From Defluviitaleaceae bacterium (GTDB lineage: Bacteria; Bacillota; Clostridia; Lachnospirales; WQUN01), in assembly GCA_009786685.1 (NCBI GenBank), contig WQRQ01000008.1:1-46532 (forward strand): DNA of 46,532 nt. Reading direction: 5' to 3'. Shown here in pieces: positions 1 to 46,532 of the stretch. The notes under the pieces are model-generated. The model was not told where the DNA came from. It made no database searches and was given only the letters and a program-made list of their open reading frames with translations. The translations under genes were made by a program, and so were the position numbers. The number at the start of each line of letters is the position of its first letter. Position 1 is the first letter of the stretch.

Positions 1-1125
1 GCCACAGCCCTGACAGAAGCGGCCTGTGTTTGCTTCCCCGCAAGAACACGCCCAAGTCGCCGCATCAACGGCGGGTGTGGCGGCGGCCTGTTGTGCTTGT
101 TTTGCGGCTTGATTTTGCTGGTTCATTGCGAACATCTGGTTTGCGTCCATGCCGCCCGCTTGTTGCGCCATTCCCAGACCCATGAAGCCCATCATTGCGC
201 CGCCTTGGTTGCCTGCGGCGGTTTTCATGGCTTCGGCTTGGGCGTTTACGAGTGCCGCGCCCGCCATGCCGGGGTCGCGCATTACTGCTTTGCGCTGTAG
301 GTTGCGTATCATTTCTTCGTCTTCTTTTGGCGCGGAGAGGGAGTTTATTGCAATCGAAACTACGGATAGGCCGCGATTTTCGCTCCATTTTTCCGATAAA
401 ATTTGGTTTAGCGCGTCGGAAAGCTCCATCGTGTGGCCGGGGATGGCACTGTAGCGCATTCCCATCGCAGAAAGCCGCGCAAATGCGGGTTGTAACGCAT
501 TTAAAAACTCGCTGCGCAGTTGGTTTTCGATTTGGTCGCGGGTGTATTGTTGCTCCACGTTGCCGCTTACGTTTTGGTAGAAGAGCATGGGGTTTGTCAT
601 TCTGAAAGAATACATGCCGTTGCAACGCAGCGTGATGTCAATGTCCAGCCCGATGTTAGCGTCCACTACACGAAACGGAATAGGCGTTGCCGTCCCAAAT
701 TTATTATTTTTTAGCTCGCGAATGTTAAAGTAATAGACGCGCTGGTCTTTGGCCGTGTCGCCGCCAAATGTAAACCGCCGCGCCGCCGTCTTAAACGTGT
801 TGACGATACTGTCGCCCAATGAGCCTGCAAAAATGCTTGGCTCGGAGGATTGATTCCAGGTGTATTGTCCCGGCTCGGCGCATACGTCCATTATGCGGCC
901 TTGGTCCACTATCATCATGCATTGTCCGTCGGCTACGGCTATGCCGCTTCCGTTTGTGATTATATTGTCGTTGCCGCGATTTGCGGATTTGCGGTTGTTG
1001 TCGGTGCGGCGTTGCCCCTTTGTGACAAGCACCGTCTCGGGCATGGCGTCTTGGTAAAAGAACTCCAGCCACTGGTCGCTTAATGTACTCCCTATTGCGT
1101 TTACACCTGCGCGGATTAAGCCCAT
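1..1125 (-). CDS. SPFH-domain (YdjI/virion-core-like) protein with C-terminal zinc ribbon; 3' end lies beyond window
   Basis: Reverse-strand translation MGLIRAGVNAIGSTLSDQWLEFFYQDAMPETVLVTKGQRR...PIPFRVVDANIGLDIDITLRCNGMYSFRMTNPMLFYQN...CSCGEANTGRFCQGCG; ATG at 1125 preceded by AAGAGGTAAT RBS; open to the window edge so missing from the ORF track. Confidence 0.85.
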   Translation of the reverse strand, partial: MGLIRAGVNAIGSTLSDQWLEFFYQDAMPETVLVTKGQRRTDNNRKSANRGNDNIITNGSGIAVADGQCMMIVDQGRIMDVCAEPGQYTWNQSSEPSIFAGSLGDSIVNTFKTAARRFTFGGDTAKDQRVYYFNIRELKNNKFGTATPIPFRVVDANIGLDIDITLRCNGMYSFRMTNPMLFYQNVSGNVEQQYTRDQIENQLRSEFLNALQPAFARLSAMGMRYSAIPGHTMELSDALNQILSEKWSENRGLSVVSIAINSLSAPKEDEEMIRNLQRKAVMRDPGMAGAALVNAQAEAMKTAAGNQGGAMMGFMGLGMAQQAGGMDANQMFAMNQQNQAAKQAQQAAATPAVDAATWACSCGEANTGRFCQGCG

Positions 1126-1162
1126 ATGTATTACCTCTTTTCATTTTTGTGAATTTGTGTTG

Positions 1163-1168
1163 ATTATA
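1163..1168 (-). promoter_or_regulatory. Putative -10 box (TATAAT on minus strand) for the SPFH gene
   Basis: TATAAT about 38 nt upstream of the ATG; no good -35. Confidence 0.4.
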
Positions 1169-1191
1169 CACTTTATTTTGCAGAATTAAAA

Positions 1192-1251
1192 GCGTATGTT
1201 GGTCAAATGCAGTAGCGGGGCGGGTTGGGGAGGTTTTATCCAAAACATCTA
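1192..1251. repeat. Dispersed repeat copy 1 (minus-strand reading HVDVLDKTSPTRPATAFD)
   Basis: Aligns with copy 2 (1488-1553) over about 60 nt; contains GGTTTTATCCAAAACATCTA, identical to 22238-22257. Confidence 0.7.
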
Positions 1252-1281
1252 CGTGGGAATTATTGGTAATAATGTATGGTG

Positions 1282-1310
1282 TTGACTTACTCCTCATGGC
1301 TTGCTATACT
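1282..1310 (+). promoter_or_regulatory. Sigma-A type promoter of the folT transcript
   Basis: TTGACT - 17 nt - TATACT, just upstream of the riboswitch. Confidence 0.7.
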
Positions 1311-1330
1311 CTCACTGATTTCTATAAATA

Positions 1331-1425
1331 TGTGTCTAAAGGTTGTATGCGTTAAGTGCCGGCGGGGAGGATGAATCCGTCGGACGAAGGGTGTTTTAAA
1401 ACCCGCGGTATGCTTCCACATCCAC
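1331..1425 (+). promoter_or_regulatory. Tetrahydrofolate (THF/folT) riboswitch aptamer
   Basis: Core motifs in order: tatGCGTTAAGTGccggcGGGGAGGATGaatccgtcggACGAAGggtgttttaaaacccGCGGTatgc...CATCC; upstream of a FolT-like gene. Confidence 0.85.
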
Positions 1426-1441
1426 TTACATGAGGATTTTT

Positions 1442-1487
1442 AATCTCCTTTTTGTTGTGGCGTGACGCGCAAAGGGGAGATTTTTTT
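1442..1487 (+). terminator. Intrinsic terminator (riboswitch expression platform)
   Basis: 12-bp stem AATCTCCTTTTT / AAAGGGGAGATT followed by a T-tract, between aptamer and folT. Confidence 0.85.
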
Positions 1488-1553
1488 GTATGTTGAAAAC
1501 CATTCAAAGGCAGTAGGAGAGCGGGCCGGTAAGGTTAATCCAAAAACATCTAT
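1488..1553. repeat. Dispersed repeat copy 2 (minus-strand reading KIDVFGLTLPARSPTAFE)
   Basis: GTATGTTG..TCAAAGGCAGTAGGAGAGCGGGCCGGTAAGGTTAATCCAAAAACATCTA aligns with copy 1. Confidence 0.7.
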
Positions 1554-1577
1554 TTTGTTTGGAGTGTGGTGTTTAAT

Positions 1578-2663
1578 ATGAGACCGGTTAATGCATCGGT
1601 ACATCTGCGGCGTATAATAATATCTGCGATGTTTTTAAGCCTTGCGTTGATTTTGCGCACATATCTCAGGGTTGACCTTTATATGTTTGGCGGTAGCGGA
1701 ATGCGCCTTAGTGTGCATGGGATTTTTTCTACCATGCCTTCGATTTTGTTTGGGCCTGTTTATGGCGGTATAGTTTCCGGGCTTACGGATTTTTTGGGCT
1801 TTCTTATGAGGCCTGCGGGGGCTTATCTTCCTATGCTTACTGTTACGGCAGTGGCAGCGGGTTTTTTGCGGGGTTGTTTGTGGCTGTTTTTGCGTAATAA
1901 AAATGCCATGGTAATGCGGTATTGTTTGGGTGCGGTGGCGGCTGTTGTTTTGTTTGTCGGAGGCTACAATATGTTTGCATTTCGGGCGGACGGGGTTAGG
2001 GATTTCTATTCCTTCTCGGAAGAAAGCGGAATTGTGCGGCATGTATATACCCACACCACAGAAGGGATAAACGCAGACGGTTTAAATTACTACCGCATAA
2101 GTGAGTACACGTCGATAGAAAGGCGCAACGACGTAGGAAATATCACATGGCATATGGAAGGCGTACGTACAATAATTTACACACCGGTCGCGACACCGCC
2201 ACGCCGCATAGATGCCGATGCTTCTTATGTAAATATCACGGGAATGCGGTTGATTAGCCGTATGGCTATTGTCCGTTCTTTTGCTACGCTTGGGCAGGCT
2301 AATGTTTTGGGGGAATTTATTATGTTTACCACCGGCGCAATGATTGGCAGCGGTGCGCTTGTTTTGCTGTTGCTTGCTTTGGATTTTGTGCTGCGTAAGT
2401 TTTTGCTCAAGGATAATTTTCGTACTATGGCGTTGGCTCTTTCTATGATGATACCCGCTATTTTGGTTTCTACGGCAAATACTTGGATTTTGCGAGAGAC
2501 GACCATGACGGCTTGGCAGGTGCTTCCGTTTTACGTTGTGTGGCTGCCTAGGGTGCTGCAAAGTATAGGTACGACGACGATTAATGTGTATTTTGTTGCA
2601 GTGCTGATTAATGTGTGCGAAAGCCAACCTACCATGCGTGCGTTGATGGCTAAGGTGATGTAG
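1578..2663 (+). CDS. folT: Folate-family ECF transporter S component (FolT-like)
   Basis: Multispan membrane protein, N-terminal ..GGSGMRLSVHGIFSTMPSILFGPVYGGIVSGLTDFLGFLMRPAGAYLP.. typical of ECF S components; THF riboswitch upstream; GGAG RBS before ATG 1578. Confidence 0.83.
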   Translation: MRPVNASVHLRRIIISAMFLSLALILRTYLRVDLYMFGGSGMRLSVHGIFSTMPSILFGPVYGGIVSGLTDFLGFLMRPAGAYLPMLTVTAVAAGFLRGCLWLFLRNKNAMVMRYCLGAVAAVVLFVGGYNMFAFRADGVRDFYSFSEESGIVRHVYTHTTEGINADGLNYYRISEYTSIERRNDVGNITWHMEGVRTIIYTPVATPPRRIDADASYVNITGMRLISRMAIVRSFATLGQANVLGEFIMFTTGAMIGSGALVLLLLALDFVLRKFLLKDNFRTMALALSMMIPAILVSTANTWILRETTMTAWQVLPFYVVWLPRVLQSIGTTTINVYFVAVLINVCESQPTMRALMAKVM

Positions 2664-2678
2664 GGACGTTGATTATAA

Positions 2679-3959
2679 ATGAGAAATTTTTTAATGCTTT
2701 GGTTTGGGCAATCTGTGTCATCGTTGGGTACGGCCATGACGGGCTTTGCTATATCTATATGGGCATTTGAACGGACGGGGAGTGCGCTTGTGCTTTCTGT
2801 GTCGGCTTTGCTTGTTATGCTGCCCCGAATGCTGATGGGTATTTTTGTTAGCCCCTTTGTAGACCGCAATGATAAAAAACGTATTATGATTTGTGCCGAT
2901 ATAGGTACAGCCATATGTACGCTTGTTTTGTTTTTGCTGTTGCGGTTTAATGCATTGGAAATATGGCATGTTTTTGGTATTAACCTCGTTACAAGTGTGT
3001 TTGGGAGTTTTCAAACCCTCGCAAGCGGCGTTGCAGTGACTGCTGTTACTCCTAAAAAACACTATGTTAGGTCTGCCGGGTTGCAGTCGTTTTCGAGTGG
3101 GATGGTTGCAGTTGTTGCCCCTGCTTTGGCGGCTGTGTTGCTTGGATTTGTTGGTATCGTGGGCGTTATCGCCGTTGATTTGATTACCATGGCTTTTGCT
3201 TGTTTGTCGCTTGCATTTTTTGTTAAAATCCCTGCCCTTCATTTGGAGGGTAAGGATAATAAGCCTAAGTTTAATATTAAAAATTATTTGCTTGATTTGC
3301 GTAGCGGTTTTGAGGTGGTTAGGGCTTCGGCTCTTTTGTACAGGCTTATGCTGTTTATGGCTGTATTAAATTTTGTCACGAGCATGGCGTCTTATGGCTT
3401 GCTTGCGCCTATGGTTTTGGCGAGGTCGGGTAATAATGAAATTGCACTGGCTGTCGTTAGCTCGGCAGTGGGGCTTGGCGGAATGGCGGGAGCATTATTA
3501 ATACTTGTCGCGCCGACACGCACAAAAAAAGCACGGATGATTTTTTTGTGTTACCTGCTGTCGGTTATTTTTGGTGATATGCTGTTTTCACTGGGAAATA
3601 ATTTGGTGTTTTGGGCTGTTACCGGTTTTTTAGGTGCGGCTTTTATTCCTGCAATCACTGCTAATGCGACTTATTTTTGGCGCACGATTATTCCTATTGA
3701 ATTGCAGGGGCGGGCGTTTGCGGTGAGGTATGCCATACAATCCGCCGCTATTCCGTTGGGTGTTTTGGCGGGGGGATTGTTGGCGGATTTTATTTTTGAG
3801 CCGTTTATGGCGCAGCCGCCGTATTTGTTAGGGCGTTTTTTTGGAGCGGGAAGCGGCGCGGGTATGGCCTTGATGTTTTTCATCTCGGGCTTGATATGCG
3901 CTGTGCTTAGCATTGTGTTTATATTTAACCGCTCAATGCAAAAAGCGGAGGAAGAATGA
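2679..3959 (+). CDS. MFS transporter
   Basis: 426 aa, MFS N-terminal pattern (FGQSVSSLGTAMTGFAISIWAFERTGSALVLS..), about 12 predicted TM segments. Confidence 0.85.
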   Translation: MRNFLMLWFGQSVSSLGTAMTGFAISIWAFERTGSALVLSVSALLVMLPRMLMGIFVSPFVDRNDKKRIMICADIGTAICTLVLFLLLRFNALEIWHVFGINLVTSVFGSFQTLASGVAVTAVTPKKHYVRSAGLQSFSSGMVAVVAPALAAVLLGFVGIVGVIAVDLITMAFACLSLAFFVKIPALHLEGKDNKPKFNIKNYLLDLRSGFEVVRASALLYRLMLFMAVLNFVTSMASYGLLAPMVLARSGNNEIALAVVSSAVGLGGMAGALLILVAPTRTKKARMIFLCYLLSVIFGDMLFSLGNNLVFWAVTGFLGAAFIPAITANATYFWRTIIPIELQGRAFAVRYAIQSAAIPLGVLAGGLLADFIFEPFMAQPPYLLGRFFGAGSGAGMALMFFISGLICAVLSIVFIFNRSMQKAEEE

Positions 3960-3975
3960 CAAAAGGAGCGTTTAC

Positions 3976-4451
3976 GTGATAACCACAATCGAGCAAGCAA
4001 TGGATTTTATCTACGGCACTACATGGAAGGGCAGTGTGCTTGGTCTGTCACGTATCGAGGAATTAATGCGGCGGCTCGGCAATCCGCAGGATACGTTAAA
4101 ATTTGTGCATATCGCGGGGACTAACGGCAAAGGCTCGACAATATTACCTTTGTGGATGGCACAAGGATAGTGCCTGTGGACATGAGCATTGACGGGCAGA
4201 TTTTCGAATATAATGGGAAGCGGGCGGAGATTACGCTTTTGGGTGAACACCAGCTACGTCCACGCACGCTTTCTGCTTCTTCTTTGGAAGAATGTTTGAA
4301 AAAAATCGCCCCGGGCGCGGATATCGTCGTTTGTGATACAATAGACGGCGGTGTAGAACGCGCACTCGCCGCAGCCGAAGAAAGTGACATAATATGCGCC
4401 CTTGGCTCGCTTTCTATGATAGGCAAAATTAGGGATGTATGCTATAATTAG
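3976..4451 (+). pseudogene. folC: Decayed folC (folylpolyglutamate synthase/dihydrofolate synthase) remnant
   Basis: GTG start with AAAAGGAG RBS; N-terminal MITTIEQAMDFIYGTTWKGSVLGLSRIEELMRRLGNPQDTLKFVHIAGTNGKGST, then frameshift and loss of the middle to NITFVDGTRIVPVDMSIDGQIFEYNGKRAEITLLGEHQL, then a jump to a C-terminal-like segment ..SIICALGSLSMIGKIRDV. Confidence 0.8.
4440..4448 (+). promoter_or_regulatory. Extended -10 promoter candidate for the mrp operon
   Basis: TGCTATAAT within the last codons of the folC remnant; no obvious -35. Confidence 0.35.
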
Positions 4452-4492
4452 TCGTATGTCGCCCGCAATCCGTAAAAAAGGAGGGGCTTTTT

Positions 4493-4972
4493 ATGTTTAC
4501 GATTTTGCTTCTTGCCCTCGTTTGGGTTGTGCTTAATGGCAGCTTTACGGTTTTTAATGTGCTTGTGGGGCTTGCTATTGGTGCGGTTTCTTATTTTTTC
4601 GCGATTCGTTTTATGTGGCCTGCTAAAATTTTTACGGGGGTAAAATTTACGAGGCTGGTTTTTTATCCGTTCTATTTGATATATCAGATGTACATATCCG
4701 GTTTTGTGGTGCTTAAAATGATTATTTTTGGCTGCCGTACCGAGGTGGTTACGGTAAATACGGCTCTTAAAAATGACTTTTTGCGTACATTGCTTTGTAA
4801 TTCTATCACGATGATACCCGGCTCGGTTTTGCTTAACCAAGAAGACGACGAGCTTACGGTAATGCTTTTGCGCGAGAAGGATTCTGTGCCGTTTGCCGAG
4901 GACTGCGACGTTGGGCTTGAGGTTAAGGGCAGGCCGGAGGCTATTCTTTTACAGGCGGAGGGGTTGCAATGA
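4493..4972 (+). CDS. mrpE: Mrp-type Na+/H+ antiporter subunit E
   Basis: MFTILLLALVWVVLNGSFTVFNVLVGLAIGAVSYFFAIRF..; N-terminal MrpE pattern; first of an E-F-G gene order; GGAGG RBS. Confidence 0.85.
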   Translation: MFTILLLALVWVVLNGSFTVFNVLVGLAIGAVSYFFAIRFMWPAKIFTGVKFTRLVFYPFYLIYQMYISGFVVLKMIIFGCRTEVVTVNTALKNDFLRTLLCNSITMIPGSVLLNQEDDELTVMLLREKDSVPFAEDCDVGLEVKGRPEAILLQAEGLQ

Positions 4973-5250
4973 ATATTATTTTAATTGTAATGCTGGTGTT
5001 TTTGCTTTTTAGCGTGTTAAAAAGCGTGATAGGCCCTACCTTTTGGGACAGAATGCTGGGTATGAATTTGATTTCTACCAAGGTTGTGTTGATTATTATT
5101 ATTTTTGCTTCTTCCCTTGGGTTGGAGTATCTTTTGGACTTTGCTATTATTTACGCGCTTACGGGCTTTATTTGTACGATATTTATTTCTTCTTTTATTG
5201 CCGAACGCATTAAGGCGAAAAAAAATGAGGGCGAGGAGGATAAGAAATGA
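4969..5250 (+). CDS. mrpF: Mrp-type antiporter subunit F
   Basis: 93 aa, three TM segments, GPTFWDRMLGMNLISTKVVLIIII; overlaps mrpE. Confidence 0.85.
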   Translation: MNIILIVMLVFLLFSVLKSVIGPTFWDRMLGMNLISTKVVLIIIIFASSLGLEYLLDFAIIYALTGFICTIFISSFIAERIKAKKNEGEEDKK

Positions 5251-5543
5251 GTATCTTGCAGGCACTTGGTCATTTTGTTGTAGTCCTTGGGCTTGTTTTT
5301 ATCGCCTTCGGGATTTTGGGGATTTATCGGTTTAAGGAATTTTTTCAGCGGCTGCTTGTGGCCTCTAAAATTGATACCGTGGGTACTATTACCGTGATTA
5401 TCGGGATGATTATGATACATGGACTTAGCTTGTTTTCTGCACGGCTTTTGCTGATTATGGGGATTATTATGTTTCTTGGGCCTTTGTCTACGCATATCGT
5501 GGGCAGGTCGGCCTACTCCGTCGATAAGGAGGAGGACGAATGA
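5247..5543 (+). CDS. mrpG: Mrp-type antiporter subunit G
   Basis: 98 aa, FGILGIYRFKEFFQRLLVASKIDTVG; overlaps mrpF. Confidence 0.85.
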   Translation: MSILQALGHFVVVLGLVFIAFGILGIYRFKEFFQRLLVASKIDTVGTITVIIGMIMIHGLSLFSARLLLIMGIIMFLGPLSTHIVGRSAYSVDKEEDE

Positions 5544-6451
5544 TTACTTATCTTTTGGTCGGACTTTGGATTATCAGTGCGCTGCCTATTTTGTTTGAGC
5601 AAAAAATACGTCGCATGGCTATTTATCTGGGGATATTTTCGCTGATTACGTCTATTCTTTTTTTGGCGTTTGGTGCGCCCGATGTCGCGCTTGCAGAAGC
5701 GGCAATTAGTATTTTTTCTACCATATTTTTTATCACCTGCTTTGAGAAGCATTATAATGTCGTTGAACATATAAAAAATGTTAAGTGGACAAAGTTTATT
5801 TTGCCCGCTGTTTTTTCCGTTGTGCTTATTTTTATGGTTTTGCGCGTTGCGCCTCAGGTGGATGCCAATACCTATGTGATGGAACAGTATATTGCGTATT
5901 TTCAGCAGGATGTGGGCGGGTACAATGCGATAACTGCGATTTACCTGGGCTACAGGCTGTATGATACGGTATTCGAAGCTCTTATGCTGATGGTCGCGGT
6001 GGTGGCAATCGCGCATTTGTCTTGGCATACGGAGACGGCGGTTTCGCAAGAAAGCCGCCATATACAGATATCACGCCAAGCCAGAAATGTAATACGCATA
6101 ATATGCCCGCTGCTGCCATTGTTTGGTATTTATTTGATTGCTAACGGGCATGTGACTGCGGGTGGTGGCTTTCAGGGTGGAGTTGCGCTTGCGGCGTTTT
6201 TTGTGTGCAGGTATATGACTTACGGAATACATGATTTGCCGTTTAAGCGGCTGCTTATCGGTGAAAAGCTTGTGCTGGCGAGTATTATTATATTGTCGGT
6301 TTTTGTTGTGTTTATTGGTTTTCATACGCAGTTGTACTATGTCCCGATGGTGCAGACGGTGTATCTTATTACCATGAATACCCTTATAGGGATAAAGGTG
6401 GCACTCGGCTTTATTATGCTTTTTTACAGATTTATCGTGGAGAGGACGTAA
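5540..6451 (+). CDS. mrpB: Fused DUF4040 (MrpA C-terminal/MbhD-like), MbhE-like and MrpB-like protein
   Basis: N-terminal FGAPDVALAEAAISI (DUF4040-like) and C-terminal NGHVTAGGGFQGGVALAA (MrpB signature). Confidence 0.8.
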   Translation: MITYLLVGLWIISALPILFEQKIRRMAIYLGIFSLITSILFLAFGAPDVALAEAAISIFSTIFFITCFEKHYNVVEHIKNVKWTKFILPAVFSVVLIFMVLRVAPQVDANTYVMEQYIAYFQQDVGGYNAITAIYLGYRLYDTVFEALMLMVAVVAIAHLSWHTETAVSQESRHIQISRQARNVIRIICPLLPLFGIYLIANGHVTAGGGFQGGVALAAFFVCRYMTYGIHDLPFKRLLIGEKLVLASIIILSVFVVFIGFHTQLYYVPMVQTVYLITMNTLIGIKVALGFIMLFYRFIVERT

Positions 6452-6455
6452 GAGA

Positions 6456-6812
6456 ATGCAAACGGCGTCTATTATCATGTTTTTTCTGGCATTTTTTGGG
6501 CTTATCACGAGCCGAAACATCATAAAATCGGTAATTTGTCTAATGCTGAAGCAGACGTCGGTTATCGTGTTTTTTCTCGGAATGCGCTATCGGCCGGGTA
6601 TTCTCGCGCCTATCGGTGATAACTTGGCGGCGGATATCGCTTATATTGCAGACCCCTTGCCGCAGGCGTTGATGATAACCGCAATTATTATTGGGCTTGC
6701 CGTTACTGCCGTGGATATCACAATGATTATTTATCTCACAAATAAAACAAACTCCACCGACTGGGATGAAGTAAAAAAGAGAAGCACGGAACTCACCGAG
6801 GAGGTAAAATAA
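6456..6812 (+). CDS. mrpC: Mrp-type antiporter subunit C (NuoK-like)
   Basis: 118 aa, PLPQALMITAIIIGLAVTAVDITMI. Confidence 0.88.
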   Translation: MQTASIIMFFLAFFGLITSRNIIKSVICLMLKQTSVIVFFLGMRYRPGILAPIGDNLAADIAYIADPLPQALMITAIIIGLAVTAVDITMIIYLTNKTNSTDWDEVKKRSTELTEEVK

Positions 6813-8396
6813 ATGTTACCTTATTTTGTAATCGCGCCTCTTTTAATTGCCGTTTTTTTGTATTTGTTTTCGTCGAGCAGGACAAGCAGAATTGTTGCGA
6901 TAATTGCGCAGGCTGTTTTTGTCGGGTTTACGCTCTTTCTTTTTTTGGAAAGCAGACAGGGCGAAATTTATACCGTGGTGGGCGGATATCGTGGGGTTTT
7001 GGGGATTACCCTTTCTGCGGATATGCTTTCTGCGTCGTTGGTTATGCTTACTGCTGTTTTGTTTCTTATTGCCGCTGTTTACGGGCTTAAAGAGCCAAGC
7101 TCCAAGCTGTATTGGCTCTTAATGTTTATCTGGGAAGGGCTTATTATCGGCGTGTTTTTTGCGCGGGATTTTTTCAATGTGTTTGTTTTGTTGGAAGTCG
7201 CTACGCTTATCGTGGCTGTTCTTATCATGTATGTGCGGGAAAAACGCTCTATGTACGATGGCGTTATTTTTTTGATGGTTAATACCGTGGCTATTCAGTT
7301 TTATTTGCTTGGGGTAGGGTATATTTATATGCTCACAGGTACGCTGGACATGGCCATGGCTGCCGTGGCGATTGCGGATATGGAGGCGTCCCGGTTGATT
7401 TTGCCGTATACGCTTATTATGGCACCCATTGTTTTTAAATGCGCTCTTGTGCCGCTTGCGAGCTGGCTGCCAAAGGTGCAGGGGATTCCGCGTGCGCCTT
7501 CTGCCGTGGCTGCTATTTTGTCGGGATTGCATGTTAAATGTGCGTTGTTTTTGTTTATTCGTTTTCAGGAGGTTTTCTCGCCTGTTGCTACGGATGGCTT
7601 TTATTTTGTACTGGGAATTGTTACCGCCTTGGCGAGCATTGTTATGGCCTTTGCGCAGAAGGATATACGGCTTATTTTGGCGTATAGCTCCACTGCGCAG
7701 GTTGGCTTGATAATGGCGGGGCTAAATATCGGCGGGGAGTATGCTGTTACGGGGAGCTTGTTTCATATAATTAATCATGCGGTGTTTAAGGCTGCGTTAT
7801 TTTTGGGCGCGGGGATAATCGTGCGGATGTATCGCACGCGTGATATTACAAAAATAAGCGGGCTGATGAAACGCTCGCCTGTGCTTGGTATTACTACAAT
7901 CATGGCGATTTTAGGAATAGCGGGCGCACCGTTTTTTAACGGGAGTATCTCCAAATATTTTATGATGGCAGAAAGCGGCGGGGTTGTTTTTTGGATTTTG
8001 AATATAATTAACCTAGGCACGATTACGCTGTTTGTGAAATATGCGAGGATGTTGTTTGGTGAGGATACGAGCAATAAAACCGTGCAGATAGACGTAAATA
8101 AGCAGATAAGTGTGGCGGTGCTTGCGGTGATGTGCCTAGCAATGGGAATCGGCGGGGTTTGGTTGGCTAATTTCCTGTTTGGGGTGGATGTTGGGCTTAG
8201 CTTTTGGGGGTATTTGGAGAAATCGGCTATTTTTGCCGTGAGTGTGGCTATTGCCGTAGTGGTTAATAGGTACGCAAATAAAGAACACGCGTTTTTTACG
8301 CGTGTACGTGGGCTGGATTTGAGTTTTAAGGGGATGTGTCTTTCTATCGGAGTGCTGTTTGCTACGTTGTTGTTTTTTGTGGAGGTTACGATTTAA
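6813..8396 (+). CDS. mrpD: Mrp-type antiporter subunit D (NuoL/M/N family)
   Basis: 527 aa polytopic protein with FKCALVPLASWLPKVQGIPRAPSAVAAILSGLHVKCALFLFIRF and STAQVGLIMAG..FHIINHAVFKAALFLGAG. Confidence 0.9.
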   Translation: MLPYFVIAPLLIAVFLYLFSSSRTSRIVAIIAQAVFVGFTLFLFLESRQGEIYTVVGGYRGVLGITLSADMLSASLVMLTAVLFLIAAVYGLKEPSSKLYWLLMFIWEGLIIGVFFARDFFNVFVLLEVATLIVAVLIMYVREKRSMYDGVIFLMVNTVAIQFYLLGVGYIYMLTGTLDMAMAAVAIADMEASRLILPYTLIMAPIVFKCALVPLASWLPKVQGIPRAPSAVAAILSGLHVKCALFLFIRFQEVFSPVATDGFYFVLGIVTALASIVMAFAQKDIRLILAYSSTAQVGLIMAGLNIGGEYAVTGSLFHIINHAVFKAALFLGAGIIVRMYRTRDITKISGLMKRSPVLGITTIMAILGIAGAPFFNGSISKYFMMAESGGVVFWILNIINLGTITLFVKYARMLFGEDTSNKTVQIDVNKQISVAVLAVMCLAMGIGGVWLANFLFGVDVGLSFWGYLEKSAIFAVSVAIAVVVNRYANKEHAFFTRVRGLDLSFKGMCLSIGVLFATLLFFVEVTI

Positions 8397-8478
8397 GCAA
8401 AGTTAAATTTGTTTTTTTGGTCAAAAGCATTACAGCCCTTGATTTATATGGACTGTTTTATAGGTAAAATAAAATCTC

Positions 8479-8522
8479 TTGACAGCATGAGCCGTGATTC
8501 ATATAATTGAATCGCGGCTCAT
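8479..8522 (+). promoter_or_regulatory. Consensus sigma-A promoter with palindromic operator centred on the -10 box
   Basis: TTGACA (8479-8484) - 17 nt - TATAAT (8502-8507); 15-nt arms ATGAGCCGTGATTCA (8487-8501) and TGAATCGCGGCTCAT (8508-8522), one mismatch, with TATAAT as spacer. Confidence 0.85.
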
Positions 8523-8560
8523 ATTTGTGAACGAGCTTTCAGTTGAAAGGAGATGGGACA

Positions 8561-9190
8561 ATGCCAAAAGAGACTTTTTTCCGCCTGCGCGATGAAAAGC
8601 AAGACAGTATTATGCGTTCGGCCATAAACGAGTTTGCGGAGCATGGCTTTGAGCGGGCAAAAATTTGTGATATTGCAAAAAACGCAAATGTTGCAACAGG
8701 CAGCATTTATCAATACTTTGCAGATAAAGAAGAGCTTTTTATGTACTGCGCACAGTGGGCTTTTGATTGTTTTATGAAAAAAATTGATTTTAGACCCGAT
8801 ATCACAAACATGGATATTTTTGAATACTACGACGAACGTCTTGCAAATCCTAACATTTTAAACGAGGAGCGGGAAGTTGTGCGTTTTATGCAGGAGCTTA
8901 TGCGACATCCCGACATGATGCGCCCGTCCATACACGAAATATACAAAAAAAGCGAAGAGCAGATACTAAGGCTGATTGATAACACAAAAAACAAGGGCTT
9001 AATACGTACCGATATTTCCAGCGAGATATTGCTTGAATATTTTGTCGCCGTAACCGAACGATTTAAGCTGTACTGGATGACAAAATACGAGGATTTGACG
9101 CAAATGCCGCCTGATGAAATGAGGGAAAAGGTAAATATTATGCTCGAACTTCTAAAGCACGGGCTTAAAGGAGACCAAGCAAATGTCTAA
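8561..9190 (+). CDS. TetR/AcrR-family transcriptional regulator
   Basis: N-terminal HTH: SIMRSAINEFAEHGFERAKICDIAKNANVATGSIYQYFADKEELF; GAAAGGAG RBS. Confidence 0.9.
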   Translation: MPKETFFRLRDEKQDSIMRSAINEFAEHGFERAKICDIAKNANVATGSIYQYFADKEELFMYCAQWAFDCFMKKIDFRPDITNMDIFEYYDERLANPNILNEEREVVRFMQELMRHPDMMRPSIHEIYKKSEEQILRLIDNTKNKGLIRTDISSEILLEYFVAVTERFKLYWMTKYEDLTQMPPDEMREKVNIMLELLKHGLKGDQANV

Positions 9191-9890
9191 AAGTATAATG
9201 GATGTAACCGGCCTTACAAAAGATTACATCATGGGCGAGGTAACTGTTAATGCCCTGCGTGGGGTGGATTTTTCGCTGTACGAGGGTGAGTTTGTTGTTG
9301 TGCTTGGCCCCAGCGGCAGTGGAAAAAGCACGATTTTAAATATAATCGGCGGTATCGACAGGGCTACGAGTGGCTCGGTTATTGTTGACGGCAAGGACAT
9401 CGCGCACGCTAACGAGAGGGAGTTTTCTAAATATCGGCGTTCTGCGGTGGGCTTTGTGTTTCAGTTTTACAATTTAATTCCCAACCTTACAGCCCTTGAA
9501 AATATTATCCTCGCGGCAGAGCTTTCTGCCGACCCGATTCCGCCACAGGAGCTTTTGGAGGCAATTGGGCTTGGCGACAGGGGCATGTCGTTTCCGACGC
9601 AGCTTTCCGGCGGGCAGCAGCAGCGCATAGCCATCGCCCGCGCAATTACTAAAAATCCCTTCCTTTTGTTATGCGACGAGCCGACAGGCGCACTCGACCA
9701 TACAACCGGCATTCAGGTACTGCGTTTGCTCAAGGATTTTAACGAAAAATATAATAAAACCGTCGTGATTATTACGCATAATGCGCAAATCGGAGAAATG
9801 GGAAATCGTGTGTTTCATATCAAAGACGGCTTAATCGACAAAATAGATGTAGTTGAAAACCCGATTGCACCTGAGGACATAAGTTGGTAG
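9183..9890 (+). CDS. ABC transporter ATPase (MacB/LolD type)
   Basis: Walker [24 protein letters not shown], Walker [13 protein letters not shown]. Confidence 0.92.
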
Positions 9891-9902
9891 GGGGTGGCAT
9901 GT

Positions 9903-12248
9903 ATGCTTTTAAAAAAAGTTTATCGCTCGATGTGGAAAAATAAACGTGCATATCTTGCCTGCGTGTTTCTTATTTCCGTGGGAATCCTTATGCGGACGGC
10001 TTTGGGCGCGGCCTCCGACGGGCTGGAACGCGCAAAGCTTAATTTTTACGAAGAATACCGCTTGGCTCATGTGTATGCGAGCGTCGGCGCGATTTCTTTA
10101 AGCGACGCGGAACGCCTGCGGGAGTTGCCCGGCATTGCAGACGTTACTGCGCGGACAAAAATGCCATTGCGTGCCGAAATTGATAACAACGACGAAATCA
10201 TTACGCTTCGCGTAATTTCCTTCGACCCTTCGGACGAAATGCGGCTGAATGATTTTTTAATGACGGGTCCGGAGCCTTCTTTGCCTACCGACATTGCCGT
10301 AAACTACATGTTTATGGCAACAAACGGGCTGGAGGCGGGTGACGTTATTACCTTGATTGTGCAGGGCAGAATTTTTGAGTTTGAGCTTACAGGCTCGTTT
10401 CTTACGCCGGAATATGTTTACATTGCTCCAAGCTTTACGGATATTTTGCCCGATAACGAAGCCTTTGGCATAGCATATATCACTGCGGAGGCTATGGGGA
10501 ATATAACGGGTCGCCACGGCCTGGCCAACGATTTGCTGTTTGCTCTGGCAGACGGCTATGAATTTGATGATGTTCATTTACTTATCGAGGACGCTCTGCA
10601 ACCGTATGGGCTGATTTCCATTACCGCCCGTGAGGATACGCTCAGCTATTCGCTTGTTGATATGCAAACCTCGTCTATGCAGGCAATGGCGACGTCGCTC
10701 CCGTTTGTATTTATGTTTATGGCCGCCGTTGTGTTGTTTCTTATGATGAAGCGGATTATCGAGCAGGAGCGTATGCAAATCGGTACGTTAAAGGCATTGG
10801 GCTATTCTAACTACGCTGTGATTTTTCACTATGTATGCTATGGAATTATTGTCGGGTTTGTGGGCGGTATCATCGGATTTGTTCTTGGCGCGGCTATGTC
10901 CGGCGTTTATTTGGAAATGTTTTTGGAATTTTTTCTGTTGCCGGAGCTTGTTCAGCCGTTAAGCCCTATGTATTTGGTTTTTGCCATGGCGGTTTCGTTG
11001 GGGACGGGGGTTTTTGGCTCGCTTATGGGTGCTATGCATATTATTAAGCTAACCCCCGCCGAGGCAATGCGACCTGAAAGCCCAAAGCCGATAAAGCGCG
11101 ATGTTTTAGGGAATATGAAGCTTCTTAAATTGATATTAACTTCGCGTGGGCAAATGTCGCTCCGTGGGATTATGCGCAATCCTGTTCGTTCGGGCTTTGT
11201 GGTTTTGGGTGTGATGTTTTCGTTTTCATTGCTGGTTGTCTTCGGGAGTATGGAGCATTTGATTGACGCGATGATTTATTCGCAGTTTGTAGACCAACGA
11301 CTGTACAATGTCCGCGTAACCTTAACCCATCCCATCGATTATAACCGCGTCGTAGAATCGGCACATGGCGTAAGGCACATAACCCTTGCCGAAGGGCTTT
11401 GGGAAATGCCCGTAAGCTTGACGAATAATCATATACAAACAGGCGCGGTAATCACAGGTGTACCCGAAAACGCACAGCTATACAGTATTTTTGACACAAC
11501 GCACAGGGTAAGCCACGCGCCGCCGACAGACGGTCTTATTATCACCAACGGGCTTGCGGATACGCTTAATGCGTCGGCGGGGACTCTTTTGTATCTGGAA
11601 ACGCCCTTTTTCGGCGGCGGAATGTATATTCCCGTTGTTCGTGTAATCGACCACGCGCTGGGAAGTGGCGCGTATATGGAGATTTCTGCATTGGCGGCAT
11701 TGTTTAATCAATCCGTCGTTGCCACCTCGCTGATTTTTAATACGGATAATCTGACTTATATAACGGATTATTTTCGAAACAGTCGATACACCGCGTCTAT
11801 CGAAGACAAGGACACTACCTTGCGAAAATATTTTGAAATGATGGACCCGTACACAAGCATTTATATGGTGCTTAACATCATGGGTGCGGCGGTTGCGTTT
11901 GCAATCATCTACAATACGGCGACAATTTCGCTTTCCGAACGCAAGCGCGAATACGCTACCTTGCGCGTGGTGGGGCTTACGACGGATGAGGTTTGCGAAA
12001 TAATGCGCTTTGAATATTGGCTGCTGAGCGTGGTGGGAATGATTGCCGGAATACCCTTTGCCTCGGGGCTTATGGTTGCGGTAAATTCTGTGATGGACAC
12101 GGAGATGTTTAGCCTGCCGACTACCCTGCCCGTAGCGGGATATATTACGGGCGTTGTAGGCTGTGCTGCGGCTATTATGCTTTCAAATTGGTCCGCCAAG
12201 CGTAAAATCGCAAAATTTGACATGGTTGAAGTCTTAAAAGAATTTTAA
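9903..12248 (+). CDS. FtsX/MacB-type ABC permease
   Basis: 784 aa; N-terminal TM, extracytoplasmic region, two FtsX-like membrane blocks (IGTLKALGYSNYAVIFHYV; ERKREYATLRVVGLTTDEV). Confidence 0.9.
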   Translation: MLLKKVYRSMWKNKRAYLACVFLISVGILMRTALGAASDGLERAKLNFYEEYRLAHVYASVGAISLSDAERLRELPGIADVTARTKMPLRAEIDNNDEIITLRVISFDPSDEMRLNDFLMTGPEPSLPTDIAVNYMFMATNGLEAGDVITLIVQGRIFEFELTGSFLTPEYVYIAPSFTDILPDNEAFGIAYITAEAMGNITGRHGLANDLLFALADGYEFDDVHLLIEDALQPYGLISITAREDTLSYSLVDMQTSSMQAMATSLPFVFMFMAAVVLFLMMKRIIEQERMQIGTLKALGYSNYAVIFHYVCYGIIVGFVGGIIGFVLGAAMSGVYLEMFLEFFLLPELVQPLSPMYLVFAMAVSLGTGVFGSLMGAMHIIKLTPAEAMRPESPKPIKRDVLGNMKLLKLILTSRGQMSLRGIMRNPVRSGFVVLGVMFSFSLLVVFGSMEHLIDAMIYSQFVDQRLYNVRVTLTHPIDYNRVVESAHGVRHITLAEGLWEMPVSLTNNHIQTGAVITGVPENAQLYSIFDTTHRVSHAPPTDGLIITNGLADTLNASAGTLLYLETPFFGGGMYIPVVRVIDHALGSGAYMEISALAALFNQSVVATSLIFNTDNLTYITDYFRNSRYTASIEDKDTTLRKYFEMMDPYTSIYMVLNIMGAAVAFAIIYNTATISLSERKREYATLRVVGLTTDEVCEIMRFEYWLLSVVGMIAGIPFASGLMVAVNSVMDTEMFSLPTTLPVAGYITGVVGCAAAIMLSNWSAKRKIAKFDMVEVLKEF

Positions 12249-12258
12249 AAAGGAAGTC

Positions 12259-12317
12259 TTTTTGCCTGGCGGCAAAAACCATTCGCAAAAAACGCATTGA
12301 AGCCTGCGATTTTTTGC
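12259..12317 (+). other. Two tandem hairpins between permease and adaptor genes
   Basis: TTTTTGCC-TGGC-GGCAAAAA (12259-12278) and GCAAAAAACGCA-TTGAAGCC-TGCGaTTTTTTGC (12285-12317). Confidence 0.6.
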
Positions 12318-12338
12318 TCATTGACTAGGAGGGGTCTT

Positions 12339-13790
12339 ATGAAAAAGCCAATCAAATACACAATCATTGCAATCGTTGTGTTGGCAACAATCTTGGGGAG
12401 CGTATTTTACATGCTTCAGCCGCAGGTAGTGCGCATGACGGAAATGCGACGCAGAACAGCGGAGCTTAGCTTTACCGAGCAGGGCGTTGTTGTCGCGGAA
12501 AACACCATGCTTGTTTTTTCGACTGTGCATGGCGAGCTAAGCGAGCTGTACGTGAGGGAGGGGCAGTATGTAACTGTGGGTGAGCCGCTGCTTCGTGTGG
12601 ACACAACCGCGCTGCAATTGCAGCTTATGCAGGTGCAGGCCGGGATTATGGGGCTGGAAGCGCAGCTTGCTAACGTGGATGTAGAGGACGCAAATGCTCG
12701 CCGCTCTCTTGAAACAAGCCGCACAAGCCTTCGTGGAGAATTGCAGTCGATAAACGCCCAGGCTGCCGAGGCTTACAGGGGCTTCGCAAGCCACCGGGAG
12801 GCGATTGACGAGCAGCTTCGTGTGCAGCAAATTTTGATTGACCGACATTATGCCGACATAACGCTGGCTAACGAAAACCTTACGCGCATTGGTATTTTAT
12901 ATAACGCAGGGATTATTCCGCGAGTGGAATACGAGGGCGCGCAAACGGCTGTGCAAACGGCGGAATCTATGCTGGAATCCGCACGCGGCCAAATGGCAAT
13001 CATTGCCGCAGGCACGGCGCAAAACAGCGCGGAGCATTTTGCGGGCATACAAGCCTCACTGGAAGCGCAAATCGAAGGCATAAACCGTCAGATAGCAAGC
13101 GACCGCACAACGGCGGCGCGGGCAAGCTTTGAATCGTTAATCGCCGTAGAGCAGGCAAATGTAGCAAGGCTTGAGCATGAACTGAAAAACGCCGTCGTAA
13201 CCGCGCCGATTAGCGGAGTTATATCAACCCTTCATGCGCAAAATACGAATTTTATAAGCGCGGCAGCTCAGGTTGCGGAAATTACCGTACCGGGCGGGCG
13301 ATTAATCGAAGTATATGTATCAACACAGGATGTAGCGAGTATCAACGAAGGCGACATGGTTGGCCTTACCTTGCGGCAACGTGCGGGCGACGTTTTTTTC
13401 CCGGGGGATATAGTCGAAATCGGAGATACCGCCGTTATTCGTTTTACTGCGCTGGGCGTGGAGGAGCGTAAGGTTAATGTGCGCATTGCTCCCTATGCGC
13501 TAGGCGACATAAATTTCGGGATAGGCTATGGCATGGACGTGACATTTTTTATCTACCGCGAGGAAAACATGCTGACTGTCCCGAGGACGGCTTTATTCCG
13601 CCAAGACGGCGCGGACATGGTGTGGGTCGTAACGGGAGGCGACGGAACGGCAGAAGCCCGCTCTGTGACAACAGGCATGGAGCTGAGAACGGAAACGGTA
13701 ATTTTAAACGGGCTTTCCGAAGGTGAATTTGTCATAAACGACGCAAATAATCGTGATATAAGCCATGGTACAAGAGTGCGGGCGGAGTAG
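12339..13790 (+). CDS. HlyD/RND-type periplasmic adaptor (membrane fusion protein)
   Basis: N-terminal TM, VYVREGQYVTVGEPLLRVDT lipoyl half-motif, coiled coil, VTAPISGVIS second half-motif. Confidence 0.88.
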   Translation: MKKPIKYTIIAIVVLATILGSVFYMLQPQVVRMTEMRRRTAELSFTEQGVVVAENTMLVFSTVHGELSELYVREGQYVTVGEPLLRVDTTALQLQLMQVQAGIMGLEAQLANVDVEDANARRSLETSRTSLRGELQSINAQAAEAYRGFASHREAIDEQLRVQQILIDRHYADITLANENLTRIGILYNAGIIPRVEYEGAQTAVQTAESMLESARGQMAIIAAGTAQNSAEHFAGIQASLEAQIEGINRQIASDRTTAARASFESLIAVEQANVARLEHELKNAVVTAPISGVISTLHAQNTNFISAAAQVAEITVPGGRLIEVYVSTQDVASINEGDMVGLTLRQRAGDVFFPGDIVEIGDTAVIRFTALGVEERKVNVRIAPYALGDINFGIGYGMDVTFFIYREENMLTVPRTALFRQDGADMVWVVTGGDGTAEARSVTTGMELRTETVILNGLSEGEFVINDANNRDISHGTRVRAE

Positions 13791-13806
13791 AGCAGCCCGC
13801 TTTCTA
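13778..13806 (+). terminator. Possible intrinsic terminator after the TetR-ABC operon
   Basis: GCGGGC / GCCCGC stem then TTTCTATCTT, overlapping the adaptor stop codon. Confidence 0.5.
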
Positions 13807-13815
13807 TCTTCACTA

Positions 13816-14088
13816 TCAGAATAAATCGCTGTGAGTGCCTGTGCGAGTCAAGTATAAAATCAATTCATTGTCCACAATTTCATAAATTAAAAGCCAATCG
13901 GGAGTAACATGGCACTCACGGCAACCTTCATAATTACCCTTTAAGGAGTGGTCACGATATTTTTCGTCCAGCTTCTCACCTTTTGCCAATTTTTTGATAA
14001 CATCCGTCATCAAATCCATATTGTACCCTCGTTTTTCAATCCGCTTCAAATCTTTGGAAAACCGTGTGGTTGGTTTTGCTGTATACAT
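13816..14088 (-). CDS. YafQ-family mRNA interferase toxin
   Basis: 90 aa RelE/YafQ-like: FSKDLKRIEKRGYNMDLM..L.DHSLKGNYEGCRECHVTPDWLLIYEI..LILYLTRTGTHSDLF. Confidence 0.9.
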   Translation of the reverse strand: MYTAKPTTRFSKDLKRIEKRGYNMDLMTDVIKKLAKGEKLDEKYRDHSLKGNYEGCRECHVTPDWLLIYEIVDNELILYLTRTGTHSDLF

Positions 14089-14366
14089 TATTCGAGCAAC
14101 TCCTTCATCATTTCGTCAATGTTGGTGTAGCTCTTGCCTATTGATGGGTCTGCTTTCATATGTTTTACTTCTTCCAAAGCTTCTAATGTTTCGGCATTAG
14201 GTACAGCCGGGCGCAAATCAAACGGCAAACCACCCCTATTGCGTGAAGTGTACAGGAATACGTTTATTGCATCCGTTATGCTCATGCCATATTGGGCATA
14301 GATATTTTCTACATCGGACTTAACATCCGGGTCTATATGGATATACATACTTGAAGTTTTTGCCAT
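14088..14366 (-). CDS. RelB/DinJ-family antitoxin
   Basis: 92 aa: MYIHIDPDVKSDVENIYAQYGMSITDAINVFLYTSRNRGGLPFDLR; TAATG stop/start overlap with toxin. Confidence 0.9.
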   Translation of the reverse strand: MAKTSSMYIHIDPDVKSDVENIYAQYGMSITDAINVFLYTSRNRGGLPFDLRPAVPNAETLEALEEVKHMKADPSIGKSYTNIDEMMKELLE

Positions 14367-14392
14367 AAAATCACCTCATTATCATTTGCCTA

Positions 14393-14421
14393 AGCATATC
14401 GCTAATCTCGTACAAACGCAA
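14393..14421 (-). promoter_or_regulatory. Putative promoter of the toxin-antitoxin operon
   Basis: Minus strand TTGCGT - 17 nt - TATGCT, 27 nt upstream of the antitoxin ATG. Confidence 0.5.
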
Positions 14422-14424
14422 TAT

Positions 14425-17340
14425 TTAATCCTCACCCAGCTTTAGGGCTTGGTCTATGCGGATTCTTGATATGAAGGAGATTAGTATGGCTACGCATATT
14501 ACTACCATCGTGGCCATTACTGTGTATAGGGTGGTGTAGTCTCTTGTTTCCATTACTACTATCATGGGGATTACTTGGTTGGAGTAGGCCAGTTGTATCA
14601 GGGGTACGTACAGGCGGGCGGTGAGTTCGCCTACGACTGCGCCTATTATCAGGGCGGTTAGGGTGATGAGGATTTGCTCGTGGATTAGCATTGCGATTAT
14701 GCTTTTCATGCGCATACCCATTGCGCGGAATATGCCGAATTGCAGCACGCGTTCGCGGATGGAAAGCAGCCAGTAGATGAGGAAGCCGCTAAAACAGATG
14801 AGTAAGGTGGCGATAAAGTTTACCGTAAGCACGCCGTTTGTGCCTTGGATTAGTGGGTCGAGGCGGGTTTGTACTACGGCGTTGCTCACGTCGTTGATGG
14901 CTACATAGGGGTGGCGAAGGCCGCGCAGATGTGCATTGCGCATGGCTTCTTGAGTGACAGGTCGCAGGCCGTTTTCTTGCATAAAGTCGTGGAAGAATTG
15001 GTTTGTTTCCGTGTTTGTGCGCAGCCATACGTCGTATGGCCATACGCCCCATTGGTGGTGGAAAAAGCCCAGATTTCCCACTACAAGGTGATTGTCTTGG
15101 ATGATTGTGTTGTCGTCCGCGAGGGTGGTTTGTGTAAACGGCTCGAAGGTGGGGAAGCGTTCCAAAAAGCCTATGATTACCATGGGCGGGGTTTCGCTGT
15201 GTATGATACGAGGGTTTTGGTCAGGGGGAAGGGAGGCTTCCCAGATTCTCCATTGATGTTCCAGTATTATCGTGTTGCCCACGACAAAGCCCCTGTCGCG
15301 AAAGCTTTCTGAGACGAGTATGCCGTTTGGTACTTGTGACAGCACATTCAAATAATAATTTATGTGAATAGGAAGAAAATCGTCACGAAACCACGCCGCA
15401 TACCCAAAGCTTTGCGTTTCTATTGCCATGAGGGTTATGTTGGAGGTTGGCATTTCTCCGCGGCCCGGTCCTGTTCGTCTGCCGGATACTTCTTCGGTTT
15501 TTACGCGGGTTATCACTTCGATTTCTTCGAAGTCGTCGAAGCGGGTGAGGCTTGGCTCGTTAAAGATGAGTTCTCCCGCAAAGCCAAAAGCAAACTGATG
15601 TCGGTTGTTTGGCCATAACTCGCGGAAGGTAAAATCCGTGCCGCCAAGGTAGCGTGTTTCGTGTTCTGCATTAAGGTTAATTGTGCGTGCCGTTTGTGCC
15701 GAGAAAATCCCGATTGCCATGGTAAACACAAGAAAAATCATAATAAATTGCTCCTCGCCGGAGCTACGCGCAACACGTACAAGCGCGGTGTATAGCGAAA
15801 CAGGCATAAAACGCCGCCCGATAAAAAATACAAGCTTAACAATGTAAGGGAAAACCCTGAGACAAAACAGCCCAAGCCCCACCATAAACAGCGTGGAGGA
15901 TAAAAACAGTGTAGGGTCGATAAAATCGCGGGGTATATTGCCCAGCATTTCTTGCTGATTATTAAAATTCCAAATGCCGTAAACGGAAAAACCAAGGCAG
16001 GCGATATCCAAAAAATACCGTTGCCACAAGGCCTTTTTTAATTTACCGTCCTTGCCGCGCTTAAACTCGACTATGCCCAGCTTTGAGAAGCGGATAACGG
16101 GCAAAACCATGGCGAAAAACGAAAACAAAGACGCCGCGCCGCCAAAAACAAGCACCTGCGGTGATATCTCCACGACTATGTTGGAACGCCCCATAAGCTC
16201 CAAAAATCCGCTGCTCGCGCCGAGTATATGGCAAATGCCGACACCCAAGGCCAGCCCAAGCGGCAACGCGATAAGTCCAACAAACAAGCCCTGCCCTACA
16301 TATATCCCAAAGATTTGCAGGCGGCTCGCTCCGCGGCTTTTTAGTACGGAGATATCGTTTTGTTCCAGTTGTAAAATTTTGCGGCTTACCACGTAGATGT
16401 AAAACGCGAGTAAAAAATAAATGGGGACTTGCAGGATGATTAATGCAATATTAAATTCTGCGGCGCGCTCTACGTGGTCTTGCAAGAGGTCGTAGAAATT
16501 TTGGTGGAAGTTCCATTGCTGCGAGGCTGCAAAACGCTCGTTAATGGCGGCGATTGCGTTCATGTAATTGCGGATGCTGCCGCCTGTCATTTGCATGTAG
16601 TCGTGGACGCTATGCCATGATACCGTCAGGCGGTAGTCGAATGCATAGTTTTCTATAAAGCGGTTTGGTACAAGGTTTTGGTGGATTAGTACGTCGCGGG
16701 TGAAATCAGGGCTTGTGACTGCCCAAAACGGGCTGCCATGCTCATGGATTTCGAAAATGCCTACCACTTGCGCAAGTAGGTATGGTTTGCCCGCTTCTTG
16801 GTCGTATACGTTTTCTATGCGTATCAGTTCATCCAATAACAGGTCTTGTTGGAGCATTGCCGCGCTCATTGCGATTATTTCTATTATTTCTGTTTGGCCT
16901 TGTATGACCGGGTTTTCCGAGGGCATTCTGCCGTGGGTTATGGTTATGTTTTCTTCCATGCCCTGTACGCCGAGCAGATTTATCCTGCGTCCTGCGGGGT
17001 ATGTTTGCCAGTTTGCCAAGCTGTAGGCTTTGATGGTTTGTGCGGGTATTCCGATTTGCGCCATTACCTCGGGGAAGACGGTGTCGGTTGTAAATCTGTA
17101 GACTTGAGCCTCGTAGCCCGCAGCGGCGTTGCTAAAATGCAAACTAAGCTGCGAAAACGCAGGATAAATACCGTCGTTAACCTGCCTGAGACGCATTGCC
17201 TGGTGCGCCATCCGCGTAATCGTCGCATTGGAATACATAGGCGTGGACGAAGTAATGCCAATGAGCAGAATATTACCTGCCAACAGGCATAAAAGCAGCC
17301 ATTTGTTTTTCCACATTTTACGCAGTAAGAAATTTATCAT
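14425..17340 (-). CDS. Large FtsX/MacB-type ABC permease
   Basis: 971 aa; N-terminal TM, long extracytoplasmic region, two membrane blocks, C-terminal FtsX pattern (ERVLQFGIFRAMGMRMKSIIAML). Confidence 0.88.
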   Translation of the reverse strand: MINFLLRKMWKNKWLLLCLLAGNILLIGITSSTPMYSNATITRMAHQAMRLRQVNDGIYPAFSQLSLHFSNAAAGYEAQVYRFTTDTVFPEVMAQIGIPAQTIKAYSLANWQTYPAGRRINLLGVQGMEENITITHGRMPSENPVIQGQTEIIEIIAMSAAMLQQDLLLDELIRIENVYDQEAGKPYLLAQVVGIFEIHEHGSPFWAVTSPDFTRDVLIHQNLVPNRFIENYAFDYRLTVSWHSVHDYMQMTGGSIRNYMNAIAAINERFAASQQWNFHQNFYDLLQDHVERAAEFNIALIILQVPIYFLLAFYIYVVSRKILQLEQNDISVLKSRGASRLQIFGIYVGQGLFVGLIALPLGLALGVGICHILGASSGFLELMGRSNIVVEISPQVLVFGGAASLFSFFAMVLPVIRFSKLGIVEFKRGKDGKLKKALWQRYFLDIACLGFSVYGIWNFNNQQEMLGNIPRDFIDPTLFLSSTLFMVGLGLFCLRVFPYIVKLVFFIGRRFMPVSLYTALVRVARSSGEEQFIMIFLVFTMAIGIFSAQTARTINLNAEHETRYLGGTDFTFRELWPNNRHQFAFGFAGELIFNEPSLTRFDDFEEIEVITRVKTEEVSGRRTGPGRGEMPTSNITLMAIETQSFGYAAWFRDDFLPIHINYYLNVLSQVPNGILVSESFRDRGFVVGNTIILEHQWRIWEASLPPDQNPRIIHSETPPMVIIGFLERFPTFEPFTQTTLADDNTIIQDNHLVVGNLGFFHHQWGVWPYDVWLRTNTETNQFFHDFMQENGLRPVTQEAMRNAHLRGLRHPYVAINDVSNAVVQTRLDPLIQGTNGVLTVNFIATLLICFSGFLIYWLLSIRERVLQFGIFRAMGMRMKSIIAMLIHEQILITLTALIIGAVVGELTARLYVPLIQLAYSNQVIPMIVVMETRDYTTLYTVMATMVVICVAILISFISRIRIDQALKLGED

Positions 17341-18563
17341 CGCGCACCACCTGCAATCACAACATATTGCCCCGGCTCCACTCCCGAAAGGACATGCTGA
17401 TACTGTCCGCTAATGTACAGCCCCGGGGTAATAAAACGCTGCCTAAACACGCCGTCATCGTAAATAATTACATAGTATGTCTCGACAGGGAGTTCCAGTA
17501 TTGTCACGAGTACTGTATTAATCGCGGCGAAGGGCAGCCATATGCTTTCTCCGTACATGTTTTGTGTGGGATATGCCCGACGACCATCATACCTGCGAAG
17601 CTGTGTCCAGTTACCTTCCAGTCGGTATAATGCGTTTGCGATTCCTTCATAGGAAAGAGGACGCAGTATGAAATTTGCACCTGCTCCTCTAAACCCGCCC
17701 GCGAATGGGTCGCTTGCCACCTTTGCGTAAAATTCTTCGCCTGCAAGAGAAATGGGAACGATGTCGCCGTAGCGGAAAATATGCGCACCCGGGCCGGGAA
17801 CATTAAAAAATACCGTGTCCACGTCTGCGATGGATACTATGACGCGGTTTTCCGCGATGGTTGTGCCTTCTCGGATTGCCGCGATAGATGTAATAAGCCC
17901 GTCGAAAGGCGCGGTGATGTACTCCGCCGCAAAAAGAAACTCGGTGTCGGCTATACTTTCACGTGCGTTTTGTATGGCGCGTTGGGTTTGGGTTATAAAT
18001 TGCTCGTATTCCAGCTCTCGGATTGCGAGATTAATAATCGCCCGCTCACGCGCTGTGGCGACGGCTGTGTCAACCTCGCGCTCCAAATCCTGTATCTCTA
18101 TCCGCCGCCTGTATCGCTCGTCCCGGAAGTCCGTTTCCATTTGTCGCAGGTCGTTTACCGCTCGCCTGTGCCGCGCAATCTCGATATCCGTAGGCTCATA
18201 AAAACCCGACGCCAAAATATCACCCTCGCGCACCATATCACCCTCCGATACATAAAACTGTCGAAAGCTTAGGTTTTCCATCTCAAAGGGTAGGTCGTAA
18301 TGCCTGAAAAATTCTATGCTGAAAACTATATTGCGCGTACTCACCCGTGTGTCCAAAAACACAGGCGCGTAACGCGGCAACGCAGCCGTGGCCTCCGCCC
18401 GTTCGAAAGCCATAATTAATCCCGCATTAACGGCGTCATCAAACGAGCCGATAGTGGAAGTCTCGAATTCTGCGCCACATGCGGTTAGGAGCAAAAAGAG
18501 TACACCGAAAATGAATGGGAGACTTTTACCGTACAAGCACAACATCCCCTTCCTCCAAGCCAT
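17337..18563 (-). CDS. Lipoprotein HlyD-like adaptor (adaptor 3)
   Basis: Lipobox LLTAC; FYVSEGDMVREGDILASG; coiled coil; ITAPFDGLITSIAAIREGTTI. Confidence 0.82.
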   Translation of the reverse strand: MAWRKGMLCLYGKSLPFIFGVLFLLLTACGAEFETSTIGSFDDAVNAGLIMAFERAEATAALPRYAPVFLDTRVSTRNIVFSIEFFRHYDLPFEMENLSFRQFYVSEGDMVREGDILASGFYEPTDIEIARHRRAVNDLRQMETDFRDERYRRRIEIQDLEREVDTAVATARERAIINLAIRELEYEQFITQTQRAIQNARESIADTEFLFAAEYITAPFDGLITSIAAIREGTTIAENRVIVSIADVDTVFFNVPGPGAHIFRYGDIVPISLAGEEFYAKVASDPFAGGFRGAGANFILRPLSYEGIANALYRLEGNWTQLRRYDGRRAYPTQNMYGESIWLPFAAINTVLVTILELPVETYYVIIYDDGVFRQRFITPGLYISGQYQHVLSGVEPGQYVVIAGGAR

Positions 18564-19614
18564 AGAGTACCTCGATGTAGGTGTCGGTGACTATGCCTAT
18601 TCTTATGAAGGTGAGTTCTTGCTCACCGTTTGGGGTTATTCTGTATACGGTGTTTATGTCGCGTGCCGTGGATACTGCGTTTGGGGGTATGCGTAGGGTG
18701 TTTTCCGATAAGAGTGTTGTGTATACGATGGAGGCGTACGCGCCTATGGGCGGTATTGTGCCGCAGGGGGGCGGGATTATCTCGTATCGCCAACGTGGCA
18801 ACTCGCCCAAGAGTTGAAGGCGGGCGATTTCTTCCATGGATATTGTGATACGCTCCAGGTCGTAGAAGAGACCGTTAATATAGGCGCGGATACGGGGCGC
18901 GTCGCGCAGGCTTACGTGTAAAAGTGTGTTTAGGTCTTTTACGAAGATTTCGTTTGAGTAATGCAGGTAAATTGTAAAGGGGAATGTGATAAGCGTAATT
19001 ATGCCGTCGGTCGGTGCGTAAAGCCGCGTGTCGTGTAGGAGTGTGCTAATCTCTGCGATGTTGCGTCGGGTGTCCGCTATGTCAAGTTGGCGTGTTTGTG
19101 CAGTGTGCGTGTGGAGGAGTTCTGCGCGTTCGATTTCGAGGAGGATGTTATCTGCGGCTCGGATTGCTTCCGCGTCGAAGGCTGCGGCGGCTCGGCTCAT
19201 TGCTTCGTTGTAGTCGAGGTGGCGCAGGGCTATGTTAAGGGCGAAAATTTCTGCTTCTATTGCGTTGCTTCTTATCATGTCTGCGAGGTGCTGCTCTGCT
19301 TGGTTTATTTGTTCGTCTATGTCTTCCGTGCAAAGGCGGGCGAGTAGTTGGCCTTGGGTTACTTCGTCACCTTCATTTACATACACTGCGGCTATGTTGC
19401 CGCTTATTTCAAATGAAAGGGGAACGGAATCCACGCGCACTACGCCGTGACGCACCGCCAATTGCTCCACCGTGCCGCGTGAAACCGTGTAAAGGTCGGG
19501 CGCGGCGGCGGCAAAGCCCGCGGCTTCCAAGAGCGCGGGGCCTTCCGATTGCGGGAAGCCTTCCGAGGCACAGCCCGCGAGTATAAAAATAAGTACGGCG
19601 ACAAGTTTTTTCAC
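18526..19614 (-). CDS. Lipoprotein HlyD-like adaptor (adaptor 2)
   Basis: MKKLVAVLIFILAGC lipobox; VYVNEGDEVTQGQLLARLC; coiled coil; YAPTDGIITLI. Confidence 0.82.
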   Translation of the reverse strand: MKKLVAVLIFILAGCASEGFPQSEGPALLEAAGFAAAAPDLYTVSRGTVEQLAVRHGVVRVDSVPLSFEISGNIAAVYVNEGDEVTQGQLLARLCTEDIDEQINQAEQHLADMIRSNAIEAEIFALNIALRHLDYNEAMSRAAAAFDAEAIRAADNILLEIERAELLHTHTAQTRQLDIADTRRNIAEISTLLHDTRLYAPTDGIITLITFPFTIYLHYSNEIFVKDLNTLLHVSLRDAPRIRAYINGLFYDLERITISMEEIARLQLLGELPRWRYEIIPPPCGTIPPIGAYASIVYTTLLSENTLRIPPNAVSTARDINTVYRITPNGEQELTFIRIGIVTDTYIEVLYGLEEGDVVLVR

Positions 19615-20630
19615 AGTATTATCAACTCCCCTGTCTCCAGCCCGCTAAGGATTTGTGTGTATTGTGTGGATTGTATGCCGATTTCTACGTGGCGTCGGCG
19701 GCGGATGTCGTCTTCTAAGACAAATACAAAATGCCGGTCGCCGTCTCGCCGCAAAGCGCGTGACGGTATGGCGATTACGTCGGATACCATATCAAACACA
19801 TGCACTATCCGCCCCAGTGTGCCGGATTCGAAAACCAAATCCTCGCCGCCTATTATGTTAAACCACGCAGTGGTAGGGTGGGGGTCAAACCCGTCGGGGA
19901 TGATGGCCTCTACTTCCACGGCCAAGGCCATCGGCACAATTGTCATAGTAAACCTGTCCCCGGGCGAAATATAAGCCGCCACTGTATGCCGCTGTGCGCG
20001 GAAAAAAGCCTGCTCCATATCCTCCACAATGGCAACGGTAGCCGAGACGGAAGAAAGCTGCCCCTCGATAAAGCCCATCACATTGCGCACAACGCCGTCG
20101 ATTGGCGAAAAAACAAAACGGTCAAGCTCCGCAGAAATAAGTGCCTCATAATCCAGTATTAAAAAATACATAGCGGTATCAAGCCGCTCCCGCTCACTTA
20201 GGTAGAAATAATCATCCAGCGGCACGCCTGTGGTCTCTGCCATTCGAAGGCTGAACTCATGCCGCTCCTGTAGCTGGCGGATTTGCAAGGCAAGCCGCTC
20301 ACGGTCTCGGCGTACTTCTTCGATGTCTTCTTGATTTTCGGGGTCTTTTAGTGATGCGATTACTTGGCCCTGGGTTACAACATCGCCGTTTGATACATGT
20401 ATTTCTTCGATTTCTAAGCCTGCGCGGGCGAAGTTTAGTATATATCGTATTTCGGAATTAAATATGGGCAACAAAACCGCGTCGGAAACAACATCCCCGC
20501 GCTGCACAGGTATTGTATTAAAAACAACATCCGCGGGCGGCTCAAACATCGGCAGGGGAGCTTCCTCGTCGATGGGAAGCGCGCCGCAAGCCGTAAACAA
20601 GAATACCGCGAGCAAAAATAGTTTTTTCAT
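19611..20630 (-). CDS. Lipoprotein HlyD-like adaptor (adaptor 1)
   Basis: MKKLFLLAVFLFTAC lipobox; IHVSNGDVVTQGQVIASL; coiled coil; FSPIDGVVRNVMGFIEGQ. Confidence 0.82.
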   Translation of the reverse strand: MKKLFLLAVFLFTACGALPIDEEAPLPMFEPPADVVFNTIPVQRGDVVSDAVLLPIFNSEIRYILNFARAGLEIEEIHVSNGDVVTQGQVIASLKDPENQEDIEEVRRDRERLALQIRQLQERHEFSLRMAETTGVPLDDYFYLSERERLDTAMYFLILDYEALISAELDRFVFSPIDGVVRNVMGFIEGQLSSVSATVAIVEDMEQAFFRAQRHTVAAYISPGDRFTMTIVPMALAVEVEAIIPDGFDPHPTTAWFNIIGGEDLVFESGTLGRIVHVFDMVSDVIAIPSRALRRDGDRHFVFVLEDDIRRRRHVEIGIQSTQYTQILSGLETGELIIL

Positions 20631-22831
20631 CGTGTAATCCTCATTTGACGCGCCCAACTGCGTGGTATCCAGATTTCCAAATCCTCGCCCAAGGCCGCCG
20701 TTACGGTAATACGGCCATTGGCGGGCAGAATAATATCGCCGTCCTCGGGCAAATCGCGGCGGACGTCCACAGGGCGCTGCGGCACATAAACTTCTCTCGG
20801 GATATACTCCGTACGCGGGCCTGTGTAAATAGGCTCGGGCATAATCCCCAAGTATTCAAAAAGCGTAGACCAACCCGGCGGGAAAAGGTCGCCGGGGTTA
20901 ATCACTTCCCCGGGCATAATAACAGCGTCAAACTCCCGCACCCACTCACCCGGCCCGGAAACATGAAAGCCCGCACGCGTTGTACGACTGTTGTTAGCCA
21001 GCGCAAAAGCCGTGGCGGCACGGTTAAACAAATTTACAGAACGCCCCGGCGCAACGGTAATCCGATAAAGCGGCTCCTCCGCAACCGAACGCAATCGTAA
21101 ATACCGCCCATACCATTCCTGCGGAAATACCACGGAAAGCGTAACATCCTCCTGCGGCATAATAGTAATCCGTCGGTTAACAGGCAGCAAATACCACCCA
21201 AACAGCCCAAAGCCGTAATCCATCACAATATTGCCCTGTGTGGCAGCCATCACAAAATCATATGCATACTCGGCGTAGTCCTCTCCCTCGTTTTGCACAA
21301 GAAGGAGACGATTACGCGCCCTGTCGATATTATCAATCTGCAAAACCTCGCCGTAGGAAAGCACTCGGCGGTATAACGCAGGGTAATCGCGCTGCTCTAT
21401 GGTGAGCGCGGCAAGCTGCGGATAAATCAGCACCGCGCCGTCATCGGACGAGAACACGGCGGACTGCCCGCTTTCCAGCAAAAACCGGCCATCGTGGGGG
21501 ATACGCCCGAATGTTAAAATTGTCCCGCCATCATCCTTGAGGAGAAAATCTATGCCTGTTTCTTCTATAGAATACACGGAGAACGGGATATCGCGCCCTG
21601 TGGTGTTTTCTGCATAAACGGCAGGCGACAAAACGCGCCGCGTAAGCGCGGGCAAAGCGGAAGCACGATACGACACCGCAGGGATATCCGGCACGCTTGC
21701 CGAAACCGGCGACAAAGCCGTAACCACAACCATACTATCCGAAGGCACAGTCACAGACGCCCGCTCACCGATAAAATCACGCACCACGTTAAAAAACAAA
21801 TCATCGTCGTCGCAAAGGGTGACATACTCAAAGCTAAACTCGCCCATATCCTCGGCGCAACGCAAAAACACCGTATGCGTCCTAAGCGGGTCGGTATTGG
21901 TAATCTCAATGGAACGCCCCGCCTGCAAGGTGACATAAACAGGCGATTCTGCGCCCCCCTCTACCACAAGGTCGCCAAGCCAAGCATACGGAAAATACAA
22001 CTCACCATCCGCCAATGCGGTAACACTAACCGACTGCCTCGCCGCAAGCCGTATCTCGTCACTTTCCGTCTCGCCATGGCGCACAACATGCCCGTCCCGC
22101 CCACGAATCACATACTCATAAGCAAAAAAATTATCCTCGGAAAACACCCGCAAAGTATACACGGTATCCCCTGTGTTAGTCACATCATAAACCTGCCCCA
22201 AAATCAGCTCCAGCCGTTGTAATGCCTGCGCCGGAGCGGTTTTATCCAAAACATCTATCTGCCATAAATTGTCAGGAAAGTATACTTCCAGTAGCTCCGC
22301 GCTCACGGTAATCGTCCCACCCGCAGGTACACTCAAAACAGGCAACCGCGCCGCCCGCTCAAAATGCGTAACAACCCCGTTTCTGTTAGCCACCACAAAA
22401 TCAAAATACCCCGCAGCATTAGTCCGAATTTGCAAACGCTCCGTGCCTGTATTTTCCAGCATTATCGTGTCGCCGCTAACAGCAATCTGCCGCAAAGCCG
22501 CCCCCGCCCGCTCCGCAACCCGCACCCGCGAAGAATCAAACGTAACGGTTATCGGAGATAACGGCGCAACCTCCGCTACCCCGATGCCACTAACACTAAA
22601 CCGCCCCGCCGCAAACCCAAACCGCGTAACAGCCCCCTCATAATCCCACAAAACAATCTGATACCGCCCCGTCCCCGCCACATCAACATGCGAAACAACC
22701 CGAGCGTCCAACCCCGTAAACGTATAAACATACCCCGGCTGCAAAGTCCGAGTTTGCCGAGACGCCTGCATCCCAATCGGCGCAAGCAAAAATGTCAAAA
22801 ATAAACATCCGACAAAAAATTTCCGTAGCAT
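20627..22831 (-). CDS. Secreted protein of about seven tandem all-beta repeats, function unknown
   Basis: Signal peptide MLRKFFVGCLFLTFLLAPIGMQA; recurring ~90-100 aa unit with vxLxxGxvxxxxN ... lxxgxxvxVta...lxfP..W. Confidence 0.75.
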   Translation of the reverse strand: MLRKFFVGCLFLTFLLAPIGMQASRQTRTLQPGYVYTFTGLDARVVSHVDVAGTGRYQIVLWDYEGAVTRFGFAAGRFSVSGIGVAEVAPLSPITVTFDSSRVRVAERAGAALRQIAVSGDTIMLENTGTERLQIRTNAAGYFDFVVANRNGVVTHFERAARLPVLSVPAGGTITVSAELLEVYFPDNLWQIDVLDKTAPAQALQRLELILGQVYDVTNTGDTVYTLRVFSEDNFFAYEYVIRGRDGHVVRHGETESDEIRLAARQSVSVTALADGELYFPYAWLGDLVVEGGAESPVYVTLQAGRSIEITNTDPLRTHTVFLRCAEDMGEFSFEYVTLCDDDDLFFNVVRDFIGERASVTVPSDSMVVVTALSPVSASVPDIPAVSYRASALPALTRRVLSPAVYAENTTGRDIPFSVYSIEETGIDFLLKDDGGTILTFGRIPHDGRFLLESGQSAVFSSDDGAVLIYPQLAALTIEQRDYPALYRRVLSYGEVLQIDNIDRARNRLLLVQNEGEDYAEYAYDFVMAATQGNIVMDYGFGLFGWYLLPVNRRITIMPQEDVTLSVVFPQEWYGRYLRLRSVAEEPLYRITVAPGRSVNLFNRAATAFALANNSRTTRAGFHVSGPGEWVREFDAVIMPGEVINPGDLFPPGWSTLFEYLGIMPEPIYTGPRTEYIPREVYVPQRPVDVRRDLPEDGDIILPANGRITVTAALGEDLEIWIPRSWARQMRITR
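22238..22257. repeat. Dispersed repeat copy 3, inside the repeat-protein CDS (minus-strand reading IDVLDKTAP)
   Basis: GGTTTTATCCAAAACATCTA, 20/20 identical to 1232-1251. Confidence 0.6.
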
Positions 22832-22849
22832 GTGAATTCCTCCTAAACG

Positions 22850-23752
22850 TCAAAGTTTTGGTGAAGCCGGCTTGCAAAGTATAACTCGCCCGTCCTTGTC
22901 CATATGTATGTGAAGGCGATTGCTGTCGAGGTTCATTTGGTCGAGGATGGCGCGTGGTATTTGGACGCGGCCTGCGCGGTCGAGGACGGCGTATTCTATT
23001 TGTTCGGCTGTCCACCCCGAAAGGTTTGATAGCTGCTCCGAGTAGTTTGTTATGAACTCTGATGAGGTTTTGCCGTCTCGGATGGCTACTACGCGTTGTA
23101 CTTTTTTTGCGATTTCGCGGTCGTGGGTTACTATTACTATGGTTGTGCCGAGTTCTGCATTTATTTTGCGGAACATGTTTAGGATAAGGTCGGTGGTGGA
23201 GGTGTCTACGCTGCCTGTGGGTTCGTCGGCCAAGAGGACGGCGGGGTGGTTGGCGAGGGACAGGGCTAGGGCTACGCGTTGTTGTTCGCCGCCCGAGAGT
23301 TGGGACAGGCGGTGCTTTACGCGCTTTTCCATGCCTGTTAGCTCAAGGAGCTGTAGGGCGCGTTCGCGTTTGTTTTTTATTGGGTTTTTGCGGTTAAATT
23401 GCATTGGCATCATTACGTTTTCGAGGGAGGTGAGGTAGGGGATTAGGTTGCGGGCGTTGTTTTGCCATACAAAGCCTACAGTGGAGGTTTTGTACTCTAC
23501 GAGGTCTCGCTCGCGCATTTTAAACAGGTCTTTGCCGTCTACGATTAGCTGCCCTGCGGAGGGCTTGTCAAGACCGCCTATCATGTTAAGTAAGGTTGAT
23601 TTTCCGCTGCCGCTGTTGCCTATTATTGCCATGATTTCGCCGCGCTCTATTGTTAGGTCAAGGCCTTGCAGGGCCAGGACTTCTACGTCCTTTGTTTTGT
23701 AGATTTTTACCAAGCCTTCGGCAATTATTACATTATCGGTTTCGGATTTCAT
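22850..23752 (-). CDS. ABC transporter ATPase with AbrB-like C-terminal extension
   Basis: Walker A GNSGSGKST, LSGGEQQRVALALSLA, LLADEPTGSVD; C-terminal EYAVLDRAGRVQIPRAILDQMNLDSNRLHIHMDKDGRVILCKP. Confidence 0.9.
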   Translation of the reverse strand: MKSETDNVIIAEGLVKIYKTKDVEVLALQGLDLTIERGEIMAIIGNSGSGKSTLLNMIGGLDKPSAGQLIVDGKDLFKMRERDLVEYKTSTVGFVWQNNARNLIPYLTSLENVMMPMQFNRKNPIKNKRERALQLLELTGMEKRVKHRLSQLSGGEQQRVALALSLANHPAVLLADEPTGSVDTSTTDLILNMFRKINAELGTTIVIVTHDREIAKKVQRVVAIRDGKTSSEFITNYSEQLSNLSGWTAEQIEYAVLDRAGRVQIPRAILDQMNLDSNRLHIHMDKDGRVILCKPASPKL

Positions 23753-24425
23753 TGATTATCTCTCCATCCGCGAGTTCGTATACGGTGTCCGCTATTTCCA
23801 TCAGGTCGGGGTCGTGAGTGGTCATTACTACTGTTGTGCCTTCGCTTTCGATTAGGTCTTTGAAGAGATTTACGACTTGTAGCCCTGTGTTTGTGTCGAG
23901 TTCTGCCGTTGGCTCGTCTGCGAACAGGATTTTTGGGCGGTGGGCTATTGCACGGGCTATGGCTACGCGCTGCTGCTCGCCGCCGGATAGCTCGGGCGGA
24001 ACGTGCTTCATACGGGGGGTGAGGCCTACTTTTTCCAGACATTCCCTAGCGCGCTCGTTGCGCTCTCTTGCACCCGCGCCGCTTAGTCGAAGGCTGAATT
24101 CTACGTTTTCGTAGGCTGTCATCATGCTGATAAGTGCCACGGATTGGAATACAAAGCCCATATCGTAGCGACGCAGACGGTCGCGTTTTTTTACGGAAAG
24201 CTTATTGATTGCCTTGCCGTCAAAAATAATTTCGCCCTCGGTGGGATAATCCAGTGCGCCGAGCATATTCATTAATGTAGTTTTTCCGCTGCCGCTGCGC
24301 CCCTTTAATATAGTAAGCTTACTCTGCGGTACGGAAAGCGAAAGCCCTTTTAATGCCCAAAACTTGCCGCCGCCTACAGGAAAAGAGCGTTTGATATTTT
24401 TTGCAAGCATTATCATTTCGCTCAT
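23733..24425 (-). CDS. ABC transporter ATPase (MacB/LolD type)
   Basis: GRSGSGKTT, LSGGEQQRVAIARAIA, ILFADEPTAELD. Confidence 0.92.
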   Translation of the reverse strand: MSEMIMLAKNIKRSFPVGGGKFWALKGLSLSVPQSKLTILKGRSGSGKTTLMNMLGALDYPTEGEIIFDGKAINKLSVKKRDRLRRYDMGFVFQSVALISMMTAYENVEFSLRLSGAGARERNERARECLEKVGLTPRMKHVPPELSGGEQQRVAIARAIAHRPKILFADEPTAELDTNTGLQVVNLFKDLIESEGTTVVMTTHDPDLMEIADTVYELADGEIINEIRNR

Positions 24426-24472
24426 TAAAAATTCTCCTTACAAAAATTTCTTACAATTTGATTACATTTTGC

Positions 24473-24501
24473 ATTCTACACCAAATCTTTTATTTCTGCA
24501 A
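24473..24501 (-). promoter_or_regulatory. Putative promoter of the minus-strand ABC operon
   Basis: Minus strand TTGCAG - 17 nt - TAGAAT. Confidence 0.55.
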
Positions 24502-24510
24502 ATTTTAACA

Positions 24511-24539
24511 TTGACATTTGCGTGTTTTTTCTGTATTTT
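24511..24539 (+). promoter_or_regulatory. Putative sigma-A promoter of the flgB transcription unit
   Basis: TTGACA - 17 nt - TATTTT, 36 nt upstream of flgB ATG. Confidence 0.65.
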
Positions 24540-24575
24540 AGATTTCAACAGCACAGAGGGGGGGCGGATTTATTT

Positions 24576-24953
24576 ATGTTAAGTCAGTCCATACATCAGC
24601 AGAATGATATCCTCGGCGCGGCTTTGCAAGGCCAAGGAGCGAGGGTTAACGCCATCCAAAATAACATCGCAAACGCAGAAACCCCAAGATTTACCGCTCG
24701 TACGGTAGAGTTTGAGGACGCGTTAAGCGATGCTATTGACAATTGGCGGCAAACAGGCACCTTAGACCTGTCAAACACGCGGGCATCTACCCGTTTCCAA
24801 GAACCCGGTACTCGCTTCCGTATAGACGGCAGTAACGTGGACATGGAGCGGGAGATGGTCGCGCTTTATATTCATTCCGTACGATATGATGTTTTGGTTA
24901 ACAGCGTTTTGCATAATTCTCGTATGCTAAACACTGTACTTCAGGGGAGGTAA
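24576..24953 (+). CDS. flgB: Flagellar basal-body rod protein FlgB
   Basis: VNAIQNNIANAETPRFTARTVEFEDAL; first gene of flgB-flgC-fliE. Confidence 0.92.
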   Translation: MLSQSIHQQNDILGAALQGQGARVNAIQNNIANAETPRFTARTVEFEDALSDAIDNWRQTGTLDLSNTRASTRFQEPGTRFRIDGSNVDMEREMVALYIHSVRYDVLVNSVLHNSRMLNTVLQGR

Positions 24954-24957
24954 TTAG

Positions 24958-25422
24958 ATGGCTTTCTTCCAAACAATGAATATTTCTGCGACAGGTCTCA
25001 CAGCTCAACGCCTGCGCATGGACACGATTGCGGAAAATATTGCAAACGTAAACACTACACGCACCGCAGACGGTGGCCCCTACCGCCGCAAAACCGTGCT
25101 TTTCGAAGAAATGCGCGACGACGACCCGTTTTCCGTAATATTTGAAAATATCTTCGGCAGCGGTCGTACAATCCCCGCGCCGCAGGGCATGGGCGTACGT
25201 GTTTCTCATATAGTGGAGGACGAATCCCCGGGGCTTTTGAAATTCGACCCGACCCACCCCGACGCTGACGAATACGGCTATGTACGCCTACCAAACGTAA
25301 ATATAGTAGAAGAAATGGTTAACATGATAGCGGCAAGCCGCTCGTACGAGGCAAACATCACAGCGATGGGCGTGGCTCGTACACTCACACAGCGCACTTT
25401 AGAAATAGGGCAAGGGAGGTAA
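24958..25422 (+). CDS. flgC: Flagellar basal-body rod protein FlgC
   Basis: ISATGLTAQRLRMDTIAENIANVNTTRT...PNVNIVEEMVNMIAASRSYEANI. Confidence 0.95.
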   Translation: MAFFQTMNISATGLTAQRLRMDTIAENIANVNTTRTADGGPYRRKTVLFEEMRDDDPFSVIFENIFGSGRTIPAPQGMGVRVSHIVEDESPGLLKFDPTHPDADEYGYVRLPNVNIVEEMVNMIAASRSYEANITAMGVARTLTQRTLEIGQGR

Positions 25423-25428
25423 TAGCTA

Positions 25429-25761
25429 ATGTCAGCGATTACAGCAGTGCTTAATACAACCCCGCAAATGGCAGAAATACGCCCCTTTGCGCCAAATTTA
25501 CAGCTCTTTGACGTAAGAGAGCCGGAAAGGGACACCCCTTTTTCCGCATTTTTTAGTGCCGCGCTTAACATGGTTAACGACACAAACCGATTTGTGGCAG
25601 AGCATGAGCAAATGCAACTGGACTTTGCGACAGGCCGCCTCGACGACATACTCGCCGTACAAATGGCGCAGGACAGAGCAAGCAATGCGGTAAACTTTAC
25701 ATCGCAAATCACAAACCGCATCATAGAATCTTACCGCGAGATAATGAGAATGCAAATATAA
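25429..25761 (+). CDS. fliE: Flagellar hook-basal body protein FliE
   Basis: 110 aa, C-terminal VQMAQDRASNAVNFTSQITNRIIESYREIMRMQI. Confidence 0.93.
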   Translation: MSAITAVLNTTPQMAEIRPFAPNLQLFDVREPERDTPFSAFFSAALNMVNDTNRFVAEHEQMQLDFATGRLDDILAVQMAQDRASNAVNFTSQITNRIIESYREIMRMQI

Positions 25762-25820
25762 GCACCAAAAAACCATGACGCCGCCAATTATGAGTTGCAA
25801 CATGGAGTAGAGGTGGAGAA

Positions 25821-27470
25821 ATGCCAGACGCAGTGAATAAGTATTATACACCGGTAAAAGCCCGTTGGGACTTATTGACCCCCGCACAGCGTTACAAACT
25901 CCTCGGAGTGTTTGCTGTGGTTTTGGTCGCCATTGCCCTTACGGCCTTTTTCGCGTTCCGTACCCCGTGGGAAACCATCGTACGCCGAGAAGGCTCGGAG
26001 GTTATACGCCCGATGGCCATTGCATTGGGTAACGCGGGCATACCGTACCGCACACGTGACTACGGCTCTTCGATACAGGTGGACAGACGCCATGTAGATG
26101 AGGCATTAGGTATCATACAAATGCAAGGCGCGGTTCCAAACCAAGAACACTTTACATGGGAAACCGCCTTGGATACAGGCCTCGGTACAACAGACGACGA
26201 ACGCCGCCGCCGCGATATACTGGGCATGGAAGGCCAAATAGAGCGTCAGCTAATAATGGCTAACGGCGTACTGCTTGCAGACGTTTCGCTTGCCATACCT
26301 ACTACTCGCCCGTTTGAGCGTAATCCTGTGTTGCCGTCTGCCGCGGTTATTCTTACCATAGGCGAGGATTTTTCGCCGCAGCAGGGCAGAAATATGGCTC
26401 TTACAGTGGCTCGTAACGTAAGCCGCCTCACTATAGAAAACGTAATAATCGTAGACCAATTTATGCGCTCGGTATGGAACGGCGAAACAGAAAACGACGG
26501 CATAGCAAACCAAACCAACCAAGAAAGAACACAGCATATCAACCACGTAACCACAAGCCTGCACCGTCTTTTTTCGCCTCTGTTTGAGCAGGTTACAGTA
26601 GTATTTAATCCGCGATTTGACGACAGGCTGCTCTCGGAAGAAGTAAGAAACATGTACCGTATCCCCGAGGGCATGGAAGACGGCGGCATAGTAACCCAAG
26701 ATACAGGCCAACGTGCGGAGATGGAAGGCGGCATGGGCGGCATAGAGCCGGGCCTTGCCAATAACATGGCTGCATTCCCTAACTATGTAGCCCCCGGCGG
26801 CGGCATTATGTCGGCTGCCCAGCGCGAATGGGCGACAAACTTTGCAATCGACAATATAAGAACCATCACACAGTACGGCGCAGGCTGGGTAGTCCCCGAG
26901 CAATCTACAGGCTCCGTAAGCCTGATAAGAGACCGCCATCTCGACCAAGCAGACTGGATAGCGGAAGACCCGGAAAATCGCAACGCCGACGCATGGCGAC
27001 GCTTTAAAAACGAAAACGCCGCACCCGTACTTATGAACGGTGTTTTTGAAGATTTTTACGAGTTCCATGAATTAATTGCGACTGCAATGGGTATACCATC
27101 TGCAAACGTAAGTCTGGTTATACACGAGCGCATTATCCCCGTTGATACAGAAATCAGAGTTTGGGACATACCCACCATTTTGATGGTGCTTGTTCTCCTT
27201 CTTCTGTTGGCCATGCTGCTCTACGGCCTGCTTCGCAGACAAAAAGCCGCAGACGAAGAAGAAGAAAGCTTGGAGCCGCAGCTCGCGGTGGAAGACCTTC
27301 TCGTATCCACCCAGCTCGAAGAAGCAAAAGAAGAAGAAGCGGCGCAACTCGAAGAAATCGACTACTTCAAAGAAAACGAGCTTAAAAAGCACATTGAAAA
27401 ATTTGTTAACGAAAAACCGGAAGCCGTGGCGTCACTGTTGCGCAACTGGATAAATGTCGAGGAGTGGTAG
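25821..27470 (+). CDS. fliF: Flagellar M-ring protein FliF
   Basis: 549 aa, two TM segments, ring-building region, C-terminal FliG-binding tail. Confidence 0.95.
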   Translation: MPDAVNKYYTPVKARWDLLTPAQRYKLLGVFAVVLVAIALTAFFAFRTPWETIVRREGSEVIRPMAIALGNAGIPYRTRDYGSSIQVDRRHVDEALGIIQMQGAVPNQEHFTWETALDTGLGTTDDERRRRDILGMEGQIERQLIMANGVLLADVSLAIPTTRPFERNPVLPSAAVILTIGEDFSPQQGRNMALTVARNVSRLTIENVIIVDQFMRSVWNGETENDGIANQTNQERTQHINHVTTSLHRLFSPLFEQVTVVFNPRFDDRLLSEEVRNMYRIPEGMEDGGIVTQDTGQRAEMEGGMGGIEPGLANNMAAFPNYVAPGGGIMSAAQREWATNFAIDNIRTITQYGAGWVVPEQSTGSVSLIRDRHLDQADWIAEDPENRNADAWRRFKNENAAPVLMNGVFEDFYEFHELIATAMGIPSANVSLVIHERIIPVDTEIRVWDIPTILMVLVLLLLLAMLLYGLLRRQKAADEEEESLEPQLAVEDLLVSTQLEEAKEEEAAQLEEIDYFKENELKKHIEKFVNEKPEAVASLLRNWINVEEW

Positions 27471-27473
27471 ACA

Positions 27474-28499
27474 ATGCCCGTTACCGCGGCGTCAACTATT
27501 AACGACCTAACAGGGCGCGAGAAAGCAGCAATATTGCTGATTACACTAGGCCCGGAAAAGTCGGCACAAATCTTTAAGCACCTGAAAGAATCGGAGATAG
27601 AATCCTTAACTCTGGAAATTGCCAATACCCAAACCGTTCTCCCGGAAATCAAAGACGGTGTGCTTGAAGAATTCTATTCCATATGTGTAGCGCAGCAGTA
27701 CATCACAGAGGGCGGTATATCCTACGCCAAAAATATTCTCGAAAAGGCACTTGGCGAAAACAAGGCCTTCGAAATCCTATCAAAGCTTACCGTTTCGTTA
27801 CAGGTGCGGCCCTTCGACTTTATCCGAAAGACGGACGCGGCGCAGATTACAAACTTCTTGCAAAACGAGCATCCGCAGACGATTGCTCTTATTTTGTCAT
27901 ACCTGCGGCCTAAGCAAGCCGCCGACGTTATCGGCAGCCTTCCGCCGGACAAACAGGCCGAGGTTGCACGCCGCATAGCCCTCATGGAAGGCACATCACC
28001 CGAGGTTATAAAAGAAGTAGAAAAAGTATTCGAAAAAAAGCTAAGCGCGCTGATGACAGAAGACTACACACAAGCAGGCGGCGTAGACGCCATCGTAGAA
28101 ATCCTAAACGCCGTAGACCGCACAACAGAAAAGCACATCATCGAAACCTTGGAAGTGGAAGACATCGAACTCGCAGAAGAAATCCGTCGCCGCATGTTCG
28201 TATTCGAAGACATCCTTATGTTGTCAAACCGCGATATCCAGCAGGTATTAAAAGAAGTAGACCAAAAAGAACTGGGCATAGCCCTAAAGGGCTGCTCGGA
28301 AGAACTAAAATCGCACATCTTCTCAAACCTTTCAAAGCGTCTGGCGTCGATGATACAGGAGGACATGGACTACATGGGTCCTATCCGCCGCTCCGACATG
28401 GAAGAATCGCAACAAAAAATCGTAAACATTGTGCGTAGATTACAAGAATCCGGTGAAATCATAGTAGCCCGTGGCGGAGGAGATGACGTTGTCCTCTAG
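27474..28499 (+). CDS. fliG: Flagellar motor switch protein FliG
   Basis: LTGREKAAILLITLGPEKSAQIFKHL; EHPQTIALILSYL; C-terminal FliG domain. Confidence 0.96.
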   Translation: MPVTAASTINDLTGREKAAILLITLGPEKSAQIFKHLKESEIESLTLEIANTQTVLPEIKDGVLEEFYSICVAQQYITEGGISYAKNILEKALGENKAFEILSKLTVSLQVRPFDFIRKTDAAQITNFLQNEHPQTIALILSYLRPKQAADVIGSLPPDKQAEVARRIALMEGTSPEVIKEVEKVFEKKLSALMTEDYTQAGGVDAIVEILNAVDRTTEKHIIETLEVEDIELAEEIRRRMFVFEDILMLSNRDIQQVLKEVDQKELGIALKGCSEELKSHIFSNLSKRLASMIQEDMDYMGPIRRSDMEESQQKIVNIVRRLQESGEIIVARGGGDDVVL

Positions 28500-29250
28500 G
28501 ATTTTAAAAGCTCAAACGGTGTTTGTAGATACCGAAAACAAATTTGTAATAGAAACCGACGCCGCCGAGGTAGAAAGCGCAGGCGACGAGCCATTCGACC
28601 CCGACAAAAAGGAGCGCGAGGCGCATAAATCTGCAAAAAGCATAGTAAAAAACGCAGAGCAAAAGGCCGAAGAAATAATAAGCATCGCCCGCCACGAAGC
28701 AATGAACGTACAAGCAGAAATCCGCAGAAGCGCGGATATCGAGGCGACGCAAGTAATTTCGGAAGCTCGCGACCAGGGCTACAAGGAAGGCATGTCCGCC
28801 GCAATAGAAGAAGGCGAAGCAATAAAAGCCGAAGCCCAACAAATCCTCGACGACGCAATAGCCGAGCGCAAATCCATGCAAGAAAGCCTAGAGCCGGAAA
28901 TCGTAGACCTCGTAATCGCCATCACAGAAAAACTGCTCGGTAACATAAAAGAATTAAACCCGTCCGCCATAGTAAACCTCATAAAACAAGGCTTTGCAGA
29001 GTCGGTAATTTCCGGAGAAATAAAAGTAAACGTATCCGCCGATGACTACGAATACGTAACAAAAAACAAGGACGAACTGCTGGCACATACCGACGGCTCC
29101 GTAAACCTGCTGGTTATAAAGGATTTAAGCCTTTCGCCCATGGACTGTGTGATAGAAACGCCATTCGGTGATATAGATTGCAGCCTTGGCCAGCAATATG
29201 AATCACTTCGTGCAAACCTAGCCTTAATATTAAATAACACTAAGGGTTAA
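28471..29250 (+). CDS. fliH: Flagellar assembly protein FliH (start may be ATG 28483 or TTG 28489)
   Basis: Position between fliG and fliI; coiled-coil then LVIAITEKLLGNIKELNPSAIVNLIKQG. Confidence 0.88.
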   Translation: MAEEMTLSSRILKAQTVFVDTENKFVIETDAAEVESAGDEPFDPDKKEREAHKSAKSIVKNAEQKAEEIISIARHEAMNVQAEIRRSADIEATQVISEARDQGYKEGMSAAIEEGEAIKAEAQQILDDAIAERKSMQESLEPEIVDLVIAITEKLLGNIKELNPSAIVNLIKQGFAESVISGEIKVNVSADDYEYVTKNKDELLAHTDGSVNLLVIKDLSLSPMDCVIETPFGDIDCSLGQQYESLRANLALILNNTKG

Positions 29251-29260
29251 CACGTTATAA

Positions 29261-30610
29261 ATGGCCGAAGGCCAGTCAAAAAGCCGGTCAAAAACGGGGG
29301 CAAGAGTGAGTATTTTAGATAAATACAAGGCAGTGCTTGATAAAAACTACATCCGCAAGCTTGGTAAGGTCTCACAGGTTGTAGGCCTTACAATAGAATC
29401 CATCGGTCCCGATGTAAATATCGGCCAAACATGTCTTATCCGTGCAGGCAAGTACGGCGACGCGGTGCTTGCCGAAGTCGTTGGCTTCAAAAATAACAAT
29501 ATTTTACTTATGCCCTTGGGCAATATGCAAGGCGTTGGCCCGGGTAATTTGGTGGAAGCACAGGAAAGACCCATTACCGTAGATGTTTCCGACTCCCTGC
29601 TCGGGCGTGTGCTTGATGGCTTGGGGCGTCCGATGGATAACCTGCCGCCGATAGACGACGGCGAGGCCTACAATGTAACAAATCCCGCACCCGACCCGCT
29701 AAGCCGCAACAGGATAGAAGACCCGCTAATGCTCGGCGTAAAAGCCATAGACGGCCTGCTAACTATAGGAAAAGGCCAGCGTGTAGGAATATTTGCGGGC
29801 AGTGGCGTAGGAAAAAGTACCCTCATGGGCATGATTGCACGCAATACAAAAGCCGACATTAACGTAATCGCCCTCGTAGGTGAACGCGGTCGCGAAGTCC
29901 GAGAGTTTATGGAAAAAGACCTTGGAGAAGAAGGACTAAAGCGTTCTGTTTTGGTAATTGCGACATCCGATACACCCGCGCTTGTTCGTTTGAAGGCGGC
30001 GGAGGTGGCTACCAGCGTTGCGGAGTATTTTCGGGAGCAGGGCAAGGATGTAATGCTTCTTATGGACTCGCTTACGCGCTATGCTATGGCGCAACGCGAG
30101 GTTGGGCTTGCGATAGGCGAGCCGCCTGTTTCTCGGGGGTACACGCCCTCGGTTTTCTCGATGATACCGCGCTTGCTCGAAAGGGCAGGCAATTCTGATA
30201 AAGGCTCTATTACGGGGCTGTATACCGTTCTTGTAGACGGCGACGACATCACCGAGCCTGTCACCGACACCGCCCGAAGCGTACTCGACGGGCATATCAT
30301 GCTTTCTCGCAAAATCGCTAACCGCAACCACTACCCGTCCATAGACATACTCGCCAGCGTATCCCGCTGTATGAGCGACATAGTGGACGGCGAGCATAAA
30401 AAAGCCGCCAATGAGCTAAAAAAATCCATGGCGGTGTACGCAAACTCCGAGGACTTAATAAACATCGGCGCGTATGTAAAAGGCTCCAGCCAAGAAATCG
30501 ACGACGCAATCTCCAAGCACAGTGCCATAAACGAGTTTCTTACACAGGGTACGGACGAAAAAATTTCAATTGAAGATTCCATAACAATGCTCAAGGAGAT
30601 AGTAAGCTAA
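29261..30610 (+). CDS. fliI: Flagellar export ATPase FliI
   Basis: GIFAGSGVGKSTLMGMIARNTKADINVIALVGERGREVREF. Confidence 0.97.
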   Translation: MAEGQSKSRSKTGARVSILDKYKAVLDKNYIRKLGKVSQVVGLTIESIGPDVNIGQTCLIRAGKYGDAVLAEVVGFKNNNILLMPLGNMQGVGPGNLVEAQERPITVDVSDSLLGRVLDGLGRPMDNLPPIDDGEAYNVTNPAPDPLSRNRIEDPLMLGVKAIDGLLTIGKGQRVGIFAGSGVGKSTLMGMIARNTKADINVIALVGERGREVREFMEKDLGEEGLKRSVLVIATSDTPALVRLKAAEVATSVAEYFREQGKDVMLLMDSLTRYAMAQREVGLAIGEPPVSRGYTPSVFSMIPRLLERAGNSDKGSITGLYTVLVDGDDITEPVTDTARSVLDGHIMLSRKIANRNHYPSIDILASVSRCMSDIVDGEHKKAANELKKSMAVYANSEDLINIGAYVKGSSQEIDDAISKHSAINEFLTQGTDEKISIEDSITMLKEIVS

Positions 30611-30611
30611 C

Positions 30612-31091
30612 ATGCCGAAATTTAATTTTCGTTTGCAGCAGTACCTCGTCGTAAAGGAGCAAATAGAAGACCAAAAGGAACTGGAATACGCAAAAGCCCT
30701 GCAAATGCTGGAGGAAGAAAAGCAAAAGCTCGCAGACCTAATCCGGCGCAGGGAGGAAGCGGTAGAAAGTTTGCGCCGTGCCGTATCAAAGTCTATTTCT
30801 CCGTTCGAAATACGCCGATATAATAATAATATAGAGCGTTTAAAGCACCAGATAACCGTTCAAAGGGAGCGCGTAAAGGCCGCAGAAGAATACGTAGAGC
30901 AAAAACGCCAAGAGCTTGTGCAAGCCATGAAAGAGCGCAAAGCCCTGGAAATAGTAAAAGAAAACCAGCGCGAGGAATTTTTAAAAGAAGAGCAGCTTGC
31001 AGAGCAAAAACAGGTAGACGAACTTGTGAGTTTTAAATATGCGGATAAGATTGAGCAGCACACGAAAAACGGCCGAAGGCCAGACAAATAG
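30612..31091 (+). CDS. fliJ: Flagellar export chaperone FliJ
   Basis: 159 aa coiled-coil protein immediately after fliI. Confidence 0.85.
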   Translation: MPKFNFRLQQYLVVKEQIEDQKELEYAKALQMLEEEKQKLADLIRRREEAVESLRRAVSKSISPFEIRRYNNNIERLKHQITVQRERVKAAEEYVEQKRQELVQAMKERKALEIVKENQREEFLKEEQLAEQKQVDELVSFKYADKIEQHTKNGRRPDK

Positions 31092-31103
31092 GGGAGTAGA
31101 AAA

Positions 31104-32135
31104 ATGCCACCGGACCCATTAGACAACAATGCAGCCGCATCGCCAACCAAAGGTAAAAAGGGTGGCGACAACGGCGAAAAAAAAGGCAAGGGCGGTAAAA
31201 TTGTTCTTATAGTAGTATTGCTGCTTATCATCATGGGTATTGCGGTGATAGCACTTGATATCGGAGGCGTACGTAGCGAGACTATTATGCCTTATTTGCG
31301 TAACGCGCCGCTTATTGGCTCATTTTTCCCGGAAGAAGAGGAATACGAGATGGACGCATTGTACGAAATGACAGAAGAAGAAATGCGCCAAGAAATCATA
31401 AATTTACGCAATCAAGTAGCCAGCTTGGAAAACCAACGCAGTGAATTAAATATCCAGCTACACAACGCCCAAACGCGCATAGCCCACCTCGAGGAATTCG
31501 AGATGCGCTGGAATGAGTACCGCATAGCCAGTGCGCGTTTTACGCAAATGCTTGCGCATAACGACCCGATTAATTTTGTGGAGTTTTTCTATGATATCGT
31601 GGAGCATGACCTTGTACCTGCAGATATTCTTGCTGCAATTTTTGGCGAGGCGATGGCTATAAATGCTTATGACGCAGAGTTCAGAAGCCTATTGGCCACA
31701 TACAACAACATGGAAGAAGACCGCGCAGCAGAAGACCTTGAGCGGTTGCTTATGATAAACACCCCGCTGGCCGTTAGGCTGGTGAGGGCAATGGGGGCTT
31801 CGCGCAGGGCGGTAATATTTGACTCTATGGAGGCCACTGTTTCTACCACGTTTACTAATTTGATATCCGTCGAGCCGCCTACATTTGCGCCGCTTGTGCC
31901 GCCGCCGTTTTTACCTGAGATATTCCCGCCGACACCGCCGCCGTTTGTGCCGATTGACGATTTGGACGACGAAGAATACGAAGAAGATGAAGAAAACGGC
32001 GAAGAAGAGTATGAGGAATACGAAGAAGAGGACGAAGAAGAGCCTGCCGCACCGCCCGCAGACGAAGAAACAGATGCAGGCGAAGCAGAGCCAATCATAG
32101 ACGCCGACGAAGGCTTCGCAGTAGAAGACGAATAA
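31104..32135 (+). CDS. MotE-like (MgtE_N/FliG-M-like) membrane protein with proline-rich and acidic tail
   Basis: Gene position between fliJ and fliK; single TM, coiled coil, helical domain NMEEDRAAEDLERLLMINTPLAVRLVRAMGASRRAVIFDSM, acidic C-terminus. Confidence 0.75.
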   Translation: MPPDPLDNNAAASPTKGKKGGDNGEKKGKGGKIVLIVVLLLIIMGIAVIALDIGGVRSETIMPYLRNAPLIGSFFPEEEEYEMDALYEMTEEEMRQEIINLRNQVASLENQRSELNIQLHNAQTRIAHLEEFEMRWNEYRIASARFTQMLAHNDPINFVEFFYDIVEHDLVPADILAAIFGEAMAINAYDAEFRSLLATYNNMEEDRAAEDLERLLMINTPLAVRLVRAMGASRRAVIFDSMEATVSTTFTNLISVEPPTFAPLVPPPFLPEIFPPTPPPFVPIDDLDDEEYEEDEENGEEEYEEYEEEDEEEPAAPPADEETDAGEAEPIIDADEGFAVEDE

Positions 32136-32214
32136 ACGATATAACCGCCTATGGCGTTATATACAGCAAAGTCGCGCAAACGCGACCCCCATTAAAATGG
32201 AAAGGAGGAAAAAT

Positions 32215-33495
32215 ATGAAAATTATCGACATGGTAAACGGAAAGTTTTCCGGAGTATCAGCACCGCCACCGCAGAAGGCGGCAAACACAGCATTTGACAC
32301 ATTTTTGGCAGAAGCGGGAAGAAATTTAGGCCAAATGGATGAAGGTTTAAACCAAGGCCGTACCCGTGACGACGCCCCACGCAGCCGCAGAAACGAAGAC
32401 TCCCGACGCGAAGGCCAACACATGCGCCGCCGAGAAGCCCCGCAGCCTACCGAGGACGCAACCGCCACAGCAGGCACAGCCGTAGTGCAGGAGCAGCAAA
32501 ATGCAACGGAGCCTACCGATTCTTATGATGCAGCGGTAGACGAGGCCGAGGTAACAGAAAAAGTGGCCGAAGTAATGCAAGTCCCTGTAGAAGAAGTAAT
32601 GGAGTGGCTGGACGAGGCAGACCTTCGACCAAATGGCCTAAATGAGCCGCAGGCAGTAGCAAAAATGCTGCAATACGCGCTGGACGCCGAGAGTGCTGCG
32701 GAGCTGCTTACCGACGAAAAATTCCCGTCAGCCTACAAAGCCGTTAACGAGGCGATGGCCGCGATAGTGGCAGAAGCCAAGACAAAAGCGGGAGCAAAGC
32801 TAACCGAAGAAACGGTTAACAAGCTTGCGGAAGTAGTAGAAGACGCCGAAGTAACAACCGAGGATGGCGAAGTTGTAGTAACCACATCTTTAAGACGCGA
32901 GGCCAACGACAATCAACAGGCCGCAACATCGGAAGAATCCGTAACCGACGCAGAAGTTAAAGATGTAAATGTCTTCACCGAAGAAGAGGCCATGGTAAAC
33001 GAAACGCAAATTCAAGGCCCGGCAATGAATATCGAAGCCGCAGCCACCCGCGCAGAAACAGTGGCACGCGCCGCAGCACCGCCGCCGGTTAACACATCAA
33101 ACGTAATCGAGCAGATTATGAATCAGGTAAAGGTGCAAACATCGGGCGGGCAGTTTACGGAAATGCGGCTTACGCTCCGACCGGAATCCCTTGGCGACAT
33201 CATTCTTCGCGTTGTCACGCAAAACGGAATCGTCATGGCGCAATTCGAAGCAGAAAACCAGCGCGTAAAAGAAGCACTGGAAGCAAACATGAATCAACTC
33301 CGCAACGCCTTGGAAGAAGCGGGAATAAAATTCTCGGAGCTATCGGTATCGGTAGGGCAGGATGAAAACGAACGCATGAATCAGTTTAACAAAGCCCGCC
33401 AAGAAAGCCGCCACCGCGCAGATTCCATCGAGGACGCTGCCGACGACCAACCGGAAGTTTCTCTCCACAACGGCGTGATAGACGTCACGGCGTAA
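32215..33495 (+). CDS. fliK: Flagellar hook-length control protein FliK
   Basis: C-terminal EMRLTLRPESLGDIILRVVTQNGIVMAQFEAENQRVKEALEANMNQLRNALEEAGIKFSELSVSV. Confidence 0.9.
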   Translation: MKIIDMVNGKFSGVSAPPPQKAANTAFDTFLAEAGRNLGQMDEGLNQGRTRDDAPRSRRNEDSRREGQHMRRREAPQPTEDATATAGTAVVQEQQNATEPTDSYDAAVDEAEVTEKVAEVMQVPVEEVMEWLDEADLRPNGLNEPQAVAKMLQYALDAESAAELLTDEKFPSAYKAVNEAMAAIVAEAKTKAGAKLTEETVNKLAEVVEDAEVTTEDGEVVVTTSLRREANDNQQAATSEESVTDAEVKDVNVFTEEEAMVNETQIQGPAMNIEAAATRAETVARAAAPPPVNTSNVIEQIMNQVKVQTSGGQFTEMRLTLRPESLGDIILRVVTQNGIVMAQFEAENQRVKEALEANMNQLRNALEEAGIKFSELSVSVGQDENERMNQFNKARQESRHRADSIEDAADDQPEVSLHNGVIDVTA

Positions 33496-33522
33496 TATCC
33501 CTAACGAAAGGAGAAATGTTTT

Positions 33523-34524
33523 ATGGCAAACAATTTTTTCGGAATCAACACCATCCCGGAAAATCAGGCAAACTGGGCAACCACAACACGGGAACCCAAC
33601 CAAGACCTCGACCGCCAAGCCTTCCTAAACCTGCTAATCACACAGCTACGCCACCAGGACCCGCTAAACCCCATGGACGACCGCGACTTTATAGCACAAA
33701 TGGCACAGTTTTCCGCGCTGGAGCAAATGGTTAACCTTAACGCCACATTCGAGCGCACGCAGGCCTTTGGCATGATTGGCAAGGTTGTAGACGCTGTTTT
33801 CACATGCCCGACATCCAATGAGCGCGTGGAAATCGAAGGCGGACTTATTACTTCTGTAATACGCAACGGGCAAAGCGTTCTGCTTGCTGTACAAAATGGC
33901 GACAGTATCGTAGACGTACCCTTTGACGCCGTTACCGAGGTATCCGAGGACTTCTTCCTGTCTCACCAATTGCACGCGATTTTCAGCCAGGTACAAGGGC
34001 AACGCGCCTCAGAGCTTATCGGCAAATATGTACAAGGCTTTGCATTGATTGGCGATGATATGGAGTTTGTAGAGGGCAGGGTGGACTTTGTAAACATGCA
34101 GGGCGATGTGGCTATCTTAGTCATAGGCAATCGGCAGCTTGTATTCCCACGGGACGTGTTCTCGGCCGCTACAGAAAAACGCATTCTCGGCTCATCGCAT
34201 TTTACGCATGGTGACGAGGTAGTTGGTGTAGACGTGGTACGACGCAATAATAACCACTTCCTGTACCTGATGTTTGACAACAACAGCCGTATAAACATCC
34301 AAAACATCAGCCATGTATCCGACGCACTTACCTATGTTGGTAATGTCATCAACACCACCAGTGTATCGGGCGTAGTAGAATCCATCACAATGCGTATGGG
34401 CGCACCCTTCTTAAATGTACGTGTAGAAGGCAGAGACGACCTCGTACAAGTTGACTTCCTGGGCTACCTGGCAGAGCGCACGGGACAAGAAGTAGAGTCG
34501 GTGGACGGTGATGATGATGATTAA
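33523..34524 (+). CDS. flgD: Flagellar hook capping protein FlgD, C-terminally extended
   Basis: DRQAFLNLLITQLRHQDPLNPMDDRDFIAQMAQFSALEQMVNLN. Confidence 0.92.
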   Translation: MANNFFGINTIPENQANWATTTREPNQDLDRQAFLNLLITQLRHQDPLNPMDDRDFIAQMAQFSALEQMVNLNATFERTQAFGMIGKVVDAVFTCPTSNERVEIEGGLITSVIRNGQSVLLAVQNGDSIVDVPFDAVTEVSEDFFLSHQLHAIFSQVQGQRASELIGKYVQGFALIGDDMEFVEGRVDFVNMQGDVAILVIGNRQLVFPRDVFSAATEKRILGSSHFTHGDEVVGVDVVRRNNNHFLYLMFDNNSRINIQNISHVSDALTYVGNVINTTSVSGVVESITMRMGAPFLNVRVEGRDDLVQVDFLGYLAERTGQEVESVDGDDDD

Positions 34525-34867
34525 CAACATGCATCTCGCAAAAGTGGCAGGCTTACAGCAGCTTGAGACCCACCGTAAGCCGGAAGCCATAAAGCCTCAG
34601 CCTTCCGTAAGCTTCCGCGATATATTATTTTCCAAGCACGCGGCACTTCGTTTGGATGATAGAAATATCAACCTCACGGGCGAGCAAATGGAACGTATCA
34701 CGGACGGCATTGGCAAGGCAGAGCAAAAAGGTATACGCGATTCACTTGTACTGGTAGACGACGTAGCCCTCGTGGTTAACGTAAAAAGCCGTACCGTGAT
34801 AACCGCAGTAAACCAAGTAACAAACGAAGGCATTTTTAACAATATCGACGGTGCTGTAATCGTGTAA
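34508..34867 (+). CDS. Flagellar operon protein (TIGR02530-like)
   Basis: 119 aa, SFRDILFSKHAALRLDDRNINLTGEQMERITDGIGKAEQKGIRDSLVLVDDVALVVNVKSRTVITAV, between flgD and flgE. Confidence 0.85.
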   Translation: MMMMINNMHLAKVAGLQQLETHRKPEAIKPQPSVSFRDILFSKHAALRLDDRNINLTGEQMERITDGIGKAEQKGIRDSLVLVDDVALVVNVKSRTVITAVNQVTNEGIFNNIDGAVIV

Positions 34868-34961
34868 ATAAGTTGGACCCGATTTTGGGGGACTTAAAAT
34901 CTCCGATTGACAGACGAGATTAAACTATTACAGCTTGACAACCTTTAAGGGGGCTAACCAT

Positions 34962-36692
34962 ATGATGCGTTCAATGTTCTCCGGTGTATCATCATTGAGA
35001 GTACACCAAACAAGAATGGACGTAATTGCGAATAACATCGCTAACGTAAACACAGACGGTTTTAAGGCGTCCCGCGCAACCTTTGCGGACTCTTTTTACC
35101 AAAACCTGCAAGGAGCTTCCGGGCCGGACCCCGCCTTCGGGCGAAGCGGTCGTAACCCGCAACAGGTAGGCTTGGGGCTTAACCTTGCTTCGATAGACAA
35201 TCTTATGCACCAAGGAATAGCTCGTCGTACAGATAATGCACTGGACGTAGCTATCGAAGGCGGCGGATTCTTTATAGTGCGCGACCGTGGCGGTGCAAAC
35301 ATGTTTACACGTGCAGGCCGCATAGAGCGCGACGCACACTGGAACCTGCACATCGGCGGCAACATGCTCATGGGCTGGAGTACCATACCCGACGCAAATA
35401 CACCCGGCGGCCATGCCGTAGACCGCGGCTTGCTTGTGCCGTTGGCAATCACAGGCGATAAACGCCAAATGCCGTCCGAGCCGACCACACTGATTAACAT
35501 TGAGGGTAATCTTCGTACGACGCAGCTTTCTTACAATGCTGCCACGGGAGAGCATTACAGGATGTTCCCCAAAACGATTTACGACAGCCTTGGTAACCCA
35601 TATGTTGTAAATGTACGCATGGTTTACCATCAGCAATTTTCCGAGGCCTCGGATTCTCCGCATTCTTATTGGACAATGGAGTTTCCGACAGTGTATGTAA
35701 ACATGGACCCGGCTACCGGGTCGGTGGACCGTACCGCTACAGGAGATATTGATTTTAGAGAAACACTGCCTACACCTGCCCCTGCCGGCAACTGGGTTCC
35801 GGTTGTCAGGGCATTCTTGGAAGGCGATACCAGAAACCCGTCATTTATATCAATATGCTTGCTCGGCGGAGCCGGAACAATGGCATCCGGCGGACGTGAC
35901 GACTTTGTTAGGAATGCGCAAACATCTATGACGGTGGCATTCGATTCCAATGGTAACTTTGTGGGAATGGGACTTACTACTCAGGCGGCCGTAGCAGGCC
36001 CGCCTGCTGTACCTGCCGGCAGCCCCATAGCCTTCCTTTCTTCGGCGCAGGCAGCACCGGCTTTGGGCATGGGTGCGATAGACCCCACCGCCACCACAGG
36101 GCCTACATGGGTGCGCGGAAATGTGTTCCAAGCTAATATAGTACCCATTGCAGGTGTTGCGCCTGCTGCGACGCTGGGCTATACCGCAGGCAGCACATCC
36201 TACTACCATCCCGGCCCAACAACTACTCCTCCTATAGATACCGTCGTAACACGGGTAGGTCATCTTACCTTCAACTTCCAAGGCCTTGGCCAGCGTGGTA
36301 CAGAAAATACCACAATCCGCGCACTTATGCAGGATGGCGGCGGCCCCGGTAGGCTTGAGGATATTATGATAGGCGCGGACGGCACGATTAGAGGACGCTT
36401 CTCTAACGGTCGCGACCGTGTGCTTGGGCAAATACCGCTTGCTTTCTTTGATAACCCTGCGGGTTTGGAGCGTGCGGGCAACAGCTTGTGGCGTGAGACA
36501 GCAAACTCCGGCCCCTTCGACGGCGTAGGTCTCATCGGCGCAATGATAGGCGGCGCATTGGAAGGCTCAAATGTAGACCTCGCAAACGAGTTTACCGACA
36601 TGATAACGACACAGCGTGGCTTCCAGGCAGCCTCACGTACCATCACCGTATCCGACGAAATGTTGCAGGAACTTGTAAACCTCAGAAGGTAA
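34962..36692 (+). CDS. flgE: Flagellar hook protein FlgE
   Basis: MMRSMFSGVSSLRVHQTRMDVIANNIANVNTDGFKASRATFADSFYQN; C-terminal SNVDLANEFTDMITTQRGFQAASRTITVSDEMLQELVNLRR. Confidence 0.95.
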   Translation: MMRSMFSGVSSLRVHQTRMDVIANNIANVNTDGFKASRATFADSFYQNLQGASGPDPAFGRSGRNPQQVGLGLNLASIDNLMHQGIARRTDNALDVAIEGGGFFIVRDRGGANMFTRAGRIERDAHWNLHIGGNMLMGWSTIPDANTPGGHAVDRGLLVPLAITGDKRQMPSEPTTLINIEGNLRTTQLSYNAATGEHYRMFPKTIYDSLGNPYVVNVRMVYHQQFSEASDSPHSYWTMEFPTVYVNMDPATGSVDRTATGDIDFRETLPTPAPAGNWVPVVRAFLEGDTRNPSFISICLLGGAGTMASGGRDDFVRNAQTSMTVAFDSNGNFVGMGLTTQAAVAGPPAVPAGSPIAFLSSAQAAPALGMGAIDPTATTGPTWVRGNVFQANIVPIAGVAPAATLGYTAGSTSYYHPGPTTTPPIDTVVTRVGHLTFNFQGLGQRGTENTTIRALMQDGGGPGRLEDIMIGADGTIRGRFSNGRDRVLGQIPLAFFDNPAGLERAGNSLWRETANSGPFDGVGLIGAMIGGALEGSNVDLANEFTDMITTQRGFQAASRTITVSDEMLQELVNLRR

Positions 36693-36703
36693 TATTTAAC
36701 AAA

Positions 36704-36748
36704 ACGCGGGTTGGAAGATGTAAAATCTAACCAATCCGCGTATTTTTT
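36704..36748 (+). terminator. Intrinsic terminator after flgE
   Basis: ACGCGGGTTGG / CCAATCCGCGT stem (one G-U) followed by ATTTTTTT. Confidence 0.85.
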
Positions 36749-36791
36749 TATACTTTTTTCTGTATTTTCTATAAAAAAAAACGAAAAAATG

Positions 36792-36820
36792 TTGAATGTA
36801 TTAGTTTCTTATGATATGCT
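36792..36820 (+). promoter_or_regulatory. Promoter of the flbD-motAB-fliL unit
   Basis: TTGAAT - 17 nt - TATGCT downstream of the terminator and before flbD. Confidence 0.65.
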
Positions 36821-36854
36821 TGTCGGGAATTATCTCTGAGGGGGGCTACTTAGC

Positions 36855-37052
36855 GTGATTACGGTTACTAAAATCAACGATAGGGACATAATTGTCAATT
36901 GTGACCTCATAGAATTAATAGAATCCACACCTGATACGACAATCACTACCACTACGGGCAAAAAAATCATTTTGCGCGATAGTGTTGACCAGGTATTGGA
37001 AAAAGTAGTTGCATACAAAGGAAGAATAAATAGGGTAAAGGCTGCTGAATAA
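36855..37052 (+). CDS. flbD: FlbD/SwrD family flagellar protein
   Basis: 65 aa MITVTKINDRDIIVNCDLIELIESTPDTTITTTTGKKIILRDSVDQVLEKVVAYK. Confidence 0.9.
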   Translation: MITVTKINDRDIIVNCDLIELIESTPDTTITTTTGKKIILRDSVDQVLEKVVAYKGRINRVKAAE

Positions 37053-37063
37053 CCAATGAGGGG

Positions 37064-37894
37064 TTGTCTAAATTGGAATTAGGTTCACTTGTAGGTCTTG
37101 TATTAGCTGTAGTGTTTATTATTTTGGCTATACTGATGACCGCAGACTTTGATGTTGCGGGCATTGCGGCGTTTGGTGACGCCGGCTCTGTTATGGTTGT
37201 TGTTGGTGGTACTATCGCTTCCGGTCTTATAGGTGTTAAGCTAAAAAACTTTATAGGGTCTCTTAAAGCTGCCGCCGTTATTTTTAAACCCCCGGCACTT
37301 GACCCCGCTTCTGCCATTGATACGGTAGTTCGCCTTGCAAACACCGCACGTAAAGAGGGTGTTCTTGCATTGGAAGAATCTGCTGCAAATATGGACGACG
37401 TTTTCTTAAAAAAAGGCATAATGCTCATCGTAGACGGTACTGACCCCGAGCTTGTTAAAGGCATAATGGAAACAGAGCTGGGCTATACTGACGAAAGGCA
37501 CGAGAACATAGCGGGCTTTTACAGTGCGCTTGCTACTTACGCGCCGTCGTGGGGCATGATTGGTACGATGATAGGTCTGGTACTTATGTTAGGTGACTTG
37601 GACGACCCCGACGCGCTTGGGCCGATGATGGCCATTGCGCTTATTACGACGTTCTACGGCTGTATTTTGGCCAATGTTTTGTTTAACCCCATTGCTTCCA
37701 AGCTAAAAGATATAAGCAAAGAAGAAATCCTGTATCGCACAGTTATGGTAGAGGGAATGCTATCGATACAAGCGGGCGAAAACCCTCGTATTATCGAAGA
37801 AAAGCTTAAATCATTCCTGGCACCCGCGTTGCGTGGCGGCGTAGGTGCAAGTGGTGGCGGCGGCTCCGGAGGCGGCGGAGGAGGAGAAGAGTAA
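37064..37894 (+). CDS. motA: Flagellar motor stator MotA
   Basis: TTG start; APSWGMIGTMIGLVLMLGDLDDPDALGPMMAIALITTFYGCILANVLFNPIASKL; Gly-rich C-terminus. Confidence 0.93.
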   Translation: MSKLELGSLVGLVLAVVFIILAILMTADFDVAGIAAFGDAGSVMVVVGGTIASGLIGVKLKNFIGSLKAAAVIFKPPALDPASAIDTVVRLANTARKEGVLALEESAANMDDVFLKKGIMLIVDGTDPELVKGIMETELGYTDERHENIAGFYSALATYAPSWGMIGTMIGLVLMLGDLDDPDALGPMMAIALITTFYGCILANVLFNPIASKLKDISKEEILYRTVMVEGMLSIQAGENPRIIEEKLKSFLAPALRGGVGASGGGGSGGGGGGEE

Positions 37895-37896
37895 CG

Positions 37897-38772
37897 ATGA
37901 ATAAAAACAAGCCAAAAGACGACCCCAACAAGGTACTGCCGGGGTGGATGGCAAGTTACGCAGACATGTTTACCGTGTTGATGGCTTTCTTCGTTTTGCT
38001 CTTTGCTATGTCGCAAATAGACGAGGATTTGTTTGAGCGGTTTATAGTAAGCTTTAACCCCGCGAGGGCGGAGGATTTTAGTCCGATGCACGGTCGGCAA
38101 GGCGATGTTTTTGCACAAATGGGCGAAGGCATAATGCCGGAAGTAGTACCCCCGCCCGAGCCGGGCGCAACAGGTGACGAGGAAGGCCAAGGCGAAGCAG
38201 ACCCCGAAGGCGCAGGCGGCAGAGAGCACGAAGGCGACGCCGTAGGCGACATGATGAACACCTTCCGCACCTATATGGCAGAAAACCTGCCGAGCGACGA
38301 CCAAGACCGCCAATTTGAAATAGATGTAACAGAAGGTGAAAACTATATCCGCATAGATATAGGTGAGCATGACGGGGTGTTTTTCAACTCCGGGCAAGCA
38401 AGGCTTACACCTTCGGGCATAAATGTCCTTAACTATCTCGGTCCCATGTTGGCAAACTTTGCGTCTACCGGACACGGCATTATCATAGAAGGACACACTG
38501 ACGACAGGCCGATAAATACGGCGGCATTTCCCAGTAATATTACACTGTCGGGTGCGCGGGCTTCTTCTGCCGTTGAACATTTGACCACTCATTTTGATAT
38601 ACCCTTCAACATGATTGCGGGTATTGGCAGGGGCGAGCATTTCCCCGTAGCGACAAACGAAACGGAAGCCGGTCGCGCAGCAAACCGCAGAGTAGAGATA
38701 AAAGTATTTACCTCGCAAACCACAGAAGGTGGCCCCGTAAGCGGTTGGTTCCAAATCCCGGGTACGCGATAG
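37897..38772 (+). CDS. motB: Flagellar motor stator MotB
   Basis: GWMASYADMFTVLMAFFVLLFAMS (TM with plug Asp) and OmpA-like GIIIEGHTDDRPIN..RAANRRVEIKV. Confidence 0.94.
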   Translation: MNKNKPKDDPNKVLPGWMASYADMFTVLMAFFVLLFAMSQIDEDLFERFIVSFNPARAEDFSPMHGRQGDVFAQMGEGIMPEVVPPPEPGATGDEEGQGEADPEGAGGREHEGDAVGDMMNTFRTYMAENLPSDDQDRQFEIDVTEGENYIRIDIGEHDGVFFNSGQARLTPSGINVLNYLGPMLANFASTGHGIIIEGHTDDRPINTAAFPSNITLSGARASSAVEHLTTHFDIPFNMIAGIGRGEHFPVATNETEAGRAANRRVEIKVFTSQTTEGGPVSGWFQIPGTR

Positions 38773-38832
38773 ACCTTTCTAAATACAAGTAAAGTACCGC
38801 GTAAAAGGCGTGCGGTGTTTCAGGAGGCTTTA

Positions 38833-39336
38833 ATGGACAAGAGCAAGTTGATGATGATAATAATAATCGCTCTCTTGGTTTTATTATTGGGGACGGTAAT
38901 AGGGGTGGGCGTTTATTTGATAAGCCTGTCTAACGATGATGCCGCTCATTTTAACGAGCCGCAAAGAGTAGAGGTTACTCACGATTTAACACCGAGCGAC
39001 ATGGTGTTTATATCCCTCGGAGAAATGACGGCAAACCTTGCGCTTGGGCCAAACAACAGATCCGATAACGCATGGTTGGAGGTTTCCGTAGGCCTTAATG
39101 CCACGATAGAAGAGGCAGAACTGGAAGAATTTTACGGTGTAGTAACCCGCGGTATCCCCGTGGCGCGTGCAGAGGTATTTAACGTATTTGTTACCCGCAC
39201 ATACGAAGAACTAAGAACTCTCGAAGGAAGACAAGCAACAGAAGAAATAATAAAATATCGTTTGCAAGAAGTTTTTGCTTCTAATTTAATAGTAGACGTG
39301 AGCTTTTCTAACTTTAACGCAGTGAGAGGCAGGTGA
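38833..39336 (+). CDS. fliL: Flagellar basal body-associated protein FliL
   Basis: Single N-terminal TM, FliL-like C-terminus, position upstream of fliM. Confidence 0.87.
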   Translation: MDKSKLMMIIIIALLVLLLGTVIGVGVYLISLSNDDAAHFNEPQRVEVTHDLTPSDMVFISLGEMTANLALGPNNRSDNAWLEVSVGLNATIEEAELEEFYGVVTRGIPVARAEVFNVFVTRTYEELRTLEGRQATEEIIKYRLQEVFASNLIVDVSFSNFNAVRGR

Positions 39337-39342
39337 GCTTAA

Positions 39343-40344
39343 ATGGGTGATATCCTTTCACAATCCGAGATAGATGCGTTATTAAATCAGATGATATCCG
39401 GCGGAGACGACGGCGGCGGCGAGATTGTAGCTCCTGCGTCCAAGTCTAAGGATGCCCGCCCATACGACTTTGCCAACCCGTCAAAATTTAACAGGGAGCA
39501 ACTGCGTACTCTGGAAAATATTTTTGACAACTTTGCGCGCAGCACATCCTCCTTTCTTACGGGATACCTGCGCACCGCAGCGCATTTGGAAGTATCAAGC
39601 TCCGAAGAAATTATGTACCGCGACTTTAATGTTGCACTCGCCAACCCCGTTATACTTTCCATGATAGAGCTTTCGCCGCTAAAAGGCACGGTTATCTGCG
39701 ACATGAGCAGTAACGTAGGCTACGCAATCATCGACAGAATCCTCGGTGGCCCGGGCTTTGGCATCAGCAAGATGAGAGATTTTTCGGAAATAGAAAAAAT
39801 CCTGCTGGAACGTGTAATGCTGCAAATCCTAAGCTTTCTGCCCGAGCCGTGGGAGGGCGTGCTGCCCATACGACCGCGCTTGGAAAAAATAGAAACTAAC
39901 ACGCAGTTTGCGCAGATTATCTCACCTACGGACAAAGTAGCCCTGATAGTACTCACCATAAAGGTGGGTACGTCAGAAGGAAATATTTCCTTCTGTTTAC
40001 CCCATAGGGTACTTGAGCCAATCGTTGACAGGCTGTATACTCGTTTCTGGTACGGGCAAAAAGAAGAAGAAAACAAAGAAATGTACCGCGAGCGGCTGGA
40101 AATAGAACTGGAACGCGCAAAAATCCCCGTTTCCGTACAGGTAGGCAAATCCAGGATTAACGTAAATGAGTTTATCAACCTGCAAGTGGGCGACATAATT
40201 CCGCTGGACTCATATGTAAATACCGATGTGGAAGTATTAATAGGCAAAATGCACAAATTTTATGCAAAACCCGGTATAAGCCGCGGAAAGTTTGCGGTAC
40301 AAATCACGGACTTGATTGAGAAGGAGGAAACGAATAATGGGTGA
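39343..40344 (+). CDS. fliM: Flagellar motor switch protein FliM
   Basis: N-terminal CheY-P-binding type motif LSQSEIDALL; C-terminal SpoA domain. Confidence 0.95.
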   Translation: MGDILSQSEIDALLNQMISGGDDGGGEIVAPASKSKDARPYDFANPSKFNREQLRTLENIFDNFARSTSSFLTGYLRTAAHLEVSSSEEIMYRDFNVALANPVILSMIELSPLKGTVICDMSSNVGYAIIDRILGGPGFGISKMRDFSEIEKILLERVMLQILSFLPEPWEGVLPIRPRLEKIETNTQFAQIISPTDKVALIVLTIKVGTSEGNISFCLPHRVLEPIVDRLYTRFWYGQKEEENKEMYRERLEIELERAKIPVSVQVGKSRINVNEFINLQVGDIIPLDSYVNTDVEVLIGKMHKFYAKPGISRGKFAVQITDLIEKEETNNG

Positions 40345-41602
40345 AATGCTTTCTCAAGCAGAACTTGATGCCTTACTGGGTAATATGTTAGGCGGCGACG
40401 ACGACGCAGGTGGTGACGCAGGCGGCGGCGACGTTGCTGCTTCGGCAGGAGCAGTAAACAACACATCCTTGTTATCCGCCGAAGACCAAGACGTGCTTGG
40501 CGAGGTTGGTAATATTAACATGGGTACTGCCGCGACTACGCTGTTTACGCTTTTGTCGCAGAAGGTGCTTATTACCACGCCGCAAGTTAAGATTTTACCA
40601 TGGTCGGAGCTATCTGCCGGTTACGATAGACCTGCCGTGGGTATACGTGTAGGATATAAAGTAGGGTTAAAAGGTTCAAACATATTGATTTTAAAAGACC
40701 GTGATGTTAAAATCATCGCGGACTTGATGATGGGTGGTACGGGCGACGTATCCGGCGTGGTAGAACTCAACGATTTGGACATGAGCGCGATAGGCGAAGC
40801 CATGAATCAAATGGTCGGCTCCGCCTCCACATCACTTTCTTCCATGATAAAGGAAAAAGTAGATATCGACACACCCCACCCATTTATGCTCAACTTTGAA
40901 GAAGGGGTCGCCGCGCTGGAGTCTGTGGGCTTTGAGCCGGGCGATATGATTGCAAGCATATCCTTCCGCATGGAAATTGGGGAATTGATTGATAGTGAAA
41001 TCATGCAAATCTACCCCATGGAGTTTGCTAAAGAGCTTGTTGATAAATTAAAAGGGCATTTGCTGGGCGGTATGGAAGAGCCTGCGCCCGCCGCCGCACC
41101 TGCACCGCCACCTATGGCAGCCGCACCGCCGCCGATGGCCGCAGCCCCACCACCTATGGCAGCTGCACCGCCGCCAATGGCCGCACCGCCTCCGATGGCA
41201 GCCCCACCGCCACAGCAGTACGAGCAGCCGATGTATCAGCAGCCGCCGCCAATGTATGCGCCACAGCCGATGTATGCAGCACCGCCTCCAATGCACCAAA
41301 ACGTACAAACCGCACAGTTTGTGCCTTTCGACCCGCAGGAGGTGTATCAACAGAAAGAAAACATGGGCATCATCATGGATGTACCCATGGAAATAAGCGT
41401 AGAGCTGGGACGCACCTACAAAAAAATCTCCGAAATCTTGGAGTTTTCGCCCGGTACTGTGCTTGAACTGGATAAACTTGCGGGAGAACCGATTGACATA
41501 ATAGTAAACGGCAAGTTTGTAGCCAAGGGCGACGTTGTAGTCATAGACGAAAACTTTGGTATACGTATTACAGAAATTATTAGCGCGGACAAGAGGATAT
41601 AG
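40337..41602 (+). CDS. fliY: Flagellar motor switch phosphatase FliY (CheC-like plus FliN)
   Basis: N-terminal LSQAELDALL, CheC-like DVLGEVGNINMGTAATTL, C-terminal SpoA MDVPMEISVELGRTYKKISEILEFSPGTVLELDKLAGEPIDIIVNGKFVAKGDVVVIDENFGIRITEI. Confidence 0.93.
   Translation: MGEMLSQAELDALLGNMLGGDDDAGGDAGGGDVAASAGAVNNTSLLSAEDQDVLGEVGNINMGTAATTLFTLLSQKVLITTPQVKILPWSELSAGYDRPAVGIRVGYKVGLKGSNILILKDRDVKIIADLMMGGTGDVSGVVELNDLDMSAIGEAMNQMVGSASTSLSSMIKEKVDIDTPHPFMLNFEEGVAALESVGFEPGDMIASISFRMEIGELIDSEIMQIYPMEFAKELVDKLKGHLLGGMEEPAPAAAPAPPPMAAAPPPMAAAPPPMAAAPPPMAAPPPMAAPPPQQYEQPMYQQPPPMYAPQPMYAAPPPMHQNVQTAQFVPFDPQEVYQQKENMGIIMDVPMEISVELGRTYKKISEILEFSPGTVLELDKLAGEPIDIIVNGKFVAKGDVVVIDENFGIRITEIISADKRI
41102..41218 (+). 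repeat. In-frame proline-rich tandem repeat in fliY (APPPMAA units of 21 or 18 nt)
   Basis: GCACCGCCACCTATGGCAGCC-type unit about five times. Confidence 0.85.
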
Positions 41603-41646
41603 CAACTCTTGCTAAAAGCGTAAAAAGCTAAGGAGTGGAGAAAATT

Positions 41647-42012
41647 ATGTCTGACAAAACAATTCTTCTGGTAGATGACGCGGCGTTCATGCGTATGATG
41701 TTGAAGGACATCCTTACCAAAAATGGGTACACCGTTGTGGGTGAGGCAGAAAATGGAGCAAAAGCTATCGAGAAGTACAAAGAATTAAAACCAAATCTAT
41801 GTATTTTGGACATCACAATGCCCGAAATGGACGGTATCCAAGCCGCAAAAGGTATCAAGGCTGCCGACAGTGGTGCTTTGATTATCATGTGTTCTGCAAT
41901 GGGACAACAGGCTATGGTTATCGAGAGTATACAGGCCGGTGCGAGGGACTTTATAGTTAAACCTTTCCAGGCGGACAGGGTTATCGAAGCTGTAAAGAAA
42001 GTAATCGGTTAA
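41647..42012 (+). CDS. cheY: Chemotaxis response regulator CheY
   Basis: ILLVDDAAFMRMMLKDIL..LCILDITMPEMDGIQA..KPFQADRV. Confidence 0.95.
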   Translation: MSDKTILLVDDAAFMRMMLKDILTKNGYTVVGEAENGAKAIEKYKELKPNLCILDITMPEMDGIQAAKGIKAADSGALIIMCSAMGQQAMVIESIQAGARDFIVKPFQADRVIEAVKKVIG

Positions 42013-42023
42013 CGTAACGATTT

Positions 42024-42446
42024 ATGGAAAATTTTATTTTTCTTCTTAGCGAAGGCGGGTTTTCTTTCACGGCAGACCCGCTTTTTAGTATGCTTTGGCA
42101 GATGATACGCTTTCTTGGAGCTACGGCTTTGGTGGCGTTTTTGGCCTACATCGCTACTAAGAAGATGGTCGGGGCGCGTTTTTCCGGGCAAAGGAGCGGT
42201 AATTTGTCCATAGTCGAGTCCGTTAATGTTAGCGGACAGGCTGTTGTCCAGCTTATTAAGGCGGGGGACAAGTATATCGTGATTGGCGTTACCAAGGAAC
42301 GCATTACCTTGCTTGGGGAAGTGGACAAAGAGCAGATATCGGAGAATGTCGAATTACAGGCTTTGGATACGCCTTTTGGTAAGGTGCTTTCCAGGTTTAT
42401 TAAAAACGCGCCTGAGTCGGGGGGCGAGAACGATGAACATAAGTAA
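42024..42446 (+). CDS. fliO: Flagellar biosynthetic protein FliO/FliZ-like
   Basis: 140 aa, N-terminal TM, LSIVESVNVSGQAVVQLIKAGDKYIVIGVTKERITLLGEVD, immediately before fliP. Confidence 0.85.
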   Translation: MENFIFLLSEGGFSFTADPLFSMLWQMIRFLGATALVAFLAYIATKKMVGARFSGQRSGNLSIVESVNVSGQAVVQLIKAGDKYIVIGVTKERITLLGEVDKEQISENVELQALDTPFGKVLSRFIKNAPESGGENDEHK

Positions 42447-43233
42447 ATTGGCTTTTGCAGCCTTGTTCTTGGGTCTTATTGGCGTGTTTGGCGTCGTGGA
42501 TGTATATGCCGAGGGCGCGGGGCTTTTGAATCCCGATGGCGGATTTTTCCCCGGGATTGCCGTGGAGGTAGGTGCTACCGACGACCCCGAAGCCGTGGTT
42601 GCTACGCTTCAGGTGCTGTTTCTTGTTAGCATTATCGCGCTTGCGCCTTCGCTTCTTGTGTTGCTTACCGCTTTTACGCGGATTGTTATTGTACTTAATT
42701 TTACGCGGCAGGCTATGGCTACTCAGCAAATGCCGCCTAACCAAGTGCTTGTTGGTATCGCACTTTTTTTAACCTTGTTTATTATGACCCCGCAGTTTAC
42801 AGCGATTAATGAAAATGCCATACAGCCGCTGGGGACGGGGGATATCGGCATTGCCGAGGCCTTGGACGAAAGCTGGGCTGTGTTGCAGGAGTTTATGCTT
42901 GTACAGCTAAACAATAACGCCAGCGGCGAACAGGCCGTTACCATGTTTATGGATTTGGCTGATTTGCAGATTGATTACGACCATGAGATTCCGCCGCATG
43001 TGCTTATACCTGCGTTTATTATTAATGAACTGGCCTGGGGCTTTTTGATAGGATTTTTGATTTACCTGCCGTTTATCGTCATTGACATGGTTGTGGCCAG
43101 CGTTTTGATGAGTATGGGTATGATGATGTTACCTCCCGCTATGATTTCTATGCCGTTTAAAATTATGGTGTTTATTTTGGTAGGGGGCTGGCGATTTATT
43201 ATTGAGGGGCTAATGCTTACGTTTTTATTGTGA
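42433..43233 (+). CDS. fliP: Flagellar export protein FliP
   Basis: LAPSLLVLLTAFTRIVIVLNFTRQAMATQQMPPNQVLVGIALFLTLFIM..PAFIINELAWGFLIGFLIYLPFIVIDMVVASVLMSMGMMMLPPAMISMPFKI. Confidence 0.97.
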   Translation: MNISKLAFAALFLGLIGVFGVVDVYAEGAGLLNPDGGFFPGIAVEVGATDDPEAVVATLQVLFLVSIIALAPSLLVLLTAFTRIVIVLNFTRQAMATQQMPPNQVLVGIALFLTLFIMTPQFTAINENAIQPLGTGDIGIAEALDESWAVLQEFMLVQLNNNASGEQAVTMFMDLADLQIDYDHEIPPHVLIPAFIINELAWGFLIGFLIYLPFIVIDMVVASVLMSMGMMMLPPAMISMPFKIMVFILVGGWRFIIEGLMLTFLL

Positions 43234-43290
43234 GCCTCGGGAACTTTTTTGAAAATGTGACGTTTACATATTTCAAAGGAGTGAATTATT

Positions 43291-46200
43291 ATGAAAAAAG
43301 CGATTGCAATTGTGTTGGCAGGGATATTGTTTATCTCTGCTATTTTAATTTTCCCTGTGTCGGAAGAAAGTGCGCTTCCGACGCCCGCCGATGTTTTTGC
43401 GGCGGAGCGGACATTTGAAAATGGCGAGGATGGTCGGATTGCCGCTGTCGCTGATTTTGATGTTGATGAGGTGCTGGATGGGCAGGCTGCGAGGGGTGGG
43501 TTTATTCTCGCGCCGACTATGCTTGGGGCACGGGGGATTGATACGCTTAGCTCGTTTGTTTTGCGTAGCCCCGATGATTTTGGGGTTGGGGAGCCTTTGA
43601 TTAGCATTGCGGGGCAGCCTGCGCCTACGATTTTGCGCGAGGATAATCGGACTTTTGTGATTACGCCTGCCGTGCCGCTTACGCCTAACAGTGTTTATGT
43701 TTTTACGCTGGGGCGTGAGGACGGCGAGGATATAAGCTGGGCATTTCAAACAGATGTTTTGCTGGAGATAACGGGAACCTTGCCGCGTAACCAGGCTGTT
43801 AATGTGCCTGTGCGTACGGGTATCGAGATTACATTTTCTTTTGGGTCGAATGATATCAGTGAGGATTTTAGCATTTATCCCCATGTGGACGGAAATTTTA
43901 TACGGCGGGATAATACTTCGATTTTTGTGCCGCGCACACCGCTTGCTTATGGCACGATTTATACCGTGCGTGTGCGTGGGATAGAGTTTTCCTTCGAGAC
44001 CGAGCCTGAGCCGGGGGTACGGCTTCGCGACCGTTGGGATGTGTCTGTTCAGTTTTCTAATGTATATGTTGAGTTTCCTTCTTTTGCCGCGCCTGTTGTG
44101 CATTTTTGGCTTAGCCACAGTCGCCAGCACGACAGAATGAGACCTGCCATTGATATGAATATCTATAGATTTAACGATTTGGATGGTGCGATTTCTGCGG
44201 TTAATCGCTTGGCGGGCGCGCCGTTTTGGTCGCATTTTGCTGCGGGGCTGTATGTGGTGGATACCTCTGTACTTACGCGGGTTTCTTCCGATACGATTAC
44301 GGAAAGGCAGGATGGCGACCATTGGAACGAAAGCTACACGCTGCCTTATTTGCCCGTAGGTTTTTATGTGCTTAATGCTGTCGTGGGCGGCGAAATTAGC
44401 TCGCAGATTATTTTGCAAATCACCGATACTGCGGTGCAGGTAATCGCTGACGAAAGCCGTGCGCTGGTTTGGGTAAATGACATGCATACGGGTGCGGCTG
44501 CTGCTGCTGCGCGGGTTACCGTGGGCGACGAGTTGTTTGTTGCCACCGACTACGGTATTGCCGTGGTGGAGCGTGATGTGGCTATCGGCTCACATATTTT
44601 GGTAGAAGTAAACGGCATGGAGAGTGTGGTTTTTGCGCACCATGGCGGATTTCAGCACTTCTGGGGCTGGTTTGACTGGGGGGTCTGGGATGACGATTTT
44701 GGATGGGGTGGGGGATTTGCACGTCGGCCTTTGCCGGGGATGAGCCATCATTCTTCCAATAATCAATATTGGACGGCTTTGCAATTGGACAGAACTTTGT
44801 TCCAGCGTAACGATACCGTTAATTTATGGGGCTTTGTGCAAAACAGGCGCAATCCGCAGACGGAAATCAACCACGTTACTGCCGTGCTTACCGAGCAGAG
44901 ATGGTGGTGGTGGGACTACGACGGCGTCGGCAATGATACGCTTCTTCGCCAAAACATCCCTGTGATGTACGGCTCGTATAATGCAGAAATTAATCTGCCG
45001 CATTTGTCGCCCGGGTCTTATGAAATTGCGGTTTTCCATGGCGATGTTTTGTTAAGCTCCATATTTTTTAGCGTGATGGACTATGTAACGCCGCCTTATC
45101 GTATGGTGGTGAGTGCCGACCGTGCGGCGGCTTTTGTGGGCGAGGAGATTACATTTACGGCGAGTACGCAGTTTTTTGAGGGGACGCCTGTTCCTGATTT
45201 GAGTATTACCCATGATTTTTGGACTTGGGAACTAACTCCGCTTCCCGGTGGAAGGCGTACCGCAGTGACAGACAGCGAAGGAAATATAACGGTTACGGCG
45301 GAGACGCGTGCGGCTGATTCTCGGGTGCAGGGAGAGCGGCATTTGACCTTTGCTGCCGAAGCCACCCTGCCCGAAATCGGATGGGTACACCAGACGGCGG
45401 ACGTGAGGGTTTTTGTAAATGATATTCATACGCGGCCAAGGGCTTTTAGGGATGGCGCGGACGCTACGCTTTCTATTGAGACGCATAGTATTGATTTGAC
45501 ACGGTTAAATGACGGCTCCGCCGATGGGTGGAGTGATTTCCTGGGAGAGCCGACGCTCGGGCAGGTTTTTAATGTTCAGATTTACGAAGTTTGGTGGGAG
45601 CCTGTGCGCAGTGGGCAGTTCTACTGCCATGTAACGAGGGAGCTTGTTAACAGATATCGTCATGTTCGCAGGCAAGCCCATTTGCAAAATTTTTCAATGA
45701 CAAGCGGTGCAGACGGCGTGGCATCACATGATTTTACCGTGCCAAATACGGAGCGACGCAGCTACGAGGCGCGGATTACCACAACCGACGGAAACGGCCG
45801 CAACATACGGCATACTGTTTTTATCGGCCGAAATTTCGAGAGCTTTTTCCAGCGTGCGGATGATGACAGGATTTTCTTGTACGGCGGGAACAACGAGGGC
45901 TACAATATAGGCGACCGTGTGGAGCTTACAATAATGCGCGGCACGGAGCCTGTAACCACGGGTAATTTTCTGTTTGTGGTGGTGCAGGGCGGCATTATGT
46001 CTTACCATATAGGGTCTAATCCGCTGGAGCTTGAATTTACCGAGCGGCATGTGCCAAATGCGCAGGTTTTTGCGTACCATTTTAACGGGCATATATTTAA
46101 CAGCGGCGGGCAGATGAGCCATAGGCTGCGGTTTAATCCGACGGAGCGCGAGATTTTGATTAGCGTGGAAACATGCAGCGAGGCCTACAGACCCGGTGAT

Positions 46201-46532
46201 ACGCCGACGTTTACGGTGACTACCACAGACCTCAACGGAAACCCAATCGCCGCAAATGTTAATATTAGCCTTGTTGACGAGGCGTTGTTCGCGCTGATGG
46301 ATTACAATGTGGATACGCTGGGTATGCTTTACGGAAATGTCCGCGATGAGCTACGGTTTAGCCTTGCCACGCATGTCACTTTTGTGAGTGAGGGTGTAGA
46401 AAACCAGGCTTTGTATGGCGGTGGTCTCTTTTCGCGGCAGCTTCGTACGGATGTAGGGTTGGCGCACAACTTTGCTATGGGTGCTCCTGCGGTTGCAGAA
46501 GTTGCAGAAGAAAGCGCGGAAATGGAATGGGC
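43291..46532 (+). CDS. Alpha-2-macroglobulin-like secreted/membrane-anchored protein, 5' part (C-terminus beyond window)
   Basis: Single open frame from ATG 43291 (AAAGGAG RBS) to window end; N-terminal hydrophobic segment; serial Ig/MG-like domains; EILISVETCSEAYRPGDTPTFTVTTTDLNGNPIAANVNISLVDEALFAL resembles the A2M core; absent from ORF track because no stop in window. Confidence 0.82.
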   Translation, partial: MKKAIAIVLAGILFISAILIFPVSEESALPTPADVFAAERTFENGEDGRIAAVADFDVDEVLDGQAARGGFILAPTMLGARGIDTLSSFVLRSPDDFGVGEPLISIAGQPAPTILREDNRTFVITPAVPLTPNSVYVFTLGREDGEDISWAFQTDVLLEITGTLPRNQAVNVPVRTGIEITFSFGSNDISEDFSIYPHVDGNFIRRDNTSIFVPRTPLAYGTIYTVRVRGIEFSFETEPEPGVRLRDRWDVSVQFSNVYVEFPSFAAPVVHFWLSHSRQHDRMRPAIDMNIYRFNDLDGAISAVNRLAGAPFWSHFAAGLYVVDTSVLTRVSSDTITERQDGDHWNESYTLPYLPVGFYVLNAVVGGEISSQIILQITDTAVQVIADESRALVWVNDMHTGAAAAAARVTVGDELFVATDYGIAVVERDVAIGSHILVEVNGMESVVFAHHGGFQHFWGWFDWGVWDDDFGWGGGFARRPLPGMSHHSSNNQYWTALQLDRTLFQRNDTVNLWGFVQNRRNPQTEINHVTAVLTEQRWWWWDYDGVGNDTLLRQNIPVMYGSYNAEINLPHLSPGSYEIAVFHGDVLLSSIFFSVMDYVTPPYRMVVSADRAAAFVGEEITFTASTQFFEGTPVPDLSITHDFWTWELTPLPGGRRTAVTDSEGNITVTAETRAADSRVQGERHLTFAAEATLPEIGWVHQTADVRVFVNDIHTRPRAFRDGADATLSIETHSIDLTRLNDGSADGWSDFLGEPTLGQVFNVQIYEVWWEPVRSGQFYCHVTRELVNRYRHVRRQAHLQNFSMTSGADGVASHDFTVPNTERRSYEARITTTDGNGRNIRHTVFIGRNFESFFQRADDDRIFLYGGNNEGYNIGDRVELTIMRGTEPVTTGNFLFVVVQGGIMSYHIGSNPLELEFTERHVPNAQVFAYHFNGHIFNSGGQMSHRLRFNPTEREILISVETCSEAYRPGDTPTFTVTTTDLNGNPIAANVNISLVDEALFALMDYNVDTLGMLYGNVRDELRFSLATHVTFVSEGVENQALYGGGLFSRQLRTDVGLAHNFAMGAPAVAEVAEESAEMEW

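Follow-up and report, generated by a model that had tools for sequence, protein, structure and literature searches.

Among proteins with the alpha-2-macroglobulin (A2M) architecture, YfaS of E. coli is thioester-less and has no PbpC neighbour. The E. coli A2M used as an example in the literature carries a thioester, and its gene is often found in an operon with pbp1C; with the search terms used, we found no paper on Gram-positive bacterial A2Ms with PbpC. The typical clostridial flagellar cluster presents the gene order ...fliO-fliP-fliQ-fliR-flhB-flhA.

We analysed a window of 46,532 bp that corresponds to a full contig (C8) of a MAG of 2.93 Mb in 195 contigs (G000). In this window, fliP is the last gene in the intact part of a flagellar cluster (flgB...motAB-fliL-fliM-fliY-cheY-fliO-fliP) and is followed by an A2M gene. 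The initial annotation placed the end of fliP at 43233 and the start of an A2M-like gene at 43291, with no fliQ-fliR-flhB after fliP. The two boundaries are borne out by the reading frames and domain searches, and the missing genes were located on another contig. The features of the junction are the following:

42433..43233, + strand: fliP (PF00813, E=1.7e-70; TIGR01103 over the cut-off)
43234..43290, + strand: fliP–A2M intergenic gap of 57 bp, with a strong Shine-Dalgarno sequence (AAAGGAG) shortly 5' of the A2M start
43291..46530, + strand: thioester-less bacterial alpha-2-macroglobulin, N-terminal 1080 aa (Pfam Big_5 and A2M_BRD; AlphaFold model)

Beside the flagellar cluster, positions 14425-24425 of the window harbour a minus-strand run encoding apparent ABC transporter ATPases, large permease-like proteins and lipoproteins.

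We consider it probable that two independent events meet at this junction: a split of the flagellar operon in the genus and the landing of a surface, thioester-less A2M at the broken end.

Flagellar gene order beyond fliP in the genus

The A2M gene had initially been read as a replacement of fliQ-fliR-flhB. We rejected this reading, since a check on the position of these genes found fliQ-fliR-flhB together and intact on contig C21 of the same genome and flhA, also intact, on contig C59. Moreover, the break after fliP is common to all eight genus loci, with varied genes downstream. The observation and the family call were thus correct, and the apparent replacement is a chance product of the operon split found throughout the genus.

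The genus has split its operon after fliP: fliQ is absent within 1.5 kb of fliP at all eight readable loci of the genus (G000 to G007), whereas it directly follows fliP at the 22 loci examined outside the genus (22/22; at one of these, in G054, fliQ alone was recognised). The initial annotation had also raised the prospect of the same break being conserved across the family; we find it conserved at the level of the genus and not at that of the family. The eight loci display seven different arrangements 3' of fliP. Two genomes have the A2M gene there; in the others fliP is followed by a HIT-like gene or a gene pair, both encoded on the opposite strand, by a putative lipoprotein gene, by one of two different ORFs (one of them of 524 aa) or by an apparent rnpA-like gene (all identified by eye). 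In six members of the genus, a FliD-like ORF followed by fliQ-fliR-flhB is located on a separate piece.

In an ancestor of this genus of uncultured termite-gut Clostridia, the flagellar cluster would have broken after fliP into three blocks: flgB...fliO-fliP; fliQ-fliR-flhB, mostly preceded by the small FliD-like gene; and flhA. Different genes would have come to lie beyond fliP in different species, and in the subclade of G000 and G005 this gene is the A2M, whose orthologues elsewhere sit in unrelated places. We infer a single ancestral break. In G003, fliP, the 524-aa ORF (L108:7681-9255, reversed; signal-like N-terminus) and fliQ-fliR-flhB succeed one another on one contig, an arrangement that is possibly an intermediate of the operon split or the outcome of a second event. 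The G003 order weighs against the single-break account, as it would also fit repeated breaks or an intermediate that has been kept. Dating of the break by fliP and fliR trees was dropped, since both left the genus unresolved.

The gene located 5' of fliQ on C21 (G000:C21:11371-12096, minus strand) encodes a 241-aa protein without a Pfam match, which is similar, as judged by eye, to the FliD C-terminus and is a candidate for a flagellar component not yet characterised. The gene lies in front of fliQ in six genus members, with copies 67-90% identical to that of C21. The gene that comes after flhB in most genomes of the genus (G000:C21:8091-9143, minus strand) encodes a conserved membrane protein with a weak match to Peptidase_C92 (YaeF/YiiX; E=0.013).

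Domains, fold and possible role of the A2M protein

The A2M reading frame (43291-46530, 1080 aa) is free of stops up to the contig end and remains open at its 3' end because the window is the whole contig. This truncation is an assembly effect and does not imply a natural one. When the missing C-terminal half was sought on the other contigs of the genome, only a paralogue on contig C20 was matched. The orthologue of G005, of about 1709 aa, is 77% identical to the window protein over the shared part. The following segments were recognised in the window protein:

43291..43350, + strand: signal/anchor helix without lipobox Cys (helix at residues 2-18 of the model; alignment)
43765..43977, + strand: Big_5 (Ig-like/macroglobulin-like) domain, residues 159-229 (Pfam E=5.8e-11, over the cut-off)
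45892..46296, + strand: A2M bait-region domain A2M_BRD (PF07703), residues 868-1002 (E=1.2e-8; 35.8 bits versus a cut-off of 22.7)
46378..46530, + strand: probable bait region, residues 1030-1080 (pLDDT <50; poorly conserved)

The initial annotation proposed a domain search for its A2M-like gene, and the call holds: Big_5 and A2M_BRD exceed the Pfam cut-offs and the predicted fold agrees. In the G005 orthologue, Big_5, A2M_BRD and A2M are over the cut-off (PF00207, 33.2 bits versus 21) and bMG10 is slightly under. The place of the PF00207 domain lies past the contig end in the window and its evidence comes from orthologues, where all 25 C-terminal halves scanned match both PF00207 (E<=0.1) and bMG10. 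With a profile built from ten orthologues, the C-terminal MG10 region hits solved structures of YfhM and the A2M domain hits human A2M, each with E of about 1e-6.

AlphaFold models of the 1080 aa of the window and of the C-terminal half of the G005 protein (mean pLDDT 72 and 84, respectively) point to the same family. In Foldseek analyses, the best PDB matches of the window half are E. coli and Salmonella A2M (E=6e-26 and 2e-25), and those of the G005 half are complement C3 and E. coli A2M. Taken together, the structure matches of both halves comprise E. coli/Salmonella A2M and complement C3/C5, at overall TM-scores of 0.5 or less, so that the fold evidence is that of ranking and E-values and the models do not settle the domain arrangement. 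A helical domain (helices 186-436 of the C-terminal half in the model) occupies the place of the thioester domain between CUB-like strands. By domain, profile and fold evidence, the window protein is a member of the A2M superfamily.

The thioester motif CxEQ, predicted by the initial annotation, is absent from 17 full-length orthologues, from the C20 paralogue and from 31 named loci of GTDB species genomes. This absence is that of the orthologues, the C-terminal half of the window's own protein being missing. The counterpart of the thioester site reads about TWWGGARVES in the orthologue alignment, and in an alignment to YfhM, whose CLEQ is at 1187, YPYGCLEQ falls near HTWWGGARVES (a weak match, E=0.0074, with a single-sequence template). 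The predicted PbpC-like partner did not appear either: PbpC (TIGR02073) gave no match over the curated cut-off in ten genomes of the genus. By membership, the window protein is thus likely not a thioester-type (YfhM-type) A2M, with a mechanism that is likely A2M-like. In this thioester-less family of termite-gut Clostridia, the model of a periplasmic protease trap paired with PbpC cannot apply.

The C20 paralogue (G000:C20:14401-19305, plus strand) is a second, distant A2M of 1634 aa. At its 3' end the gene runs into an overlapping long ORF (19119-21284) that weakly matches Memo-like proteins and not PbpC. The orthologue of G033 (G033:C15:554-5524) contains an in-frame TGA and is possibly a pseudogene or affected by a sequencing error.

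The named relatives are MAGs of Defluviitaleaceae, Oscillospiraceae and Clostridiales, many of which bear the higher-termite sample codes Emb289, Lab288, Th196, Nt197 and Co191 (described in PMC7024585). The Defluviitaleaceae of that study are reported to come mainly from the P1 hindgut compartment (PMC7024585), and the named relatives suggest a termite-gut origin for the window genome.

The protein would be a surface-anchored or secreted single chain of the YfhM fold, in which macroglobulin domains are combined with a disordered bait segment, a helical domain that takes the thioester-domain position and, at the C-terminus, MG10. Its location is presumably the cell surface; several orthologues present a lipobox-like Cys at the N-terminus, which the window protein does not have in the alignment. 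The fold and the bait-like segment suggest protease trapping, which would have to be non-covalent because there is no CxEQ thioester. Cleavage of the bait would lead the domains to rearrange around the protease and hinder it without covalent capture; alternatively, the bait could be a decoy or a sensor. Proteases of the termite gut, digestive or microbial, would be the likely target.

A possible but rather unlikely alternative is that the protein has retained the macroglobulin fold in a structural or adhesive role at the surface and traps no protease. The lack of the thioester in every orthologue examined, the lack of a PbpC partner and the distant sequence similarity to solved A2Ms are in line with such a role, but A2M_BRD is followed, in the right place, by a disordered and poorly conserved stretch, as expected of a bait region. 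Residues 1030-1080 are directly N-terminal of the place that the A2M (PF00207) domain takes in the full-length orthologue and belong to a stretch of low conservation in the orthologue alignment (0.34-0.50 versus about 0.6-0.8 over most of the protein). Two further interior stretches, around L040 residues 476-500 and 1501-1525, are equally poorly conserved, which counts against the trapping reading; these three are the least conserved of the interior.

Relation of the A2M to flagellar genes

Of the 96 genomes searched, 26 carry an orthologue of the A2M (E<1e-60), the genome of the window being counted among them. The gene is next to fliP in two of them, G000 and G005, and its surroundings are non-flagellar at every other locus examined. 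Among the named GTDB loci, 30 of 31 have no flagellar gene nearby, the exception being the G005 record itself (WRGY01000076, MAG Nt197P1bin3). In the phylum, we detected PF00207 in 40 of 250 sampled genomes, so that A2M is uncommon in this lineage, not exceptional. The initial annotation regarded an A2M in a Gram-positive flagellar locus as unusual; flagellar neighbours were found in two genomes only.

We looked for linkage or co-occurrence of the A2M with flagellar genes across relatives and found neither (Fisher p=0.42 over 96 genomes; p=1.0 within the family), with 53 genomes having fliP without the orthologue. A flagellar function of the A2M thus finds no support in gene context or co-occurrence, and the fliP–A2M neighbourhood looks incidental and not like a new flagellar system. 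Evidence against the incidental reading is that fliP and the A2M gene have stayed adjacent in two species with a 12% difference between their FliP proteins, for which a selective reason is possible.

One may consider a functional link between the A2M and motility in this subclade, in which read-through from fliO-fliP would provide flagellar-stage expression of a protein that would shield surface flagellar proteins from gut proteases. Both genes are on the same strand, separated by the 57-bp gap, and the adjacency is kept in G005 at 88% FliP and 77% A2M identity. In the window gap, scan and fold analyses revealed no significant terminator (z -1.14) and the promoter scan gave a promoter-like match no better than chance, making read-through from the flagellar operon into the window A2M possible. 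However, the matching gap of G005 contains a strong intrinsic terminator (GTTCCCC-TATT-GGGGAAC-TTTTTTT; fold z -2.79), orthologues elsewhere are away from flagellar genes, four genomes have the orthologue without a detectable fliP, and there is no statistical association between the two genes; we judge a tie to motility improbable. The fuller scenario, in which the G000/G005 subclade would have placed a thioester-less A2M under flagellar-operon control to shield flagellar or surface proteins from gut proteases in motile growth, appears less probable still.

That the junction is an artefact of assembly or binning was rejected as scarcely credible: the genome is a MAG of 195 contigs, the A2M gene stops exactly at the contig end and no other contig yielded its C-terminal half, but mis-assembly is unlikely because the separately assembled MAG of G005, another species in the genus, shows the same order (motA-motB-fliL-fliM-fliY-cheY-fliO-fliP) followed by a complete A2M gene, then an opposite-strand gene and no fliQ, and the GC3 of the A2M frame (0.530) is in line with neighbouring genes (fliP, 0.532).

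The meeting of two independent events thus stays our preferred reading, and it carries a caution: the neighbours of a broken operon end are a poor guide to function.

Comparison with described systems

The window-family A2M resembles E. coli YfhM (ECAM) and Salmonella A2M in the fold of both halves, the bait-region and A2M domains, the helical domain in the place of the thioester domain and the C-terminal MG10, and its size is similar (about 1709 aa for the G005 orthologue versus 1653 aa for YfhM). It differs from YfhM in the lack of CxEQ, in having no pbpC partner, whereas yfhM adjoins pbpC in E. coli, and in its origin from clostridia and not from a Gram-negative periplasm; the window protein also differs from YfhM and Salmonella A2M in having no lipobox Cys. 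As a thioester-less protein of A2M architecture without a PbpC neighbour, it is similar in general features to E. coli YfaS.

Compared with the typical clostridial flagellar cluster, the genus has its cluster broken after fliP, with the blocks on separate contigs, but keeps the usual order up to fliP and that of fliQ-fliR-flhB. This documents, at the genus level, a separation of fliP from fliQ, two genes that are usually contiguous and whose products belong to a single export-gate complex.
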